Positions 1 through 58,391 of a DNA stretch of 58,391 nt are shown one piece after another. Source of the stretch: a virus; IMG/VR virus record IMGVR_UViG_3300020580_000002, positions 1 to 58,391 of that record; one strand, written 5' to 3'. A program made the translations under genes and the position numbers. The notes below the pieces were generated by a model. That model searched no databases and was not told the origin of the DNA. It saw nothing but the letters and a program-made list of their open reading frames with translations. How positions within the stretch are numbered: the stretch's first letter is position 1; the number at the start of each line of letters is the position of its first letter.

Positions 1-127
1 CCACAAATAGGCTGATAGCCAGAAGGCACGCCACCGCTGCCAAAGTTATGCGCATTGATAGCCACCTCGCCATGGCACACAAAGCACTCCGCCTTGGTGT
101 GCGGCTCACGGTGCACGTTGGCACAGG
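1..127. repeat. Terminal direct repeat, left copy
   Basis: Bases 1-127 are identical to 58265-58391. The repeat lies inside one open reading frame that continues across the junction, so it is best read as an overlap from assembling a circular or circularly permuted molecule rather than as a biological terminal repeat. Confidence 0.95.
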
Positions 128-185
128 CGCGCCAAGGCATGCAGATGAGCAGTGCTTGTTCGCGTTTGTTATCCTTGTTTACCAT
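1..185 (-). CDS. Small zinc-ribbon protein, 5' part (continues at 58264)
   Basis: This is the start of a gene that runs off the left edge and continues at the right end; the joined protein has 127 residues. The start is the ATG at 185-183, preceded by GAGGAGGT seven bases upstream. It overlaps the TAA stop of the gene before it (179-181). The protein has two CxxC pairs (CFVCHG and CGAC), which suggests a single zinc site. Function unknown; probably a small cytoplasmic protein of the long minus-strand operon. Written as two parts only because the circle is cut here. Confidence 0.8.
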   Translation of the reverse strand, partial: MVNKDNKREQALLICMPWRACANVHREPHTKAECFVCHGEVAINAHNFGSGGVPSGYQPIC

Positions 186-364
186 TTAGTACCTCCTCGC
201 CAATGGCCCACATGAAACGCCGGGCAGTACTTGCACTTATACGCTTGAACATACTCACCGGACTTCTTATATATAGCACGCGACGCCGCGATTGCTGCTG
301 CTATCTTCTTGTACTTCACCTTGGTGCCACATGCCTTACGGCGTAACCTGCGCTTGCTGGCCAT
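179..364 (-). CDS. Small basic CxxC..HxxH protein
   Basis: The 61-residue protein has a Lys/Arg-rich N-terminus and a C-terminal YKCKYCPAFHVGH motif, a likely CCHH zinc site. Small proteins of this pattern are widespread in phages but have no established role; RNA or DNA binding is an inference from charge and the zinc knuckle. Its start lies inside the 3' end of the upstream gene and its stop overlaps the start of the next, so translation is probably coupled. Confidence 0.75.
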   Translation of the reverse strand: MASKRRLRRKACGTKVKYKKIAAAIAASRAIYKKSGEYVQAYKCKYCPAFHVGHWRGGTKW

Positions 365-794
365 CGCTGGTCACCTCCGGCAGCAGCCTCGAACCTGCAA
401 AGAACTTCTCGCACATAGCCAAGTGGCCCGCCAGCGCTTCAGCCTCAGTTGAGTACCTCACCTGGTCAAGGTCAGGATGGTAGGTGCGCTTGCGAGTGTT
501 CAGCTTGCGCGCCTGTTCGTTCAGCAACTTCGCGTTCGGAAAGTCGGGGTCATCCTCAGGAAAGGTGTCAGGCCAGGTGAACTCCTGCTCCTCGGCCGCA
601 AACGCCATGCTCTCAAAGATGAGCGGCGGCCCCTTGTCGTCCCAGGAGTGATTCAGCCCAAGGAACACCGTGCTCACAAAGATGCCATTAGGCAGATGGC
701 TCTGGCACACGATACGGTCAGCACGCTCAAAGCGCTCTGCCCACGTGTCACGGTCAGCAGGCGTACCGTCTCTGTTGTAGTACATTTGGTACAC
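336..794 (-). CDS. Conserved phage hypothetical protein
   Basis: The protein has 152 residues if it starts at the GTG at 794 (AGGA lies upstream); an ATG at 785 would give the typical MYYNRDGTP start but has a poor ribosome site. The central stretch with TVFLGLNHSW and PLIFESMAF resembles a family of phage proteins of unknown role. There is no membrane segment and no recognisable catalytic motif. It overlaps the next gene by 29 bases. Confidence 0.7.
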   Translation of the reverse strand: MYQMYYNRDGTPADRDTWAERFERADRIVCQSHLPNGIFVSTVFLGLNHSWDDKGPPLIFESMAFAAEEQEFTWPDTFPEDDPDFPNAKLLNEQARKLNTRKRTYHPDLDQVRYSTEAEALAGHLAMCEKFFAGSRLLPEVTSDGQQAQVTP

Positions 795-797
795 GCT

Positions 798-1193
798 TTA
801 GTCCTGCACCTTCTCAACCTGCTCAGCAGCAGGTCCGTCAGGCGGCAATCCCCTCCGCCAGCGAATATGACGCAACCTCTCCTTGATGAGCGCCAGGTTC
901 TCAACAGGGTCGTCATTGTTGACGCCAGCAAACAACGAAGCAGCTTCATAATCGGTCAGCCCCAGGAGCTGTTGGGCTTCAATACGTATAGCGTACTGCC
1001 TCGGTGCCGCCCATTCCGAGACATCCTTCGACAGCAACACCGTCCACCCCGCAAAACACGCAGTGGTGCCACAGTAGCTGCGGTCCTGCTCCTTGTCGCG
1101 CAGGCTGCACCAAGTATTCTGGTCATACTCGTCAGGATTCGCTTCAATGTGCCGCAACACGCAAGCAATCAGTTTTTCGTTTAGTTCAGGCAT
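798..1193 (-). CDS. Tandem paralogue, CGTTxCFAGW family (copy 2)
   Basis: The start is the ATG at 1193, preceded by GGGGAGAA. The 131-residue protein shares an order of motifs with the gene just upstream: CVLRHIE, YDQNTW, CGTTACFAGW, an LGL-EA-LF block and a KERL..IR tail. The two genes are neighbours and overlap by eight bases, so a local duplication is likely. Conserved Cys and Trp residues suggest metal binding or a structural site. Function unknown. Confidence 0.75.
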   Translation of the reverse strand: MPELNEKLIACVLRHIEANPDEYDQNTWCSLRDKEQDRSYCGTTACFAGWTVLLSKDVSEWAAPRQYAIRIEAQQLLGLTDYEAASLFAGVNNDDPVENLALIKERLRHIRWRRGLPPDGPAAEQVEKVQD

Positions 1194-1629
1194 GTGTTCT
1201 CCCCTTCTCGTTGACAACATCGCTCAGGTACACTCCGCGCTCGCGCGCCTCACGAATGTTCTCAAGGCGCTCTTTGACCTTCTCAAGCTGGAAGCGCTTG
1301 CTGCCAGAGCAGCTATCGAACAGATAGTTCGCCTCATCTTCCTCTAGGCCCAGTTTCTCGGCAGCATTGTCGGCCCAGTTAAACACATCGTTGCTCCAGC
1401 CCTTGTGCAGTCCAAACTTCTCATACCACTCCTCTCGCGGCGTGCTCAGCATGCAAGCCCATCCGGCAAAGCAGCCCGTAGTACCGCACTTGAGCACCTG
1501 CGCGCCGCGCGTCCTGATGTTGGCCCACAGGTTTTGGTCATAGGCACCACTGCCCTTTTCAACCTCATGCTCAATATGCTCCAGCACGCAGTTGATGAGT
1601 TTGTCGTTTAGTTTTGGTTTGGTGCTCAT
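1186..1629 (-). CDS. Tandem paralogue, CGTTxCFAGW family (copy 1)
   Basis: The 147-residue protein carries CVLEHIE, YDQNLW, CGTTGCFAGWA, LGLEEDEANYLF and KERLENIRE, all shared in order with the following gene. Similar Trp/Cys motifs occur in hypothetical proteins of other phages. No enzyme signature is seen. The start ATG at 1629 overlaps the TGA of the gene upstream. Function unknown. Confidence 0.75.
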   Translation of the reverse strand: MSTKPKLNDKLINCVLEHIEHEVEKGSGAYDQNLWANIRTRGAQVLKCGTTGCFAGWACMLSTPREEWYEKFGLHKGWSNDVFNWADNAAEKLGLEEDEANYLFDSCSGSKRFQLEKVKERLENIREARERGVYLSDVVNEKGRTHA

Positions 1630-1973
1630 GTGCGGTTAGCCCTCTGCCACTCTAGCATGTCATCAATCCAGCTCTTGACGGCGATGTCGTCGTCATCGTA
1701 TTCACAGAACGCCTTGACACATTCCTGCTTGTTCTTGCTGCCGTCGTTCAGGACAGGTATGGTGTCAGGCGCGTTACCCTCGCCAAGATTTTCGAGCGTT
1801 CTGTTGGTCACTCCGGCATGCTTAGCAATCTGCCCAATCATGCAGTAGCTGTAGCGCCCGTCGTCCTCCTTGCGAATGACGGCGCCATTGTTCCACCTCA
1901 AATGCGAGCGTGACAGCATGCGAGCCAGCTCTTTGCCGGTCATGCGCTCTTTTACTTTGATGCGCTTTATCAT
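1626..1973 (-). CDS. Acidic hypothetical protein, first gene of the leftward operon
   Basis: The protein has 115 residues. The start at 1973 is supported by AGGAG eight bases upstream. The N-terminus is Lys/Arg-rich and a DDDD stretch lies near the C-terminus. No domain is recognised. It is the first gene after a promoter-like sequence at 2000-2027 and so probably heads the minus-strand operon that runs through the circle junction. Confidence 0.7.
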   Translation of the reverse strand: MIKRIKVKERMTGKELARMLSRSHLRWNNGAVIRKEDDGRYSYCMIGQIAKHAGVTNRTLENLGEGNAPDTIPVLNDGSKNKQECVKAFCEYDDDDIAVKSWIDDMLEWQRANRT

Positions 1974-1999
1974 CGTTCACTCCTCTTTTTGGGATGACC

Positions 2000-2027
2000 A
2001 CAATAGCAGCAGCACCAGGATAGTCAA
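2000..2027 (-). promoter_or_regulatory. Candidate sigma70-type promoter, leftward
   Basis: On the minus strand TTGACT (2027-2022) and TATTGT (2005-2000) are spaced by 16 bp, about 30 bp upstream of the ATG at 1973. It is divergent from the promoter at 2059-2087. It would drive the long operon that crosses the circle junction. Confidence 0.6.
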
Positions 2028-2058
2028 GACCCAGTACTGCACTTTTACAAAAATCTAG

Positions 2059-2087
2059 TTGACACATTTTGTCAGTGGTGATAGAAA
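2059..2087 (+). promoter_or_regulatory. Candidate promoter for the helicase gene
   Basis: TTGACA (2059-2064) is followed after 17 bp by TAGAAA (2082-2087), with a TGN extension of the -10. The -35 overlaps a TGACA-5-TGTCA inverted repeat (2060-2074), a possible operator. The leader to the ATG at 2171 would be about 75 bases. Confidence 0.65.
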
Positions 2088-2170
2088 GGCACCGTAGTCG
2101 TCCTGCCAAAACGTGCGTTGAAGGGGTGGGGCCACTCCACGGCCCCATTCCGCTCCTGTGGAGGGAGAAC

Positions 2171-3070
2171 ATGGTAAGCGAATACCTCATAGACCAAATC
2201 CTGCCACGCCGCGAAGTGCACCTTATAGCTGGTCCAAGCGGTGCCGGTAAGAGCACCTGGGCACTTCAAACACTTGTTGAGCAGTGGCAGGTTGGCAAAG
2301 AGGTACTAGGCTATAAGAGCTTTCCTGTCCCATGGCTGTACGTCTCAGGCGACCGCTCCATGGAGAGCGTTGAGCGCACCCTTAGGCGCATTGGCATCCC
2401 ACGCAGCAACATCAACGTTTTCAGTTGCATAGACACTCGTGTGTTCAACATTGGCAGCATCATTAAGAAGGCTATGACTGCCCCTGTACCACCGCGCTTC
2501 TTCTTTTTCGAGGGTTTCATCTCGCTCATGCTCGCCAGTGGCCTCAAGAATGAGTACAAAGACGTATCGTGGTTCCTCACCGGGCTGACCGCTACCTGCA
2601 AGGAGCAAGACATCACCATCCTTGGCTCTTGCCACGCCCCCAAAATGAAGAGTGATTCTTGGTACATGAACCCTCGCGAACGCATCCTTGGCAGTGCAGG
2701 TTGGGGTGGGTTCTGCGAAACTATTATCGTCATAGAGCCAGTTACTAGTACTGGGAACGTGGCAGACGCTTTGCCCCTTCGGCGCTTATATGTGCTGCCC
2801 CGCAACGCAGCCGAAAGGTCCATTGACCTAGTCTTCGACACCAACGGCCGGTTAGTAGAGTCCGAAGCTGAATTGTACACAGCTCTCTTCACAGCCTTCT
2901 TAGGCAAGTTCGCCGCTGGCGCCACTTTCAAGGCAGAAGCAGCTTACGAAACCCTCACGGACGCTGGTCTGTCTAGAGCCACCGTGACACGTTACCTGGA
3001 CAAAGCTGTCGCCGACGGCCGACTATCGAAGGTCGCACATGGAACGTATGCTGTAAACAGGGTAGCGTGA
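2171..3070 (+). CDS. RepA-like hexameric replicative helicase/AAA ATPase
   Basis: The 299-residue cytoplasmic protein has a P-loop GPSGAGKST at about residues 21-29, a FFFFEG strand in the Walker B position, and a later GSCHAPK segment resembling the sensor loop of RepA/AAA_25 ATPases (RSF1010 RepA type). The last 60 residues look like a winged helix (SRATVTRYLDKAVADGRL). The start at ATG 2171 has GGAGGGAG just upstream; a GTG 34 codons earlier lacks one. It stands in a two-gene plus-strand unit followed directly by an iteron-like repeat cluster, so it probably opens or unwinds the origin. No DnaB, primase or RNA polymerase gene was seen elsewhere. Confidence 0.75.
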   Translation: MVSEYLIDQILPRREVHLIAGPSGAGKSTWALQTLVEQWQVGKEVLGYKSFPVPWLYVSGDRSMESVERTLRRIGIPRSNINVFSCIDTRVFNIGSIIKKAMTAPVPPRFFFFEGFISLMLASGLKNEYKDVSWFLTGLTATCKEQDITILGSCHAPKMKSDSWYMNPRERILGSAGWGGFCETIIVIEPVTSTGNVADALPLRRLYVLPRNAAERSIDLVFDTNGRLVESEAELYTALFTAFLGKFAAGATFKAEAAYETLTDAGLSRATVTRYLDKAVADGRLSKVAHGTYAVNRVA

Positions 3071-3227
3071 GCATTTGGCAGTTTTTGGTGCTTATGTGCC
3101 TGATAATAAAAGGGTTGACGAAATGCTCATCAAATGCTCAACCAAATGCTCATGAGCATAAGGTGAGCATATGTGAGTATTTGGGTTATATTTATTATTT
3201 TCTTGTACTTACAGACCAAATGCTCAC
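3067..3227. repeat. Iteron-like AAATGCTCA cluster, candidate replication origin
   Basis: AAATGCTCA occurs in direct orientation at 3121, 3132, 3144 and 3218 (spacing 11 and 12 bp within the triplet), and inverted as TGAGCATTT at 3068, with shorter inverted copies at 3153 and 3164. The outermost pair forms a 12-bp inverted repeat, GTGAGCATTTGG (3067-3078) and CCAAATGCTCAC (3216-3227). An AT-rich stretch (3181-3210) lies between the repeats. An operator array for autoregulation is the alternative. Confidence 0.6.
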
Positions 3228-3254
3228 GAATACCCCAATCTAAGGAGCGCAAAA

Positions 3255-3560
3255 ATGTCACTAGCGATTGATGTTGACAGAGTGTGCCAGGTGCTACTAA
3301 AAGACGGTTGGCACATGGTCGAGGATGACTCGTTCGAGATAGATGCGTACGAATACATACGCGAGGCAGATGGTAGCGATGATAACCCATACCCGCTGCG
3401 CCTTGGTGGCGGTGAAGAGGAACTGCTACCTTCTCGCGGTGCGCGTTGGAGCGAGCAGAACGGTCCTGAGAGGTTCGTCGTAAGTTGTCCGCTTACGGCC
3501 ATACTTGCGGTGCGCGAGAGGGTAGCAGCGATAAAGCACAAGAAAGCTAAGTCTGCTTAA
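3255..3560 (+). CDS. Hypothetical protein downstream of the iteron cluster
   Basis: The 101-residue acidic protein starts at ATG 3255 behind TAAGGAG. No domain is recognised; there is no signal peptide or membrane segment. It sits between the candidate origin and the convergent minus-strand gene, whose stop it overlaps by four bases. An origin-related role is suggested only by position. Confidence 0.7.
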   Translation: MSLAIDVDRVCQVLLKDGWHMVEDDSFEIDAYEYIREADGSDDNPYPLRLGGGEEELLPSRGARWSEQNGPERFVVSCPLTAILAVRERVAAIKHKKAKSA

Positions 3561-3889
3561 TCGCGAAATATGGCACCCGACCTCACGTGCTCCGCCAACT
3601 CAGCCAGCTCATCAGCAACGATGTTGCGAAAGATGCCCTTGACGTCTTTCTCTTGGAGCCACTCTAGGAAGGAGCGCCTGAAGGCATAGGCGAAGGTTGG
3701 CGTGCCTCCTGACTCGTTCCAGCCTAGTTTGAGGACCAGGACGACCTTCTCACCAGGGCTGTCGTTGAAGACGCGCTCGCGGCTGATGTTCTGTTCGGTC
3801 TTGGACCAAGGGCTGTCGTCTGCTGCGTTGATGGGCTTGGTCGGGCCAGGTATAGCATTAGGGGGCTCAGGTTCGTGTTTTGGTATCAT
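3557..3889 (-). CDS. Last gene of the second leftward operon, hypothetical
   Basis: The 110-residue protein starts at ATG 3889, which overlaps the TGA of the short membrane gene upstream (ATGA). The N-terminus is Pro-rich and the C-terminus is helical and acidic. The frame is open further upstream, but that part is occupied by a better reading frame with transmembrane segments. No function is recognised. Confidence 0.6.
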   Translation of the reverse strand: MIPKHEPEPPNAIPGPTKPINAADDSPWSKTEQNISRERVFNDSPGEKVVLVLKLGWNESGGTPTFAYAFRRSFLEWLQEKDVKGIFRNIVADELAELAEHVRSGAIFRD

Positions 3890-4047
3890 GCTGTTATCCT
3901 CTGACCTAGTCGGTCTGTCCAAGCGGCCATTATGCCCCAAAGTATCATGCACAGGAAGCGCACAAAGCCGTTGTCGTTTGGCCACCATGACAGGAGTATG
4001 GCTATAGCTATTGTCGAATACAGCCAGCGCAGGTAACGGGCCTTCAT
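3886..4047 (-). CDS. Short two-segment membrane protein
   Basis: The 53-residue protein starts at ATG 4047, behind GGGAGG and overlapping the upstream TGA (ATGA); it ends in a TGA that overlaps the next start. Two hydrophobic stretches, about residues 11-22 and 31-43, flank a short WPNDNG turn, which predicts a small inner-membrane hairpin. Tight coupling on both sides is the main evidence. It sits with two other membrane genes, so a holin or membrane-effector role is possible but unproven. Confidence 0.6.
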   Translation of the reverse strand: MKARYLRWLYSTIAIAILLSWWPNDNGFVRFLCMILWGIMAAWTDRLGQRITA

Positions 4048-4421
4048 GCATCCTCCCTTTCAATCTCGTCAACAGCGTTCCATTCGGCTTCGGTAGGCAC
4101 TGGTGGGAGAGCACCATAGCAGCGATGTATCAAAAACGCCGCACAGGGCGCCAGCGCCACGATCACCAGCCAGTTGAGTACGAAGTCTAGCCAGGTGACC
4201 GATGTCGCTGCCACGGGCTTGCCAGCCAGCAATACCACCACTGCTGCGAGCCAGTGGGACACGCACCAGGGGCACTTGCTGAGGTCCCAAGCGAACTCAC
4301 CCCCATGCCTATGGAACCACCACCTCACCTCACGAAACATGCGTGACCTGGCTAGCGTCATGCTCAATGAGCCTACCGCTATAGACTCCATCAACAGCTT
4401 ACCTATCTCTGTCATCACCAT
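4044..4421 (-). CDS. DUF1360-like membrane protein
   Basis: The 125-residue protein has a KCPWCVSHW motif followed by two hydrophobic segments (about residues 57-67 and 78-97). The CPxC-x2-W pattern before membrane helices is typical of DUF1360-type phage proteins. A second, shorter member lies at 41993-42322 with CPMCLGAW. The start has AAAGGGGG upstream. Role unknown. Confidence 0.7.
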   Translation of the reverse strand: MVMTEIGKLLMESIAVGSLSMTLARSRMFREVRWWFHRHGGEFAWDLSKCPWCVSHWLAAVVVLLAGKPVAATSVTWLDFVLNWLVIVALAPCAAFLIHRCYGALPPVPTEAEWNAVDEIEREDA

Positions 4422-4521
4422 CCCCCTTTGGCCTGAACACCTCTCGCCACCTGCGTACCATGCCTCTGAGCACCAAGACTAGTACCAGTACCATGCCAGC
4501 CCACTTCAGCAACAGCAACAT
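4399..4521 (-). CDS. Possible 40-residue single-span membrane protein
   Basis: ATG 4521 to TAA 4399. The N-terminus is a hydrophobic segment (LLLLKW..MVLVLVLVL) followed by a basic tail. It overlaps the upstream gene by 16 bases and the downstream one by 23. The ribosome site is weak, so this is a tentative call. If real it belongs to a group of three consecutive membrane genes. Confidence 0.35.
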   Translation of the reverse strand: MLLLLKWAGMVLVLVLVLRGMVRRWREVFRPKGDGDDRDR

Positions 4522-4733
4522 GGCGGCCTGCGCTTTTTGCGTACCCGGTCTGCTTCCTGAGCCGCCTTGAGCGCATCGTCCATGACCTTCTTGCGCTTCA
4601 AAGCGTCAGCAGCATCCTTCAGCGCTCGCTGCATAGCATCAGTACTGCCTACGTCAACAGGTACTGGTACTTGCTCGTCGGTACCAGTACTGCCCGTTCC
4701 AACCGGTCGTTTGCGCTGCAACTGTTCGCTCAT
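4506..4733 (-). CDS. Hypothetical helical protein ending in a Cys run
   Basis: The 75-residue protein has GAAAGGGGG upstream of its ATG. The middle is an Ala/Lys/Asp-rich helix (about residues 33-65) and the protein ends PPCCCC, four adjacent cysteines. No family is recognised. It starts inside the stop of the upstream gene. Confidence 0.6.
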   Translation of the reverse strand: MSEQLQRKRPVGTGSTGTDEQVPVPVDVGSTDAMQRALKDAADALKRKKVMDDALKAAQEADRVRKKRRPPCCCC

Positions 4734-4975
4734 CTTGCCCCCTTTCGCGTACCATCCCTAAGCGTTATCGGGTCTTCATGGCCATCGCATCCATCGTGTA
4801 CACACGCATGGCACCAACAGCCACTAGAGCATGGGCCAAACTTCTGCTCCAACGCCGCTTCAATCGCACTGTTGAGTGCTGTCGTGGGTGGCACCTCAAC
4901 GGTCCTAAACTCCGCTTCAGTACTAGTACCATCCACACCACCACTGCCCGGCCTGCGCTTGCGCTGTTGGCTCAT
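4730..4975 (-). CDS. Small Cys/His-rich protein
   Basis: The 81-residue protein contains CSSGCWCHACVHDGCDGH near residues 49-66, five Cys and three His that could bind zinc or form disulfides. The N-terminus is basic. A GGGGGGAG ribosome site precedes the ATG. Function unknown. Confidence 0.6.
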   Translation of the reverse strand: MSQQRKRRPGSGGVDGTSTEAEFRTVEVPPTTALNSAIEAALEQKFGPCSSGCWCHACVHDGCDGHEDPITLRDGTRKGAR

Positions 4976-4979
4976 GTGC

Positions 4980-5204
4980 TCACTCCCCCCTGTTGCTCAT
5001 AGCTGTATCAATGGCTGCGTACATACGGTCCCAGCCGATGTCCTGAAGGGCAATCTTGACCACTACGGACTCGCTGAACATTGGTACCCTGCTATCGTGA
5101 CCGATAGCTGTGCGTTCAGGTATAACTACCTTGCCTGCTACCAAGTCTCGAAAGTCTTTCTCACTTAGCGAAATGCGAACTTCGGTCAGCTTGTCTGTGG
5201 CCAT
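4980..5204 (-). CDS. Hypothetical protein
   Basis: The 74-residue protein starts at ATG 5204, behind AAGGAGG, two bases after the stop of the AAA+ gene. It has a mixed alpha/beta composition and no motif. Being placed directly after the PAN-like ATPase it could be an adaptor or substrate, but nothing in the sequence shows this. Confidence 0.65.
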   Translation of the reverse strand: MATDKLTEVRISLSEKDFRDLVAGKVVIPERTAIGHDSRVPMFSESVVVKIALQDIGWDRMYAAIDTAMSNRGE

Positions 5205-5205
5205 A

Positions 5206-6621
5206 TCAGCCTCCTTGCACCGCTCCCTGAATCTTCGCAACACCCTCGACCTTGACCCCATGCCGCTCAGCGTAATCCTCAATCTCCAACCGGTGGCTCA
5301 AGCGCAGGTGCTCTAAGTAAACACCCTCGAACGCAGCATCAATGTCACCCTCACAAAGCGCACCACTCTTATGCCCACCAGCTACGCACCTATGAATAGC
5401 CTTAGCACTAGCCTGCTCCACTAGGCCAGCTATCATGGCACCACTTACTGTATGGTACATGTGAAAGGTAACTGTACCTTTACTGGTACGTAACTGATAC
5501 AAAGGGTACGCATCACTAAACAGTTTCGATGCTGCGTACCCCGGCATGTTGTCACCGCTCACTGGTATGTCACGCAGGTGTATAGCAAAGATGCGAATGG
5601 TCGCATTCAGGTCCGGTGGCGCGACATACACCTTACGGTCAATCCTGCCCGGCCTGGTGACTGCGCTGTCAAGCATGTCGGCCCTGTTGGTGGCCAGTAG
5701 CACAATCGCACCACTCTCTTCCAGACCATCCATCTCACTGAGAAACTGAGGCACAATGGTGTGCTCCATGCCTGACGCGGTACGACTCCCACGTGCAGTC
5801 AACAGCGCATCAGCCTCGTCAATGAAAATAACAGCAGGCCACCCATGCTGCGCCTGGTGCTTGCGAGCCTGCTCAAACAGCCCCCTGATCATCGACTCGG
5901 TCTCACCCACCCACTTTGACAGCAGCTCCGGCCCTTTGATGTAGATGAACGCGCCCGGCACAGTGCGCTTGCCATGGGCAGCAGCAATAGCGCTCACCGT
6001 TGCCTTACCGAGCAGCGTCTTACCATTGCCAGGCAACCCATGCAGCAGCACTCCACGGGCGTGGCGCTTGCCAAAGTGTTTGTAAAGAGCAGCATGCGTA
6101 TAAGGCATCTCCACACTTTCACGCAGCGCCAGCTTGGCATCCTCCAACCCGCCAACATCGTCCCACGTGACGTGCGTATCAGTCGTGAACGCAAACTTGG
6201 GCGGCTTCGTCAGCTTAAGCATGATGACCGTTGACGAGCCATCCATTACCACCTCATCTCCAACCTCAACCGGCACTCGCGTGCTGGCCACCGTCACCGT
6301 ACCCTGCTCCACAGCCACCTGCCAAAAGTCCTTTTCAACCTTGACAACAGTCCCGGTCATCCCATAGGTATCAAACGGCAGAGTACCCACCACCATCCCA
6401 GTAGGTGCCACCTGCACACAATCACCCACCTTCAACGCCTTGCTAGGCATGGGCACCACCGACCCATTACTCAACAACACCTGCTTGCCCTTGACGCTCG
6501 TAACACTAGCCACCTTCGCCGGTATCGCCGTTAGTTCCTCTAACAGCGCCTGCTGCTCGGCAATCTTAGCCTGCGCTTGACGCAGCAACACTTCCATGTT
6601 GTTATCCAACTGAGCCATCAT
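5206..6621 (-). CDS. Proteasome-ATPase-like AAA+ protein (coiled coil, OB-like region, AAA)
   Basis: The 471-residue protein has an N-terminal coiled coil (about 8-32), a beta-rich region (about 38-140) and one AAA module: WDDVGGLEDAK at 153, Walker A GLPGNGKT 195-202, aromatic pore loop SKWVGE 235-240, Walker B VIFIDEAD 264-271 and an SRH with RPGRID 323-328. This order matches Rpt/PAN/Mpa/Cdc48 unfoldases rather than ClpX or Lon. No HbYX tail for docking to a 20S proteasome and no protease domain are present. A role in remodelling or unfolding host or phage proteins is an inference. It is encoded in the same operon as a MoxR/VWA pair. Confidence 0.85.
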   Translation of the reverse strand: MMAQLDNNMEVLLRQAQAKIAEQQALLEELTAIPAKVASVTSVKGKQVLLSNGSVVPMPSKALKVGDCVQVAPTGMVVGTLPFDTYGMTGTVVKVEKDFWQVAVEQGTVTVASTRVPVEVGDEVVMDGSSTVIMLKLTKPPKFAFTTDTHVTWDDVGGLEDAKLALRESVEMPYTHAALYKHFGKRHARGVLLHGLPGNGKTLLGKATVSAIAAAHGKRTVPGAFIYIKGPELLSKWVGETESMIRGLFEQARKHQAQHGWPAVIFIDEADALLTARGSRTASGMEHTIVPQFLSEMDGLEESGAIVLLATNRADMLDSAVTRPGRIDRKVYVAPPDLNATIRIFAIHLRDIPVSGDNMPGYAASKLFSDAYPLYQLRTSKGTVTFHMYHTVSGAMIAGLVEQASAKAIHRCVAGGHKSGALCEGDIDAAFEGVYLEHLRLSHRLEIEDYAERHGVKVEGVAKIQGAVQGG

Positions 6622-6857
6622 CGCCCCCCTTTCGAATCATCCTTGCAGCCAATATCATCGTCGCTGACGTGCACAGTGATAGGCGCGCTGCTCTCAATCA
6701 AAAACGTCACGCGCTTGCCGCCACGATAGGCAGCAGCCCAAAACACACCCGTGTCCATGCGCTCTAATCTGAACAGGTCAGCCGTGACCGCCACATCATC
6801 CACCTGGCCAGCAGCATCCAAGCGCACAGCACTCCACACCTTATCGGCCATGCTCAC
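6618..6857 (-). CDS. Hypothetical protein preceding the AAA+ gene
   Basis: The protein has 79 residues if it starts at GTG 6857 and 77 from ATG 6851; GGGGGTG lies upstream. It ends in TGA overlapping the AAA+ start (ATGA). The composition suggests a small beta-rich fold. Function unknown. Confidence 0.6.
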   Translation of the reverse strand: MSMADKVWSAVRLDAAGQVDDVAVTADLFRLERMDTGVFWAAAYRGGKRVTFLIESSAPITVHVSDDDIGCKDDSKGGR

Positions 6858-6888
6858 CCCCAGTTTTGATAGATTTACTACAGGTTAA

Positions 6889-7146
6889 CTAATGCTGTGT
6901 AACTTCTCGGACGCGCGTGCCAAGAATCCACACTGGCACCTTTGGCGTATCCATCCATTCGACGCAATATACGAACCGCGCCGGATAACTCTCACTCAGC
7001 GGCCCCATGCTGCCGATGACAGTGCCCAGTGCGCCATCCCGGTGGGCATCACCGTTGGCGGTGCCAGTTTTCTCAACCGTTGCGCCATTTTTTATCGCAC
7101 CGTCAGCCTGACCACGAAACTCAAACGCTCTCCATTGACCACTCAT
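6889..7146 (-). CDS. Conserved small phage protein (GxVxGS ... VEW)
   Basis: The 85-residue protein has the pattern GTVIGS-(about 14)-FVYCVEWMDTPKVPVWILGTRV, which I recognise as a recurring short phage protein, beta-rich, of unknown role. GGAG lies upstream of ATG 7146, which overlaps the upstream stop. Confidence 0.7.
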   Translation of the reverse strand: MSGQWRAFEFRGQADGAIKNGATVEKTGTANGDAHRDGALGTVIGSMGPLSESYPARFVYCVEWMDTPKVPVWILGTRVREVTQH

Positions 7147-7355
7147 TGTTTCTCCAGCACTGCTTTCACAGCAGCCTCCTCAGCATCTTCCTTCTCAAAA
7201 TCTGTCCACAAAAAGTGGCAAGCAGGACAGTCATACACTGGCGCATAGTACTCAGTCGTACCTGCCTCACCATGTCTGCCCCTGACAGGCGCTTGGAACT
7301 TTTCAATTCTCATCACCGTGTCCCAGTTGCCGCAGTTCGGACATTCCTTGCTCAC
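7143..7355 (-). CDS. Zinc-ribbon protein
   Basis: The start is chosen at GTG 7355, which overlaps the upstream TGA (GTGA) and has GGGGGTGG before it; an in-frame ATG at 7376 is possible. The 70-residue protein has CPNCG near the N-terminus and CPACHFLWTDFE near residue 48, one four-Cys zinc ribbon with an acidic helix after it. Possibly a DNA- or protein-binding accessory. Confidence 0.7.
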   Translation of the reverse strand: MSKECPNCGNWDTVMRIEKFQAPVRGRHGEAGTTEYYAPVYDCPACHFLWTDFEKEDAEEAAVKAVLEKQ

Positions 7356-8053
7356 TCTGCCACCCCCAAGCGCCAAGCAGGCACAATGTTCTGCTCCAGC
7401 TTGCCCTTGTCACCATCAAGCCCCTTGCGCTGATCGTTACATTCACCCCACTCGATGCGTTCACCCATACGAATGCCCTTTTCACCATCATCAGTGCTCA
7501 CCAGCTTGCCCTCTGGATGGCGCTTGTAGAGCATGATCACGCCAACAGCCGTCGCATCAGGATAGATACAGTTAATGGTGAGCGCCTCTTGACGGTCAGG
7601 ATGCTCACTAGGTCTGCCCGCCTGGCGCTGCCACTCCTCAGACTGCTCCTTCGTCAAATCCTTTGGCGTCACCAAACACCACCCATCCGTCACTAACACC
7701 ATAGCAGCAGCTTGATGCTTGGCACAAAACTCACTCAACCCCCGACCAATCTCCCGCTTAGCCCTTGGCCCATTCCAGCCTTCAGGTATCAGGGCCACCA
7801 GCACATGCGGCCCTTGATTCAAAGGCGCATACACCATAGCCATGGGCATGAAGTCTGCGCCCTTCGCTGCTGTCTCGACCAACATGCTGCGCGCCAACTC
7901 CACAGCCTCATCAAACATGGCCTCCACACTCTCGGTCTGCGGCTTCTGGTGCTCATCAGCAGGCACAGGCGCATGTACGAACTCAACCGGCCCATAAGTT
8001 TCGTTTTTGCCCCTTGCTGACCACTTTTTGAGCACGTCGTCAAGGTCGCTCAT
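7352..8053 (-). CDS. Conserved hypothetical phage protein
   Basis: The 233-residue soluble protein begins at ATG 8053, with GAAAGGGGG upstream. It has an alpha/beta mix with strands MVLVTDGW and TAVGVIMLYKR and a conserved-looking RPSEHPDRQEALTINC segment. I recall similar hypothetical proteins in other phages but no function. No catalytic motif is apparent. Confidence 0.65.
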   Translation of the reverse strand: MSDLDDVLKKWSARGKNETYGPVEFVHAPVPADEHQKPQTESVEAMFDEAVELARSMLVETAAKGADFMPMAMVYAPLNQGPHVLVALIPEGWNGPRAKREIGRGLSEFCAKHQAAAMVLVTDGWCLVTPKDLTKEQSEEWQRQAGRPSEHPDRQEALTINCIYPDATAVGVIMLYKRHPEGKLVSTDDGEKGIRMGERIEWGECNDQRKGLDGDKGKLEQNIVPAWRLGVAE

Positions 8054-8307
8054 GCTGCACCCCCTTTCACCACACCACAGCGCTTGACATGCCTCACCAG
8101 CGAGCGCCTGTCTATAAATCCAAACTCACCACACTTGGCACACTTGCGCTCATCGCGACGGGCCTTCAGCCGCTTGCGCCTACGCTCCCCACGTGCTGCC
8201 TTAAGCATCTCACTGTGCCCAATGATGCCTGCGAAGCTGCCCCACCGCGACTTGGCAGCCTTACGACCACCGCGTCCATGTTTTCTAGTACCGCCTCTAC
8301 CTGGCAT
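8050..8307 (-). CDS. Very basic zinc-finger protein
   Basis: The start is ATG 8307, inside the end of the upstream gene. The 85-residue protein is Gly/Arg/Lys-rich at the N-terminus and ends in a finger CAKCGEFGFIDRRSLVRHVKRC (C-x2-C-x12-H-x3-C type, with an additional Cys/His choice). Charge and finger suggest nucleic-acid binding. Confidence 0.65.
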   Translation of the reverse strand: MPGRGGTRKHGRGGRKAAKSRWGSFAGIIGHSEMLKAARGERRRKRLKARRDERKCAKCGEFGFIDRRSLVRHVKRCGVVKGGAA

Positions 8308-8488
8308 TGCCCACCACCTTTGCCTGTTCGTCATCACGGAACGCTTTAGTCTCAGTCAGCAACCACTCAGTGCGTTCCCATGCGCTGATCAACTTCATCT
8401 CACGCAGGTCAAGCTGCATCTGGTGCAGCTCACTCAGCAGCCTGTTAAACCTAGCTGTGCGAATGTCTTTGTCAGTCATCACATTCAT
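8297..8488 (-). CDS. Small helical protein
   Basis: The 63-residue protein is preceded by GGTGGTGG. Heptad-like Leu/Met spacing (LLSELHQMQLDLREMKL) suggests a coiled coil. It overlaps both neighbours. Function unknown. Confidence 0.6.
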   Translation of the reverse strand: MNVMTDKDIRTARFNRLLSELHQMQLDLREMKLISAWERTEWLLTETKAFRDDEQAKVVGNAR

Positions 8489-8712
8489 GCTGCCACCACC
8501 TTTCGTGCACGGTGCATACCTAACTTATTCCCACACCACCACGGCGTAATGCGATTGCCTTCCACATCGTCAAGGCTCACCATCAGACCAGAGCCATGCG
8601 CATAGCCACAAAAGCAACACTGGCTGTCGCGCAACTCGCCAGTGAACACCTGCCCATGGCGCTTAGCCCCTGGTGCACACATCTCACATACCGAATGTGC
8701 TTCACTGTCCAT
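8485..8712 (-). CDS. Zinc-binding small protein
   Basis: The 75-residue protein has CEMCAPG at residues 9-12 and CCFCGYAHG at about 32-35, plus WWCG near 59. Together they could form a zinc ribbon. TAGGAG precedes the ATG. It follows the VWA gene by eight bases. Confidence 0.65.
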   Translation of the reverse strand: MDSEAHSVCEMCAPGAKRHGQVFTGELRDSQCCFCGYAHGSGLMVSLDDVEGNRITPWWCGNKLGMHRARKVVAA

Positions 8713-8720
8713 GTCTGCTC

Positions 8721-10151
8721 CTACTTGAACTGAGCTGCGTAGTGCGTGCTTTTCAGGTACGCATCAATGTTGTGGTACTGCGTAATCCCGACCATTTTGC
8801 ATATGAGCAGACACTCCAGGTTCAGCGTAGGATGATTCTGCTCACCACCCATGCTCGCACCCGTCACCTCCCCATCACTAATCCACACCCTTGGCCTGGC
8901 TTGACGCGCCAGCCACCTGAGCGCAGGCCCATCCACCACATTGGCACCAGGAAACGTAGGCCAGGAGCGCTCAGCAGCATGCCGACCTTCCTTGGCGAGC
9001 ACGGTCAAATGCCCCATGCTCAAGCCCCTGCTGTCATGCTCACCACCACCTGAGTAGACAGCAATGGTTGCCAACGGGCTCCTGCGTAGCAACTCCACCA
9101 ACTGAGCCTCACTGATGCTCATGCTGCCACTCTTGTCGAGCAACACCGTCCCACCAAGGCCGGGCAACTTCGCATGCCACGCCCTGCCGTCCATCGCCGG
9201 AATGAGCGCTCGATGCGGATAGCGAAAGGCACCAATGAAACAAGGGCGATGTCTAAACGAATGCCTGATGGCGCGCTTGGTCATTGACAGTGCACGCTTG
9301 CGCATCTGGCCCCACGGCGGTATATCCATGCCCGACTGGCGCTCACTCTCACTCTTCAACCGTTCGAGCTGCTCACCAGCCGTCTCCATGTCTTTGGTCC
9401 ACGCCAGGGAGCGCATGAAGTCACGTTTCCACTCGCTAGACAGGTGCCTCATGCTATTGAGCCAATTCATCATGTCTCTGCTATTCTCTTTGCGCTTCCC
9501 CTCAGGCACATCACCAGCTCCTGACCGTGGCATGATGGCGCCCTCATCCACAGCGCGCTTGAGGTCAAAGGCATCCTGCACCACCTCTGCCCAGTGTGCG
9601 AGCTGAACAGCATCAAACTGACCAGCAGCAGCACCAGTCGCAGCCTTGGCACCAATCGCTTGTGCCCCCTGCGCTGCTTTCGCTGCTGCAATATTTATCT
9701 CCTTGCTAGCCCTTTGAACCCATGGTGGCAAGTTGTTGGCCAACGATGCCCCAAACGAGCCAATGTACGTCTTAGCCAGATACTCAACCCCATGACTAGC
9801 ATCAGCCACTACTGGTAGCGCCTTCAGCTCAACGCCCCTCGCAGCAGCAAACCCATTCACCGCCGCCATGAACACCGCCTCAACGATGTCCCTTTCAACA
9901 TGCGCCTCACGACACAGGCGCGCATATTCAGCCACCGCTGCTTCTTGCGAATGGCGCAATTGCAGGTTAGCGTACTGCTGAAACCTCAACGCCTCACTAG
10001 CCTCATCATCACCCATGGGGGCAGTGAACGAGCCACCACCCCCATAGCCCACCACCACCCGCGCTGTTGGTGCATTGCTGACGCCCCACGGTCCAGTGCC
10101 ATGCACTGCACTCGGCAGGGCACCCTTCTGATCATCACCTCGCTTAGCCAT
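8721..10151 (-). CDS. VWA-domain protein, partner of the MoxR-type ATPase
   Basis: The 476-residue protein is helical for the first 300 residues and then has a von Willebrand A fold with a MIDAS motif DKSGS (339-343) and a later SDGEVTG (about 423-430). Its start shares one base with the stop of the MoxR-type gene (TGATG), the classic arrangement of MoxR/RavA-ViaA/CobS-CobT pairs. In known pairs the ATPase acts with the VWA protein as a metal-dependent chaperone or chelatase. The phage role is unknown; no chelatase large subunit or cobalamin gene was seen. Confidence 0.85.
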   Translation of the reverse strand: MAKRGDDQKGALPSAVHGTGPWGVSNAPTARVVVGYGGGGSFTAPMGDDEASEALRFQQYANLQLRHSQEAAVAEYARLCREAHVERDIVEAVFMAAVNGFAAARGVELKALPVVADASHGVEYLAKTYIGSFGASLANNLPPWVQRASKEINIAAAKAAQGAQAIGAKAATGAAAGQFDAVQLAHWAEVVQDAFDLKRAVDEGAIMPRSGAGDVPEGKRKENSRDMMNWLNSMRHLSSEWKRDFMRSLAWTKDMETAGEQLERLKSESERQSGMDIPPWGQMRKRALSMTKRAIRHSFRHRPCFIGAFRYPHRALIPAMDGRAWHAKLPGLGGTVLLDKSGSMSISEAQLVELLRRSPLATIAVYSGGGEHDSRGLSMGHLTVLAKEGRHAAERSWPTFPGANVVDGPALRWLARQARPRVWISDGEVTGASMGGEQNHPTLNLECLLICKMVGITQYHNIDAYLKSTHYAAQFK

Positions 10152-10870
10152 CAGGCACCAACCTTCGCCGCAACAGGAGCACCACTCAACTTCAAGGCAG
10201 CCACCACATCTCTGCCCTTGGCGCCAAACGCGACTTTCGCTGCCTCATCACTGTCAACACCAGCCAGCGCCAACCTAGCAAACGTCAGTGCAGCGCGGGG
10301 ACTAATGGCCTTGCTCTCCTGCGCATACGACTTCTTCACCATGGTGCCCAACCCATTCACTTGTGCATTCAGGTGAGCAATGAGCGCAGGATGGGGCACA
10401 CTCACCACAATCACGCACTCAAACCGGTCTGCCAGCGCCGGGTCTAATTCGTCAACACCACTGTTGCTAGTGGCGATGACGGTGAACGTAGCCTTAGGCT
10501 GTACCACTTCGCCAGTAGGCAGAACAATCTGACATACGTCAGGGCTGTCGAGCACCCCCAACATGGCATCCTTGACCGAGCTGCTGGCACGTCCTAGCTC
10601 GTTGACCACAACCAAGCTGCCCTCTCTCAGCGCCGTCGTCAAAGGCCCATCGTGCCACACAAACTCACCACCCTTGGGCACAAAGTGTCCTAGCAACTCC
10701 TGCAACACCACATCCTCAGACAGGGTAATGCTAATCACCTGCTGCTGCTTAGACTTCAGGGCATGCTGCGCCGCATAGGTCTTACCCACCCCCGGCGGAC
10801 CCACCACAAAGATGCGATTCAAATGCCGCACTGCCACTTCCAGTAACTTCCAGTTCGCTTCAGACATCAT
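10151..10870 (-). CDS. MoxR-type AAA+ ATPase
   Basis: The 239-residue protein starts at ATG 10870 (ATG 10867 also possible), with AAGGGGG upstream. Walker A GPPGVGKT is at 24-31 and the Walker B strand is SLVVVNELGRA with Asn-Glu (90-91) instead of Asp-Glu. ATSNSG (sensor 1) and DPALADRFE (arginine finger) follow. The size fits the ATPase core of MoxR/CobS. The Asn in Walker B may alter metal binding, but the Glu is kept. It is coupled to the VWA gene downstream. Confidence 0.85.
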   Translation of the reverse strand: MMSEANWKLLEVAVRHLNRIFVVGPPGVGKTYAAQHALKSKQQQVISITLSEDVVLQELLGHFVPKGGEFVWHDGPLTTALREGSLVVVNELGRASSSVKDAMLGVLDSPDVCQIVLPTGEVVQPKATFTVIATSNSGVDELDPALADRFECVIVVSVPHPALIAHLNAQVNGLGTMVKKSYAQESKAISPRAALTFARLALAGVDSDEAAKVAFGAKGRDVVAALKLSGAPVAAKVGA

Positions 10871-11013
10871 CGTCCCCCTTGCGCACCACCTAACACCATG
10901 ATGCTCCCTGCTACTGCTATGGCGGGGGATAGCCATTCTCACCTGTCTGGTGCTTGTCCAGCCAGGCTCCATAGCAGCAGCAGGCAGCACCATCGCGCTG
11001 CCCATTTCAGTGA

Positions 11014-11250
11014 TTAGTTAACGCGACAATGCTGCTCATGCAGGTCCCACCACCGACCATCTGCCTCTACAGCCTTTTGCGGGTCAGGCCACACCTCAGG
11101 ACCAGTCTCACACTCACTACCACAGGGGCATATCATGGTGCACCTGCTTGGAAAGTGTCCATGCTCTTTCCACATGTCACCCCAGGCAGGCTCATACCAA
11201 TCAATGCGCTCAATGAGCGCACCACATTCACATCTGACGGTCAACATCAC
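11014..11250 (-). CDS. Zinc-ribbon protein
   Basis: The 78-residue protein has CECG at residues 7-10 and CPCG at about 41-44, with further Cys near 37 and 47. A helix-poor small domain is followed by a Trp-rich tail. Its ATG overlaps the upstream stop. The 143 bases from its stop to the MoxR start hold only an in-frame extension of MoxR and no other gene that I can support. Confidence 0.6.
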   Translation of the reverse strand: MMLTVRCECGALIERIDWYEPAWGDMWKEHGHFPSRCTMICPCGSECETGPEVWPDPQKAVEADGRWWDLHEQHCRVN

Positions 11251-11657
11251 ACCACCGACCTATCGAGCGACTGACACTCAAGGTGCGCTGACGCCAACCT
11301 CCACCCCAGCGCCACCATCTGAAGGCTAGCGAATATGACAGGCTTACACAGTTCGATACCTTCACCCTGACAAGCCTTCATGTGGTCCAACAACTGATGC
11401 GCCGCCCCATGCATATACGCACCAAACTCACCACCCTCATTGTGCAGGTCCGTGAGGCGCTTCAACTCCACATCGAGCAGGCTACTCAAGCTAGCCACCT
11501 TGTCCTTCTTACCTAACTGCTCATCAGCCTGAATAGCATCGGCCGCATGCTGCGTAGCCGTAGCATTGCGAGCCTGCTCTCCCACCACCGTCTCCACCAC
11601 CGCCGTTGACAGCTTGCGTATATCCAACAGCACCATCTGCGTACCTTCCATAACCAT
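11247..11657 (-). CDS. GW-motif paralogue 1, helical protein
   Basis: The 136-residue protein starts at ATG 11657 behind AAAGGGGG. The C-terminal helix ends in LQMVALGWRLASAHL. Two upstream genes end in the same way (MVGWKLAERRM and VLGWRAAALAL), so the three form a diverged tandem family. The rest is mostly helical. No known domain; a shared C-terminal amphipathic helix may mediate assembly or membrane contact. Confidence 0.65.
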   Translation of the reverse strand: MVMEGTQMVLLDIRKLSTAVVETVVGEQARNATATQHAADAIQADEQLGKKDKVASLSSLLDVELKRLTDLHNEGGEFGAYMHGAAHQLLDHMKACQGEGIELCKPVIFASLQMVALGWRLASAHLECQSLDRSVV

Positions 11658-11680
11658 GTTCCCCCTTTCCATGCCGCTCA

Positions 11681-11848
11681 TCAATACTGCGCAGCACGAA
11701 ACTTGTCGAACCACAACGCCCAATCGTGACCATAGGTGCCAAACACCGCACGCCACGTCATCCAAGCAGCCAACATGGTGAGCGCATACGTGAATGCCTC
11801 ACCAGGCTCCATACCACGAGGCGGACCAACATGACGCAAGGGCCACAT
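11681..11848 (-). CDS. 55-residue Trp-rich protein
   Basis: ATG 11848 shares one base with the stop of the upstream gene (TGATG); the TGA is at 11683-11681. The protein has six tryptophans, five of them in the C-terminal half (AAWMTW, GHDWALWFDKF), and an amphipathic or weak membrane helix. The tight coupling and aromatic-rich content support a real gene. Function unknown. Confidence 0.55.
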   Translation of the reverse strand: MWPLRHVGPPRGMEPGEAFTYALTMLAAWMTWRAVFGTYGHDWALWFDKFRAAQY

Positions 11849-12183
11849 CACGTCACACTCTGCGCCGCAAGCTGACTCATCCTGCGCTCAGCCAGCTTCC
11901 ACCCCACCATCAAGCACAAAATAGTGAGCTGCACCGCCCCCTTCTCAGCCCCGCCAGGTTGCTTCTGTGCAGCACTCACACCAGCATCAAGGATAGCCCT
12001 GAACTCCCTGCTCCCCTTGATAGCCTCCATGACCGCATTGGGCTCCTCATCCACCTTGCCAGAGCCAACCATGGTCACCATCCACTTCACCAGCTCGTCA
12101 GCGTAGCCATCCACCAGCTCAGCAGTGAAGTTGCCAACGATAGGCAGCATGTTCGCATCACTCCCACCCCAGTCAGCGCTCAT
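11848..12183 (-). CDS. GW-motif paralogue 2
   Basis: The 111-residue helical protein starts at ATG 12183, overlapping the stop of paralogue 3. The C-terminus LTILCLMVGWKLAERRM matches the terminal helix of its neighbours. It has an acidic N-terminal half. Function unknown. Confidence 0.65.
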   Translation of the reverse strand: MSADWGGSDANMLPIVGNFTAELVDGYADELVKWMVTMVGSGKVDEEPNAVMEAIKGSREFRAILDAGVSAAQKQPGGAEKGAVQLTILCLMVGWKLAERRMSQLAAQSVT

Positions 12184-12512
12184 GTCACACTCTCCACACC
12201 CTCACTAAGGGCCAGGGCAGCAGCTCTCCACCCCAGCACAAAGGTTAGTATCAGACTCGCGGTCACTGCATCCTGACTACTGCTGCCACGTTCTACCAAC
12301 CCACTCATCATGCGGCTGAACTCATCATTGCGGCCCATTCTCTCTACCGCCCTCTGCAACGACAGCGCAGGTTCACCAGTGGCATCTCTGCTCCCTGCAT
12401 CACAGCTATCCATGATGCTTATGCAGTAGGGCATCAACTCCCTGCCAATCCTGGTCAACACCTCATCCGTCAGCATGCCAAAAGGCAGCATCCTGTCACT
12501 CTCATTCGTACC
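12180..12512 (-). CDS. GW-motif paralogue 3
   Basis: The start is ATG 12512, behind GGGGGTG. The 110-residue protein ends in ILTFVLGWRAAALALSEG, the helix shared with the two genes downstream. It is mostly helical and soluble apart from that end. Function unknown. Confidence 0.65.
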   Translation of the reverse strand, partial: GTNESDRMLPFGMLTDEVLTRIGRELMPYCISIMDSCDAGSRDATGEPALSLQRAVERMGRNDEFSRMMSGLVERGSSSQDAVTASLILTFVLGWRAAALALSEGVESVT

Positions 12513-12565
12513 CATCGCAGCACCCCCACATAGCACCACTGTCACTAGGCGCTATGCTGGAAGCA

Positions 12566-13114
12566 CTACTCGTCAGTAGCGACCTCAGTCAACGTCCCCA
12601 TCACCGGTGGCTGCTGCCCCTGCGCAAAGTTATACCAGTAGTAATACCGCCCCTGCGCAGAGCGATACTGATACGTACTCACCACCAGCACCACACTCCA
12701 CTCATTAGCATCAGCATCAGCACATGAATAGTCACTCACTGCCGTTTGCGTCCTGCGATTGATCGTCGCATACGCATAAGTGACACTAGTTGCACCAACC
12801 TGCTGGCACCCACTCAACAGCAACCCATCGAAGTTGAAGTCATACAACGCCTGCGCCGGGTCAGCAGCATAGTGCCTCACCATGCCGCACCAGATGTTGC
12901 TGCCATCCACTGCCTGACCACACACGCTAGACTGCGCCGCCACGCCATCAAACGACGCGAGCGACCGCACCGCATAAAGAGTGCTCAGCCCAGTGTTGAG
13001 CTGCCAACTCAGCGTGAAGGTATGTTGAGTACCTACACTCTGAGCCATCAGCAACGGCACAGCAGCCACAGCCAACAACGCGACAACAGCCACGGACATC
13101 CCCTTGGTTCGCAT
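12566..13114 (-). CDS. Secreted or periplasmic protein with signal peptide
   Basis: The 182-residue protein has a classic Sec signal (basic MRTKGM, hydrophobic core to about residue 22, cleavage near MAQS). The mature part is beta-rich and Tyr-rich with four Cys (CGQ, WCGM, SGCQQ, SCAD) that could form two disulfides. GGAGG precedes the ATG at good spacing. An exported protein in a phage early-type operon could act in superinfection exclusion or envelope modification; this is inference. Confidence 0.7.
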   Translation of the reverse strand: MRTKGMSVAVVALLAVAAVPLLMAQSVGTQHTFTLSWQLNTGLSTLYAVRSLASFDGVAAQSSVCGQAVDGSNIWCGMVRHYAADPAQALYDFNFDGLLLSGCQQVGATSVTYAYATINRRTQTAVSDYSCADADANEWSVVLVVSTYQYRSAQGRYYYWYNFAQGQQPPVMGTLTEVATDE

Positions 13115-13160
13115 GTTGTATTACCTCCTCAGTTGATTTGTACTGCTACTGCCCGAACCC

Positions 13161-13421
13161 TCAGTGCAAATCAGCACGCTCGCTTCGCGTACCGTACAGC
13201 CTGTCTCCGTATTGCTTGCCATCCACAAACGTCCTCCAGCATGCATGCCCACAAAAGGCTGGCAGCGCTTTCACCACCCTTTGCGAGAGCTGCACCTCAC
13301 CCGGCACCAACATCCAGAACTGATACAACGTGTCAGGCACCGCGACGCACCCCTCACACTTCTCACCACGCACGTTATCAAAAGCCCTCATGCACTTCGT
13401 CAGTGCCATCACGTTTTCCAT
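13161..13421 (-). CDS. Cys-containing small protein
   Basis: The 86-residue protein starts at ATG 13421 (a GTG lies one codon upstream). It has KCEGC at about residues 22-26 and FCGHAC at about 57-62, a plausible four-Cys zinc site. The start lies within the end of the upstream gene. Function unknown. Confidence 0.6.
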   Translation of the reverse strand: MENVMALTKCMRAFDNVRGEKCEGCVAVPDTLYQFWMLVPGEVQLSQRVVKALPAFCGHACWRTFVDGKQYGDRLYGTRSERADLH

Positions 13422-13566
13422 CACCCACCATCCTCACCGAAGCTGCGGCAATCGCCTTCGCAACACTCACATCTTCCGTCATAGCCACAAAGTCTCCCTT
13501 GGCATCCAGCACTTCCATGCCATTCACATGCCACGGGAGCCTATCGGCTGCAAGCGCATTTCTCAT
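13378..13566 (-). CDS. Small phage protein, PWxVxGxxVxDAxG type
   Basis: The 62-residue protein has LPWHVNGMEVLDAKGDFVA and a later VAKAIAAAS helix, a pattern I have seen in many short phage proteins of unknown role. GGTGGTGAG precedes the ATG. It overlaps the next gene by about 44 bases in another frame. Confidence 0.6.
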   Translation of the reverse strand: MRNALAADRLPWHVNGMEVLDAKGDFVAMTEDVSVAKAIAAASVRMVGDGKRDGTDEVHEGF

Positions 13567-13569
13567 GAC

Positions 13570-13710
13570 TCACCACCCTCTCACCACGCATACTCCCCTC
13601 ACCAACCCGACGTTCGCACCATTCTGCTGCGCTGCTCTGCCATCTGACGCTGCTGACCACGCGACCGCAATCAGCCACACAGCCAGCATCACCACATCGC
13701 TCCAGCTCAT
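13570..13710 (-). CDS. 46-residue single-span membrane protein
   Basis: ATG 13710 overlaps the upstream TGA (ATGA); the TGA at 13572-13570 is three bases before the next start. A hydrophobic segment (about residues 6-20) with several Trp is followed by a polar C-terminus. Coupling on both sides supports translation. Function unknown. Confidence 0.5.
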   Translation of the reverse strand: MSWSDVVMLAVWLIAVAWSAASDGRAAQQNGANVGLVRGVCVVRGW

Positions 13711-13898
13711 GGCTGCCTCAGGCGATACAGCAGCACCTTCGCCACATCCAGCGCATTCTCTTCGTCGTCTGTCTCAGGTTGAAACAGGTCAACATGCGCT
13801 TGCAGCATGTCAATTAGACAACCCTGCTCCTCTGTGTTCATGACCAGCACATGTACCTTACAGGCCACGCCAGTCTCGTCGAGTATTTCAGTCATCAC
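13707..13898 (-). CDS. Small acidic protein
   Basis: The 63-residue protein starts at GTG 13898 or ATG 13895; GGAGG lies upstream. Two Cys and a long acidic helix (DLFQPETDDEENALDVAKVLL). No domain is recognised. It overlaps the stop of the upstream gene. Confidence 0.55.
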   Translation of the reverse strand: MMTEILDETGVACKVHVLVMNTEEQGCLIDMLQAHVDLFQPETDDEENALDVAKVLLYRLRQP

Positions 13899-14122
13899 GG
13901 TGTCGCCTCCAGATACGCATTAAGCGCCTTCACCAAGCGCTTCACCTGTTCGTCGCTGAGATAGGCAGTAGCATACCCACCCTCAACACCCACCTGAATC
14001 AGGCAGGCATTCTCAAATGCATCACCACGCGCGCCAATCTCACCTTCAGACACATGCACCTCTTCGAGAGGCACCAGTGTCTTGACGGTCTTGTGAAAGT
14101 TAGCCCTGAGCATGGTGCTCAT
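13895..14122 (-). CDS. Small hypothetical protein
   Basis: The protein has 75 residues from ATG 14122; ATG 14113 is also possible and the frame is open further upstream. It has strand-rich ACLIQVGVEGGYATAYLS followed by a C-terminal helix EQVKRLVKALNAYLEA. Function unknown. Confidence 0.55.
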   Translation of the reverse strand: MSTMLRANFHKTVKTLVPLEEVHVSEGEIGARGDAFENACLIQVGVEGGYATAYLSDEQVKRLVKALNAYLEATP

Positions 14123-14285
14123 CGCTGTCGTCACCTTCTTCCAACTGCGCATCTTCCCGCTCTGTGTCGAAAATCAGTTGACCCTCAGGGCAGAAAGGGT
14201 GCTCACCAAGGCCATCAAACAGAGCGTCAGCGCACCTCTTGCAGCGTTGCGCGTGTTTCTCAAGGTCGGAAACTGTCTCACTCAT
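14100..14285 (-). CDS. Small acidic zinc-site protein
   Basis: The 61-residue protein has CKRCADALFDGLGEHPFC (three Cys plus His) and an acidic tail with EEGDDSDEHH. It has AGGTG upstream. Function unknown. Confidence 0.55.
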   Translation of the reverse strand: MSETVSDLEKHAQRCKRCADALFDGLGEHPFCPEGQLIFDTEREDAQLEEGDDSDEHHAQG

Positions 14286-14294
14286 AGCAGCACC

Positions 14295-14438
14295 TCACCA
14301 GGCATACTCGCGTGCATACATCTCAACGTCAAGCACAAAAGGGAACTCCCAATAATACTCATTGCCAACCACCCCAGCGAACCTATACGACTCGGCCGTC
14401 CGGTACCAAATGAACCCAAACCGCATGTCAATCAGCAT
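14295..14438 (-). CDS. 47-residue aromatic protein
   Basis: The start is ATG 14438, with AAAGGGGG just upstream; the frame is open upstream but without a better start. The short protein is rich in Phe/Tyr/Trp (FGFIWYR, YYWEFPFVL). The 115 bases between its start and the next gene upstream contain no further gene that I can support. Confidence 0.5.
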   Translation of the reverse strand: MLIDMRFGFIWYRTAESYRFAGVVGNEYYWEFPFVLDVEMYAREYAW

Positions 14439-14553
14439 GTCATCCCCCTTTGAGCACCGCTTAGGACACAACGCGAGCGCAGCACTCACCAAGCGCCTGC
14501 CACAACCTATCAGGCCAGGCGCCAGTCAGGGCTGAGCACCCTTGTGACGAACC

Positions 14554-14811
14554 CTACGCGACGCGATTCTGATACCACTGCACCCCACGCTCAGTGAGCT
14601 TGTAGCAATGGCCCGACTTATCAAGCAGCCCATAGCGGACCAACCCGCTCATGAGTTCTTCGAACTGGTCTAACCTCATGACGGCCTGGAGCGCCGCATA
14701 CATCACCCCACCTGGTGCTCCAATGTCAGGATTGGCCACACTCACCGCCTCAATGACGGCATCTACGATGTTAGCCATCACTTTTGCCTGTTGAGCATTC
14801 GTATTCACCAT
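14554..14811 (-). CDS. Small conserved phage protein, possible winged helix
   Basis: The 85-residue protein starts at ATG 14811 after GAAAGGGGG. The sequence GAPGGVMYAALQ..F..LMSGLVRYGLLDKSGHCYKLT looks like a small winged-helix fold and recurs in other phages. It is the first gene downstream of the structured noncoding region. Confidence 0.65.
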   Translation of the reverse strand: MVNTNAQQAKVMANIVDAVIEAVSVANPDIGAPGGVMYAALQAVMRLDQFEELMSGLVRYGLLDKSGHCYKLTERGVQWYQNRVA

Positions 14812-14829
14812 GTATCCCCCTTTCGAATC

Positions 14830-15868
14830 AATGTGAGAGAGCTAGTGCCCTTTTGCCGCATCATGCTTCACCAGCTCTCCCCAAGGCTGCCTTCGCAGCA
14901 TTCAACCCACCTGTCACATGGGCTCAATGCTGCGAGTGTGTCGTTCCTAGAAACACATGCGGTCTGCGCACTGTAACTCAGCACGCTCCTGAACACACTC
15001 ACAGCCACATAGGGGAATCCGCGCACAGGTATCACCGCTTCTCTACACCGCTGTTCTTGGCTCAGCATCTCAGCACATGCGGGTTGCCACTCGCACACAC
15101 GTCAACGCATCATCGCCGCGACTTGTCGGTTATGAGCTAGCGTCCATTCCTGTACTTGTGCTGAACACCGTAGCCCGTTCTGGAGTGCGTCCGGTAGCGT
15201 TCCTCATGCTTCAACCAACTCCGCATGCGCGAAAACTCGTCCCGGTTATCGGCCTAGCAGGACCACCTGTCTCTCTTTACTCATTGGCAACAACAAGTTA
15301 GACAGGCTGTCATGTGCGCCATCAGCTTGCGGAACTCTCACCTGCGTGAGTTAGTCCAAATCGCATTCCCTTACCCGCGTCACCGCGAGCAGGATTATTC
15401 AAGCACACACTCTCTGCATTGACTCTCCAGTGTGGAGCCTTTGATTCGCCAGGGCAGCCGAGTGGCCACCCATGAACGAATGCTCAACACCATCAGCCGT
15501 TTACGGCCATCGAGTGTCCGTTTGCGCGGGGGTCTTGCTGCATGGTGCCAAGCGCCTAGTCGTGACCGCTTCGCTTGACGGTGTAGTGCGACTGAATCCA
15601 GTCGCGTCCGTCACTCACACAGCAGTTGCCGCTACCATCTTGTCTGCCACCCTCACGGCTTGTCTAGGGCCGTTCACCTTCATGCGCCAAGTCAAGAACG
15701 CACTCCGGCGGTGACGAGTCTCTGTTACCTCACGACGCTCCAACCTACCGCTTCGCCTCACCAGCAATCTAGGCCCTGTGTTGGTCAAAACCCACGACAC
15801 AGGCGGTGATGGTCAAACCCACGTCACCAAGCCAACCATGCCAGCGTACGGCCCACGGGAGCGTGCGA
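14830..15868 (-). ncRNA. Candidate large structured RNA (about 1.0 kb, no credible gene)
   Basis: No reading frame here on either strand has a ribosome site or protein-like composition, unlike the tightly packed genes on both sides. Many perfect hairpins are present: CCTGTGT/ACACAGG 15775-15803, GGTGA/TCACC 15805-15828, GCGACTG/CAGTCGC 15588-15605, CTCCA/TGGAG 15425-15437, CTCAC/GTGAG 15337-15350, GCTGC/GCAGC 14892-14905 and an 11-bp stem 14837-14879. GAAGCGGT recurs three times on the minus strand. Minus-strand transcription is inferred from the promoter at 15876-15904. Size and phage setting recall GOLLD/ROOL-type RNAs, but I cannot identify the family. Ends are approximate. Confidence 0.55.
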
Positions 15869-15875
15869 GACAGAG

Positions 15876-15904
15876 CAAGTACTGGTACTCGCCCTCTCTT
15901 GCAA
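15876..15904 (-). promoter_or_regulatory. Candidate promoter for the structured RNA
   Basis: On the minus strand TTGCAA (15904-15899) and TACTTG (15881-15876) are spaced by 17 bp. It lies immediately after the terminator at 15918-15955, as expected for an independently transcribed RNA starting near 15868. Confidence 0.45.
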
Positions 15905-15917
15905 ACTCACGCGCGCG

Positions 15918-15955
15918 AAAAAGAGAGCAGGAGCAGCACAATCGCCGCCCCTGCT
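15918..15955 (-). terminator. Intrinsic terminator after the 60-residue protein gene
   Basis: On the minus strand a 12-bp stem (15955-15944 with 15937-15926, two G-U pairs, six-base loop) is followed by a T-rich run (15925-15918, five consecutive T). It separates the control region and its first gene from the noncoding region. Confidence 0.75.
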
Positions 15956-15963
15956 CAAGCGTA

Positions 15964-16146
15964 TCATGCTCGCAAGTAAGCATTTACGCCAACAATCAGC
16001 GCCTTGCCCTGAACGTTCAGGCCCGATGGCTGATTGCCATGCGTTGTTGCCACCACTAGCGTCTTTCCAGACTTCGACGCAACGGGCGTCTGCATCTGCA
16101 ACGTGATGGTGATGGTGCCAGCCTTCTCGTCAATGACAGTCTTCAT
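15964..16146 (-). CDS. Small conserved protein (MKTVIDEK family)
   Basis: The 60-residue protein begins MKTVIDEKAGTITI and contains SGKTLVVATTHGN and VGVNAYLRA; this short beta-rich protein is common in phages and bacterial genomes without known function. GGGGAG precedes the ATG. It is the first gene of the 16-kb leftward operon and is followed by a terminator, so it may be expressed more strongly than the rest. Confidence 0.75.
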   Translation of the reverse strand: MKTVIDEKAGTITITLQMQTPVASKSGKTLVVATTHGNQPSGLNVQGKALIVGVNAYLRA

Positions 16147-16161
16147 GATGCTTCTCCCCTA

Positions 16162-16177
16162 TGTCGGCCTGCCGACA
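16162..16177. promoter_or_regulatory. Perfect inverted repeat in the leader of the leftward operon
   Basis: TGTCGGC (16162-16168) and GCCGACA (16171-16177) are separated by two bases and lie 16 bases upstream of ATG 16146. A repressor operator or an RNA hairpin acting on the ribosome site are both possible. Confidence 0.45.
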
Positions 16178-16256
16178 ATGCCGTGCTGGCTAGGTTGGCT
16201 CCCCTGCCAGCGGCGAAAAACGCGAACGCAATGCACCGTGCAAAGCGCTTGCCAAA

Positions 16257-16279
16257 CCGCAAGTCGTTGAAAACAAACG
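16257..16279. repeat. 23-bp direct repeat, copy A
   Basis: CCGCAAGT-CGT-TGAAAACAAACG. The same sequence with a different three-base centre occurs at 16365-16387, 108 bp away. Possible binding site of a phage regulator in the divergent control region. Confidence 0.55.
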
Positions 16280-16283
16280 TGCC

Positions 16284-16300
16284 TAGTACTCTTAGTACTC
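16284..16300. repeat. Tandem TAGTACTC repeat
   Basis: TAGTACTC occurs at 16284-16291 and 16293-16300. Each unit contains the palindrome AGTACT. The related AGTACCA/TGGTACT inverted repeat lies at 16401-16431. Confidence 0.4.
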
Positions 16301-16364
16301 GCGAAAGTGACCGTTTTTGTCTTTATATCAAACTGAGAAACGCGGCAATTCGCGGTGAAAACGC

Positions 16365-16387
16365 CCGCAAGTGTATGAAAACAAACG
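16365..16387. repeat. 23-bp direct repeat, copy B
   Basis: CCGCAAGT-GTA-TGAAAACAAACG, identical to copy A outside the three central bases. Copy spacing of 108 bp is close to ten helical turns, which would fit cooperative binding by looping. Confidence 0.55.
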
Positions 16388-16400
16388 CGCAAAAAGTGTC

Positions 16401-16431
16401 AGTACCAAAACGTCACATTTTGTCTGGTACT
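16401..16431. promoter_or_regulatory. Inverted repeat AGTACCA-17-TGGTACT, candidate operator
   Basis: A perfect 7-bp inverted repeat with a 17-bp spacer, ending 10 bp before a TAAAAT (16441-16446). The spacer holds CACATTTTGTC (16414-16424), an 11-mer that also overlaps the -35 region of the helicase promoter (2063-2073). Confidence 0.4.
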
Positions 16432-16598
16432 ACACTGTTGTAAAATAGACACGCGCGCGTACCCTTTTTGCGGCCGCGCGACTCTCGCGTGCGCGTGCGC
16501 GCATGGGTACCCTTACGGTGCTTTCCGAGCCTACGCCTCACTCTAACGGTTACGACGATTTTTTCATCCTGGTGTATGCAAAAAATTTTGGAATGTTC

Positions 16599-16628
16599 TT
16601 GCAGTACCCCCATCGGGTATGGTATAGA
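16599..16628 (+). promoter_or_regulatory. Candidate promoter for the HNH gene
   Basis: TTGCAG (16599-16604) and TATAGA (16623-16628) are separated by 18 bp, directly before the ATG at 16635. The leader would be extremely short, so the AGAGGTG ribosome site may lie partly upstream of the transcript start. Confidence 0.35.
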
Positions 16629-16634
16629 GGTGCT

Positions 16635-16958
16635 ATGCCAAGGTGGCCAGTTCGTACGGTGGTCGAGCGGTTCATGGCGCAGGTCGAGGTAGCAGGAACT
16701 TGTTGGCTATGGAAGGGTAAGCGGCACAAATACAAGGGTTACGGGTACTTTAAGCTGACTACCGGTAAGTCAGGCGGCAAACATATCATCGCTCATCGCT
16801 TTGCGTACATGCAGTTTGTCGGTCCGATACCTGACGATAGACCAGTTTTGGACCACTTGTGCTTAGTGAGAAGGTGCGTTAACCCGTCGCATTTAGAGCC
16901 TGTGACTGTTGCAGAAAATAACCGAAGGGCAGCACGGGTGAGGCATGGGTCAGTCTGA
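16635..16958 (+). CDS. HNH homing endonuclease
   Basis: The 107-residue protein starts at ATG 16635 behind AGAGGTG. Motifs: CWLWKG, GYGYFKL, AHRFAY, LDHLCLVRRCVNPSHLEPVTVAENNRR, i.e. the HNH_3 ββα-metal nuclease with the general-base His in LDHLC. It cuts DNA and probably spreads itself as a free-standing homing gene. It stands alone on the plus strand and ends inside the convergent gene. Confidence 0.85.
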   Translation: MPRWPVRTVVERFMAQVEVAGTCWLWKGKRHKYKGYGYFKLTTGKSGGKHIIAHRFAYMQFVGPIPDDRPVLDHLCLVRRCVNPSHLEPVTVAENNRRAARVRHGSV

Positions 16959-17225
16959 GGTAGGTGCCAATGGGTGGTCGGTGCCGTCCAAGGTCCACCA
17001 GTCGCAAAGCCATTTCGGGTCGACACCGCTGACGTCAGTCTGCTCACTGCGAAATATCTCGCACACCCCAAAGCCGTCAACCTGGCGGGTGTAGAAGTGG
17101 GCACAGTTCTCGCATCGTTGCTCTGAGCCACGAGGCGCTTTGCGATATCCTACCTGCTCAGCACTGAACTTCTCGGGCCGGTCAGCCACCATGTCGTCAT
17201 AGTCCCGTTTGGTGATCTTCGACAT
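16950..17225 (-). CDS. Small four-Cys protein, HiPIP-like
   Basis: The 91-residue protein starts at ATG 17225 after GGAGG. The second half has RCENCAHFY, CEIF and KWLCDWW. The spacing of the four Cys and the Trp-rich end resembles small high-potential iron-sulfur proteins (often annotated so in phages). A zinc site is the alternative; the metal cannot be told from sequence. Confidence 0.6.
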   Translation of the reverse strand: MSKITKRDYDDMVADRPEKFSAEQVGYRKAPRGSEQRCENCAHFYTRQVDGFGVCEIFRSEQTDVSGVDPKWLCDWWTLDGTDHPLAPTSD

Positions 17226-17430
17226 CGCGTGCCTCCAGACCTTCCCTACGCCCTGCGGCATGCTGCTCCTCACCGGTCGACTTCAACAACTCGGTGAGCC
17301 TGCTGTTCACAATGACGTGCAACTCTTTGATAGCGTATTTGTTGTGGATGGAGATGAGCAACGTGAGAATGGAGAGGATGGTCGGTGGCGCCGTCGTGAT
17401 GAGCGCTGCCACCGTTGTGGGTTCAAGCAT
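17197..17430 (-). CDS. Small membrane protein with cytoplasmic coiled coil, holin-like
   Basis: The 77-residue protein has an N-terminal membrane segment (about residues 8-28) followed by a helical ELHVIVNSRLTELLK stretch and a charged tail. Such one-span proteins with a VNSRL helix occur near phage lysis genes, but here no endolysin is adjacent. It overlaps both neighbours. Confidence 0.5.
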   Translation of the reverse strand: MLEPTTVAALITTAPPTILSILTLLISIHNKYAIKELHVIVNSRLTELLKSTGEEQHAAGRREGLEARDVEDHQTGL

Positions 17431-17629
17431 CTTTGACTACTCTCGGTCTGCCGGGCCACCTTGCTGCTTGTGCTCTCGCCAGGTTTTGCGCGCACGCTTC
17501 TAGCTTCGCAGGCGACTTCGACCGGCCGCCCTTCGCACCAAGCGCGGCCATCTTCTCCTTGCGCTTAGCGATGCGGTCGTTGATGACCTCGGGAATGAGC
17601 GCCAGTTGTCTAGGGTCCAATTTCGCCAT
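17423..17629 (-). CDS. Small basic protein
   Basis: The 68-residue protein starts at ATG 17629, behind GAGGAGG. It is rich in Ala, Arg and Lys, with GAKGGRSKSPAK in the middle; a nucleic-acid-binding role is possible. The start codon lies next to the divergent leaderless promoter at 17629-17657. Confidence 0.6.
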   Translation of the reverse strand: MAKLDPRQLALIPEVINDRIAKRKEKMAALGAKGGRSKSPAKLEACAQNLARAQAARWPGRPRVVKDA

Positions 17630-17657
17630 TGACACCTCCTCACAAAGCGCATACTCT
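17629..17657 (+). promoter_or_regulatory. Promoter of the head operon, leaderless type
   Basis: TTGACA (17629-17634), 17-bp spacer, TACTCT (17652-17657), then six bases to ATG 17664. Transcription would begin at or next to the start codon, so the mRNA would have no leader. No ribosome site precedes this ATG. Confidence 0.65.
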
Positions 17658-17663
17658 CACCAC

Positions 17664-18095
17664 ATGTTTACCCCGTCAAGCGAAAAGGTTCGCGCGGCCG
17701 AAGCCTACCTCGAAAAGATTCGCACCCGCAAACGCTCCTGGGCCACCACCCACCCTAGCGGTCACACGCGCACCAGAAAACCCCTGTGGCGTTCGCTCCC
17801 GAAAGAGTGGCACGCCGAAGCTGAAGCGCACCTGAACCGCCTGGTTTGCAAATACTGGAGCGAACACGGCCACGGCCCATCGCAACACAAGCACGCTTCG
17901 CTCATCGGCAATGTGGTGCAGTACATCCTCTACTGCCGCATGTCGCACCGCAAGCTGTCGCTGCTTTGGAAATTCTGGAACGCCCGCAAAGTCGCATCTG
18001 GCGGCGCCAACGTGCGCAATCCCCAAGACCGCACCGGCTTTACCCCACGCGACGCTAAGCACCGCGCTAGCCAAGGAAACCTACAAGGAATATAA
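17664..18095 (+). CDS. Basic helical protein, first gene of the head operon
   Basis: The 143-residue protein starts at ATG 17664, seven bases after the -10 element. It is rich in Lys/Arg/His/Trp, mostly helical (KVRAAEAYLEKIRTRKRSW, LLWKFWNARK). Its position at the head of the packaging operon would suit a DNA-binding small terminase or regulator, but no domain is recognised. Confidence 0.6.
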   Translation: MFTPSSEKVRAAEAYLEKIRTRKRSWATTHPSGHTRTRKPLWRSLPKEWHAEAEAHLNRLVCKYWSEHGHGPSQHKHASLIGNVVQYILYCRMSHRKLSLLWKFWNARKVASGGANVRNPQDRTGFTPRDAKHRASQGNLQGI

Positions 18096-18099
18096 ACGC

Positions 18100-18129
18100 T
18101 TGACAACGCTTAGCAACCGGGCGTACTTT
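18100..18129 (+). promoter_or_regulatory. Second leaderless-type promoter
   Basis: TTGACA (18100-18105), 18-bp spacer, TACTTT (18124-18129), then seven bases to ATG 18137. The layout repeats that of 17629-17657 with different surrounding sequence. Confidence 0.6.
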
Positions 18130-18136
18130 TCGAACC

Positions 18137-18385
18137 ATGGACGCTCCTAAGTGCCCAAACTTCAAACGCGGTGCCTGCGAACGCAACGACCCCGTAATCA
18201 TCTCTGACGACGGCGACCACTGGCAATTCGGCTGCCGTACCTGTCGCTGCGGTTACGTAGTCACCAAGCCCGTCGGCAAAGGACGTGCCAAGTACGAACT
18301 CGAAATGCAGCGCCGACGCTCGCTAGCTATGACCCCTCGCGACCGTGTCGTTTTCCATGCCCCATCAAAAGGCTGGGCCGCCTGA
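18137..18385 (+). CDS. Small zinc-ribbon protein
   Basis: The 82-residue protein has CPNFKRGAC at the N-terminus and CRTCRCGYVVTK at about 33-44. The cysteines suggest a zinc ribbon. There is no ribosome site; it is probably translated from a leaderless message. Function unknown, possibly a regulator. Confidence 0.65.
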   Translation: MDAPKCPNFKRGACERNDPVIISDDGDHWQFGCRTCRCGYVVTKPVGKGRAKYELEMQRRRSLAMTPRDRVVFHAPSKGWAA

Positions 18386-18456
18386 TGCTAACGTCGGTAC
18401 ATGCTAGAGTTGGACTTTGCCGGACAAAGTGCTTCACAAAACTGAGGTAAACCGCC

Positions 18457-19014
18457 ATGGACGACACCTTCACCGCCGCCGCAGCGCAAATCGCCGCCAG
18501 CGCTGACGCCCCTGCTAACGCACTAAAGAAACGCCAGCCACTCACCGAGGAACAAAAAGAAGTCCTGCGCAAGCGCCTCGACGTTGCCCGCGCCAAGCGC
18601 AGTGCTCTCGCCAAAGCGGGCCTGCTACGCGCTAAGGCACCGCGCAAAGTTATGAAACCTGCGCCCCAGCCCGTCACCATCGCACCATCCAACACCTTCA
18701 CCATGTGGTCCAACGACGAATGGCGCGACGCTCCCTACGCCGTCGCCCTCCAGCGCCTTACCGACCTCACCCAGGACCGCGAGCGCGGTGCCTCTCTCGT
18801 CCAGCAAAAGCGCGACTCCGAGCGCATCCCCGCCACCTACAACTGCATCGTCTGCAAAAAACCAGTCCAAGACGGCCGCTGGATATGGAAAAACGACCGC
18901 CGCGACGAAGTCACGCAGCTCTACACCAGCGACGTCCTATGCTCACAGATTTGCCACGAACGCTTTAGCAACAACGCAAAGTTTTACTTAGACCGCGCCA
19001 AGGGAGTGTCGTGA
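18457..19014 (+). CDS. Hypothetical protein preceding the large terminase, possible small terminase
   Basis: The 185-residue protein has a helical basic N-terminal half (residues 23-60, LTEEQKEVLRKRLDVARAKR) and a C-terminal Cys cluster (CIVCKK, CSQICHERF) like a zinc finger. It has GAGGT upstream and overlaps the large terminase start by four bases. Position would suit a small terminase subunit, but the sequence does not prove it. The 71-bp gap before it holds no gene. Confidence 0.55.
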   Translation: MDDTFTAAAAQIAASADAPANALKKRQPLTEEQKEVLRKRLDVARAKRSALAKAGLLRAKAPRKVMKPAPQPVTIAPSNTFTMWSNDEWRDAPYAVALQRLTDLTQDRERGASLVQQKRDSERIPATYNCIVCKKPVQDGRWIWKNDRRDEVTQLYTSDVLCSQICHERFSNNAKFYLDRAKGVS

Positions 19015-20756
19015 ACTTTCGTAATGCAGTAACGTGGCTCAGCAAGCTAAAAATAAAACACCGCGACACCGGCCGCACCGTTCCCTTCCGCCTAAACGCC
19101 AACCAGCAAAAAGCCATGAAAGCGCTCCAAGAACAATACGACGAAATCGGCATGGTACGCACCATCATCCTCAAAGCCCGGCGCGTCGGCATGTCCTCCC
19201 TCATGGATTCCCTCGGCCTGCTACACTGCCTCGCGCGACCTCAAGCCCACGCAAAAATAGTCGCTCACTTGCAGTCAACGGCCGAGGGCCTCTTTCGCGT
19301 CCCTCGCGACCTGGTCGGAGGACTCCCTTATGGAAACACCGCAGTCGACGTACGCACCCGCCGCATCATCGTCCCCCACCCCGACGGTGATTCAATCCTT
19401 GACATTTCGACAGCAGGTTCTGTCATCGGTGGACGTGGCCTTACGCTATCATTTGTGCACCTGTCAGAGGCCGCTTTCTTCCCAGGAGAGGACTCCTTCT
19501 TGTCACTGCTGCCTGCTGTCTCAGACGGCGACGACACCTTTGTCGCCATTGAATCTACTGCGAACGGCCGTGTCGGGCCTGGTAAAGCGTTTTATGACTT
19601 CTGGAATAGCGCTGTGGCCGGAAAGAACGGATACGTCCCCATCTTCCTCCCCTGGCTCGACGACCCCGCCTGCATTAGACCCGAGGAAGAAGCAGGGGAT
19701 GCCCCTGCCTCTGACATCGAGCGAGAGCTTATGCGCGACTTCCACGCCACTAAAGCACAAATCGCGTGGTTCCGCCGCACCCTAGAAGACAAGTGCCAAG
19801 GCCTGTTGCCAAAAATGATGCAGGAATATCCGCATACGCCCGAAGTCGCATTCGTCGCATCGGGCGACCCGGCCTTCCCGCGCGAGGAGATAATCTATGT
19901 CCGCTCCACTGTCGAAAAACCGCTCCGGCGCGGTCGTGTTCGCTGGGATGGGAACGCTAATCGCGTTCTCTTTGAGGACGTCCGCAACGGACTGCTGCAC
20001 ATCTGGCGCGCTCCTGAACCCAAACACCACTACTACGTCGGCGCTGACGCCGCCACCGGCATCGAAGACGGCGACTTCGCCGCTTATGTGGTCTTCGACG
20101 GCACCACTGGCGAGCAAGTAGCCCGCTACGCCGACCGCATCCACCCTGAGCACCTTGCGGACCAGCTCAACCTAGTCGGCCACTACTACAACAAAGCGAT
20201 GGTGAACATTGAGCTGACCGGCAATTTAGGCAGACATGCACTGAAGGTGCTGCGCGATGACCACCGCTACACCAACTTCTACATCTGGAAAGGCAAAGAC
20301 GACCGCAAACCCGGTGCTCGCACCGGCATGCCCCTGATCGGCTGGGAAACAACCTCAGCCAGCAGGCGCAAACTCTTCGACACTTTCAGAGCGGGCGTGC
20401 GCAGCGGCATGCGCGATGAGGAGGGTGGCCTGGCCATCTACGACGATGCCCTCGTGCAACAAATGGACAACGCTACATTCTACGAAGGCTTTATGTGGGA
20501 GGTCGAGCGAGGCAACGATGACATCCTATTTGCAGCAATGCTGGGCGTCATCGCCATGTCTCAATGGCCCCCGCCGCGCGTCACCAACCGCTCGCGCAAA
20601 CCGGACATCGACGACGAGAGAGCGTACAACCCGCTCTCTGCTATGGGGATTAGACCACAGGAACCAGTCGAACTAAGCCTACGCCGCCACTACCAACTCA
20701 CCATGAAAGCCTTACGTACCGCCACCGGCAAGCCCACAGGCTTGGAGGGCATATGA
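19011..20756 (+). CDS. terL: Terminase large subunit
   Basis: The 581-residue DNA-packaging motor has an N-terminal ATPase with P-loop KARRVGMSS (55-63) and Walker B strand LSFVHLSEAA (146-155), then an RNase H-like nuclease beginning YVGADAATGIEDGDFAAYVVFD (about 342-363) with the first catalytic Asp, a second acidic strand MVNIELTGN and a late Asp region. It cuts and pumps DNA into the prohead through the portal. GTG 19011 overlaps the upstream stop. Confidence 0.92.
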   Translation: MNFRNAVTWLSKLKIKHRDTGRTVPFRLNANQQKAMKALQEQYDEIGMVRTIILKARRVGMSSLMDSLGLLHCLARPQAHAKIVAHLQSTAEGLFRVPRDLVGGLPYGNTAVDVRTRRIIVPHPDGDSILDISTAGSVIGGRGLTLSFVHLSEAAFFPGEDSFLSLLPAVSDGDDTFVAIESTANGRVGPGKAFYDFWNSAVAGKNGYVPIFLPWLDDPACIRPEEEAGDAPASDIERELMRDFHATKAQIAWFRRTLEDKCQGLLPKMMQEYPHTPEVAFVASGDPAFPREEIIYVRSTVEKPLRRGRVRWDGNANRVLFEDVRNGLLHIWRAPEPKHHYYVGADAATGIEDGDFAAYVVFDGTTGEQVARYADRIHPEHLADQLNLVGHYYNKAMVNIELTGNLGRHALKVLRDDHRYTNFYIWKGKDDRKPGARTGMPLIGWETTSASRRKLFDTFRAGVRSGMRDEEGGLAIYDDALVQQMDNATFYEGFMWEVERGNDDILFAAMLGVIAMSQWPPPRVTNRSRKPDIDDERAYNPLSAMGIRPQEPVELSLRRHYQLTMKALRTATGKPTGLEGI

Positions 20757-20944
20757 CGTTAGCAGCATTCACCAACTCAGACTTCACCATCCCCTTCCCG
20801 CCCATGTGCATCACCTGTCACAGCATCATGTACCGTGCCAAACACGAACCTGAAGAATGGCGTTGTATCTGGTGCGATGAAGCCAAGTTAGCTAAACAGG
20901 AACAAAAAGAGGACAACCGCCATGCCCGCCCACAACAGACCTAA
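20753..20944 (+). CDS. Small zinc-ribbon protein
   Basis: The 63-residue protein has CITCHSIM (about 19-22) and CIWCDEAK (about 38-41), a four-Cys ribbon with a charged tail. It overlaps the terminase stop (ATGA) and the next gene. Function unknown. Confidence 0.65.
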   Translation: MTLAAFTNSDFTIPFPPMCITCHSIMYRAKHEPEEWRCIWCDEAKLAKQEQKEDNRHARPQQT

Positions 20945-21311
20945 CACCGCCCCACTCGACGCCTACCTAGGTCGCATCCTCCTGGCTGCCGTCAAACAAG
21001 CCGGTGGCGAACTGCGCATCCCTTGCGCCTCCATCGACGCCGTCGATCAAGAAGAAAACCTAGTCAAAGATTACGACGCCGCAACCAACACTATCGTGTT
21101 ACGCTCATGTGGACGGTTCACCGAAGTATGGTCCGTTCGCCCCGAGGCCAGCGCATGGATAGACCAGACGAGACCCGCAGACCTAGCAGCAGTAGCATCG
21201 CGCAGCAGCGTGAAGACGGACGACGAACTAGCCGCTCTGGAGGAGAGACTCCAGAGGAAGCCCTTTCGCCGCTCAGTCCCGCCTCGCCCGACGAACTCCG
21301 TCGAGCAGTAG
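20922..21311 (+). CDS. Hypothetical protein between terminase and portal
   Basis: The 129-residue protein has a short beta-rich core (ELRIPCASIDAV, NTIVLRSCGRFTEVWSV) and a charged C-terminus. Its last third shares DNA with the next gene in another frame. No function is recognised. Confidence 0.6.
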   Translation: MPAHNRPNTAPLDAYLGRILLAAVKQAGGELRIPCASIDAVDQEENLVKDYDAATNTIVLRSCGRFTEVWSVRPEASAWIDQTRPADLAAVASRSSVKTDDELAALEERLQRKPFRRSVPPRPTNSVEQ

Positions 21312-21580
21312 ACGTGCTGCGCGAAATCGGCGAAGCCTTCACCAAGCTGCGCCACACCAACCGCACGGCCGCCTGGAGCGACCTGCAAGAGCGCCTGATG
21401 AGCAACATCTCCATGCTCGTACCCAACGTGGTCACCCTCAAGGACTTCATCGGCTTGGGTATCGACATTGAATCCTTCGTCAAGAACGACTCCGGCGCCG
21501 TCGCTGAAGAACCACTCGAAGTCATCCGCAAATTCCTCAACTCCCCAGACGGCACGCTGCCGCTGAAAAAGATAAACTGA
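21155..21580 (+). CDS. Hypothetical helical protein before the portal
   Basis: The protein has 141 residues if it starts at ATG 21155 (GAGG upstream); GTG 21314, right after the stop of the previous gene, is an alternative and would remove the overlap of 157 bases. The conserved-looking part starts at DELRRAVDVLREIGEAF and includes LMSNISMLVPNVVTLKDFIGLGID. It could be a head-assembly or terminase accessory; unknown. Confidence 0.55.
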   Translation: MDRPDETRRPSSSSIAQQREDGRRTSRSGGETPEEALSPLSPASPDELRRAVDVLREIGEAFTKLRHTNRTAAWSDLQERLMSNISMLVPNVVTLKDFIGLGIDIESFVKNDSGAVAEEPLEVIRKFLNSPDGTLPLKKIN

Positions 21581-21581
21581 C

Positions 21582-23285
21582 ATGGCCGTCACCACCTTCA
21601 GCAGGCGTAAAACGGAAGTCGACAATCCCGACCTGGTGATCATCCGCCAGCTTGACGAACTCCAGCGCCTCTCCGCAGACGAACGAGACAAACAACTCGG
21701 CACCGGCTTCTTCAGCGACCTGCGCCGTTTCTTCAGTATGGACGCTGCTTCGACCGCCTGGGCCACTCCAAACTTCCGCCCCCGCGTGCAAATCCCCGAC
21801 CTGCAGATAGCCCTCCTCAACGAAGCCACTGACATCAGCGACGCTTCCCCGCGCATCTTCCTGCTCAAGGGCGGCAAGCGCGACGCCCAACGCGAAACGG
21901 CTTTCCAAGAACATTGGAAGCAAATGCACTTCAACAACCGCCTGATGGAAGTAGACATCTGGGCACTCTTCGCAGGCACCGGCTTCGCACAAGTAGGCTT
22001 CGACCCTGACGCCCGCCGTGGACGCGGCGAAGTCTGGATAGAATCCCGCGACCCCGATACCGTCTATCCCGACCCGGCCACGCGCGACTTCACCAAATGG
22101 CTGTACGTCCAGTACGTCGACACCATGTACATCGACGAAGTCCGCAAGCGCTGGCCCGAGCGCGGCTGGTCCATCCGCCCCCGTCGCGGCTCCACTTTCA
22201 GCATCGGCACCAGCGAAGTCTCGCCCACCTTCAAGACCACTCCCGGCCCCATGAAGTTTGCAACCTCAGCCCCAGGCACCCGCCAGCCTGACCCGAACCC
22301 GCTCGTAACGGTGCGCCACACTTTCATCCGCGACTTCACCACCGAGGAAATCAGCAAAGAAGAACGCGAACGCATGGCCGAGCAGCTTGGCCCACTAGTG
22401 ACCCCGCCTAAGCACAAACCGCGCTGGCCAAACGGAAGGTACCTAATTGACTGCGAAGAAATCCTGCTTGCCGACGGCGAAAATCCTTATCCTCTGGGCC
22501 GCTTTCCGATTATCCCCTTTCACGGCATGCCTAGCCTTGGCAGCTTCTGGGCGCCTCCGGGCATCCGTTACACTCGCGGTCTGCAATTCCTTGCTGAACG
22601 TATGCTTACTCAGACATTCGAAAACGCCGTCCGCTTAAACAACGGCGTGTGGTTCATCCACGAAGACACCGGCATCAGCGCCGACGACTTCGGCGGCATA
22701 CCCGCTGAGATTCGCGTCATCAACCGTGGCTCACAGTTTCCAGAAGTAAGGTGGCCCACTGCCATGCCGCAGCACATGACCCAGTTACCCGAGATGCTCC
22801 TCGCCAAGCAAAAAGAACTACTCGGCATGCAAGGCGCACGCTCCGGCCAGCAAGGCCACGGTAACATCTCACCAGACCTGGCCGACACCTCTATTCTCGA
22901 AAGCAGCAAGTTGACGCGGTTGCGCATGCGAATCTTGGCCGAGTCTGTACAAAACTTGAGCGAGTTAGTGTTCTACACCATGGCGCGCTACTACGACGAC
23001 TACCGCTTCCCGAAATTCGACAACAAGGGCGGCACCGACCTTATCACCTGGTCTTCTATTGCGACAGCATACGACGACTACGACATCTATCTGGACCAGG
23101 CTTCTGCATACGCTGTCAGCGCCAGCAGCATGCGCCGCCTCGTTCTTGCGCTCTTAGAGAAAGGCCACGTCCCACTCAAGTTCGCGCTAGAACAACTCGA
23201 CATACCCGGTGCTACGGAGATTGCTGAGCAAGCCGAGCAACAGAACCAATTGAACGCACTGCTGAAACTCAAGAGGCCCCGGTGA
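21582..23285 (+). CDS. Portal protein
   Basis: The 567-residue protein has the layout of podovirus portals: an N-terminal wing, a tyrosine/proline-rich core (ESRDPDTVYPDPATRDF), a clip-like middle (FPIIPFHGMPSLGSFW), a long helical C-terminal section (LTRLRMRILAESVQNLSELVF) and a Gln/Leu-rich end. It forms the DNA gate at one head vertex and docks TerL. One base separates it from the gene before it. Confidence 0.85.
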   Translation: MAVTTFSRRKTEVDNPDLVIIRQLDELQRLSADERDKQLGTGFFSDLRRFFSMDAASTAWATPNFRPRVQIPDLQIALLNEATDISDASPRIFLLKGGKRDAQRETAFQEHWKQMHFNNRLMEVDIWALFAGTGFAQVGFDPDARRGRGEVWIESRDPDTVYPDPATRDFTKWLYVQYVDTMYIDEVRKRWPERGWSIRPRRGSTFSIGTSEVSPTFKTTPGPMKFATSAPGTRQPDPNPLVTVRHTFIRDFTTEEISKEERERMAEQLGPLVTPPKHKPRWPNGRYLIDCEEILLADGENPYPLGRFPIIPFHGMPSLGSFWAPPGIRYTRGLQFLAERMLTQTFENAVRLNNGVWFIHEDTGISADDFGGIPAEIRVINRGSQFPEVRWPTAMPQHMTQLPEMLLAKQKELLGMQGARSGQQGHGNISPDLADTSILESSKLTRLRMRILAESVQNLSELVFYTMARYYDDYRFPKFDNKGGTDLITWSSIATAYDDYDIYLDQASAYAVSASSMRRLVLALLEKGHVPLKFALEQLDIPGATEIAEQAEQQNQLNALLKLKRPR

Positions 23286-23521
23286 GCAACACTCAACATA
23301 CTCTCTCGCCTGCCCCACCCTGGCACATCACCACCGGTGTGACATGGTTGTCTGCTGAAGAGATGGCAGTAAAATGGTCGCGCACCGGTAAAACCATCCG
23401 CCAGTGGTGCAAAGACGGCACTCTCATCGCCGCACACTGCCGTGTCTACAAGGACTTCAAAGGACGCTGGTGGATAGGTGTGCCGGACGCTCAAGTGAAC
23501 ATTCCGCACCTTAAAGTTTGA
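23282..23521 (+). CDS. Excisionase/MerR-type helix-turn-helix protein
   Basis: The 79-residue protein starts at GTG 23282, overlapping the portal stop. The core LSAEEMAVKWSRTGKTIRQWCKDGTLIAAHCRVYKDFKGRWWI is the winged helix of HTH_17/excisionase type. A DNA-binding regulator in the middle of the head genes is unusual; no integrase was seen, so it is probably a transcription regulator. Confidence 0.7.
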   Translation: MSNTQHTLSPAPPWHITTGVTWLSAEEMAVKWSRTGKTIRQWCKDGTLIAAHCRVYKDFKGRWWIGVPDAQVNIPHLKV

Positions 23522-23775
23522 CAACACTACTAGCCCTCGCACACCCTCACAGGGTGAGCACTCCCACACAAGAGCGCGTTCGCCTCTTTCTTCAGAAGGA
23601 CGACGAATGCTGGGTTGCTCAATACGCCATCGACGGCCGCCTGTGTGTCCCCTTTTACGTTCACGAATCAACACGCAGACAGTTCAGAGACGAGCCCAGC
23701 TTTCTCGCCTTCCTTGAGCAGAAGGCCACACAGATGCTCGAAATGTACGGCCCCGTCGACACGAGGATAAACTAA
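23518..23775 (+). CDS. Hypothetical protein
   Basis: The frame starts at TTG 23518, overlapping the upstream TGA, or at GTG 23554. The beta-rich middle DECWVAQYAIDGRLCVPFYVHE and an acidic helical end give no known fold. Function unknown. Confidence 0.5.
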   Translation: MTTLLALAHPHRVSTPTQERVRLFLQKDDECWVAQYAIDGRLCVPFYVHESTRRQFRDEPSFLAFLEQKATQMLEMYGPVDTRIN

Positions 23776-23831
23776 TGCACACTGAAGCGCACAAGCGCCG
23801 CAAAGGCGGCCGCAAGCACGGTCGTTACTGA
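23775..23831 (+). CDS. Tiny Arg/Lys-rich peptide, 18 residues
   Basis: ATG 23775 shares a base with the upstream TAA (TAATG). The peptide is MHTEAHKRRKGGRKHGRY. It resembles the 16-residue peptide at 23902 (both end (R/K)xGRKHGR). Strong positive charge suggests DNA or RNA binding. Confidence 0.45.
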   Translation: MHTEAHKRRKGGRKHGRY

Positions 23832-23845
23832 CTTTGTAGAAGTAT

Positions 23846-23887
23846 CGGCAGCAGGTCTCTCTGGTTGCAAAACTGGGTGCGCTGCCG
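23846..23887. other. Inverted repeat between the two tiny genes
   Basis: CGGCAGC (23846-23852) pairs with GCTGCCG (23881-23887) over a 28-base loop. There is no following T-run, so it is not an intrinsic terminator. It ends four bases before the AAGGAG of the next tiny gene and could control its translation. Confidence 0.4.
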
Positions 23888-23901
23888 AGAAAGGAGACCA
23901 A

Positions 23902-23952
23902 ATGTTCACAGAAAAGAACCGTCGGCGCGGTCGCAAGCATGGCCGCAAGTAG
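23902..23952 (+). CDS. Tiny Arg/Lys-rich peptide, 16 residues
   Basis: ATG 23902 has a strong AAGGAG site seven bases upstream. The peptide is MFTEKNRRRGRKHGRK. It is a likely paralogue of the peptide at 23775. The good ribosome site makes expression credible. A nucleoid-condensing or packaging role is speculation. Confidence 0.5.
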   Translation: MFTEKNRRRGRKHGRK

Positions 23953-23988
23953 TTAGAAAGGTAAGCAACACAAAAACTGAATCGCGGC

Positions 23989-24028
23989 GAGGTGCAGTCG
24001 CTGGGCAGGTACCTGACTCCTGCACCTC
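23989..24028. other. 9-bp inverted repeat around a 10-bp palindrome
   Basis: GAGGTGCAG (23989-23997) and CTGCACCTC (24020-24028) enclose CAGGTACCTG (24006-24015). The nested symmetry can form a two-step hairpin or a protein-binding site. It precedes ATG 24055 by 26 bases. Confidence 0.45.
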
Positions 24029-24054
24029 ATCGCACTCAGCACCAGGCATCCACC

Positions 24055-24390
24055 ATGAACAAACATAACATGGAGCGCAACCCCAACGCTCCCCGCCCGC
24101 GCATGAACTCCCCGATGTACGAAGACGGCCCTTGGCTCAAGGAACCCATCCGTCCCGATATGTTTCGCAACATGCAGCTAGGCATACCTGGTGACACTGC
24201 TACCTCGCTAGCCACCTTGCCACCGCAGCGTAACTCCCGAGGAGGCCGCAACCGTGCCCTCCCCGAACCACTCCCCAGCATCGCCAGCGTGCACCAAGCC
24301 AACAAGCACCCCGACACCATTCCCAACACTCAGTACGACGAAGTCGGCGTCCCAAACCGTAGCACCGGCAAGCGTTCGAAAGGTAAGTAG
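24055..24390 (+). CDS. Hypothetical disordered protein of the head operon
   Basis: The 111-residue protein starts at ATG 24055 (AGG upstream). It is rich in Pro, Asn and Arg, without predicted domains, and ends NRSTGKRSKGK, a basic tail similar to those of other small head-operon proteins. Probably a minor virion or assembly factor. Confidence 0.55.
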   Translation: MNKHNMERNPNAPRPRMNSPMYEDGPWLKEPIRPDMFRNMQLGIPGDTATSLATLPPQRNSRGGRNRALPEPLPSIASVHQANKHPDTIPNTQYDEVGVPNRSTGKRSKGK

Positions 24391-24392
24391 TC

Positions 24393-24740
24393 ATGCCCAC
24401 TCAATCACTACTAGAGCGTTTCGCAAATCTCTTTTACGAGCCAATCATCTCCTTCCCGCCAGTGGCGCCACCTCCCCCTGTCGTCCCACCTGTGCTAGCA
24501 CATGCGCCACGTAAGCTACGCACCCCCCAGCCGACGCTCGAAAAAATTCTCGCCTCCGCGCTTGCCTCTTGGGGCCTTGCTGGCAGCTCCATCACTTCCA
24601 TAGCTGCCGACCTAGCCGAGATTGTGAAGATGTATTACGACAAGCCCGTGGCACCAACACCAGTGCCACCCGTCGCTAGACCAGTTGTACCACCGATTCC
24701 TCCAGTCGCACCACCTATGCCACCGGTACCACACAAATAA
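24393..24740 (+). CDS. Pro-rich hypothetical protein
   Basis: The 115-residue protein has two Pro/Val stretches (FPPVAPPPPVVPP near 21 and a PxxP-rich C-terminal 30 residues) around a helical centre with LEKILASALASWGLAGSSITSIAADLAEIV. The ends are probably extended and flexible. Function unknown. Confidence 0.6.
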   Translation: MPTQSLLERFANLFYEPIISFPPVAPPPPVVPPVLAHAPRKLRTPQPTLEKILASALASWGLAGSSITSIAADLAEIVKMYYDKPVAPTPVPPVARPVVPPIPPVAPPMPPVPHK

Positions 24741-24751
24741 AGGAGCAACAC

Positions 24752-25003
24752 ATGGCCGCACGTGCAGAAAAAAATCCCGTCGTCAGTTCGCACTACCCGA
24801 GCTTGAACACTCCCTTGCAAGTGACCGAAGCCGGTCCTGACCCTCGCCCCGGCATCTATGCCGAAGAAGGTGACGGCTTTGCCAAGGGCGGTCCAGTTGC
24901 CGACCCCGTCGGCGTAGTCAAGCCTTTCAACAACATCGGCCAAAAGTTCCCCATGGGCATCGAGACCAAGAACGACAAGTCCCTGGCTCGCAAAGGAAAG
25001 TAA
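24752..25003 (+). CDS. Small head-operon protein with basic tail
   Basis: The 83-residue protein starts behind AAAGGAG. It has an extended Pro/Gly-rich middle and ends KNDKSLARKGK. No domain. Neighbouring position to the scaffold module suggests a head-related role. Confidence 0.6.
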   Translation: MAARAEKNPVVSSHYPSLNTPLQVTEAGPDPRPGIYAEEGDGFAKGGPVADPVGVVKPFNNIGQKFPMGIETKNDKSLARKGK

Positions 25004-25402
25004 TTGGGCGCACCGAATCCACTAGCCGCATTGCTCGCTGCCCGCTCAGGCCAAGGCGCCCCTCCGGGCATGCCCGGCTCGTCTCCTAGCGGAGCCGATA
25101 GCCAAACAGAGGGAGCAGGGGCACAAGTATCCCAGTTGAGTAGTGAGCTACAAGGCGCCGACCCTGGCTTCATGATGCGCGAAATGACCCAAATCAAACA
25201 GGCCATGATGCAGCTTTTCGTCAGAAGCGGCATGCGCATGCCTAACGTCGCCGGTCAAATCGCCATGGCCATGAAGCAATTCGATAAAGCGATAAAGGAA
25301 ATCCAGACTGCCTCGCAGACGCAGAGTGCTACACGGCCTCCGATTGGATTCAGCGCTGCAGGGTCAGGTCAACCGGCTGCGGGAGGGCCTCCAGCAGGAT
25401 GA
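25004..25402 (+). CDS. Hypothetical protein, Ala/Gln-rich
   Basis: The 132-residue protein starts at TTG 25004 with AGGAAAG upstream. Low-complexity termini flank a helical core (EMTQIKQAMMQLFVRSGMRMP, IAMAMKQFDKAIKEIQ). It may be an assembly chaperone, but the sequence does not show it. It ends in an ATGA overlap with the endonuclease gene. Confidence 0.55.
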   Translation: MGAPNPLAALLAARSGQGAPPGMPGSSPSGADSQTEGAGAQVSQLSSELQGADPGFMMREMTQIKQAMMQLFVRSGMRMPNVAGQIAMAMKQFDKAIKEIQTASQTQSATRPPIGFSAAGSGQPAAGGPPAG

Positions 25403-25809
25403 ACTGGGCTTACATTGCGGGATTCTTTGATGGTGAAGGCTGTATCCGCGTCGCCCGTGCCAAGTTGGGCATAGGCATTACCTTACAGATTGTCCAAGTT
25501 ACGGAACACGTCGAGGTGCTCAACGAGATTGCAGCGTTCCTAAAGGGACTCAATGTCGAAGCCATTGTGAATGACGAAAAATTTGTGCGTAACCCGAGGT
25601 GGAGGCCTGTTAGCAACCTCACGATTCGACGCCGTGACTCTGTCATGACGTTCTTGCGTGGTGTGCTGCCCTATATTTACGTCAAGAAAGTTTCAGCGCA
25701 AGATGCACTTCGCTTCTTGCGCATGTATCCATCGCTCCGTTACAACCGCCTATTGATGTCAGAAGGGCAAATGCGCCGTAGGAGGACAGCTAATGCCAAT
25801 CTCACTTGA
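25399..25809 (+). CDS. LAGLIDADG homing endonuclease
   Basis: The 136-residue protein has one LAGLIDADG motif, YIAGFFDGEGCIRVAR (5-20), followed by a typical second half (FLRGVLPYIYVKK, ALRFLRMY). A single-motif protein acts as a homodimer. It is free-standing, between small head genes and the scaffold gene, overlapping both by a few bases, which suggests an insertion fitted to the reading frames. Confidence 0.85.
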   Translation: MNWAYIAGFFDGEGCIRVARAKLGIGITLQIVQVTEHVEVLNEIAAFLKGLNVEAIVNDEKFVRNPRWRPVSNLTIRRRDSVMTFLRGVLPYIYVKKVSAQDALRFLRMYPSLRYNRLLMSEGQMRRRRTANANLT

Positions 25810-26578
25810 TGATCTAGTTACGAACGCAAAATATACCGACGACATGAAATTTAAGATCGGCGACGACGAAGTCAGCGTGGCAGACCTGCGCGCTTACCAC
25901 CGTCGTGGCCAAGAGGTGTCAGCCACTGCCAAACGCCGCCAAGAAGAAGCCGAAGCTGAGTTCCTCAAGGCGCAAAAGCTCGGTGCCGACGCCCTCGCGC
26001 TATACGAATCCGTCAAGGGCGACGCCGACAAGAAAGTGAAAGTCGACGCCGACGGCGAAATCGACTGGTCCGACCCAGTCATGAAGGCTCTCAAGTCCAA
26101 ACTCGACGCCTTCGAAGCAGCTACTAAGCGCTACGACGATAAGGCCAAACAACTCGAAGGCGCCATCGCCACCGGCTTCAGCTTCGTCACCGACTACGTA
26201 TGGAACCAAGGCTATAGCTCACTTGACGAACTCTCGCGCCCCAAGGACAAGAAGCTCGAAGACCTAGTGAAGTACGCGCAAGAGCAAAAAATCACCGACC
26301 GCTGGGGCCTTCCCGACCCGGTCAAGGCCGCGCGCATGCTCACCGAGAGCGACCGCCAAACAGCCATCGAAAAGAAGGCCCGCGAGGAAGGCCGCAAAGA
26401 AGGTGAGCGCGCCGCTCGTGCCGCTGGCACTCCCCGTCCCGGCACCATCACGCCCGACACCCGCCAGCGCGTCGCATCCGACTCCAAGGACAAGCCCAAG
26501 AACATGAAAGAGTTGCTGCGAAAAGCTATGGCAGACCCTGAGATTCAACGAGTAGCAGGGGGCTTACAGGACCAGTAA
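25793..26578 (+). CDS. Scaffold-like head assembly protein
   Basis: The 261-residue protein is acidic-basic mixed, largely helical, with charged coiled-coil stretches (EEAEAEFLKAQKL, KKAREEGRKEGERAARAAG) and no Cys. Position before the capsid gene and composition fit a scaffolding protein that shapes the prohead and leaves before DNA filling. The beta-like N-terminus (MKFKIGDDEVSVADLRAYHRRGQE) also occurs in other phage scaffolds. Confidence 0.7.
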   Translation: MPISLDDLVTNAKYTDDMKFKIGDDEVSVADLRAYHRRGQEVSATAKRRQEEAEAEFLKAQKLGADALALYESVKGDADKKVKVDADGEIDWSDPVMKALKSKLDAFEAATKRYDDKAKQLEGAIATGFSFVTDYVWNQGYSSLDELSRPKDKKLEDLVKYAQEQKITDRWGLPDPVKAARMLTESDRQTAIEKKAREEGRKEGERAARAAGTPRPGTITPDTRQRVASDSKDKPKNMKELLRKAMADPEIQRVAGGLQDQ

Positions 26579-26955
26579 TGCCACACAAAGACCCACTACG
26601 CGCAAAAGAATGGCGCCGAGAGTGGTATCAGCGTAGGCCGGAGCTACAGCGTGAATACCACCAGCGGCTTGACCGTAATTTGAAAGAAGCGGTCATCGCA
26701 GCTTACGGTGGAAAGTGCAAATGTTGCGGCGCTGACGAATACGAGTTTCTGACGATTGACCATGTTGACGGGGGCGGGCAGAAGCACAAAAGGTCCGTAC
26801 CTGGTTTCAAGATTTATCGGTGGCTCCGTAACAATGGCTTCCCTCAGGATGGCAGGTTTCAGTTGCTGTGCATTAGCTGCAATTTTGCCAAGGGCATTTA
26901 TGGCGAATGTCCACACGTCAAACAGAAGTTCGACGTGTTAGGTCTAGCCTGCTAA
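26578..26955 (+). CDS. HNH homing endonuclease
   Basis: The 125-residue protein has a basic helical N-terminus, then CKCCGADEYEFLTIDHVDGGGQKH and WLRNNGFPQDGRFQLLCISCNFAKG; the two CxxC pairs hold a zinc and IDHVD carries the catalytic His. It sits between scaffold and capsid genes, overlapping the scaffold stop by one base. A mobile, probably dispensable gene. Confidence 0.85.
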   Translation: MPHKDPLRAKEWRREWYQRRPELQREYHQRLDRNLKEAVIAAYGGKCKCCGADEYEFLTIDHVDGGGQKHKRSVPGFKIYRWLRNNGFPQDGRFQLLCISCNFAKGIYGECPHVKQKFDVLGLAC

Positions 26956-26966
26956 GGAGATAAGTT

Positions 26967-27944
26967 ATGGCTGGAGTTGTGGGCACGGGAGTTCAACAAC
27001 CTACTGCACAAATGATTAATACTTTGGACGCAATTAGTCAAAAGTATATTCACGGCGAAATCGGCGATATCGTCTTCAAGCCGTCGCCTCTCTTCTGGGC
27101 GCTCATGCGCAACGGTAAAGACATTCGTTATGGCGCTGAGTTGGTGTTCCCGCTGGTGACCGCCGAAGAAACCACCGGCGGCGCCTACTACGGCGACCAG
27201 CTCTTGAACACCACCGTAGTCGACTCAGTCATCCCAGCGAACCAAGTCTGGCGCCCTTATTACCAGAACGTCTCGCTCCCGGTGACCGACATCATCCTCG
27301 GTCGTGGCGGCAGCGCCGGTCTCGACCTCGTCGAAGTCAAGCTCGAAATCGGCGGCGCCTCGTTGCTGCAGAAGCTAGCTAGGGCAGTCTGGCATACAGC
27401 GCCGCAGAATACGGCGCTAGACGTCGACGACATCGACTCTTGGGTACGCCAGACCGCCAACGTCATCGCCGGTATCGACCGCACCGTGACCACTGCATGG
27501 CAGCCTGCCGCAAACTTCGCTGCTGGTGGCGCCCTCACCGCTGCCAACGCTGAGCTGGCATACCAGCGCGTCGTGCTGGGCTACGACGAACCCGACGTCC
27601 TAGTGCTCACCAACACCGACTTCGCCGGTTTCAAGAACAACTTCACCGGCCTCATCCGGTTCGCAAATTTGGAGCAAGACACTGAGGCGCTGCAAGCCGG
27701 ATTCCGCTACCACTTCGTTTACAACAACGCAGTAGTCATAGCCGACCCGTTCTGCCCAGCAACCCAAGGCTACCTGCTCAACAGCAAATACATCTTCCCG
27801 GTATTCAACGGTAACGACTACTTCGTCATGGACCCATGGATGCAGCCTTCGAACCAGCGCGTGGTCGTGACCAAAATTTACCTGCAGTGGCAGATTTCAT
27901 GCACCTCGCCCCGCATGCAGGTAGCAATCACAGGTATGCCGTAA
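26967..27944 (+). CDS. Major capsid protein
   Basis: The 325-residue protein is placed after the scaffold, has AAGGAG upstream, and has the composition of HK97-fold capsid proteins (N-arm, KPSPLFWALMRNG, a beta-rich LVFPLVTAEETTGGAYYGD E-loop-like segment, and a strand-rich C-terminus YFVMDPWMQPSNQRV). No other gene in the operon fits this role better. Confidence 0.8.
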   Translation: MAGVVGTGVQQPTAQMINTLDAISQKYIHGEIGDIVFKPSPLFWALMRNGKDIRYGAELVFPLVTAEETTGGAYYGDQLLNTTVVDSVIPANQVWRPYYQNVSLPVTDIILGRGGSAGLDLVEVKLEIGGASLLQKLARAVWHTAPQNTALDVDDIDSWVRQTANVIAGIDRTVTTAWQPAANFAAGGALTAANAELAYQRVVLGYDEPDVLVLTNTDFAGFKNNFTGLIRFANLEQDTEALQAGFRYHFVYNNAVVIADPFCPATQGYLLNSKYIFPVFNGNDYFVMDPWMQPSNQRVVVTKIYLQWQISCTSPRMQVAITGMP

Positions 27945-27956
27945 AAGGAGACTGAC

Positions 27957-28373
27957 GTGGCAATTGTCAATACGTATCAAACCCTCTACCCCGGCTACGG
28001 CCAACCTTCAGTGTACGGCGTGAAGAACGCGGTCTCGCTGACCACCACCGGCCAGCAGACCAACACCTTCAACGCTGCCAACACACCCGGCATCGGCCAA
28101 GGCATGACCAAGGGGCTGGCCCGCGTAAAGGTGTACAACGGGGGCGGCACCTCCCCAACCGTGGCCATCATCGTCCAAGTGACCGACGGTACCAACACCT
28201 ACATCGTGGCCAACATCCCAGCGACGGCCGTAGCTGCCCTGGCCAACAGCGGCGTCGACTTCTACATCGACTTCGGCGTCGATATCAGCTTCAACGCCAT
28301 GAGCATTCTGACCACGCTAGGCGGCACCACCCCCACCGCTTCGATGGACGCCGAGCTGGTCACCGGGCCTTGA
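27957..28373 (+). CDS. Candidate head decoration protein
   Basis: The 138-residue protein starts at GTG 27957 behind AAAGGAG. It is Thr/Val/Gly-rich and beta-rich without helices, directly after the capsid gene. A role as decoration or cement protein is inferred from place and composition. Confidence 0.6.
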   Translation: MAIVNTYQTLYPGYGQPSVYGVKNAVSLTTTGQQTNTFNAANTPGIGQGMTKGLARVKVYNGGGTSPTVAIIVQVTDGTNTYIVANIPATAVAALANSGVDFYIDFGVDISFNAMSILTTLGGTTPTASMDAELVTGP

Positions 28374-28383
28374 TGACGAAAAC

Positions 28384-28482
28384 ATTCACCGTGCTTGCAC
28401 GCGGTGAATAGGCACAGCGGGATGGCGGTCTCGCTGTTGTTCCTCCTGAGTGGCGGGGCCGGGCAGTCTGCCCTGTCCCGCC
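28384..28482 (+). other. Three consecutive hairpins after the capsid module
   Basis: ATTCACCG/CGGTGAAT (28384-28409, with an inner TGC/GCA), CAGCG/CGCTG (28415-28436) and GGCGGG/CCCGCC with inner GGGCA/TGCCC (28452-28482). None is followed by a T-run. They fill the 130-bp gap between the decoration and adaptor genes and may stabilise the capsid mRNA or be partial stops. Confidence 0.55.
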
Positions 28483-28503
28483 ATTCGTATTTGTGGAGCA
28501 AAC

Positions 28504-29736
28504 ATGCTAGTCGGCGATCTGGTGATGGAAGTTCGCGAATTGATAACCGACGTGCCGCAGGCCATTGGCACGCCTTCGGCGAGCGCTATTCCTGTCAACG
28601 TCGGCTCTGGCTCCATGACCATCAATTCCTACTTCGTCCAGGTCACCGCCTTCACCGTATGGGGCGAATCTTCCCCATCTGCTGAAGCCACTGTCGTAAT
28701 CGCTCCCAACCAGTCTATCCAAATCACTGTTAGCTCTCCTGTTGCGCCCATCGTCACTAAGTACCGCGCCTACGTGACGCAGCCTGGAGGACCTAGCGGT
28801 AGCGAACAACTATATGCCGAAAGCCTCACGCCAGCCTTCACCTTGGTCGGCAACCCAACCATCTACGGCCAGCCACCTATTCACTCCAGCGCCTACCTGC
28901 CCGACTCCGACGGCGGTGCCTTCTCGGCAGGTAGCTTATTCAGGTGGCTCAGTCAGGGTCTTACCGAATGCTCCCGCATCGCTGGCGGCATCATGGACTA
29001 CACCGGCGTCGCCAGCGTCGTCGGCCAGCCCCTCTACACCATGCCCGGCGAATGGCAATCCTTTAGCGATGTCTGGTACGACGGTTATCCCCTTGGCATG
29101 ACCGGCCGCAACGCCATGTTTCGCCGTAACGCAGTGCTCTCTAGTGTCCTTGGCGCCATCACCTGCTCGGTACGCGACAACCGCGTCATCGTCGAAGTCT
29201 GGCCTCAGCCCGCTAGGTCTGCCGCAGTGACCACCACTACCGCACCCATCGGCATCACCGACACGGTAATCCCCATCGCCTCGTCGGGCGGCTTCGTCCT
29301 GCCGTTCGGCTTCGCCCAGGTCGGCACTGAAGTGGTTAGCTACTCATCTCTCGCGCCCGCCCTATCAGGCTGCGTACGCGGCCTCTCGGGCGGCGTCGCT
29401 TCAGCCTGGCCCAGCGGCACCACCGTCCAAGAACTCAATTTGTTCATGAATGGCAAGCGCATATTCACCATCCCCTATGTACCGGGCCAGAGCGCCACGG
29501 TGATACCAGTACCAGCCGGTTGGGACGAACTGCTCGTCAACTTCATGCTTAGCAAGGCCAAGCAGGCCGAGCAAGACTTTCAAGAGAGTGCCAGGTTGCG
29601 TAAGGTGTTCGATGAGCAGATAACAGGCTGGGCACGCACCAACCGCCAGCTCGCCGGTCCGCGCCAGGTAACTTTGCGCGACGAAGAGTACTCTATCTCT
29701 AATCCGCACCCGTTTGGTGGGACGGTGATAAACTAA
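28504..29736 (+). CDS. Head-to-tail adaptor protein
   Basis: The 410-residue protein starts at ATG 28504 behind TGGAGC. It begins with a helix MLVGDLVMEVRELITDVPQ typical of adaptors, has a beta-sandwich insert (about 40-115, FVQVTAFTVWGESSPS) and ends with a helical AKQAEQDFQESARLRKVFDEQI region. Likely forms the ring under the portal. The frame opens earlier but without a ribosome site. Confidence 0.6.
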   Translation: MLVGDLVMEVRELITDVPQAIGTPSASAIPVNVGSGSMTINSYFVQVTAFTVWGESSPSAEATVVIAPNQSIQITVSSPVAPIVTKYRAYVTQPGGPSGSEQLYAESLTPAFTLVGNPTIYGQPPIHSSAYLPDSDGGAFSAGSLFRWLSQGLTECSRIAGGIMDYTGVASVVGQPLYTMPGEWQSFSDVWYDGYPLGMTGRNAMFRRNAVLSSVLGAITCSVRDNRVIVEVWPQPARSAAVTTTTAPIGITDTVIPIASSGGFVLPFGFAQVGTEVVSYSSLAPALSGCVRGLSGGVASAWPSGTTVQELNLFMNGKRIFTIPYVPGQSATVIPVPAGWDELLVNFMLSKAKQAEQDFQESARLRKVFDEQITGWARTNRQLAGPRQVTLRDEEYSISNPHPFGGTVIN

Positions 29737-29738
29737 CC

Positions 29739-32366
29739 ATGCCAGTCAAAGTACTCAACCAAAAGTCGTTCTTCAAAGGGCTGAACGCCAGTGTCGCCGA
29801 CACTTCGCAGCCCAAGGGAGCGCTAGCGCGCATCTCCAACCTGCAATACTTCATTCGCGGCTCGCTGCGCGTCATCGACGGGAACCTGGGGTTCGCAACC
29901 TTGAACGGCACCGGTCCCAACACTCAGCAGGGTCTGTTCATGGACGTGGTGTTGTACCAATTCTCGAACGCCATCAAGTACTACTTGGCGCTCCAGAAAG
30001 ACCTCACTACTCAGCTTTCTGCGCCTTCTACCCTGGCTGCGGTAGATGGCGGTGCAGGTGGCACCTTAGCAGCAGGCACCTATTTTTATAAAGTGACTGC
30101 CCTCGACGGCGCAGGTGGCGAAACTACCGCTTCGAACGAAGCGAGCGTAGCTGTTGCCGTTAACCATAAGATTAACTTAACCTGGACTGCCGTAACGAAC
30201 GCTACTGGCTACAACGTTTATCGCGGCACCGCGACCAACACTGAGCTATTACTTATCGGTACTGGCCTACCCACGCTAACCAACTCCTTTACTGACGACG
30301 GTTCGTTCACCACTTTCGCGGCTGTATACAACTTAGCTGCCGCACCAAGCGGTGCATCAGTCTTCGTAGTAGCCCTCCCACCCAGCGCTCAGCGTAATTT
30401 CTGGAACTTCACCACTACCGTAGCACCAGCCGCTGCTCACGTCGGCAGCAGCTTCACCATCGCAGGGTGCACCCCTGCCGTGTTCAACGGTACGTACAAC
30501 GCCACATCCGTGGTAGGAAACACGGTGACGGCAACCACCTTGACAGCATTCGGATTTGTGTTTAGCGGCACCACTGGTGGTGGCGGCACCTTGACTGTTA
30601 ACGCTCCCCCTCCTCCAGTCGTCAATACTACGCAGACAGTGGCCTTGCTAAAGATCACCAACAGCGGCAGCTACACTAAACCAGGCAGCATCCTCGCGTC
30701 CTTCCCTGCCGACAATATCCCCGTCGAGGACGGCACTGGAGGAGGCAGCGGTGGCGGCAGTTCAGGTGGGGGAGGCGTTGGCGGCGGAGGCACAACCGGA
30801 GGTGGCGCCGCTGCAGGAGGCGTCGTCGGCAACACGTCACCTACGCCCATGATGGTACCTTTCGTAAAGGAAGAAATCCTCGCACTAGGCAATGGTTACC
30901 CTCCTCAACAGTGGAACAACTCAACCGTTACACCCCTCGGCAACACCTTCAGCGCATCCTTCCCTGTATGGGCCAGTGGCGTAGCGCTCATCGCCGGTAG
31001 CATCATCGTGCCCACAGCCCCTAACGGTCACCTCTACAGAGCCATCCAAGGAGGCACCACCGGCACCGTCCAGCCTACCTTCCCGACCGGCGCTGGCGCC
31101 GTTGTGTCCGAGTCCACGCCCGGTACTATTACCTGGCAAGAGGCAGGTAGTACTAGCACCCCCGCCCCACGCGGCGCTGCTCATGCTATCGTGCACGCCG
31201 GTTCGCTGTGGCTTTGGAACACCTCACCGACCACTACCACCGACCTACTCGACGGCCCCTCGTGCCTCAAAATGAGCGACGTTAACAACCCCAACTCGTG
31301 GAACCCCGTCAACACCGCGTTCGTCGGCAAAGACGACGGCCAACAAGGCATGGGCATGGCCACTTTCACCATCGCCGAGTCGGGCATCCCGCCGCAAGGT
31401 TCGCTAGTGCTGTTCAAAGAGTTCTCAACATACCAGGTCATCGGCGTCTTCGGCAGCAGCAACTTTCAAATTCAACGCGCCCAAACCGACCTCGGCTGTA
31501 CCGCCCCGCGCACCATTAAGTTTGTACCTGGGTTTGGCATCATTCGCTTGACGCACTTGGGCATCGCCGTGTTCGATGGAGTGCGAGACCGCATTATTAG
31601 CGAGGAGATTCGCCCTTACCTCTTTGGCGGCCTCAGCGATGTCGCACAACTAGACATGGCCTTTGCTTACTTCTCAAAAGCCGACATGACTGCCAACCCG
31701 CCCATGTACTGCATGGCCATTCCCGTGCTAGGTCAAGGCGGAGACGGCCGCCTCACACGCATCTTATGCTTCGACTTGGTGCTCAAAGCCTGGACCGTCG
31801 TCGACTTGCCATCTAATGGCATCAGCGCCTTCAAACAAATTTACTCCCCAGGCAGCATCCCCATCACCGTCTGGGGCGGCATGAGCGACGGCATGCTCTC
31901 GCGCTGGCAATCCGGTGACGACCAAGGCTTCAACGCCTGGACCGACCCTGCCGGTGTCGTGCACCTCGGCACCAACATCCCCATCGGCTGGCGCACCAAC
32001 AGTGCTATCCAAGAGAACCCTACCGACCGCTTGTACGTCAGGCGCGCTATCATCAAAGGCGTCATCGGCGCTACCGCCCACGCACCCATCAACGTCGGCT
32101 GCGACGTGGTCATGAACAAAATCGACCCCATCGTAAACGCGCCCCCGCTGCAGCTCATCCTCGAACCTTTGCCGTCGACAACCGACACTTCATTCGAGTA
32201 TGTTGTAGACGTGAACGCCATCGGCCTAGACTGCTATTTCAACTTCGTGGCTACGCACGTTGCGGTGCTGCCCAGCAACATTGGGCTGGCGCCCTTCATC
32301 CAGTTCGACAGCATCGACTGGCACGTCCAGCCGCGACCCGCTGGCGGTTTGGTGAGAGTGACATGA
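29739..32366 (+). CDS. Large tail/DNA-stabilisation protein
   Basis: The 875-residue protein opens FFKGLNASVADTSQPKGALARISNLQYF, a start like those of P22 gp10-type packaged-DNA stabilisation or tail-hub proteins. A fibronectin-like segment lies near 90-190, a polyglycine linker near 333-367, and a beta-propeller-like remainder follows. It probably plugs the portal and carries the spikes. The Gly linker may join two structural domains. Confidence 0.65.
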   Translation: MPVKVLNQKSFFKGLNASVADTSQPKGALARISNLQYFIRGSLRVIDGNLGFATLNGTGPNTQQGLFMDVVLYQFSNAIKYYLALQKDLTTQLSAPSTLAAVDGGAGGTLAAGTYFYKVTALDGAGGETTASNEASVAVAVNHKINLTWTAVTNATGYNVYRGTATNTELLLIGTGLPTLTNSFTDDGSFTTFAAVYNLAAAPSGASVFVVALPPSAQRNFWNFTTTVAPAAAHVGSSFTIAGCTPAVFNGTYNATSVVGNTVTATTLTAFGFVFSGTTGGGGTLTVNAPPPPVVNTTQTVALLKITNSGSYTKPGSILASFPADNIPVEDGTGGGSGGGSSGGGGVGGGGTTGGGAAAGGVVGNTSPTPMMVPFVKEEILALGNGYPPQQWNNSTVTPLGNTFSASFPVWASGVALIAGSIIVPTAPNGHLYRAIQGGTTGTVQPTFPTGAGAVVSESTPGTITWQEAGSTSTPAPRGAAHAIVHAGSLWLWNTSPTTTTDLLDGPSCLKMSDVNNPNSWNPVNTAFVGKDDGQQGMGMATFTIAESGIPPQGSLVLFKEFSTYQVIGVFGSSNFQIQRAQTDLGCTAPRTIKFVPGFGIIRLTHLGIAVFDGVRDRIISEEIRPYLFGGLSDVAQLDMAFAYFSKADMTANPPMYCMAIPVLGQGGDGRLTRILCFDLVLKAWTVVDLPSNGISAFKQIYSPGSIPITVWGGMSDGMLSRWQSGDDQGFNAWTDPAGVVHLGTNIPIGWRTNSAIQENPTDRLYVRRAIIKGVIGATAHAPINVGCDVVMNKIDPIVNAPPLQLILEPLPSTTDTSFEYVVDVNAIGLDCYFNFVATHVAVLPSNIGLAPFIQFDSIDWHVQPRPAGGLVRVT

Positions 32367-32749
32367 TCGTACGCAACCTCCAACCCGGTGAGCACCTGCC
32401 CAGCGTCATCATGACCGGCTTCGAGCAGATGACCTGCGACGAATCTTGGTGCTGGCACGCCATCATTGACGACGTGATCGTGGGTACGCTCATCTGCGCC
32501 CCCGCGCATGGCGCTGTTGTCCTGCTGCGCTTAGTGGTCAGCAAAGATGCCCCTGTCAACACCTTCAGGACCTTGGTACGCACCATGTTCCGCGACGTTC
32601 ACGGCCGGGGCTTTCACGGCTACATCGCGCTCATCGGCCCTCAGCGCCCTGCCGAAGGACACATGATGAAGATTTTGCGCAAAATGGGCGGCACCCAGCT
32701 CACTGAGCCAACCGTTCTCGTGTACGGCCAGTCACCGGAGTTTTACTGA
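32363..32749 (+). CDS. GNAT-like acetyltransferase fold protein
   Basis: The 128-residue protein has the order expected of a GNAT: an acidic N-terminal beta-alpha, VIVGTLICAPAHGAVVLLRLVVSK, GRGFHGYIALIGPQ and a C-terminal EPTVLVYG strand. The acetyl-CoA pyrophosphate loop is not clear. In podophages such proteins lie between tail and internal protein genes; the target is unknown. Confidence 0.55.
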   Translation: MIVRNLQPGEHLPSVIMTGFEQMTCDESWCWHAIIDDVIVGTLICAPAHGAVVLLRLVVSKDAPVNTFRTLVRTMFRDVHGRGFHGYIALIGPQRPAEGHMMKILRKMGGTQLTEPTVLVYGQSPEFY

Positions 32750-33237
32750 TGCCAGCAGCCATACCTATCATCATCGCAGCCATCAGCGCGGCCTCGCTTG
32801 GCGAGGGTATTTACGCACAAGTAAATAAGCCCTCAGCCCCTAAGCCACCAACGCCGCAGCAGCTAGCCGCACAGAACCAGCTCAACCCTGCGCAGCTCGC
32901 GAACGCGGTACGCAGCGCCAAGGGCGACGTGCAGTCTCAGACCGGCGGTGGCGTCTCACCTGACTACCTTTCGCAGTTGATACAATCCCAATACGGCTCC
33001 AGCGCAGGTAACCCAGGTGTCGTAGGTCAACAAAGCGCGAGCCAATGGTCCGGCCAGAGCTTCGGCACCGGTGGCGGCTCAGGCCAGCCCGGTGGCTCCA
33101 GCTTCGGGGCAGGTGCGCTCCCCTTTGGTAACGCTTCGTCAGGCGGCTTGGGCAGCAGCGGCCTCTCTACACCAAGCTCCTCAACGGGCTTCAACATCAG
33201 CGACTGGCTGCAGCAAATGCAGGGACAGGCGGCTTGA
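32749..33237 (+). CDS. Internal virion protein, N-terminal membrane-like segment
   Basis: The 162-residue protein begins with a hydrophobic segment (residues 2-20) and then a Gln/Ser/Gly-rich low-complexity chain. Likely ejected with the DNA to help cross the envelope. One base separates it from the next gene. Confidence 0.55.
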   Translation: MPAAIPIIIAAISAASLGEGIYAQVNKPSAPKPPTPQQLAAQNQLNPAQLANAVRSAKGDVQSQTGGGVSPDYLSQLIQSQYGSSAGNPGVVGQQSASQWSGQSFGTGGGSGQPGGSSFGAGALPFGNASSGGLGSSGLSTPSSSTGFNISDWLQQMQGQAA

Positions 33238-33238
33238 C

Positions 33239-33838
33239 ATGGAAGCACTCTCAGGAATCGTCAACAGCATCGGCGGCTTCATGGGCGGCACGGGCGGCAA
33301 AGCCATTGGTGGCATCGGCATGGTCGACCAGTTCATCAACAACTGGCTCGCACAGCGCAAGCAGAACGACTACATCAACCAGCAGCTCAAGTACCAGAAG
33401 AACCCGAAGCTCGCGACCAACGAAATCACCGGTATGACGCAACCCCTCGACCAGAACCTGACTGCTGCTGTGTCCAACCAAGTACAAGGCAACCTTGGCG
33501 CACAAGGTCTCGCTGAGTCTCCAAATATCATGGCCACCGTGCTCGCGCAGGCGCTGGCCCCTTACAACCAGCAGAATCAGCAGTACGCGCAGCAACTATG
33601 GCAATCTATCCACGGCCAGCCACCTCCATTCCCGCAACCTGCGAACATGACACCGCTATGGTCCATGCTGATGCGCGGTTCTGGCGGTGGTAGTGGTGGT
33701 GGAGGTAGTGACTTTAGCGGCCCCGGTGACTTCATGAACGTGTTGTTCCCTGGCGGTGGAGGGGGCGGCAGTGACGCATCAACCGGCGCTGGTGACCTCT
33801 TCAACTGGGGCCTTAGCGACGGACAGGCGGCAGCGTAA
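33239..33838 (+). CDS. Internal virion protein, Gly/Gln-rich
   Basis: The start is ATG 33239, just after the stop of the previous gene. The 199-residue protein has an N-terminal GGFMGGTGGKAIGGIG, a Gln-rich centre and a C-terminal region with two polyglycine runs. Similar to ejection proteins of podophages. Function by place and composition only. Confidence 0.55.
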   Translation: MEALSGIVNSIGGFMGGTGGKAIGGIGMVDQFINNWLAQRKQNDYINQQLKYQKNPKLATNEITGMTQPLDQNLTAAVSNQVQGNLGAQGLAESPNIMATVLAQALAPYNQQNQQYAQQLWQSIHGQPPPFPQPANMTPLWSMLMRGSGGGSGGGGSDFSGPGDFMNVLFPGGGGGGSDASTGAGDLFNWGLSDGQAAA

Positions 33839-34701
33839 TGGGACTCAGCTTCGCACAAACGCTTGGCAGTGCACTGCAATCGCGAGAAGACGCGCGCACC
33901 AAGCAGCTCACTGAGCAACAGACTGCTCAAGAGCTAAAACTACGCCAAGACCAGCTCGCGAAGACTCTGCAGATGGAGCAGATTCGCCTACAGCTCGACA
34001 AGGCGCGCCAGGCCACTGAAGAAGGCCGCTACGCTGCCGAACAAGAGCGGCTCAAAACAGCAGGCTGGAGCAAGGTCGGCCAGGACTACCAAAACGCTGA
34101 CGGTACCTGGACCACTGTCTGGTACAATCCCTCAACAGGCGAGACACGCGAGAAAAAGTTCGGCACGCCCAAGGCCGTTAGCATACAGGACACAAAGGGT
34201 GACCAAGCGCTCGACCTGGAGAAACTGCGCAACAGAGACAAGCTCGAACAGATAGCCGCCAACGGCCGCTGGCACACCAAATGGGCCGAGATTTCTGCCC
34301 AAGGCAAGCTCAAAAAAGAAGACTGGCAAGCGCTGCGCACCGACCCTGGCTATATCAAGTCCATCAGCGAGATGAAAGCCAACCTCGCCAACCGCAACAA
34401 CATTCTCGCACGCATGTACAGCACTACCAACCCGCCGACACCTGAGCAGTTCACACAACTTAATAAGCAGCTCACTGAAGTCGACACCCAGCTTGAGCAG
34501 GCGTCCCAGGCCGCTGAGCAGGTCCGCAACCGCGTCCGCTTCGGCGCATCAAAGCCCGGCTTCAGCGACACCGTTAGCAACCTGAAAGACATGGTCGGCG
34601 CAGGCGTCGGTCCACCTCGCCCTCCCGGCACGCCTAACAACTTTATCTACCGCAAGAATGGCAGCAAAGGTGAAGGCTGGTACGCACCAGGTACTAACTA
34701 A
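33838..34701 (+). CDS. Internal virion protein, coiled coil
   Basis: The 287-residue protein has a long N-terminal coiled coil (residues 10-75), a short beta segment around WTTVWYNPSTGETREKK, a second helical part and a Pro-rich C-terminus. It fits an ejected inner-core protein. It overlaps the neighbours by one base on each side. Confidence 0.55.
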   Translation: MGLSFAQTLGSALQSREDARTKQLTEQQTAQELKLRQDQLAKTLQMEQIRLQLDKARQATEEGRYAAEQERLKTAGWSKVGQDYQNADGTWTTVWYNPSTGETREKKFGTPKAVSIQDTKGDQALDLEKLRNRDKLEQIAANGRWHTKWAEISAQGKLKKEDWQALRTDPGYIKSISEMKANLANRNNILARMYSTTNPPTPEQFTQLNKQLTEVDTQLEQASQAAEQVRNRVRFGASKPGFSDTVSNLKDMVGAGVGPPRPPGTPNNFIYRKNGSKGEGWYAPGTN

Positions 34702-37271
34702 TGGCTGAAGATACACCAACATTCATTCCTGCGCAGCCTGACTTTATACCTGCGCAGAAGACGCCTGACTTCATACCGGTCGAGAAAGCTGCTGCACCTG
34801 ACCAAGAAGGGCTGGCGCACAAAGTCTGGTCGCGCTTGTGGGAACCGGTGAAGGCTGAGGAGTACGAGAAATATGCCTACGGCATCCGTCCTGGCGACCC
34901 CCTCAAAGACTATCAGCAATTCGAGATGGAACGCGCACGTGGCCAACATACTGGCCAGCCCAACCCTTACGAAGCAGGCTCGAAATGGGCAGGAAGCCTA
35001 GCAACGGTCGACCGCGCTGGCCTGAAAACTATTAGCGACTTCTTCTCACCAGGCCAGTGGGCTATGCGCTTCACCGGTCCTGTTGGTGTTGCTGCAGGAG
35101 CCGGTTACACCACTATGCAGGCTCACGACATCTACACCAACTGGGAGCACATGTCTCCTCTTGAGAAGTTCGCAAGTGTTGCCGGGTTAACTGGTGGCAC
35201 CGTTATGACTGCTCACGGTATCGCTACCACTAAGCCCCTCGCCATCAAACGCTCCACCGAGCCTGCGCTCCACGAAAAGCTCGCTTACAAATACAACGTC
35301 ACTCCCGAAGGCGAGATGCACGGATTGTACATGTTCCGCGACCCCGTCACCGGGGGCTCCATTTATCTGCGTAAAACAGAGTTCGAGGGCAACCGCGTCG
35401 CTGCCGAGCGAGCCATGCGCGAGAAAGTGCAGACTCACCGTTCAACCATCGGTGAACCAGCCGCCAACGAAGACCCTATGATCGCCGCCCGTCGCGCCTC
35501 GTCACAAGCCCGCAACGAAGCCTGGCGCAAAGAGCACCTCGACAAACAAAAGGGCGTCAACTTTTTCAAACACTACTTCAGCAACCCTGCGCAAGCCATG
35601 CGCGAGAGCGGCGTCCCTGAGGTTGAAGCGGTCGGTGAACACATCTCCAAGGCCGAGGCGCAAAAGAACATCTGGGTCGGCGCCGCCCTGCGCCAAGTCG
35701 AGACCGCCATCGAAGGTCTCAACAGCAAGAGCGTACGCCACGTCGGCGAAATTCTCGACCGCTGGGCATTGCCACACCAGGCTCTAGGCCAGCCCTCAAC
35801 ACGCACCGGCGAAATGTTCTCGCAACAAGAAGTCGCTGCAGCCATTCACACGCGCATCCAGTTACTGAAAATTTGGGAACAGCTTTATGCTGCATCAGGC
35901 CGCACCCCTGGCTCCTTCAGACTGGGCTTCATCCAGAACTACCTACCGCACCTAGAGAGCCTCGCCGCTGGTGGCCAAAACCGCATCATTGCTTCGCTGC
36001 GCTACGAAGCCAGCCAGTTGCCAGCAGCCAAGATTGCTGCCCTTGGCTCCAGCGAGCGCTTCGAAGGCGGTACCCCGACCAACCGCGTGGTCACCGAACC
36101 GACCGTCACCGAACGGGGGCGCTCATTTTCACAGTTTTTGCTACGCAGGGGCCGCCGCATCCCCGACGCCGACCTCGAATACGACATCCGCAAGCTCATG
36201 CCTCGCTACCTGCGCGCTGCTGGTAAGGTGCTATTCGACCGCCCTGCCGTGCTCGCATCAGAGGAGAGCATCAAAGGCATGCCCGCCAACGACACGTGGC
36301 GTCAGTTCGCCGACGCCTACCTGGACAGCTACACTAATAAAAGCGACATGACCAAGTGGGCACGCAAGTCGCGCGAGTTGGGCCGTTCACTAGCCACTGC
36401 TGCCACGCGCACCCTTTTGTTCATGAACCCCAAGCTGCAGACTTTGCACCTTGGCCGCTTGGCATTGAATGCGTTTCCTGAAATGGAAGCGCCATACTTC
36501 AAAAAGGGCCTCCTTGAAGTCGCCACGCACCCCTTCGAAAGCTACCGGCGCGCCCTTGACGCAGGCATTCTGCCCCAGTCCGTGCCAGCCCGCTTCCTCA
36601 CCACCCGCGAAAAGTTTGACCTGGTCGGCAACTACCTCGGCGCCGCTGACTTCATCGACCGCTCCGTGGTATTCGAAGGGCAGCGCCAAAAGTACCTCGA
36701 CGCAGGCATGCCCCCCGACCAAGCCAACTGGCGCGCCGCCCGTGACAGCGCACGCATCAGCTTCCTGTCCAGCCCGGCCAACACACCACTGGCCTTCAAA
36801 CAAGGCAGCGGCTGGCGCGATGCCGTCAGCAGCATGGCGCTCCAGTACAAACACATCCCCTCTTCGATTGTGTACCAATACGCTAAAATAGCAGCCAACA
36901 TCGGCAACGACCCCGCCAAAGCGGCCAAGCTTGTCAGCGCTCTCACCACTGCTATCATCCTGCAGCACTATAGCGGCCTGCGCTTGACGCACCTCTCGCC
37001 ATCTATCCTGAACATCCAAGCAGCCGTCACTTCGCTCGCCAAGAGCATCGTCACCCAGCTCCAAGCAGCCACCAAGTGGTACCTTGCCGGTAACATGCAG
37101 CGCTTCAAGCACCACATCAAAAGCGCCGCTGAAGACACCATCTATCTACTGGCGCCAGGCGGGGGGACAATGCGCCAGGCCGAGCGCTACGGACCTTGGT
37201 CCATCATCCGCGAACCAAGTGAAGAAGAGAAAAAGCGCCGCGACCGCGAGTATCGTCAGCAGCACCGTTAG
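34701..37271 (+). CDS. Large internal virion protein (ejection protein)
   Basis: The 856-residue protein starts with a triple repeat (TFIPAQ, DFIPAQ, DFIPVEK), a possible flexible tail. The body is long and mostly helical, with hydrophobic patches near residues 125-185 and 735-780. No lysozyme or transglycosylase motif is visible. Size and place match the largest core protein of T7-like podophages. Confidence 0.65.
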   Translation: MAEDTPTFIPAQPDFIPAQKTPDFIPVEKAAAPDQEGLAHKVWSRLWEPVKAEEYEKYAYGIRPGDPLKDYQQFEMERARGQHTGQPNPYEAGSKWAGSLATVDRAGLKTISDFFSPGQWAMRFTGPVGVAAGAGYTTMQAHDIYTNWEHMSPLEKFASVAGLTGGTVMTAHGIATTKPLAIKRSTEPALHEKLAYKYNVTPEGEMHGLYMFRDPVTGGSIYLRKTEFEGNRVAAERAMREKVQTHRSTIGEPAANEDPMIAARRASSQARNEAWRKEHLDKQKGVNFFKHYFSNPAQAMRESGVPEVEAVGEHISKAEAQKNIWVGAALRQVETAIEGLNSKSVRHVGEILDRWALPHQALGQPSTRTGEMFSQQEVAAAIHTRIQLLKIWEQLYAASGRTPGSFRLGFIQNYLPHLESLAAGGQNRIIASLRYEASQLPAAKIAALGSSERFEGGTPTNRVVTEPTVTERGRSFSQFLLRRGRRIPDADLEYDIRKLMPRYLRAAGKVLFDRPAVLASEESIKGMPANDTWRQFADAYLDSYTNKSDMTKWARKSRELGRSLATAATRTLLFMNPKLQTLHLGRLALNAFPEMEAPYFKKGLLEVATHPFESYRRALDAGILPQSVPARFLTTREKFDLVGNYLGAADFIDRSVVFEGQRQKYLDAGMPPDQANWRAARDSARISFLSSPANTPLAFKQGSGWRDAVSSMALQYKHIPSSIVYQYAKIAANIGNDPAKAAKLVSALTTAIILQHYSGLRLTHLSPSILNIQAAVTSLAKSIVTQLQAATKWYLAGNMQRFKHHIKSAAEDTIYLLAPGGGTMRQAERYGPWSIIREPSEEEKKRRDREYRQQHR

Positions 37272-37279
37272 GAGGTATT

Positions 37280-37420
37280 ATGGCCCGAGCAGACCACTCA
37301 GCAGGCGACGACATCCTCGACATGGAAGCCGCCAAGCAGCAAAACGCAGGTACGCTCATGCGCAAAGGCAAACGCGGCGCCAAGAAGCGCGGGCGTAAAC
37401 GAGGTAAGGCACGTGGCTAG
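37280..37420 (+). CDS. 46-residue very basic protein
   Basis: ATG 37280 has GGAGGT six bases upstream. The first 20 residues are acidic (SAGDDILDMEAAK) and the rest is Lys/Arg/Gly-rich (MRKGKRGAKKRGRKRGKARG). It overlaps the next start by eight bases. A DNA-condensing or packaging role is possible; compare the tiny peptides at 23775 and 23902. Confidence 0.6.
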   Translation: MARADHSAGDDILDMEAAKQQNAGTLMRKGKRGAKKRGRKRGKARG

Positions 37421-37604
37421 AAAGCGCAAACGCACCTCATCGCAGCGCATCGGTGAAAAAATCAGCTACCTGCGTCACGAAGGTGTGCCGCAAAAGGAAG
37501 CGGTCGGCCAGGCCATGGGCATGGAAAGAAGTGGCAGGCTGGGCAGACATGGCGTATATCATAGAGTAGGCCGCAAACGCCGCAAAGGGAGTCACCGTGC
37601 CTGA
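37413..37604 (+). CDS. DUF6496-like small protein
   Basis: The 63-residue protein starts at GTG 37413. The core GEKISYLRHEGVPQKEAVGQAMGMERSGRLGRHG matches the EKIxxLxxEGxPxxQAVAxA pattern of DUF6496-like phage and bacterial proteins. Both ends are basic. Role unknown. Confidence 0.65.
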   Translation: MARKRKRTSSQRIGEKISYLRHEGVPQKEAVGQAMGMERSGRLGRHGVYHRVGRKRRKGSHRA

Positions 37605-37794
37605 CACTCGCACATTTCCGCCATCTGCCAACCCGCCTCGCAAGGTGCCGCGTAACGATAGCCGCATCGTCATCGAAGGCATCGACGAGCCCAAGCGCGA
37701 AGGCCGCTACAGCGACCGCATCAAGGTCGACCCTGGTACGCGCCAATGGTTCGACAAACGCCTCGGTAGACGCAGGACGGCGAGCCGTGCATGA
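37597..37794 (+). CDS. Small basic hypothetical protein
   Basis: The 65-residue protein starts at GTG 37597, overlapping the upstream stop. It is Pro/Arg-rich with an acidic centre (IVIEGIDEPKREGRY). No motif. It overlaps the next gene by four bases. Confidence 0.55.
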   Translation: MPDTRTFPPSANPPRKVPRNDSRIVIEGIDEPKREGRYSDRIKVDPGTRQWFDKRLGRRRTASRA

Positions 37795-38171
37795 CAGACT
37801 ACACATTCGAACGCACCATCCAGATCACCAAGATTGCGCTGTTGTGGGCGCTCTTGGTACTAGGACTCATCGCATACGAAAGGTCGCACATGGCTGAATC
37901 AGGATTCACTTATACTCACATCGTCGCTGCCACCAACACGCTCGTCAAAGCCGCACCCGGTACCCTCCACAACGTCACCATCAACGGTGGCACCGCTGGG
38001 CTCATTTCGATATTCGACACCGTTGCTGCCAACTGTACTGGTGGCGTGACCATTGGTATCGCTGCTGCCACTGTGCCTTTAGGCACCTCGCTCAACTACG
38101 ACCTGGCATTCAACACTGGCCTATGCATTACCACAGCAGCAGCAACTGATCTAACCATAACTGTTCGCTAG
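37791..38171 (+). CDS. Beta-rich structural protein with N-terminal membrane segment
   Basis: The 126-residue protein has a membrane span at about 12-28, then a Thr/Gly/Ala-rich beta domain (FTYTHIVAATNTLVKAAPGTLHNVTINGG) typical of small virion proteins. A second ATG at 37890 has AAAGGTC upstream and would yield the soluble 93-residue domain alone. Two products are possible. Confidence 0.55.
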   Translation: MTDYTFERTIQITKIALLWALLVLGLIAYERSHMAESGFTYTHIVAATNTLVKAAPGTLHNVTINGGTAGLISIFDTVAANCTGGVTIGIAAATVPLGTSLNYDLAFNTGLCITTAAATDLTITVR

Positions 38172-38178
38172 GGAGCAC

Positions 38179-41100
38179 ATGGCCCAGTACACCTTAATCA
38201 CCGGCACCGTAAGGGACCCTACTGGGCGTATTTACCAGAACGGTACCTTCAGCGCTACCTTTCACGACCCCGGCACCAGCGGCAAGCTAGCTTCCCTATC
38301 CAACGGCCAGCCCTTCGAGCAAACCATCACCGGTACGCTCGACAGCTTCGGCTTCTTTAGCGTGCTCGTGGCCGACAATGGGCAAATCGCATCAGCCTCC
38401 GGCGCCACCGGCACCAGTTGGAATTTCGAGTTTGCCGCCAATGCTAGCATCCTGCAACTCACTGGTATCCAACCCATCCCCAGTTTCAGCTACTCAACAC
38501 CTATCATTTGCGCAACAAACACCCCTGTCGTATGCGGCGTTAGCATGGACATCAGCACCCCCATACAGGCAGTGTCCGCGCTTTTGCCCCCCGTAAGTGG
38601 CAGTGGGGGCCCAACGCTATTCGCCGGTGTGCCTACTGGCCCATGCGCCGCAACACAAACCGCCGTCAACACCCTCACCGGCGATTTTTACTCTTGTGTG
38701 TCTGGCGCATGGTTTAAGGTTGGTCCTGGAGGCGTTCCACTGTCAGCAGCACTGAAGCCAACCCTGCCAGGCGACCCGGTACAGTTTGTGTCTCCAAACG
38801 GCAATGACACAAACGACGGCTTGTCGTGGGGCAGTGCCAAGCTGACAGTCTACAAAGCACTGCAATCACTCCCTGGCGGTTCCAGTACACAAGTCGGCTC
38901 AGGTACCGTCCTTCTGAGCGGCGTCGTAAGCTACGGCGGCCCAGCAGCCAGCCAAGGCATGTGGATTATGGGAGGGTTAGACCCAAACTCGGGCAGTCCT
39001 CCCTCAGGCTGGCTACTTAAGAGCACGTCCGGCCCTATCAACATTGAATGCGCCTTCCCTCCCATCCAGTTCGCCCATGCACACACTCCTGCCTGCACCA
39101 TGACAGGCGGAGGCAACACTGACTTAGTGCACCCTGCAATTTGGCTCTCCGCAACTAACACCATCAACATAAAAAACGTCGGGCTCAGCAATTTTCTGAA
39201 CACTTACGTCAAAATCGGCATCGACTCCAATAACAACCGGAGTACTGCTGCTGGAGGCAGTTCCAGCATTTCGCTGGACGGATTGAGCTGGAACCACGGA
39301 AGTTGCCGATTTGGCGGCGGTCCCGGTCTGGACATCGGCTCTAACACCTTTTGGATTTGGATGCGCAACATTAACGGCAGCGGCTGCAGCTTTGGCGAGC
39401 TAACCATTGCTGGTTCTGGTACCCCTGGCCTCAGCCGCTCCGCAAACGTCGTCACTGTCAACACGACCGCACCAGTCAGCATCACTGCAGGTCCAACTCA
39501 GTGGATTACCGTACAAAACGCCAGCGACCCTAGCTTTAACGGCTCCTTCGCCGTCACTGCGGTCAATTCGAGCCAGCAATTCACTTACGCCCAGGTAGGC
39601 CCCAACGCAACGAGTGGCAACGGGCAGGTAGTCACTGCCGCCAAAGCCGCTATCAACCACGACGCTGGCGGTGGCTCCGGCTCAGGCTTAGTTTTTCTGG
39701 ACAATTTCCAACTAAACAGTGGAGGTATCCGCATCGTCCCCGGCAATCAGGGCGCTGGAATGTACATTCGCAACGGCGATTACGAAGGAGACGGTGCCAA
39801 CCCCGACATGCCGATGGTCCTGGTAACCAGCCAAGTAGCTACTTCAGCGGGTACTGGCATGAACGTTGTCGTCGAGAACTTGGAAATTTCGGACCCCCTC
39901 GTGAGCATCCCCGGCGTGCAAATAGACAACGGTGGAATACCCATCATCAAGGTATCCCGTGTGGACAAAGGTGTGTCAGGGCCTGCGCTGGTCTTGGGTG
40001 GCACACCTTCTGACTTTGTGATTAGCGATTTGCGCCAACTGCACCCAGGCTACAACGTTTTCGGCCGCGTCGTAGGTGGCGGCATCGACGTAGCTAGAAG
40101 GGGCTTCTCTCCTGTTGCAGTGACGTTCCCTAACTTAGCGTCAGCAGCACCTAGTGCTTGGACCTTCGAGACTGGAGCAGGTACCATCACCTCGGGCATA
40201 GCTGCTCCTGACGGCACCACTGGAGCAGGCCGCATCACCTCGAACGCGGGGACAGCCTCGGTGGACGTGTTTAGCAGCTTAGGCACAACGCTGACTGTTG
40301 GCGACGCTTACATCTACGGCGCATGGGAACGCTCAAACTCTGGCGGCGTGCTCAGTGGTGGTGGCGTCAAGCTGGCGCTAAACTCTAACGGCCAGGGTGT
40401 CGGAGATACTTGCGTTGGGGGTGCCCAATCAGGCACCACTCTATTCAGCCAGTTGTTCGGCGACGGCCAGTGGATATGGAACTCAGGTCTGTGCAAAATC
40501 GCCACTAACCCTAACACTGCTGGCCTGACGTTGAGCGTCCCTGTCACCAACCCCAACGTCATGGACGTGTACGCACCAGTTCTAATCAAAGTGCCTGCTG
40601 GCACCAAGTCTGACAATGAGCTTTACGAGATTGCGCTTAACCTTTCCAGTTACTCTGCCACCGCCGTGGCAGGCGATGTCTCCATGCTTGGCGGGCAGTA
40701 TTTCCGTCCTGGATGGAGCACTTTTACGAACCTTGGGGCGGTGCGCAACGGTACAACTATCTACTGCACCGACTGTGTGGACAATAGCCCATGCGCAGGT
40801 GGTGGCACTGGAGCGTTCGCACAAGGGCTAAATGGCGTATGGGTATGCAACGGTGCTGGAAGCAACATACCTTTCAGCGTCGTCACCACTGGGACAAACA
40901 CGAACGCTCTGGTTGTCGGTACTGGCGGCTCGCTGAATGCAAGCGGCTCGGGCATCGTCAATGCCACCATCGTGACCTCTGCGACTGCGAGCCCGGCGTT
41001 GTCTGGGGTAGTGCGTCTAGCGTCTGGCGACCAACTATGCTGGCGCAACAATGCAAACAGCGGTGACGATTGTATCCTCAAGACCGCTACGGATGCTCTA

Positions 41101-41778
41101 CAGCTAAGTTCGTTCTTTCCTGTGATCGCTGGACAGTTCGCCTCAGCTACAACCCCGCGCGCTGCGGCTGGATTCATCAGCCTGGCGACTAATGATGCCA
41201 TCGCCTGGAGAAACACTGGCAACACGGGGGATATTTTCATCACTCTTAACGGGGTTAACAATTTCGACTTCAGCACCGCCCTGCTCGGGGCGCCAGGCTT
41301 CTATAGCAACGCCGCTACGGTCTCGGTGACGGGGGTCGTGAGGCTAGGCACTAACCAGACGGTGAGCTGGCGCAACAATGGCAACACTGCAGACCTTGGG
41401 CTCACGCTAAACTCGTCCAACGTTTTCACCTTTGCCGCGCCAATCCAACCGCCAGCCTACCTAACTAGTACCAACTGCTCCTCTGGCGCTTCGCCAGCAG
41501 TGTGCGGCTCTGCTGCGGCGGGCAGTGTAGCAGTGCCTACCGGCACGAACGCTACCTTGACAGTGAACACCACCGCAGTGACGGCAAACAGCCAGATTTT
41601 CGTACAGCAAGATGATACGCTGGGAGCGAGACTGAGCGTTACTTGCAACAGCACATTGTCGTCGTTAATCGTCGAGCCAGTCGTCACGGCGCGTTCCGCC
41701 GGAACTAGCTTTACTGTGACGATCAGCGGCACGACAGTGACTAACCCAGTGTGCTTAAGTTACTTTATAGTTAACTAG
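38179..41778 (+). CDS. Tailspike or tail fibre 1, beta-helix protein
   Basis: The 1199-residue protein has an N-terminal particle-attachment domain (residues 1-115) related to that of the second spike, a pectate-lyase-like start VSPNGNDTNDGLSWGSAK (about 203-221), a long Ser/Gly/Asn-rich parallel beta-helix and a C-terminal Thr-rich part. Probably a receptor-binding, polysaccharide-recognising or -cleaving spike. The catalytic residues cannot be assigned. Confidence 0.75.
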   Translation: MAQYTLITGTVRDPTGRIYQNGTFSATFHDPGTSGKLASLSNGQPFEQTITGTLDSFGFFSVLVADNGQIASASGATGTSWNFEFAANASILQLTGIQPIPSFSYSTPIICATNTPVVCGVSMDISTPIQAVSALLPPVSGSGGPTLFAGVPTGPCAATQTAVNTLTGDFYSCVSGAWFKVGPGGVPLSAALKPTLPGDPVQFVSPNGNDTNDGLSWGSAKLTVYKALQSLPGGSSTQVGSGTVLLSGVVSYGGPAASQGMWIMGGLDPNSGSPPSGWLLKSTSGPINIECAFPPIQFAHAHTPACTMTGGGNTDLVHPAIWLSATNTINIKNVGLSNFLNTYVKIGIDSNNNRSTAAGGSSSISLDGLSWNHGSCRFGGGPGLDIGSNTFWIWMRNINGSGCSFGELTIAGSGTPGLSRSANVVTVNTTAPVSITAGPTQWITVQNASDPSFNGSFAVTAVNSSQQFTYAQVGPNATSGNGQVVTAAKAAINHDAGGGSGSGLVFLDNFQLNSGGIRIVPGNQGAGMYIRNGDYEGDGANPDMPMVLVTSQVATSAGTGMNVVVENLEISDPLVSIPGVQIDNGGIPIIKVSRVDKGVSGPALVLGGTPSDFVISDLRQLHPGYNVFGRVVGGGIDVARRGFSPVAVTFPNLASAAPSAWTFETGAGTITSGIAAPDGTTGAGRITSNAGTASVDVFSSLGTTLTVGDAYIYGAWERSNSGGVLSGGGVKLALNSNGQGVGDTCVGGAQSGTTLFSQLFGDGQWIWNSGLCKIATNPNTAGLTLSVPVTNPNVMDVYAPVLIKVPAGTKSDNELYEIALNLSSYSATAVAGDVSMLGGQYFRPGWSTFTNLGAVRNGTTIYCTDCVDNSPCAGGGTGAFAQGLNGVWVCNGAGSNIPFSVVTTGTNTNALVVGTGGSLNASGSGIVNATIVTSATASPALSGVVRLASGDQLCWRNNANSGDDCILKTATDALQLSSFFPVIAGQFASATTPRAAAGFISLATNDAIAWRNTGNTGDIFITLNGVNNFDFSTALLGAPGFYSNAATVSVTGVVRLGTNQTVSWRNNGNTADLGLTLNSSNVFTFAAPIQPPAYLTSTNCSSGASPAVCGSAAAGSVAVPTGTNATLTVNTTAVTANSQIFVQQDDTLGARLSVTCNSTLSSLIVEPVVTARSAGTSFTVTISGTTVTNPVCLSYFIVN

Positions 41779-41790
41779 GGAGGACCAGCA

Positions 41791-42078
41791 ATGGCCGACA
41801 TACGCATGTACGTGCAAAAAGGGTGCCCGCATTGTGAGGCGGCACAGCAGTTTTTGATAGGCCGTAACATGACCGTGGAGGTCATTGAGATTGGCTTCGA
41901 CCCGATTTTACAGGCAGGCATCAGGTCTAGCTCGAACGGGCAGGGCCTGCCGGTGCCCATCATCATCTCGTTCGCAACTCAGGAGGTCGTCGTTGGAAAC
42001 GACACCGCCACACTTCAGCGTTTGGCAGATGCTGCTTTTGTCCATCGCCCAGTCGCATCTCACGCTGCTGCTTCGTGA
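41791..42078 (+). CDS. Glutaredoxin-like protein
   Basis: The 95-residue protein begins with a beta strand IRMYVQKGCPHCEAAQQFL, with CPHC redox pair (13-16), followed by VEVIEIG and the cis-Pro segment GLPVPIIIS. It fits a thioredoxin-fold glutaredoxin/NrdH type. Between two tailspike genes this is unusual; GGGAGG lies upstream. Confidence 0.7.
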   Translation: MADIRMYVQKGCPHCEAAQQFLIGRNMTVEVIEIGFDPILQAGIRSSSNGQGLPVPIIISFATQEVVVGNDTATLQRLADAAFVHRPVASHAAAS

Positions 42079-42322
42079 GGGAAGGGCGTTCGACTGGCTG
42101 TTTCGCGGTCGCCTACTGAAGGAGATGCGCGAATGCCCCATGTGTTTAGGGGCTTGGACAGCGTTAGGTGTCTCATTGGCAGCAGGTCTACGCAACCCGT
42201 GGCAGATTCTTGTAGTCGCAGGGGTTGGGCATGTGCTATACCTGTTTCGAGATAAGTACCTGCCCTGCGATAAATGCACCATCCCGCCAGCGGTGCCGTT
42301 CAAGTTTATAAACAGGAGTTGA
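41993..42322 (+). CDS. DUF1360-like membrane protein, second copy
   Basis: The start is taken at TTG 41993 with GGAGGT upstream; ATG 42029 is possible. The 109-residue protein has CPMCLGAW followed by hydrophobic helices and a late CDKC pair. It overlaps the glutaredoxin gene by 86 bases. Related in motif to 4044-4421. Confidence 0.6.
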   Translation: METTPPHFSVWQMLLLSIAQSHLTLLLREGRAFDWLFRGRLLKEMRECPMCLGAWTALGVSLAAGLRNPWQILVVAGVGHVLYLFRDKYLPCDKCTIPPAVPFKFINRS

Positions 42323-42325
42323 CCA

Positions 42326-44806
42326 ATGGCTGGCTCGACAACGAACGTCACCGGGACAGCAACTGATTCCCAGACTACGCCATATATCAATGGCACCTGG
42401 GTAGCGAACCTCTTCAACCCGACCTCTTTCCAACCGGTGTGGGGTGGCACTACAAATTTCACAACCACCTATGGCGGGGCGCTCGACAACACCGGCTCGT
42501 TCGCTGCTACCCTGCCATCAAACACCGGCGCCAACTCTATCACCGTCGGCGGGTTGACCACTACGCAGTGGACTTTTGCGTTTTTTACCTCTGACGGCGA
42601 GAATGCCTTCACCGCAACGGTCACCATCACCGGCGCTAACCAGAGCATCAGCGCATCCATCATCAACGCGGCACGCATCTTTTGGGAAACCGGTGACACA
42701 AACCCTCCACCTTGCGGCACCGGCCAAGGAATCGTATCGCTAGGGACGGGAACTTTCGGATGCGGAGGCGGTTCGTTCCCGGTCACCACGATTGTAAACG
42801 TCAGCTCAGGCGGCGGAATCCAGCCTACCGGTACCGGGTTCGTCAATATTGTTCCTGTTAATACGCCTATAACACAGTCACAGGTTGGGCCGGGATTCAA
42901 TGTTAAGAACTATGGAGCGAAGGGCGATACGCAGTTTAGTGCTGCAAACTGCACGCTCAACGGTACGGCAACGCTCGTTTGCCCAGGAGCCAACTTCAAT
43001 TCTGCAAAGGATGTCGGTAAGCGGGTCAATTGCGGGTCTGGCCTAGGCGGGGGCCTCCAAGTAGCGGCAGGTACGACTATAGCGTCGGTTACGAACTCTA
43101 CAACTGTAGTGATGTCAAACGTCAGCGGCCAAAACAATAACATCTTCTCGTGCGCATGGGGAACCGTAGACGATGTAGCTGTCAACGCGGCCGTCACTGC
43201 ATGGCTAGCAGCAGCTTCTAGCACCTCAGGACAGCGCGGCCCATTCAACAACAACAATAATCCGCAATCTCCAGTCTTGTACTTTCCCGCTGGAGCCTAC
43301 ATGCTCTGCGGTTCAGGAAACTCCATAATCAACTTCGCATCAAGCAAGTTTGGCGCTGTCGTTACAGGAGATGCGCCACAGGAATCATGGCTTGTCCCCT
43401 GCGACATCCCAAACATGGGCGGGAATGATTTCTTTGTACAGCAGAGCGGGACAAACGGTCTGGTCATCAGGAACCTATCTATTGACGGTATGTTCTTTCC
43501 CGAGGGCGGCGCGAATGCCTTCAACCTGGGGGGCGACCATCGTACAGAGAACGTAACTGTCACGCGCTGGAACGGGGCCAACGGCTTCCTAAGTGCAGGT
43601 GGCGGTGGGTATAACCTGAACATGAATATAAATAACTCCATCGGGGGCATTTTCTGCAGCGGTTGCAACGACGAGTTCCATGCTGGAGGCTCATCGAACA
43701 ATGGGACGGGCGGCGGTGCCTTCAACTTGAAGGTGCAAAATGTCGTCGGCGAAAACACCGGTACCGGTGCTCGCTTTACAGGTAACTTCCTCATCGACGA
43801 ATGTGGCGCATCAACGAACGGCTGTACGCAAATCCTTAACTCGCAGGATGTGTGGTTTCAAGGAGCGTCGCTGTTCTCGACACCCAGCTCCAACGCTCTT
43901 TACGTTGATGGTACTTCCTTCGTTCATATGTCCGGGGGTATCGCGGGGTGTTTTGGCACCGATGCACCATGTACGGGAGTAAACATTCTGGCCGGTGGGG
44001 TCGTGCAGTCCTCAGATGTAAGGTACGTTGGTTCCGGCACAACTGGGAAGTGCATCAACAACGCCGGTATCTTTAATGATAACGGTGGCAACTCTTGTGA
44101 GACACAATTCACAGTCAACAGCGGTACATCGACAGGAACGGCTGCAGTTCTAACAGTGAACGCTGGCCCCGGTGCCCCAAACACGCTTTGTACTGTGGGC
44201 GATGCTTTAATTGTTGAGGGAGTTTCACCTGCAGGCTACAACGGTTACTACCCGGCAGGCGCAACCAGTGGCGTTACAGCAGTTTCCGGCACGACAATTA
44301 GCTATACAACTGCCGGGAGCAACCTCGGAGCAGCAGGCGCCGGTGGCATTGTGACCTGCCGTAACCTGCAAACTTACGCAGGTACGCTACCAAAGGCTTT
44401 GCTCAATAACCCCATCCCGAATACCTGCTATCTCACCATCACTCCCATTGTAAACGCCACAACCTATCAGATGTGTAACTGGGGAGCTGGCAGTCCCACG
44501 AACATTTCGCGCATCACGGCTAGTTCACAAAACGTAACTACCTGTGCCACAGCGCCAATCATCACCATCTCCAACGGAACGGTTTCGCAAACGCTGACGC
44601 TCACCAGCGGCAAGCAGTTCTGGGACAGTTTCGCTGCCCAAGACGCGAGCACCGGTGTAGGTACAACGATATTCAAGCCAAGCATCTCGCTCACCGGCAC
44701 AGACAGAATCACGATCAAGTACGACGCTGGTGCGCTATCGGCTTGTGCCACACCGCCAACCCTGTTGGCAGTCAGTTACACCATTTCGCCCATCTTGAGC
44801 AACTGA
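42326..44806 (+). CDS. Tailspike 2, pectate-lyase-like beta-helix
   Basis: The 826-residue protein has an N-terminal domain like that of the first spike (TxTGTxxDxxxxPYxNGTW), a bridge near 120-190, the Pectate_lyase_3 entry FNVKNYGAKGD (about 190-200), a beta-helix and a C-terminal beta-sandwich. A depolymerase role is plausible. Two spikes sharing an anchor suggest branched adsorption apparatus. Confidence 0.75.
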   Translation: MAGSTTNVTGTATDSQTTPYINGTWVANLFNPTSFQPVWGGTTNFTTTYGGALDNTGSFAATLPSNTGANSITVGGLTTTQWTFAFFTSDGENAFTATVTITGANQSISASIINAARIFWETGDTNPPPCGTGQGIVSLGTGTFGCGGGSFPVTTIVNVSSGGGIQPTGTGFVNIVPVNTPITQSQVGPGFNVKNYGAKGDTQFSAANCTLNGTATLVCPGANFNSAKDVGKRVNCGSGLGGGLQVAAGTTIASVTNSTTVVMSNVSGQNNNIFSCAWGTVDDVAVNAAVTAWLAAASSTSGQRGPFNNNNNPQSPVLYFPAGAYMLCGSGNSIINFASSKFGAVVTGDAPQESWLVPCDIPNMGGNDFFVQQSGTNGLVIRNLSIDGMFFPEGGANAFNLGGDHRTENVTVTRWNGANGFLSAGGGGYNLNMNINNSIGGIFCSGCNDEFHAGGSSNNGTGGGAFNLKVQNVVGENTGTGARFTGNFLIDECGASTNGCTQILNSQDVWFQGASLFSTPSSNALYVDGTSFVHMSGGIAGCFGTDAPCTGVNILAGGVVQSSDVRYVGSGTTGKCINNAGIFNDNGGNSCETQFTVNSGTSTGTAAVLTVNAGPGAPNTLCTVGDALIVEGVSPAGYNGYYPAGATSGVTAVSGTTISYTTAGSNLGAAGAGGIVTCRNLQTYAGTLPKALLNNPIPNTCYLTITPIVNATTYQMCNWGAGSPTNISRITASSQNVTTCATAPIITISNGTVSQTLTLTSGKQFWDSFAAQDASTGVGTTIFKPSISLTGTDRITIKYDAGALSACATPPTLLAVSYTISPILSN

Positions 44807-44826
44807 TGAGGAGGCAAAAGGATAAA

Positions 44827-44982
44827 ATGGATGCCATGCTCGACCTTATCAAGCGCAACGAGATTAAGCCCATTTGGCACTGGCTGCTGATGTGTGGGCC
44901 TGTGAAAGTGCACAAGGGCTGTTCAGGGCCAGGATGTTCGTGCGTAAAGAAAGTAATGGACAAGTCGCGAAAGGAGCACTAA
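44827..44982 (+). CDS. Small Cys-rich protein
   Basis: The protein has 51 residues from ATG 44827 (AAAGGA upstream); ATG 44806 inside the spike stop is possible. It contains HKGCSGPGCSCVKK and a Trp-rich IKPIWHWLLMCG. It may bind metal. Function unknown. Confidence 0.5.
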   Translation: MDAMLDLIKRNEIKPIWHWLLMCGPVKVHKGCSGPGCSCVKKVMDKSRKEH

Positions 44983-44983
44983 G

Positions 44984-45241
44984 ATGAGCGCCATGTGGAA
45001 GGCCATCACGGATTTTCTTGCAGCCCATGGGACGTCAGCATCTATCGTCGCAACGCTAATATTCGTCAAGTTCGTCGGCAAGCTGCCGGTGCCGACGTCC
45101 AGCTCGAATTGGCTATACCAGTTTTTCTTTGAAGTGATGAATGCACTTACCGTCAACATGCACTTGGCGCGCCAGGCAGTAGTGACACCAGCGCCGCCAG
45201 TGTACCTTCCCCCTGCGCCGCCAACAACGCCAGCAGCCTAG
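44984..45241 (+). CDS. Small protein with hydrophobic segment and Pro-rich tail
   Basis: The 85-residue protein starts behind AAAGGAG. A weak membrane segment (about 20-35) is followed by YQFFFEVMNALTVNMHLARQA and a Pro/Ala tail. Such proteins lie at the end of podophage structural operons. A holin role is possible, not shown. Confidence 0.55.
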   Translation: MSAMWKAITDFLAAHGTSASIVATLIFVKFVGKLPVPTSSSNWLYQFFFEVMNALTVNMHLARQAVVTPAPPVYLPPAPPTTPAA

Positions 45242-45290
45242 TGTTCAATTGGAGACAGACACCGTCTCGCGAAAGGGGCACACTTCAAAC

Positions 45291-45737
45291 ATGAGCTTCC
45301 GCGAAGAGTTCGAAGAACACGTAGAGAGGTCGCTCCACCGTATCGCCAAGGCGATTGAAGCCATTGTCCAGTTGCTGACGCAGCAGCCGGGCAGCTCAGT
45401 AGCACAGTCAGCTATTCTTACGTTCACAGATGCGAAAGGGAATAAAATTATGCCTGCAACACTTACTGTAGGTCAAACTGCGAATTCAGTTTTCACTGAA
45501 TTCACTGGCCTGAATGGCACCGGGGTAGTCATCGCTCCAATCGGCCCCGTAACATTCAGCTCCAGCGCACCACTCGTTGCCACCGTCGACCCTGCTAGCG
45601 GTTTGGTTACCGCTGTGGGGCCAGGGACTGCTACGATAACAGCGACAGACTCGGGAAACGGCCTTAGCGCCAGTGATTCTGTGAGCGACACGGCACTGGT
45701 CGCGCAATCCGCGACGCTCGTCATAACAGCCAACTAA
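45291..45737 (+). CDS. Ig-like (Big_2) domain protein
   Basis: The protein has 148 residues from ATG 45291; a TTG at 45249 is an alternative. A helical N-terminus (EEFEEHVERSLHRIAKAIEAIVQLL) is followed by one bacterial Ig-like domain with ATVDPASGLVTAVGPGTATITATDS. Ig-like domains decorate phage surfaces and bind carbohydrates weakly. It is the last gene before the terminator. Confidence 0.7.
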   Translation: MSFREEFEEHVERSLHRIAKAIEAIVQLLTQQPGSSVAQSAILTFTDAKGNKIMPATLTVGQTANSVFTEFTGLNGTGVVIAPIGPVTFSSSAPLVATVDPASGLVTAVGPGTATITATDSGNGLSASDSVSDTALVAQSATLVITAN

Positions 45738-45792
45738 CACCTTCTCGGACGGCGTGCCACACCTACCCCACGCACACACCCGCCGAGCCATT

Positions 45793-45840
45793 GCGCTCCT
45801 GGGCTGCCTCCTCATCGCAGGCAGCCTGGGGGCGCTTTTT
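45793..45840 (+). terminator. Intrinsic terminator of the head/tail operon
   Basis: A 17-bp stem (GCGCTCCTGGGCTGCCT 45793-45809 with 45819-45835, three G-U pairs) and nine-base loop are followed by TTTTT. It separates the plus operon from the convergent minus operon. Confidence 0.9.
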
Positions 45841-45858
45841 GGTTTAGTGCTAAAATGG

Positions 45859-46371
45859 TTAGGAAACAGTTACTGTATCGACCGCTGACACGCCAGCAGG
45901 CGGTGCTGGTATTGAGCGGGGGCGCCAGAAGCGCAAGCGGCCCACGTTGAGGGTGTTTACCCAGTCTGACTCATTCCCCCACGCAGAAGGCCAGGTGATG
46001 CTAGTGTCGAAGTAGTTGATGGCACCGGCAGTGTTGTCTAGCACCCGGCCGGTGTAGACGCTGATGGCTGCTTGGGTACAGAGCACAAATGATGGGTCCG
46101 TATCGCTAGGCCACAAGTCATGCTGCGGGTCGTTGGGGTTGAAGGATACGAACATGGGCCTGACCTGGGAGCTGAATTGCGAGGGCGCCAGAATTACTGC
46201 TTTGTAGCTGCCAGCGACGTTGCCGTTATACCAGGCTGGGGTCTTGGTGCGGTTCTTGACTACGTTAGCGACGGCGGTGATGCCCTGCATGGGCTGGCCG
46301 CGAGCCTCGCGCCAGCAGCAGAGTTCGAGAAGGGCAAGGTCTGATAGCTGCGTATAGGGCTGCGGAATCAT
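45859..46371 (-). CDS. SleB-type cell wall hydrolase
   Basis: The 170-residue protein has the Hydrolase_2/SleB pattern: LLELCCWREARGQPMQGITAVANVVKNRT with the catalytic Glu, PAWY, and AAISVYTGRVLDNTAGAINYFD. It cleaves peptidoglycan and is the best endolysin candidate. There is no signal peptide, so a holin would be needed. It ends DTVTVS, like the protease upstream. Confidence 0.8.
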   Translation of the reverse strand: MIPQPYTQLSDLALLELCCWREARGQPMQGITAVANVVKNRTKTPAWYNGNVAGSYKAVILAPSQFSSQVRPMFVSFNPNDPQHDLWPSDTDPSFVLCTQAAISVYTGRVLDNTAGAINYFDTSITWPSAWGNESDWVNTLNVGRLRFWRPRSIPAPPAGVSAVDTVTVS

Positions 46372-47165
46372 AGCACTGTAACGGTGTCAGATGCGGATGC
46401 AATGCCACCGGCGATCAAGCCCAAGTCTTGGCGCAGGAGCGTAATGGTGTAGCCTACTGGGGTGTTGCCGAGGGTGTTGAACCATTGCGGTGATAGAATG
46501 GCGTAGGCTTCGTCGACATATTTATTCCAGAAGTTCCAGCTCATGCGCTGCACGGTGCCCCAGGTGATGACGGTGCAGCCTTCCAGGTCGTAGCCGAAGA
46601 CGGGCACGGCGTGGCCACCGGCGATGCCGCCGTCATTGGCAACTAAGTCCCACTCTTGGCCTGCGTCGTATTGGTTGAGGGCTGACTGCGGAACCTCGAA
46701 GCCGATGTAGACGCCGCCGAACAGGTACACTGCCTGTTTGACCAGCGTCGCATCAGGCGGCTCGATAGATGCGTAACCCTCGATGGGCTGGCCAGCGATA
46801 CCCTTGGTGCGCCAATAGTTGAGTACGTCCAGCTCGACGGCGCCGTTGTCGTTGGCGCCGGTTTGGCGGTCGTAGCCTGAGACGGCGCTGTAGTCGTTGA
46901 GGATTTGGTTGTCCGTTGGGAACCATTCGGTGCCGGTGTACTTGCTCCACAGCATTTCCATATGACCTGCGGCGGCGATGGTGCAGTCGCCAGTGGTGTC
47001 GTTGGCCATCATACCCCAGCCGTTGATGCCTGCTTGCCAGTTGATGACTGGCGGAGGTACTAAGGGTACTTCGTGTGAAATATAGTTGCGCAGCTTGAGG
47101 GTACGTACGTCAGTGCGCTTGGGGAGGCGGCCGAATTTGAGTCCTACGGTGCGTCCTGGGGACAT
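46368..47165 (-). CDS. Papain-like cysteine protease family protein
   Basis: The 265-residue protein has the active Cys in GDCTIAAAGHMEMLW (about 59-73) and the His in GGHAVPVFGY (about 185-194), with ITWGTVQRMSWNFW following, as in papain-fold proteins common in soil bacteria. No signal peptide. It could process a phage or host protein. The C-terminus DTVTVL resembles that of the hydrolase next door. ATGA overlap links both. Confidence 0.7.
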   Translation of the reverse strand: MSPGRTVGLKFGRLPKRTDVRTLKLRNYISHEVPLVPPPVINWQAGINGWGMMANDTTGDCTIAAAGHMEMLWSKYTGTEWFPTDNQILNDYSAVSGYDRQTGANDNGAVELDVLNYWRTKGIAGQPIEGYASIEPPDATLVKQAVYLFGGVYIGFEVPQSALNQYDAGQEWDLVANDGGIAGGHAVPVFGYDLEGCTVITWGTVQRMSWNFWNKYVDEAYAILSPQWFNTLGNTPVGYTITLLRQDLGLIAGGIASASDTVTVL

Positions 47166-47167
47166 GG

Positions 47168-47755
47168 TTAGTTCAACTCGATTTCAGGGTGTGCGTACTG
47201 GGTGCAGACCGTGTTCCATTGCGATTTGAAGGTCTTGATGGAGACGACCTTGGGGACGACAGTGAGTGGATGGCCAGCAATCATGGGGATGTGCTTCAGG
47301 CGGCCCACCGCAGGTGAAGGAGGCAGGTGCGTAGCGAACCCGGCGAGGATGTTTAGGATGACCGTCACGAGACCGGTGATGAGCGCGAGCAAGGGGGAGG
47401 CGCCAAGGGTGAGCGATGCGAGGAAGGTGCCAATGTTATCAATAACGTCCTGCAGGAGGAGTGAGACCTTCTCTAACAAGGTGGCTTTTTGGGCGGCAGG
47501 GGCGTTCTGCCATTCGCTGATGCCGCCTGAGAGGGCGGCGAAGGCAGCGAGGATGATGTTTAAGCCAGGAACGGTGATGCCTGCGGAGGCGAGAACGTTG
47601 AAGACACCCTTGATAGCGTTGACGCCTACAGGGATGTATTCGAGGATGCTGCTGATGCTGAAGGCGCAACCACCGGTGAAAAGGGCGGCGCCGCTGGTGA
47701 AGGTTAGCGAGGCTGCGCTAGCGCTGGTGAATTTGAGCCACGTGCGACGGTCCAT
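47168..47755 (-). CDS. Tat-signal protein, putative lipoprotein
   Basis: The protein has 195 residues from ATG 47755 (GAGGTG upstream). The start MDRRTWLKF is a twin-arginine export signal, followed by a hydrophobic stretch and a lipobox-like LFTGGC near residue 30. The rest is hydrophobic, with two further apolar stretches. Phage proteins with Tat signals are rare. The 116 bases upstream hold no gene. Confidence 0.65.
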   Translation of the reverse strand: MDRRTWLKFTSASAASLTFTSGAALFTGGCAFSISSILEYIPVGVNAIKGVFNVLASAGITVPGLNIILAAFAALSGGISEWQNAPAAQKATLLEKVSLLLQDVIDNIGTFLASLTLGASPLLALITGLVTVILNILAGFATHLPPSPAVGRLKHIPMIAGHPLTVVPKVVSIKTFKSQWNTVCTQYAHPEIELN

Positions 47756-47871
47756 GTACACCTCGGTGACTACCCATTATTCCACGTGCTCTTGTCGGTG
47801 GTATAATTGACGCACTCCCTCTCTCGGCGTGCGCGTGTTCTGGTGAAGCCGTGAGCAGTCGCCCTAGAGTG

Positions 47872-48096
47872 TCACTTCGCAGGCTGGTTGTCTAGTCCCC
47901 TTTTGAACACTTTGTCGCTTGCTCGTGTGAAGGCGTCGTGCTCGGGGATGGAGATGCGCAGGGTCTTGCCGGGGGCGTATTGCATGATGTAGCTGGCTTC
48001 GCCTTGGAGGCCCACACCCATGCTCTTAAGGCGCCCGGCACGGCCGAGTTTTTGCAGCAGGCGCGTGTAGCCACTAGCGAATAGGTGAGAGGTCAT
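47872..48096 (-). CDS. Small basic hypothetical protein
   Basis: The 74-residue protein starts at ATG 48096 behind GGAGC. Basic and amphipathic, with no motif. It overlaps the upstream stop. Function unknown. Confidence 0.55.
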   Translation of the reverse strand: MTSHLFASGYTRLLQKLGRAGRLKSMGVGLQGEASYIMQYAPGKTLRISIPEHDAFTRASDKVFKRGLDNQPAK

Positions 48097-48362
48097 GGGA
48101 TGCTCCAAATGAGTGCGGCCAAAATGGGACCGGCGCATAGGTACAGGAAGTCTTCGAGGTCGCTGCCGCGAGTGGCCATGTTTTCCATGCGCGGGTCCCA
48201 GATGAACTCGTGCACTAGGGCGTAGGCGAAGATGATGACAGACGAGCTGATCAGGCCGCGTGCGCCCCAGCGGTGCCCACAGGTAAAGGCGATGGCGTAG
48301 GTGGTTGAGACGTGCGCGAGCTGCGACACCTGGTTAAAAAAGCGCGGGGAGATATCGTTCAT
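48093..48362 (-). CDS. Small multi-span membrane protein
   Basis: The 89-residue protein has three hydrophobic segments (about 18-27, 34-46, 74-87). It begins in the ATGA overlap with a 22-residue membrane peptide. It could be the holin of this operon, two genes from the Tat protein and four from the SleB hydrolase; not proved. Confidence 0.55.
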   Translation of the reverse strand: MNDISPRFFNQVSQLAHVSTTYAIAFTCGHRWGARGLISSSVIIFAYALVHEFIWDPRMENMATRGSDLEDFLYLCAGPILAALIWSIP

Positions 48363-48427
48363 CGGTGGGCGCCTTGGAGTACTAGTACGAAAATGAGCAC
48401 CAACTCTGCGCACATGAGCACCAGCAT
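48359..48427 (-). CDS. 22-residue membrane peptide
   Basis: ATG 48427 shares a base with the polymerase stop (TAATG) and its TGA overlaps the next start (ATGA). The peptide is almost entirely Leu/Val/Ile/Met with one acidic residue. The double coupling supports translation. Role unknown; it may only pass ribosomes to the next gene. Confidence 0.4.
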   Translation of the reverse strand: MLVLMCAELVLIFVLVLQGAHR

Positions 48428-51135
48428 TATCTCGCGATAGTTGCGGTTAAGCCAGTTTTCCATTCTTGCATGCCTCCTAAGTTGTCTTCAGCGAAGGGAG
48501 CAGCGTTGTCGCCCACGCTGACTTCGGCGCCAATGGTCAGCCCTTCGAGCTCGTCGATGGGCGAAGTCATCACGTCGTAGAGTGTTTGGGCGTATCGTCC
48601 CACGTGCTCATCCGGCACGTCGGCAATGATCGCGTCGTGGACAAGCAGGCAGAGCCAGGGGGCACACTCGGGCAGACGATGAAGCAGGCGCGCGACGATG
48701 ATGCGCTGGATGGCGGCGGCGGCGCTTTGGGGCTTGAAGGCCACGGCGCGCTTGGCGTCGTCGCCAAATTCCCACGATTGGCGGCGTGCGTTCCAAGCAT
48801 ACAGGCTGTAAAAACGATGGCGCAGGTTGAAGCCATTTTCGAGAGCCTTGTTCGCGTGCGCCAGCTCCACGGTGGCTTTCTGCCAGGCACGCACATCGAG
48901 GCCGGGCTCGCTGCCCAGGTAGAATTGCTGCAGCTTACCTGCTTCTTTCTCAGTGGCGAAGTCATCGGGGTATTCTTCATGAATGCGCCTCTTAGTACCT
49001 AAGTAGTTACTAAGGTGAATGACGCGCTTAATTTTCTCGTAGTCGGCTGGCCAGGTGCGCTTCGAGGCTTTGCATAGCTTGGTCAAAGTTGCGTCGTCTA
49101 AATCCAGCGAGATTGGCTGACCGTGAAGTGCCGATGTAAGCCAGCCATGCACTCCCGACTTTGCTAAGCGCATATACCGTGTCGAGTTCGCGAAGTACCC
49201 GACCAAGACGGCTTCTATCGCTGCAGAATCGCCCTCGACTATCTTGTGGCCCGGCGTGGCGACGATCATGCGTCTGAACAGGTGCGCGAGGTCGCTTCGC
49301 TTGGGGATGGTTTGCAGATTTTGATTGCGGCATGAGAGCCTCCAAGTGCTGGGATGAAACCCGAGAGTGTAGTGTACGCGGTCGTCAGCGTCCAGCGGCC
49401 ACTTGTAGGTGCTGACGAGTTTCCAACGTTCGCGGCATGCGAGAATGTGTTTGAAGACCGGGTACTTTTTGACGTAGTGTGAGAGCGTTTTCTTGTCCGT
49501 AGCGAGCGCTTCTTCATCGGTCTCCTTGGTGGTGTCGCGTGGCGGGAGTTTGATGCCCAGGTGTTTAGCGAGGCGCTGGATTTGCTGCCAGGAGTCTACG
49601 TTGAATTCCAAGCGGCGCATGTAGCGGTAAGGCGTCGCGCTCGCGAGTTTCGCTGCACTCTCGACGTAATGGAGCGAAGAACCGTCATCGGTTCTGAGCG
49701 ACTCCTGATTTGCGGGCACCGGTTCGTGCAGGTCGGCCAGTAGCGCGCCTAGTTTGTCTCCGACTGCTGCCAGTATTTCCTGCTGCGCTGGCGGTAGCAG
49801 TGGTAGTTCCTCGACACCTGCCATGTCCTTCGGGGGGCGCTTCCACATTTTGACAGGTCGGACGGCGTCAGGTACCAGGGCTTGCACCTTCGCGTTTTCG
49901 ATATCCCATTCGGCTTCAAGGCGGGCCATGAACTCAGCTTGGTAGGCGCGGTCGATGCGCAGGCCCTTTTTGCCCATGCGCTGGAGGACCGGGTCGAAGT
50001 CGGTGCAATGGCGCTCAAATGATGACCACCGCCCCTGAGCGATGAGAGCTGCGCGCGTACCTAAGTAGCAGTCGTTTCCAATCGCGTTGTCGAGCGCGTT
50101 GTACCGGCCGGGTTCCGCCGCGTTCAAGTGCTTCCATGGCGGGCCTGCATAGAAGAACGGTGCTACCAGTCCTAACCCTTTCCGTAAATCGCTCTGCAAC
50201 CAATGCCACGCCCACATCCCCGACACAACCTTTGCAGGGATAGATAGACCGGCCGCAGCAAGGCGGCGCGTGTCGTAGTGGTTGTCTGCCCATTCGACTA
50301 CCTCCTCTGCGCGAGAGAGGGCGTCGCGCATGATTGATATGTATGGTTCTTCCCACGGGAACGAACAGGCAGTCCCTTGGCGCACGCTGAACCCTGCGCG
50401 GACGATGGTGTACGATGGCCCCTTCTCGTCCAGGTCTTCTTCGTCTAGCGAGCTGCTCTCTGGCGTTTCAATGTCAACAAACAGGCTCCCAATTCGAGGG
50501 CCCGCGCTAGCAACGTACGCTTTAAGATCAGCAGGAGGTACATCGACCAGCAGCGTATAAGCAGTGTCATGGTAGGTGCCGTCTGCAATCTGTCCAGCAC
50601 GCTGGAGTGCCCAGAGGACGACCGGCACGAGACTTTGCTTTCCACGCAAGAGGTAAGCCGGATGAAAAGTTGGTACAGCCGGTATTCCATATGGAGTAGG
50701 TAGTACATAGCCTGCTCGCTCCTCAATGCCCGAGACGCCGCAGACGCGCCGGAGGGCCACGTTGCCCATCGGGACGATGACGCGGGGGCGGCGCTGTTCG
50801 ATTAGCTCATCCAGATTTGGTCGGCAGTGCTCGATGGCCGTGACCGCTTCAGGGTGCGGTCGGTCCATCCAACCTAGATATTTCGGGGCGCAGAAGATGC
50901 TGTTGGCAACGGTCAGGTCGTTGCGCTGCATACCGCCGCCTGGCATCAACGAGAGGATGCGGTCAAGGAGCCTACCTGCTGCTCCGGCGAAGACTCGCCC
51001 GGCCGCTAGCTCATCCTTCCAGACGCTGTCCCCGACCAACATGACACCACTGGAGCCACTCCCATCAGGGCCAATGAAGCGCTGACCATGCGCTGAGTGG
51101 GGACAGGAATCGCAAAACTTACCGTTAGGGGGCAT
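48427..51135 (-). CDS. Uracil-DNA glycosylase domain fused to family A DNA polymerase
   Basis: The 902-residue protein starts at ATG 51135 (GTG 51147 also possible). Residues 1-200 resemble a family 4 UDG: CDSC, then SIFCAP and EHCRP (four Cys, as for a 4Fe-4S cluster) and FHPAYLLR. Then a 3'-5' exonuclease (VDIET, NHYDTRRL, YNALDN) and polymerase motifs: A (VEGDSAAIEAVL), B (KIKRVIHLSNYLG) and C (VHDAIIADVP, Ala for the usual Glu). Such a fusion is known from SPO1-type phages. Probably the replicative polymerase. Confidence 0.85.
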   Translation of the reverse strand: MPPNGKFCDSCPHSAHGQRFIGPDGSGSSGVMLVGDSVWKDELAAGRVFAGAAGRLLDRILSLMPGGGMQRNDLTVANSIFCAPKYLGWMDRPHPEAVTAIEHCRPNLDELIEQRRPRVIVPMGNVALRRVCGVSGIEERAGYVLPTPYGIPAVPTFHPAYLLRGKQSLVPVVLWALQRAGQIADGTYHDTAYTLLVDVPPADLKAYVASAGPRIGSLFVDIETPESSSLDEEDLDEKGPSYTIVRAGFSVRQGTACSFPWEEPYISIMRDALSRAEEVVEWADNHYDTRRLAAAGLSIPAKVVSGMWAWHWLQSDLRKGLGLVAPFFYAGPPWKHLNAAEPGRYNALDNAIGNDCYLGTRAALIAQGRWSSFERHCTDFDPVLQRMGKKGLRIDRAYQAEFMARLEAEWDIENAKVQALVPDAVRPVKMWKRPPKDMAGVEELPLLPPAQQEILAAVGDKLGALLADLHEPVPANQESLRTDDGSSLHYVESAAKLASATPYRYMRRLEFNVDSWQQIQRLAKHLGIKLPPRDTTKETDEEALATDKKTLSHYVKKYPVFKHILACRERWKLVSTYKWPLDADDRVHYTLGFHPSTWRLSCRNQNLQTIPKRSDLAHLFRRMIVATPGHKIVEGDSAAIEAVLVGYFANSTRYMRLAKSGVHGWLTSALHGQPISLDLDDATLTKLCKASKRTWPADYEKIKRVIHLSNYLGTKRRIHEEYPDDFATEKEAGKLQQFYLGSEPGLDVRAWQKATVELAHANKALENGFNLRHRFYSLYAWNARRQSWEFGDDAKRAVAFKPQSAAAAIQRIIVARLLHRLPECAPWLCLLVHDAIIADVPDEHVGRYAQTLYDVMTSPIDELEGLTIGAEVSVGDNAAPFAEDNLGGMQEWKTGLTATIAR

Positions 51136-51154
51136 AGAGGTCTGCACCTGCTAC

Positions 51155-51196
51155 GAGTCGCTTCGAGGCCGAAGTACGGCCTCTCGCTCCATTACG
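51155..51196 (-). promoter_or_regulatory. Hairpin motif with conserved flanks, copy 1 (polymerase leader)
   Basis: On the minus strand: CGTAATGGAGCGA, a stem GAGGCCG/CGGCCTC (perfect, five-base loop), then AGCGACTC, 20 bases before ATG 51135. The flanks are identical to those at 56470-56508, the stem is not. Could be a leader RNA, a regulator site or a phage promoter. Confidence 0.55.
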
Positions 51197-51210
51197 TTGA
51201 CGACGCATGC

Positions 51211-51256
51211 GAAAAATGAAAGGGCACAAGCCGTCATCTCTGTGACACTTGTGCCC
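51211..51256 (-). terminator. Intrinsic terminator before the polymerase gene
   Basis: On the minus strand GGGCACAAG/CTTGTGCCC (9 bp, 51256-51248 with 51230-51222), loop 17 bases with an inner GTCA/TGAC, followed by TTTCATTTTT. It follows the stop of the gene at 51283-51945 and would reduce read-through into the polymerase gene. Confidence 0.75.
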
Positions 51257-51282
51257 CTCCCTGCTTAGCCCATGGCGGCAGG

Positions 51283-51945
51283 CTAAGATGTTGCTGAAGC
51301 TGCTGACTCAGGCTTCTGCGAAAAGTAGCGAATGAATTCCACCTGCCCATAGCTCTTAGGCGTGGCCGGGTTAGCAGCAGCACACTTGGGGCACACCACG
51401 CTGGGCTCCAGATTGCCGCTGGCGTCCTTGGGCCACGCCTCGTCCTTGATACCCTTGCGCTTGCGCGGCGACGTTGAGATGGTTAGACCATGTGTTTTGC
51501 AATAGAAGCGCCACGCGGCTTCACCTCTGCCCCTAGCATGACCATTGCTGCTCATCAGCACCCTGGTGATGTCTTCATAGCTGGGGCGCTCAGGGATTTG
51601 CGTGTGTAGGCCAACGCTGCGGAGGAACTCTCCCATGCTGCTGATGGCCACTTTCTCGTGCTTGTAGGTGCTCACGCGCTGGTACGTAACCTTGGCGTTG
51701 TCCTTGCCGGGCACGATGACGTCGAAGTCGAGGATGGCTTGTAGGTGCTTGTGGCCATCGACAACAACCTTGTCGAACCCGCCCACGCCTGCGTCTGACC
51801 GCAGCGAGGGGATGAATTCGTATACGCCGGGCTGGATAGATGGTGCGTACTGCCCGGCTTCAGGCGCGTTCCAGTCGAACTCAACGGGTGCGTCTTCGTG
51901 TCCCAACTCTGCCAACAATTGCTCTAAGCTGAAATCACTGCTCAC
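51283..51945 (-). CDS. Replication-module protein, candidate single-strand binding or recombination factor
   Basis: The 220-residue protein has an N-terminal acidic stretch, a beta-rich core (VVVDGHKHLQAILDFDVIVPGKDNAKVTYQRVSTYKH) and a C-terminal CPKCAAANP. Place between the polymerase and a Sak4-like ATPase suggests a DNA-binding replication protein. No OB-fold signature can be claimed. Transcribed strongly enough to have its own terminator. Confidence 0.55.
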   Translation of the reverse strand: MSSDFSLEQLLAELGHEDAPVEFDWNAPEAGQYAPSIQPGVYEFIPSLRSDAGVGGFDKVVVDGHKHLQAILDFDVIVPGKDNAKVTYQRVSTYKHEKVAISSMGEFLRSVGLHTQIPERPSYEDITRVLMSSNGHARGRGEAAWRFYCKTHGLTISTSPRKRKGIKDEAWPKDASGNLEPSVVCPKCAAANPATPKSYGQVEFIRYFSQKPESAASATS

Positions 51946-51959
51946 TTTGTTCCTCCTAT

Positions 51960-52142
51960 TTACTTCAGATTGCGTAGCGATTCGGGCAGGGTAGTACCTG
52001 CTTCCCGCGTCCGCTTGCTAGGGAACTTCTTCACCGCTTCTTGGTAAGCGGCTTCAATGACATCTGGCCTGTTGACACGCAGCCACTTTTTGGCCAAGCT
52101 CCATTGGTAGTTGCTGCGCGTTGCACTTGTAGCGTTGCTCAC
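51960..52142 (-). CDS. Small basic hypothetical protein
   Basis: The 60-residue protein starts at ATG 52142, overlapping the upstream stop. Helical, with WSLAKKWLRVNRPDVIEAAYQEAVKKF. Function unknown. Confidence 0.6.
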   Translation of the reverse strand: MSNATSATRSNYQWSLAKKWLRVNRPDVIEAAYQEAVKKFPSKRTREAGTTLPESLRNLK

Positions 52143-53113
52143 TTGCTTACTCCTGTTGCTGCTTGTCTTGCTGCTTTCTCACGAATGGCGGCGATAGCTC
52201 TCGCTCCCATGTCGTCAAGTTTGGTATAGAACTGATAGATGTCTGGCTCCATCACGTCAGCCCACTCGGACCAGAGCTGATACGGTCCGCGCGGCTTCGC
52301 CAGGAAGGGTGTACGGTAGGGGTCGTCAGGGTCAACGTGCTCGCGAAGGTACATCATGGGCACCCGGCGGACCACCTTAATCTTCTTGCCCTTGTTCACC
52401 GGGTCGTCCACTTCGACTTCGCGTGGGGTGAGGAAGAGGTGCAGCATAGCACCGAACCATGCGCCGCATTGGCCCGTAAGGGCTTGGCCAATAACTGCCG
52501 GTCCATATATCTTACGGTTACTGTTGTCTTGTGCATCGGTCTCATGCGCTGTCCAGAGCACCTTTGCCACTGGCAGATGGTTCGCTGTTGAGACAGTCTC
52601 GTAGATACGCTGCTGGATGAACCCGTAGTGAGCGCGTCCTGAAAACCCCCAGCGCATCGCGTCGTCCTTGACGAATGACTCTTTGGGCGTCTCAGGGATG
52701 TGAATGTCTTGGCGTTGCAATAGGTCTGACATGATGAGCGTCGATAGCGTGCTCAACCCTTCGAACCCATACGCCGCCACTTCAGCGTGCTTGTTGGCGC
52801 TGTCAGTCGGCGGCAGCAACTTCGAGTGCTCATCTTTCGGGTCGGCTGGCCACCAGCCTTGCGTCAGTCTGGTGATGGTCTCTAGTGGGAACTTGCGCGT
52901 GTTGGTGAGTAGGAATGGTTCAACGATGCCCTCTTCGACCAGTACGTCGATAGTAGACCACCCGTTCGGGTCGGCGCTGACGAGCCTGGTCTTGAGCCCG
53001 TACTTGTCACGTGCATACTCGGCCATGCGACCTACCTGCGACGTCTTTGTCGCGCCCGTTCGACCGTAGCAGAGGTCGGATTTCGGCCCTAGTGATATGG
53101 CTTTACGGTCCAT
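52139..53113 (-). CDS. RecA/Sak4-like ATPase
   Basis: The 324-residue protein has a P-loop YGRTGATKTSQVG near residue 16, then a RecA-type core with LVSADPNGWSTIDVLVEEGIV and LPVAKVLWTAHETD (sensor-like). This fits AAA_24/Sak4 single-strand annealing ATPases found in phage recombination modules. Cytoplasmic, acting with the polymerase and Cas4-like nuclease nearby. Start shares one base with the preceding stop. Confidence 0.7.
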   Translation of the reverse strand: MDRKAISLGPKSDLCYGRTGATKTSQVGRMAEYARDKYGLKTRLVSADPNGWSTIDVLVEEGIVEPFLLTNTRKFPLETITRLTQGWWPADPKDEHSKLLPPTDSANKHAEVAAYGFEGLSTLSTLIMSDLLQRQDIHIPETPKESFVKDDAMRWGFSGRAHYGFIQQRIYETVSTANHLPVAKVLWTAHETDAQDNSNRKIYGPAVIGQALTGQCGAWFGAMLHLFLTPREVEVDDPVNKGKKIKVVRRVPMMYLREHVDPDDPYRTPFLAKPRGPYQLWSEWADVMEPDIYQFYTKLDDMGARAIAAIREKAARQAATGVSK

Positions 53114-53286
53114 CAGGCACTCTGCTCCTGCTCACGCACTACTACCACTTGGCCTTTGTATACGTAGAAGTCCTGTGCGTTCAGTGGGTGTATCGTTGCG
53201 GGCGCAGCATCTTGGCCATCAGGCCGTTGCAGGTCTACCACGACTGGTTGCGGTCCGTAGTTGACAACATGGATGCGTGTAGTCAT
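53113..53286 (-). CDS. 57-residue hypothetical protein
   Basis: ATG 53286 overlaps the upstream TGA (ATGA) and the TGA at 53115-53113 overlaps the next start (TGATG). Beta-rich (RIHVVNYGPQPVVVDL, FYVYKGQVVVVRE). Coupling on both sides supports it. Function unknown. Confidence 0.6.
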   Translation of the reverse strand: MTTRIHVVNYGPQPVVVDLQRPDGQDAAPATIHPLNAQDFYVYKGQVVVVREQEQSA

Positions 53287-53465
53287 GCGGCCTTCCTGCG
53301 GCCACGTCTGGCGATACGTTCCTTGATGGCCTTGCGGCTAATCTGCCACCGGTTGTTAACCTTTTTAGCGGCCAGTTTTCCTGCTAGTACCAATCGTTGT
53401 GCTGCGTCGATTGAGATATTCAGCGCTCTCGCCGCTTGCGATGTGCTCAGAGCTTTGAGCTTCAT
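53283..53465 (-). CDS. Excisionase-type helix-turn-helix protein
   Basis: The 60-residue protein starts at ATG 53465 behind AGGAG. LSTSQAARALNISIDAAQRLVLAGKLAAKKVNNRWQISRKAI is an HTH_17-type winged helix. It binds DNA; no integrase is seen, so a transcriptional or replication role is likely. Its start lies inside the preceding gene. Confidence 0.7.
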   Translation of the reverse strand: MKLKALSTSQAARALNISIDAAQRLVLAGKLAAKKVNNRWQISRKAIKERIARRGRRKAA

Positions 53466-53745
53466 TCGTTGGAGTCTCCTGTACTGCGGGTGCTGAATTT
53501 GCCATAGCAGCAGCACCGCTGTCAAGTGGATTCTGCAACGAAAAAGTACCGGTACGCTCCACACCGCGCTGCATCTGCTGCACAATCTCGTTGACGGCCC
53601 ACACTAGCACCTTTGACACGGCATAGACCTCAGCGCTAACCACGTCAGGGTCGCGGTCGCGGCGTGGGTCTACGATGGCCACGATGCGGCGCTTGACCTC
53701 CTGACTAATCTTTTCGAGCATGCGCTCTTTGTCGTCAGTTGTCAT
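53365..53745 (-). CDS. Hypothetical protein overlapping the HTH gene
   Basis: The protein has 126 residues from ATG 53745. A helical, charged N-terminus (DDKERMLEKISQEVKRRIVAI) is followed by a Ser/Thr-rich tail that shares 101 bases with the HTH gene in another frame. The tail may be under weak selection. Function unknown. Confidence 0.5.
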   Translation of the reverse strand: MTTDDKERMLEKISQEVKRRIVAIVDPRRDRDPDVVSAEVYAVSKVLVWAVNEIVQQMQRGVERTGTFSLQNPLDSGAAAMANSAPAVQETPTNEAQSSEHIASGESAEYLNRRSTTIGTSRKTGR

Positions 53746-53959
53746 AGGGCTGCTTTCGGTCAGGGTTGTCGCCATGCGGATTATTAATGTAGCGCTCCAG
53801 CGGGCTGTTGTCACTGGTTGGCCCGGCGAGGCGCTCGGCCATGGCTGATAGGGAAGCGGCGAGTTGCCTGTTGTTCAGCCTCATGTCCTGGCCCTGTCGG
53901 CAAATGTCCACGAACAGGGCTTGGATGCGGTTGAGTTGGTCTCCTGACAATATGCTCAC
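53735..53959 (-). CDS. Small helical hypothetical protein
   Basis: The 74-residue protein is mainly helical (QLNRIQALFVDICRQGQDMRL, QLAASLSAMAERL) and ends with a polar tail. It overlaps both neighbours. Function unknown. Confidence 0.55.
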   Translation of the reverse strand: MSILSGDQLNRIQALFVDICRQGQDMRLNNRQLAASLSAMAERLAGPTSDNSPLERYINNPHGDNPDRKQPYDN

Positions 53960-54420
53960 TTAGCCTTCACCCTTTCGCCACTGCGCAACATGGCGCGAAT
54001 GCCGGTGGTGTAGTGTCTGAACCGGGGCTTGCCAGGTTTGCGCCTGTCACCATTCTTTTCACTGCCCTGCCTGCTTCCAAGGCGGTGCGACTTGCGTGGC
54101 GCAATGAGCTGGTATTCACCTTCGGCGAATCCTGCTTTGCGGTCAAACGATACTACCTCACGCGACACGCTTTCGGGCAGGTGATAACGGGTAGCGCCTT
54201 CTTTTTGGATGACGTACACAGTGTGCACGCTCACGATGACACCACGGGCCTTGAACTTGCGCTGGCACGCACGGGCAAAGGCGCAGTGGCTATGGTCTTT
54301 TACTGAGCCGCCAGAGCTGTCTTCGCGCGTAACCTCCAGCACCATGTTCTCATCACCGTCATGCACTTCGGTGACGCTTGGAAAGTATTTCTGTACCAGA
54401 CCTAATGCGTGATTAGCCAT
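53956..54420 (-). CDS. Conserved hypothetical protein with basic tail
   Basis: The 154-residue protein starts at ATG 54420 after GGAGG. A beta-rich core with CAFARACQRKFKARGVIVSVHTVYVI and TRYHLPESVSREVVSFDRKAGFAEGEYQL resembles phage proteins of unknown role. The last 45 residues are very basic. Possibly nucleic-acid-binding. Confidence 0.6.
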   Translation of the reverse strand: MANHALGLVQKYFPSVTEVHDGDENMVLEVTREDSSGGSVKDHSHCAFARACQRKFKARGVIVSVHTVYVIQKEGATRYHLPESVSREVVSFDRKAGFAEGEYQLIAPRKSHRLGSRQGSEKNGDRRKPGKPRFRHYTTGIRAMLRSGERVKAK

Positions 54421-54625
54421 TGTGTTCCTCCTTTTGTACGAACATATCGACATCCATTTGCCGCTGGAACGACGATTCAAAGTCATCTAGCGCTTGTTTC
54501 AAAGTGGTGCCTGTTGAGCCTACTTGCTGCTCACCATCCTTCCACCATGCGAACGCTCGCAACGCTTCACGGTAGCCGTCGTGGTAGCCATTTGCGTTAG
54601 GCCAGCGGTGCGCCTTTGAAGGACC
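54413..54625 (-). pseudogene. WWKDGxQxVG family gene without a start codon
   Basis: After the TGA at 54628-54626 the frame stays open for 70 codons and encodes YHDGYREALRAFAWWKDGEQQ, then GTTLKQALDDFESS, a recognisable short phage protein. No ATG, GTG or TTG lies before the conserved block. A GTG in another frame (54630) has a fine AAGGAGG site but stops after ten codons. Frameshift error, true decay or TGA read-through from the HTH gene are possible. Confidence 0.5.
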
Positions 54626-55126
54626 TCACGACTCCTCCTTTTGTAACGCTCCAACTGCTTGCAGCTTCTCGTCATACGACATGCGCGCCCACAGCAGGTC
54701 CAGGGTGCGCGACATCAGGCGCTCGTCTGCCTGAGCTACTGTCTCAGCCCCTAGCACGATGGGCTGGATGCGGCGCTGGGTGCGTTTGATGGGTGCGGCG
54801 CCATTCATGTGGGCCCTTTTCTTCAGGTAGTAGCCAACATTCGAGGAGTTGGTGCCTACCTTGGCGGCAATCTGCCCATAGCTAAGGCCGCGAGCGCGCA
54901 GCTTAAGGATGCGTTGATGGCGCTTGTCGCGGGCTTTGGCGGCTGCACTAGGGCCCTTGTGCACCTTGGGCCTGCCACCCGGCGGTTGGTTGTTAAGCAG
55001 CCTCGCAATGGTAGATACTGACCTGCCAAACTTCGCGGCCAGCTCGTGGTAGTTCAGTTTCTCCTCAATACGTGCCTCTCTGATGGCGACCTTCTCGTCA
55101 TCGGTTAGGTACCTTGCACTTGGCAT
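54626..55126 (-). CDS. DNA-binding protein with two helix-turn-helix units
   Basis: The 166-residue protein has HTH 1 near 8-44 (LTDDEKVAIREARIEEKLNYHELAAKFGRSVSTIARLL) and HTH 2 near 72-100 (ILKLRARGLSYGQIAAKVGTNSSNVGYYL), resembling resolvase/Hin-type HTHs without a recombinase domain. A likely regulator or origin-binding protein. Confidence 0.7.
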   Translation of the reverse strand: MPSARYLTDDEKVAIREARIEEKLNYHELAAKFGRSVSTIARLLNNQPPGGRPKVHKGPSAAAKARDKRHQRILKLRARGLSYGQIAAKVGTNSSNVGYYLKKRAHMNGAAPIKRTQRRIQPIVLGAETVAQADERLMSRTLDLLWARMSYDEKLQAVGALQKEES

Positions 55127-56410
55127 TTATGTTTCCTCCCTTTCTTGGCCATGGTGAGGGCGGCGCGGCCGGTAGTTAGCTGCATACGGGTCTGACGCCG
55201 CCGACCCATGACAAAGGTCGTACATCGAACATTTACCAGGTCGTAAACAGTTGCCTGATGACGTGGACATTGGAAAGTGCGCATCAAGGAGCAGGTCGAT
55301 GTCAGGATGCACAGGCCCCTTGTCGTCATCGGTGCATGCTAACTGTTTGTAGTGGATGTCTACTTCGCGCTGAAGCACCTGACGCTTCCAACGTTCGATT
55401 GCGTAGGGAGAGCGCATGATAGGTGGCAACTCGATGATCTGATTCTGCACAATGCTGTCGTCAGTCTCCAGCAGGTTGTCTATCCAGCCCAGGATGCCAC
55501 CAAGGTATTCGGTGGTAGGCACCTTGCGAGCGCCAGCCAGCTTGTGGTCCTTGTCACCGGGACACTGTTTGCCGGAGCCCATTTTGTGTGGCGCGGTGCA
55601 GTGCCATTCGTAGCGGGGGTACCATTCGTCATGGCCAAAGGGAGCGTCACCTTTACGTACCCACGCATACAACAGCGGCGTGTTGTGGTAAAACTTGCCG
55701 CTGCCGCGCGGGTAGTCGAGCACCGAGCCGGTGACCAGGCCGTCGATGATGACACCAGCGCAGGTGGGACCATAGTCGGCAGGCATGGCTTCGTCGGCGA
55801 GCCATTGGTCGACCGCGAGAGGTTCGGTCAACGTCTGCATGTCCAAGGCCCACTGCTCACGCCAGGTGGTACGCGGTTCGCGGGTGGTCTTGATGTTGCG
55901 AATGAACACCGAACCATCACTGCGTCGGCGCCAGATGATGTCAGGCCGGGTCATCAGCCTGACGATATCGCTGCCAACACTGAAGTCAACATCCATCTCG
56001 CGCTCCACCGCAAGAATCTCGCCGTCGCGCATGAGGTCTGGCAGCCTGACGCGCACCCATGCATACGTGAGGGCCATCGAGATGTTGCGCCCTTCGATGA
56101 CTTCAACTTGCTGTTGTTCCGGCAGCCCCGCCCAAGCGATGCCCTCATCAGCCAGGTGTTTGTCAAAGCTGCCAGCCGCAAAGCCTGCCGCGAGTGCAGC
56201 CAGGTTGAGTGCACCAGCGCTCACGTCACCTATGTGCGTGAGGGCAAACTCAATGCCATCATGAACACCGGTGCCGATGCGCGCATCCAGCTTGAGGCCC
56301 CTCTCGTCTGATGGTTCGAGGCCGGTGCCGTCATGCTCGTAGCGCCAATAGCGCAAACGATTGCACTTCTCAAAACTCTCGATGCGGCTGCGGTCCGTTT
56401 TAATCAACAT
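55127..56410 (-). CDS. Cas4/RecB-like PD-(D/E)XK nuclease
   Basis: The protein has 427 residues from ATG 56410. N-terminal SRIESFEKCNRLRYWRYEHDG, IGTGVHDGIEFAL, the metal site RPDIIW..GSVFIRNIKTT (Asn where Asp/Glu usually precedes the xK) and a C-terminal Cys set CLRPGKCSMYDLC, together with the N-terminal Cys fitting a 4Fe-4S cluster. Such exonucleases work in phage recombination. The Asn makes activity uncertain. Confidence 0.75.
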   Translation of the reverse strand: MLIKTDRSRIESFEKCNRLRYWRYEHDGTGLEPSDERGLKLDARIGTGVHDGIEFALTHIGDVSAGALNLAALAAGFAAGSFDKHLADEGIAWAGLPEQQQVEVIEGRNISMALTYAWVRVRLPDLMRDGEILAVEREMDVDFSVGSDIVRLMTRPDIIWRRRSDGSVFIRNIKTTREPRTTWREQWALDMQTLTEPLAVDQWLADEAMPADYGPTCAGVIIDGLVTGSVLDYPRGSGKFYHNTPLLYAWVRKGDAPFGHDEWYPRYEWHCTAPHKMGSGKQCPGDKDHKLAGARKVPTTEYLGGILGWIDNLLETDDSIVQNQIIELPPIMRSPYAIERWKRQVLQREVDIHYKQLACTDDDKGPVHPDIDLLLDAHFPMSTSSGNCLRPGKCSMYDLCHGSAASDPYAANYRPRRPHHGQEREET

Positions 56411-56411
56411 G

Positions 56412-56474
56412 TGCCAACCTGCTGCACAGAAACCAGGAGTCACCTGCCGACCTGCTGCACCAAACCCAGGAGTC
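56412..56474 (-). repeat. Two tandem 30-bp repeats in the nuclease leader
   Basis: Units 56412-56441 and 56445-56474 match at 26 of 30 bases with a period of 33. Both end GGAGTC on the plus strand. The second unit runs into the flank of the hairpin motif at 56470-56508. Confidence 0.65.
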
Positions 56475-56508
56475 GCTCAACGTCCATGGGACGTTTCGCT
56501 CCATTACG
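56470..56508 (-). promoter_or_regulatory. Hairpin motif with conserved flanks, copy 2 (nuclease leader)
   Basis: On the minus strand: CGTAATGGAGCGA, stem AACGTCC/GGACGTT with a three-base loop, then AGCGACTC. Flanks match copy 1 at 51155-51196 while the stem sequence differs completely and still pairs. It lies 60 bases upstream of ATG 56410. Confidence 0.55.
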
Positions 56509-56527
56509 CTGTCAATCATCGCGAACC

Positions 56528-56716
56528 TCATTCCGCCCCCTTGCGCTGCTTTTTGCGTTCAATCTGCGCACTCAGCGAATCACACGCCACAATAGGATTA
56601 CCACAATAATAACACCCATGAAATGAGCGCCACGCTTCCAGGCTGCTCTTGTGGCCACAGAAGGTGCAGCGTTGCAGTGGCAGGGTACGCTGTTTACGCT
56701 TTTTAATACCCACCAC
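56528..56716 (-). CDS. Small zinc-ribbon protein
   Basis: The 62-residue protein starts at GTG 56716 (GTG 56713 is possible), inside the stop of the Cys-rich gene. CTFCGHKSSLEAWRSFHGCYYCGN is a four-Cys zinc ribbon within a basic protein. Function unknown. Confidence 0.6.
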   Translation of the reverse strand: MVGIKKRKQRTLPLQRCTFCGHKSSLEAWRSFHGCYYCGNPIVACDSLSAQIERKKQRKGAE

Positions 56717-57806
56717 TGCATCCACACGAATCCGTACTCGGGCAGCAGCAATACACACGCGGCCCTGGCAGGTGAGTACATGCCTGTGCGTTGCTGCAAT
56801 CAGTCCCATCGGCATTTGTCCAGCCGCACCAGCCGCAGTCTCCCACACCGGGATTCGCGAAAGCCGCGAAACAGTTATTACCTATGAGTTGATTACAACT
56901 GAGGTCATAGCACTTAGAACAGCCCCCGTAGCAGCCTATGGGATTAGTCGTGCAAAAGGAACCTCCGCACCCACAATCAGCGATACGGGTTTCGCAGTAG
57001 CAATAAGCGACTGAGCAACATTGGTTATTACATCTTGGAGAAACGCAGTTCAGGCACCAGTATATGCCACAAATGAGTCTGGGATTACGTTCCATCAAGC
57101 GCAAAGACACAGCCTTCAAATAGCTCTTGGCCTTGCTCGCCGCAGGGATAGTTCCGGCAAAGCGGTCCCAAGAAACAGCCCTCGCATGCGCGGCGGTTTC
57201 AAGCGAACTAGCCGCTGGCGGAATCGCGGTTTGCATTCGATAGATCACCCCGTGGCTGTCGCTGATGAGCACGTCTTGACTGTTTTTGGCCTTAAGTACT
57301 AGCACGTAGCCCACCCCGCCAAAAGGCTTGGCGATATCCATGGGCTTGATGTGCATGTCATGTTCCCACCCGGCGAGCATCTCCCTGCCATCAAGGTTCA
57401 AGCTCCGCAGGAATCGCTCGTCTTCGGGCAAGTGCGGATGCATAGGGTCGGGGTTCACGATTGAGTTCTTAAGGTACGCGACCACATCCGCTTCGGTGCC
57501 AGGGACGTAGACGTACGTTCCGTCGTCCTTCTTGACAGCGGTCTTAATCTTGGCGTGGGCGCAATTCAGGATACGCACCAGATTCAAGGCGTCTCCGACC
57601 TCATCATTAACCGCCGTGGTCACCTTGTTTACCAGTGCGGCCTTGACAACCAGCGGGAACGCCACCATCCGGCCAATGAAGCTGCGCCGTCCCCACTCAT
57701 TCAACTTTTTCTGGCGGTCTTTACAGCCTTTACAAGGCCGCTGGATACCGACCGCTTTCGCAAAATTGGCTACTACGTCTCCCAACCCGTAATCATTGAT
57801 TCGCAT
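56703..57806 (-). CDS. Protein with a 125-residue cysteine-rich C-terminal region
   Basis: The 367-residue protein begins GLGDVVANFAKAVGIQRPCKGCKDRQKKLNEW, a start shared by many small phage proteins, has an alpha/beta middle (GGVGYVLVLKAKNSQDVLISDSHG) and a C-terminal region (243-367) with 25 Cys, many as CxC, CxxC or CCC. The region could bind metals or form many disulfides; it has no signal peptide. Strong AAGGAG ribosome site. I know no similar fusion. Confidence 0.7.
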   Translation of the reverse strand: MRINDYGLGDVVANFAKAVGIQRPCKGCKDRQKKLNEWGRRSFIGRMVAFPLVVKAALVNKVTTAVNDEVGDALNLVRILNCAHAKIKTAVKKDDGTYVYVPGTEADVVAYLKNSIVNPDPMHPHLPEDERFLRSLNLDGREMLAGWEHDMHIKPMDIAKPFGGVGYVLVLKAKNSQDVLISDSHGVIYRMQTAIPPAASSLETAAHARAVSWDRFAGTIPAASKAKSYLKAVSLRLMERNPRLICGIYWCLNCVSPRCNNQCCSVAYCYCETRIADCGCGGSFCTTNPIGCYGGCSKCYDLSCNQLIGNNCFAAFANPGVGDCGWCGWTNADGTDCSNAQACTHLPGPRVYCCCPSTDSCGCSGGY

Positions 57807-57820
57807 TGTTACTCCTTTAG

Positions 57821-58066
57821 TTAGTGGATTCCCCCCGGTACCGGTCGGCCCTCAGTGATAGCCTTCGTGAGGGTCAAGAGCATCTGTGCTGCTGCCACTA
57901 CGTCACTAGCAAAACGCTCACACTGCTCCTTGTCACCATGCACGCCCACGTTACTATACACATGCTTACCCACCAGGCGCTCAGCCGCCTCGATAGCTTC
58001 GTGCAGCGAGTTGATGCTGACCTCTACCTCACCCATGTAAAAACCAGGCTCTTTGATGTCACTCAT
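57821..58066 (-). CDS. Hypothetical protein
   Basis: The 81-residue helical protein (SINSLHEAIEAAERLVGKH, FASDVVAAAQMLLTLTKAI) starts at ATG 58066, sharing a base with the upstream TAA (TAATG). No motif. Function unknown. Confidence 0.6.
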   Translation of the reverse strand: MSDIKEPGFYMGEVEVSINSLHEAIEAAERLVGKHVYSNVGVHGDKEQCERFASDVVAAAQMLLTLTKAITEGRPVPGGIH

Positions 58067-58391
58067 TAGTTATCCCTCGCTGGTGCAGATGGGCGGGCAT
58101 CATACTTGGCCCGGTTGCGCCTCACGTGGTCGAGCGCCACTGTAGACCATTTATCTTTTGCGAGCGCCTCGATAGCCGCAATGCGCGGGTCAGCCTTCTG
58201 GCGCTCCGTGAGTCCAAAGGTGTGCCCCTCAGCGTCCGCATCAATCATGTCCACTGCGCAGGCGCCACAAATAGGCTGATAGCCAGAAGGCACGCCACCG
58301 CTGCCAAAGTTATGCGCATTGATAGCCACCTCGCCATGGCACACAAAGCACTCCGCCTTGGTGTGCGGCTCACGGTGCACGTTGGCACAGG
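58066..58391 (-). CDS. Small zinc-ribbon protein, 3' part (starts at 185)
   Basis: This is the rest of the gene that begins at 185 and crosses the circle junction. Bases 58265-58391 repeat the first 127 of the window, so only 58066-58264 add new sequence. It carries both CxxC pairs and a charged helical C-terminus (LTERQKADPRIAAIEALAKDKW). Function unknown. Confidence 0.8.
   Translation of the reverse strand, partial: CANVHREPHTKAECFVCHGEVAINAHNFGSGGVPSGYQPICGACAVDMIDADAEGHTFGLTERQKADPRIAAIEALAKDKWSTVALDHVRRNRAKYDARPSAPARDN
58265..58391. repeat. Terminal direct repeat, right copy
   Basis: This is an exact copy of bases 1-127. Joining the ends through it restores a 127-codon gene. A length of exactly 127 is a common largest k-mer of short-read assemblers, which favours an assembly overlap over a true phage terminus. 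Confidence 0.95.

Follow-up and report, generated by a model that had tools for sequence, protein, structure and literature searches.

The 58,391-base IMG/VR virus record IMGVR_UViG_3300020580_000002, analysed here as the window at its full length, belongs to a tailed phage with genes of terminase, portal and major head protein. On its minus strand, genes of a MoxR ATPase, a VWA protein and a proteasome-ATPase-like AAA+ protein lie in one same-strand run, at most a putative operon; this raises the question of whether they constitute one protein-remodelling system or several, and with which partners the AAA+ protein acts. All three genes are real and were correctly identified in the initial annotation. 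The features discussed, all on the minus strand, are as follows; L001, L009, L015 and L016 denote related loci.

10151–10870, minus strand: MoxR (AAA_5) ATPase, 239 aa; Pfam AAA_5, E 4.1e-21; relatives in L001 and L009; a separate cassette outside the AAA+ module.
8721–10151, minus strand: VWA partner of MoxR, 476 aa; PHROG 33218, E 1e-20; alignment A5 with relatives.
6618–6857, minus strand: 79-aa protein directly upstream of the AAA+ gene, overlapping its start; 59% to L015 9760–9975.
5206–6621, minus strand: ARC/Mpa-type AAA+ ATPase, 471 aa; TIGR03689 match, structure model and tree.
4730–4975, minus strand: small protein 1, 81 aa; open reading frame with a Shine–Dalgarno sequence; 42% to L015 11442–11675.
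4506–4733, minus strand: small protein 2, 75 aa, candidate adaptor; overlaps small protein 1, has a Shine–Dalgarno sequence; 45% to L015.
4044–4421, minus strand: small membrane protein, 125 aa, DUF1360-like; family HMM, E 5.8e-26.

The MoxR and VWA genes are joined by the TGATG overlap described earlier. Shine–Dalgarno sequences were found for MoxR, AAA+ and the three genes downstream of AAA+, but not for VWA; because of the overlap and the missing Shine–Dalgarno sequence, translation of VWA is probably coupled to that of MoxR. The VWA protein contains a MIDAS motif, DKSGSMS, at residue 339 in its C-terminal domain, and MoxR adjoins VWA in 61/61 phage VWA loci with room for it. Asn-Glu in the Walker B motif of MoxR (VVVNE) is present as annotated but is no oddity, being the rule in this MoxR family (57/63 phage relatives). 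In the PHROG profile search, MoxR matches the cyanophage CobS PHROG, but a reading as CobS was set aside. The two proteins are a chaperone pair of an already published kind. Their nearest known counterpart, the MoxR-vWA-metallopeptidase pair described for jumbo phages (Iyer et al. 2021, PMC7824862), likewise has a MoxR gene adjoining a VWA gene with MIDAS; the difference is the N-terminal metallopeptidase motif HExxH, which was not found in the VWA protein of the source phage but is present in 50/68 VWA relatives. Scans of viral contigs with a single protein, AAA+ or VWA, as the query gave no matches, and relatives were obtained with alignment queries.

The initial annotation had placed the AAA+ gene four kilobases further along and joined it with MoxR/VWA in one possible host take-over or metal-dependent maturation system. 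Its start lies 2.1 kb after the VWA stop and 3.5 kb after the MoxR stop, and this spacing in the source phage, together with the common strand, speaks for a joint system. Against it, MoxR/VWA models detected a pair of the window type in none of 48 contigs that carry the AAA+ family. In the reverse search, whose positive control was detected, the AAA+ model gave no match in any of 45 contigs that carry the pair. In the near relative L015, whose AAA+ protein is 76% identical, the genes flanking the pair adjoin each other and only MoxR/VWA are missing. A conserved joint system is thereby refuted, and a joint role, which would have to be peculiar to the source phage, is highly improbable. MoxR/VWA and AAA+ are thus two unrelated modules side by side, the former a free-standing cassette of chaperone and co-chaperone that occurs whole or not at all. 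The proposed link of Cys-rich small proteins to remodelling machines is partly right, holding for AAA+ and not for MoxR/VWA.

Mpa/ARC-type proteasomal ATPases are bacterial partners of Pup and the 20S proteasome. The AAA+ protein of the source phage contains Walker A (GLPGNGKT) and Walker B (VIFIDEAD) motifs, as well as the previously noted pore loop KWVGE and the region ATNR..RPGRID. Its AF2 model (pLDDT 89.9) consists of a helix at residues 3–32, OB-like beta units at 36–80 and 89–137, and then the AAA domain; the annotated coiled coil and OB-like region are both in the model, the coiled-coil helix as a prediction only (pLDDT 63–88, outside the range aligned with Mpa). Mpa was the top match in the structure search (Z 30.8, residues 33–464), with Mpa structures at Z 30–31 over 408–425 residues and the next family at Z 26.7 over the AAA domain only. 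TIGR03689 was the best of all NCBIfam families (E 1.7e-79, residues 10–465 to model positions 21–509), with a score below the equivalog cut-off (267.9 vs 504.75 bits), and in the tree one supported branch (98*) separates the phage AAA+ clade from bacterial ARC. The protein is an Mpa/ARC-type ATPase of a phage branch distinct from bacterial ARC. It shares with Mpa/ARC of Actinobacteria the N-terminal helix, the tandem OB domains and the AAA domain with an aromatic-hydrophobic-Gly pore loop, and would be expected to form a hexamer with unfoldase activity.

The phage proteins differ from Mpa/ARC at the C-terminus, which is GAVQGG in the source phage; the 20S-docking tail GQYL is absent throughout the phage clade, whereas most bacterial ARC have it. 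The loci also differ, in that they have new partner genes and in that Pup ligase and the 20S proteasome (PF03136, PF00227) were found in 0/49 related contigs with positive controls, a search that covered the contigs themselves; a 20S proteasome supplied by the host is conceivable. ARC also occurs in Corynebacterium glutamicum, an organism without 20S, for which unfolding without degradation has been proposed (PMC8223512); there, however, ARC works with Pup, PafA and Dop, while the phage loci lack all three and carry a membrane protein. Several database candidates were rejected. The "proteasome-associated ATPase" of Brevundimonas phages Polewnik and Strzyga does not align in the coiled-coil/OB part, and genes of a small Cys protein and of the membrane protein are both missing behind it. 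Two INPHARED entries, H3, with FtsH between carAB, folP and tRNAs, and H6, in which Mpa, Dop and Pup occur side by side, come from bacteria although they are listed as phages, and neither counts as phage evidence.

Linkage of the AAA+ gene with genes of a small Cys protein and a membrane protein was found across phage loci. The membrane gene lies at most 730 bp downstream of AAA+ on the same strand in 29/46 loci; it is not obligatory, because 17 of the 46 lack it, and it is absent from the FtsH-like, GQYL-type, L001 and L009 loci. No other gene family is common to more than six AAA+ neighbourhoods. Between the AAA+ and membrane genes lie small proteins of 60–105 aa, most of which end in a bare Cys pair. 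Such a terminal pair is present in 22/29 loci with the membrane gene and in 1/17 without it (Fisher 6.6e-6; background, 52/2050 open reading frames), although phylogenetically independent pairs for this association (two supported, seven on the best tree) are too few for significance. The Cys motif is internal rather than terminal in five loci with the membrane gene, and in loci without it the small protein mostly has a knuckle of three to four Cys instead. The 79-aa protein is only a candidate member of the module, since it is a conserved neighbour of AAA+ only in L015.

In the source phage, small protein 1 contains the Cys cluster CSSGCWCHACVHDGC in its C-terminal half, similar to a cluster in L016. 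Small protein 2 has a Pup-like N-terminus (MSEQLQRKRP), a predicted amphipathic middle and a bare Cys tail (PPCCCC), and its family cross-validates with the tail removed (AUC 0.97–0.99 vs decoys, 0.90–0.99 vs shuffles). The membrane protein (model pLDDT 93) contains CPWCVSHW at the start of TM2, in a loop assigned to the cytoplasm by the positive-inside rule, and CxxC comprises the only invariant columns of the 27 in its family. A structure search with its model gave no significant match, and no stretch of the membrane-protein alignment is conserved enough to serve as a query for a reciprocal scan. Its profile matches to DUF1360 (PF07098) and PHROG 781 are weak and have the CxxC region at their centre; the source copy reaches 12.8 bits, below the Pfam cut-off of 21, and a family member in locus L021 passes it with 22.0 bits.

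The combination of AAA+ with small Cys proteins and a membrane protein, for which no published description was found, suggests an undescribed membrane-tethered unfolding machine. This compact module would be built around an ARC ring, joined by one or two small proteins of about the size of Pup and usually by an inner-membrane protein with three helices. The middle helix of the small protein, as a putative adaptor, would dock on the coiled coil of the ATPase, as the Pup helix does on Mpa, with N-terminal threading (PMC8755798). Together with the cytoplasmic CxxC in the membrane protein, the Cys pair at the C-terminus of the small protein may hold a Zn(Cys)4 site with the geometry of the zinc clasp of CD4/CD8 (CxC) and Lck (CxxC) (PMC10768021). 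Both cases have a two-Cys tail and a membrane-linked partner with CxxC, which makes four Cys altogether; this is an analogy of motifs between unrelated proteins, and a bare CC or CCCC tail, such as that of small protein 2, is not exactly CxC. The clasp would tether the ring at the inner membrane, where target proteins, presumably including membrane substrates, would be unfolded or extracted. The Cys tail and CxxC could equally form a disulfide relay instead of a zinc clasp. The whole explanation, two unrelated modules of which AAA+ is a proteasome-free ARC ring with a Pup-sized adaptor and a zinc-clasp membrane tether, has in our estimate about an even chance; its most specific part, a phage ARC system unknown in cells in which a Cys-tailed adaptor replaces Pup and clasps the CxxC membrane protein via zinc, is put forward tentatively.

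The small protein might alternatively be a Pup-like tag, its Cys tail joined by a thioester, disulfide or other bond to targets unfolded by ARC, with the membrane protein as a conjugating or docking partner. Its size, its location beside an Mpa-like ATPase, the N-terminus MSxQxQ[K/R] and the DDxLxxhD-type middle resemble Pup, and a Pup HMM (51 sequences) scores small proteins above other short open reading frames (p 1e-15). Relative to composition-matched shuffles, however, only 5/32 small proteins exceed the 95% level and 4/32 the 99% level, so that the signal barely exceeds composition and membership in Pup was set aside; moreover, Pfam Pup is not among the family matches listed, Cys tails stand in place of a GGQ/GGE C-terminus, and Pup ligase was not found in the 49 contigs. 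This reading is considered unlikely.

Equally low probability is assigned to a metal or redox homeostasis module, in which the small Cys protein would serve the CxxC membrane protein as metallochaperone or thiol carrier, with insertion, maturation or clearance of the membrane protein left to the ATPase; it accounts for the Cys motifs in both proteins but leaves unexplained the constant ARC type (coiled coil, OB ring) and the knuckle-protein loci without a membrane gene. Likewise improbable is a chaperone role of the ATPase in virion assembly, with the membrane protein marking a membrane-proximal assembly site. Action at membrane assembly sites has been proposed for BCS1 as a phage AAA+ chaperone, and a part in virion assembly for MoxR/VWA (PMC7824862), but the AAA+ clade shows no conservation of adjoining structural genes and is spread over contigs of 13–482 kb with differing neighbours.

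The puzzling presence of two machines thus resolves into two modules, each testable separately. The ARC-type unfoldase is widespread in phages, and its partners are small Cys-tailed proteins and a membrane protein, not a proteasome. If true, a large phage branch of ARC with its own conserved partners, without Pup and 20S, would mark the unfolding ring as a component that can be put to new uses; the module would offer a simple three-gene system for studying the recruitment of unfolding rings and would hint at a way in which phages remodel or remove membrane proteins of the host.

The 58,391-base window, a virus record of IMG/VR, contains genes of the terminase, the portal protein and the major head protein. 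The genes of MoxR, VWA and the AAA+ ATPase are all present on the minus strand, as described in the initial annotation; the MoxR (10870-10151) and VWA (10151-8721) genes do overlap by TGATG, and VWA has no Shine–Dalgarno sequence of its own. The product of the AAA+ gene (6621-5206) has the reported motifs, namely, Walker A, the KWVGE pore loop, IDEAD as Walker B, and RPGR; the gene begins 2.1 kb past the VWA stop, not four kilobases further. Asn-Glu in Walker B of MoxR, earlier singled out, is present but is not exceptional, being found in 57 of 63 members of the phage family of this MoxR.

MoxR, VWA and AAA+, initially placed in one operon and tentatively in one system, are not one system: searched in both directions over phage contigs, the pair and AAA+ were not found together. 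In 48 whole contigs bearing the AAA+ family, the VWA model (alignment A5) gave zero matches, and the MoxR model (alignment A6) gave only weak matches to distant AAA_5 (best E 9e-18). The VWA scan yielded 73 viral loci, with MoxR adjoining VWA in all 61 that have enough upstream sequence; AAA+ and the membrane protein encoded downstream of it were found at none of the loci. On 45 whole pair-bearing contigs, the AAA+ model picked up no more than bits of Walker A (E about 1e-3; control contig 1.7e-168); the contigs are possibly fragments, and the two independent sets (48 AAA+-bearing, 45 pair-bearing) concur. The clearest single case is L015, the contig of a near relative (identity to the window 91% for terminase and 76% for AAA+), where the homologues of window 8485-8712 and 11014-11250, flanking MoxR/VWA, lie at 8182-8403 and 7908-8153, 28 bp apart, with no MoxR/VWA pair between them. 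The pair is a cassette.

MoxR/VWA is of an already known kind. For the MoxR-vWA pair of jumbo phages, in which vWA carries a metallopeptidase, a role in virion assembly was proposed by Iyer and colleagues, who also recall an archaeal virus that needs such a pair to assemble its tail (PMC7824862). The window is similar in the pairing, whereas HExxH is absent from its VWA (8721-10151, minus strand). HExxH was found in 50 of 68 longer VWA relatives; at the same place, HTAMH is encoded in L009 and HENMH in L001, two loci with relatives of the window MoxR. The window VWA seems to have lost the HExxH carried by most phage relatives.

The best NCBIfam family for AAA+ over its whole length is the proteasome ATPase, with a score below the family cut-off. 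The predicted model, built from 38 sequences (pLDDT 89.9), comprises a helix (3-32), two beta units and the AAA module. In the structure search, Mpa ranked highest (Z 30-31, 408-425 residues aligned), and PAN matched by the AAA domain only (Z 26.7). AAA+ almost certainly belongs to the ARC family, and the phage ATPase is a variant of this known kind.

An alignment-based AAA+ scan yielded 80 viral loci on contigs of up to 482 kb. In the tree of 83 proteins, a 98* branch separates 46 phage proteins from bacterial ARC. GQYL, the 20S docking motif (PMC8223512, PMC8755798), is absent from these 46 proteins and present in most bacterial ARC found here; neither the proteasome core nor Pup ligase was found in the 49 contigs searched. 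A precedent for ARC without a proteasome, as proposed for the phage family, is known in C. glutamicum, where unfolding of pupylated ferritin was proposed (PMC8223512). Another group of phage contigs, smaller than the first, encodes ARC that ends in GQYL or GMYL and is nested among bacterial ARC; these proteins are candidates for phage-encoded activators of a host proteasome. The group consists of L051, L054-L057, L059, L061 and L063, several of which adjoin a terminase gene. The phage ARC ORF of contig L052 (8402-10840) contains an intein-like insertion exactly within Walker A (GPPGC...VAHNCGKT). Record L006 (MT835496.1), filed as phage, contains an Mpa-Dop-Pup operon with the Pup end QKGGQ and looks like a piece of an actinobacterial chromosome; the 'Acinetobacter phage' record L008 (CAKLQH020000021.1), with carAB, ftsH, folP and tRNAs, is bacterial chromosome filed as phage.

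Near the ATPases lacking GQYL, one gene stands out, encoding a small membrane protein with weak resemblance to DUF1360/PHROG 781. It is located downstream of the ATPase, on the same strand and at most 730 bp away, in 29 of 46 loci; in the remaining 17 it was not found anywhere on the whole contig, and it is absent from FtsH-like and GQYL-type loci. The gap between the two genes is occupied by ORFs of 60-105 aa with Cys motifs.

Genes of the ATPase module in the window
6621-4044, minus strand: whole module
6621-5206, minus strand: ATPase, first gene
5204-4980, minus strand: 74-aa ORF
4975-4730, minus strand: Cys protein 1
4733-4506, minus strand: Cys protein 2, ending CCCC
4421-4044, minus strand: membrane protein, last gene

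The module is adjoined by a divergent gene of a RepA/KaiC-like AAA_25 ATPase (2069-3070, plus strand), whose homologue occupies the same position in L015 and lies close by in L040. Another protein with weak similarity to DUF1360 (41873-42322, plus strand; ECPMCLGAW, E 0.0075) is encoded between the long ORFs 38179-41778 and 42326-44806, and on the contig of the near relative, too, there is a second, weak copy (G003:1444-1623, E 7e-5).

CxxC is the sole invariant feature among 27 membrane protein sequences. In the model (pLDDT 93), a basic helix that stops at CxxC accompanies three long helices of membrane type; from the K+R values on the two sides (4.7 vs 0.8), the CxxC loop is predicted to be cytoplasmic. 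With the Cys tail removed, the small proteins form one family, distinguished from other short ORFs with AUC 0.97-0.99 and from their own shuffles with AUC 0.90-0.99, half being used for training and the other half for testing. A bare C-terminal Cys pair was found in 22 of the 29 loci that have the membrane gene and in 1 of the 17 that lack it (Fisher 6.6e-6; background 52/2,050 ORFs), kinship limiting this test to 2 supported independent pairs, or 7 on the best tree. In most loci without the membrane gene, the small protein carries a knuckle of at least three Cys. In a separate branch (L064, L065, L066, L082 and L090; contigs of 39-429 kb), the motif is internal, CGCGG or CCGCGC, followed by 30-50 residues, with no bare Cys tail.

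In the open literature, with subscription journals and preprints outside the scope, searches on phage-encoded proteasomal ATPases, on Pup with phage and on DUF1360 gave no account of such a system, and the three-gene module (ATPase, small protein, membrane protein) appears undescribed.

Pup binds the Mpa coiled coil as a helix, its disordered N-terminus threading into the pore (PMC8755798), and the phage small proteins are similar to it in size, position, N-terminus and middle. A Pup profile gave no recognition beyond composition, and they were not filed as Pup. The combination of a flexible two-Cys tail with CxxC on a membrane protein matches the zinc clasp of CD4/CD8-Lck in its geometry (PMC10768021). 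The resemblance to Pup and the clasp-like Cys geometry therefore led to the proposal that the ARC unfoldase is tethered at the membrane by the small protein, acting as an adaptor clasped to the membrane protein. By analogy, a zinc clasp between the small and membrane proteins is conceivable, if rather doubtful; an adaptor function of the small protein is slightly favoured. That the genes work together is likely.

Follow-up and report, generated by a model that had tools for sequence, protein, structure and literature searches.

The window, the 58,391-base virus record analysed here over its whole length, contains a gap of 1152 nt (14812-15963) that is the largest left by the gene caller; the locus raises the question of what is encoded there, if not a protein. 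An earlier note, made from the DNA letters, had proposed a large structured phage RNA at 14830-15868; the gene-free stretch itself stands but is slightly longer than given there, and the conserved RNA is predicted to run on the minus strand from about 15864 to 14990.

The gap and its neighbours

The gene caller relies on codon usage and was trained on this phage; the best ORF inside the gap scores 4.8, where a called gene needs 12, in agreement with the earlier claim that the ~1-kb stretch is gene-free, and every frame contains at least six stops. The second-longest gap left by the caller (16147-16949) contains an HNH endonuclease gene at 16503-16958(+) that the caller missed. Both genes flanking the putative RNA lie on the minus strand, as does the RNA; small leftward genes are found to the left of the terminase gene, and no tRNA genes are present in the 58.4 kb window (Table 1).

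The ORF directly 5' of the RNA encodes a conserved 60-aa protein that serves as a locus marker, with 55-65% amino acid identity beside the RNA in relatives L043 and L003; the protein with its motif is widespread, with 82 relatives in IMG/VR, and 80 related loci were retained from there. A 15-base leader, TGATTCGAAAGGGGG, is shared by the 85-aa gene downstream of the RNA (14816-14830) and an AAA ATPase gene at 5206-6621(-), which it precedes at 6625-6639. The short inverted motif GTACCAGTAC/GTACTGGTAC recurs between genes in both phages (window 4657-4694 and 15875-15892; L043:1661) and is a possible binding site. Another neighbour, at 16950-17273(-), is a conserved small Cys-containing phage protein with Pfam similarity to HiPIP (E 4e-5, just above the cut-off), which is odd for a phage.

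The intrinsic terminator reported to precede the RNA on the minus strand is present in form at 15956-15925, following the 60-aa gene; a counterpart follows the same gene in L043 (3004-2982(-)), and a similar hairpin is visible in L003. The promoter claimed along with it, a -35/-10 pair belonging to the RNA, could not be recovered, as a scan for sigma-70-like sites returned none on the minus strand between terminator and RNA; the sole minus-strand site in the scan precedes the 60-aa gene, at 16444-16417.

Table 1. Positions in the window of the putative RNA, its predicted parts and nearby or marker genes
Feature	Position	Strand	Remarks
85-aa ORF downstream of RNA	14554-14811	-	weak winged-helix similarity; PF14947, E 0.0047, below curated cut-off
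Window-specific 3' extension	14830-14975	-	z -4.6, with two strong hairpins; does not align to the relatives
Conserved core of the putative structured RNA	14990-15864	-	65-69% nt identity, 3 sequences; 37 consensus helices; 67 two-sided pairs
Domain D	15021-15157	-	closed by 15155-15150/15028-15023; invariant apical segment GTGGCAACC
Long-range helix	5' arm 15483-15490, 3' arm 15158-15165	-	8 bp, 5 covarying
Nested long-range helix (helix 20)	5' arm 15425-15430, 3' arm 15180-15185	-	6 bp, 2 covarying
Covarying hairpin (helix 18)	15445-15480	-	conserved TGGCGAA on 3' side
Domain B, multibranch	15484-15644	-	closed by GTAGCGG/CCGCGC; covarying long helix and GATGGC hairpin
Domain A, three-way junction	15643-15749	-	covarying hairpin 15703-15698/15687-15682; invariant AACAGANACTCGTCAC, GGTGAACGGCCCTA
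Long hairpin near putative 5' end	15857-15914	-	fold predicted for 15915-15772; L043 has a similar inverted sequence
Intrinsic terminator-like hairpin of 60-aa gene	15925-15956	-	14-bp stem, TCTTTTT tail
Conserved 60-aa ORF directly 5' of RNA	15964-16146	-	motif SGKTLVxAxTHGNQ
Terminase	19011-20756	+	
Portal	21582-23285	+	
Major head protein	26967-27944	+	
DNA polymerase	48427-51147	-	

Conservation, covariation and architecture

Relatives were gathered through terminase and head-protein searches, and the gap is conserved as DNA in three IMG/VR records (3300046667_000002, 3300045109_000002 and 3300037852_000499), the first two being identical over the RNA locus. These syntenic relatives (G001, G003 and G002) comprise two identical copies and one partial copy, cut by a contig end; the comparative set, drawn from a single narrow clade, numbers three distinct sequences, one of them truncated. 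In the relatives the 60-aa gene sits immediately 5' of the RNA; the terminase gene is on the other side at a distance of about 3 kb. At the nucleotide level the core is 65-69% identical; the 60-aa gene, at 61-64%, and the next intergenic gap, at 47-58%, are lower. In the best blocks, identity reaches 81% (288 nt) and 75% (366 nt).

The mode of change in the core does not resemble that of a gene: gaps that are not multiples of three account for 12/17, 16/17 and 11/17 of those in the aligned core, and substitutions display neither a third-position excess nor a codon phase. A conserved protein frame, which the earlier note had named as grounds for rejecting its proposal, was looked for in the homologues and not found; covariation, the check it had set, is present and strong on the minus strand. 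The consensus fold contains 223 pairs in 37 helices and 92.5% of its cells are paired, falling to 30% when the pairing register is slid by one column; pairs changed on both sides number 67 on the final structure compared to 25.5 in shuffles. The consensus structure was derived from the same alignment that scores it, so shuffles that are themselves re-folded are the fairer control; 60 such column shuffles, which keep neither dinucleotides nor phylogeny, gave 35.2 +/- 4.7 two-sided pairs (maximum 46) against 69 observed. An exhaustive listing of helices that is independent of folding energy finds seven with at least three covarying pairs, where 0.3 would be expected by chance; all seven helices checked, including the two best-supported, are contained in full in the unconstrained consensus fold, and covarying helices span up to ~330 nt. 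Among ungapped unpaired columns, 57% are invariant.

Scored against column shuffles, RNAalifold yields a minus-strand z of about -7.5 to -7.9 and a plus-strand z of -4.0; of the two strands, the minus strand is the favoured one for the RNA. Hairpins are abundant, as had been described, and the full minus-strand fold has a z of -2.9 (20 shuffles); a 900-nt subset gives -1.4 (40 shuffles) and the L003 sequence is unremarkable (z +0.3), so single-sequence folding scores are too weak to serve as support. Since the stretch codes for no protein and is kept in relatives with compensating changes, a large folded RNA is very likely; same-locus homologues, absent coding conservation and minus-strand covariation all favour the original proposal.

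In the predicted architecture the long 5' hairpin and domains A and B come first; the 15490/15158 and 15430/15180 helices then hold together a large central domain, which is followed by domain D. The arms of the best-supported helix (15490-15483/15165-15158) read GTGTTGAG/TTCAGCAC, GTATGGTG/CACCATAC and GCATTGTA/TGCAGTGC in the three sequences; the second-best helix, which closes domain D, has 6 bp of which four covary. Two invariant segments are complementary (GTTGCCA/TGGCAAC), a match with no covariation that possibly represents a pseudoknot or kissing contact. The 3' end is variable among the sequences and L043 carries two extra perfect hairpins at a peripheral position; added peripheral hairpins are the usual pattern for structured RNA. 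Toward the 5' end of its RNA the window has two copies of the module CGTGGGTTTGACC (15784-15826(-)), one with an extra T; L043 has a single copy (2201-2216(-)), which lies within a different insertion of the RNA.

Comparison with known large RNAs and distribution

The earlier note had likened the stretch to GOLLD and ROOL without assigning it to either, and the model searches agree with that restraint. Rfam 15 gives no family match in the window, the gathering score and E <= 10 returning only chance-level matches; the GOLLD model (RF02032) finds nothing at its gathering score and, across four records, nothing at E <= 10, and the HEARO model (RF02033) does not match. The ROOL (RF03087) and OLE (RF01071) models are also without a match, although no control genome gave a match for either; the Rfam-wide cmscan likewise recovered neither.

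GOLLD is often, not obligatorily, found near tRNAs. The window RNA resembles GOLLD in being phage-borne, longer than 800 nt and without a protein frame, with many predicted long-range helices; it differs in that no tRNA lies in the 58.4 kb, the GOLLD model does not match, and its invariant blocks are distributed throughout the core instead of in one 3' region. With ROOL it shares the character of a large ornate phage RNA; however, at ~0.9-1.1 kb it contrasts with a 574-position ROOL model, which it does not match, and it too is without tRNAs. OLE and HEARO are similarly large structured RNAs, bacterial or phage-associated, yet neither model matches and no partner protein is recognised. The ICP1 phage expresses a ~800-nt non-coding RNA that is its most abundant transcript and is similar in size to GOLLD and ROOL (PMC7567579). 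Like that RNA, the window RNA occupies a ~1-kb ORF-less gap in a lytic phage without tRNAs; transcription is established for the ICP1 RNA, whereas the window RNA is predicted from sequence.

Distribution appears to be narrow. Three covariance models run against 42 virus records gave significant matches only in the four known records; BLAST of phage and plasmid collections found no homologue, a distant BLAST of the phage collection with the RNA region found nothing, motif scans of IMG/VR returned only chance matches beyond the known copies, and a motif scan of GTDB genomes only chance matches among the matches listed. One motif match, in L301, lies inside a DNA polymerase gene and is attributed to chance. 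Not every member of the group has the RNA, since two relatives with 43% terminase identity (L050 and L051) have another ORF directly after the 60-aa gene.

Relatives at 56-60% identity have gene-free gaps of 1.1-1.5 kb close to the corresponding place (L045:8137-9193, L046:1224-2429 and L048:8341-9853) with minus-strand folding z of about -3; these gaps have no sequence or model similarity to the RNA and no sequence similarity among themselves, an unfiltered scan also finding nothing, and are possibly other structured RNAs. A hairpin common to the window and L048 is considered a chance match, as it lies on the opposite strand with E ~0.1. Among the leftward genes lying upstream of its terminase gene, L045 (IMGVR 3300036790_000209) also has a clear twister-P5 ribozyme at 7468-7526(-), scoring 55 bits (E 8e-9); none is found in the window.

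Two traits of large structured phage non-coding RNAs are seen in the window RNA as predicted from the alignment, namely the lack of a conserved protein frame and an extensive structure supported by covariation. As no Rfam, GOLLD, ROOL, OLE or HEARO match and no homologue elsewhere in the collections searched was found, it probably represents a new, narrowly distributed family of the GOLLD/ROOL kind that is a member of neither.

Probable role and alternative readings

It is proposed, with a probability of roughly 0.6, that the minus strand between the 60-aa and 85-aa genes encodes a ~0.9-1.1 kb non-coding RNA that folds on itself into several domains joined by long-range helices and acts in trans as a scaffold. 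The RNA would be transcribed together with the leftward genes during infection, would be stable owing to its fold, and may act as a structural scaffold that is either RNA-only, by analogy to GOLLD and ROOL, or an RNA-protein assembly. Both GOLLD and ROOL form RNA-only cages, the GOLLD cage being a homo-oligomeric 14-mer (PMC12286853); with these cages and the abundant ICP1 RNA as analogues, we infer that the RNA most likely serves as a self-folding scaffold.

The same position could instead be that of a very long structured 5' leader regulating the 85-aa winged-helix-like gene in cis, with an RNA segment able to hide the gene start. That gene is the next one downstream and shares the strand of the RNA, and codons 4-8 (14789-14802) are the exact complement of the 14 nt at 15476-15489, with a duplex energy of -44.4 compared to -32.2 +/- 3.0 for shuffled start regions. 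The complementarity is seen in the window only, however, and its RNA segment overlaps the best-supported covarying helix; the fold is also far bigger than known leaders. In L043 the search around the RNA recovered no counterpart of the 85-aa gene, and the ORF lying downstream in that phage lacks such pairing at its start; because the downstream gene changes between the two phages while the RNA stays, a trans-acting RNA is preferred and the leader is considered unlikely. A catalytic or processed RNA (an undescribed ribozyme, an intron-like element or the guide part of an RNP) would suit the invariant unpaired blocks, the HNH endonuclease gene 0.5 kb away and the ribozyme in the same region of a relative; with no match to group I, group II, HEARO or a ribozyme, an RNA that sits between genes and interrupts none, and no IscB/IsrB-like protein recognised among the window proteins scanned, this reading is quite improbable.

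The conserved inverted repeats could also act as DNA, in a replication origin or a packaging or recombination site, and a locus dense in hairpins about 3 kb from the terminase gene would fit; the helices nevertheless link segments hundreds of bases apart, the RNAalifold consensus is stronger on one strand, and G-U exceeds A-C by 6:1 (small numbers) in those strand-neutral helices that carry two or more double changes, leaving little likelihood for a DNA element. Decayed coding sequence or a neutral spacer with chance hairpins would be compatible with the only moderate single-sequence z-scores, yet conservation above that of neighbouring genes, out-of-frame indels and strong compensatory change make it scarcely credible.

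The trans-acting scaffold may be taken one step further, to an RNA with no common ancestry with GOLLD and ROOL that likewise forms an RNA-only homo-oligomer, a cage or ring, in infection; this extension is tentative and rather doubtful, and if true it would mean that RNA-only assemblies arose more than once in phages. To our knowledge few large phage RNAs have been described (GOLLD, ROOL and the ICP1 RNA), none with an established role. The present locus suggests that a kilobase RNA absent from Rfam can exist within a narrow clade of phages, and one more unrelated family whose consensus fold is defined would be another natural experiment; should it be oligomeric, or abundant at lysis, the role of large ornate phage RNAs would become a comparative question and no longer an anecdotal one.
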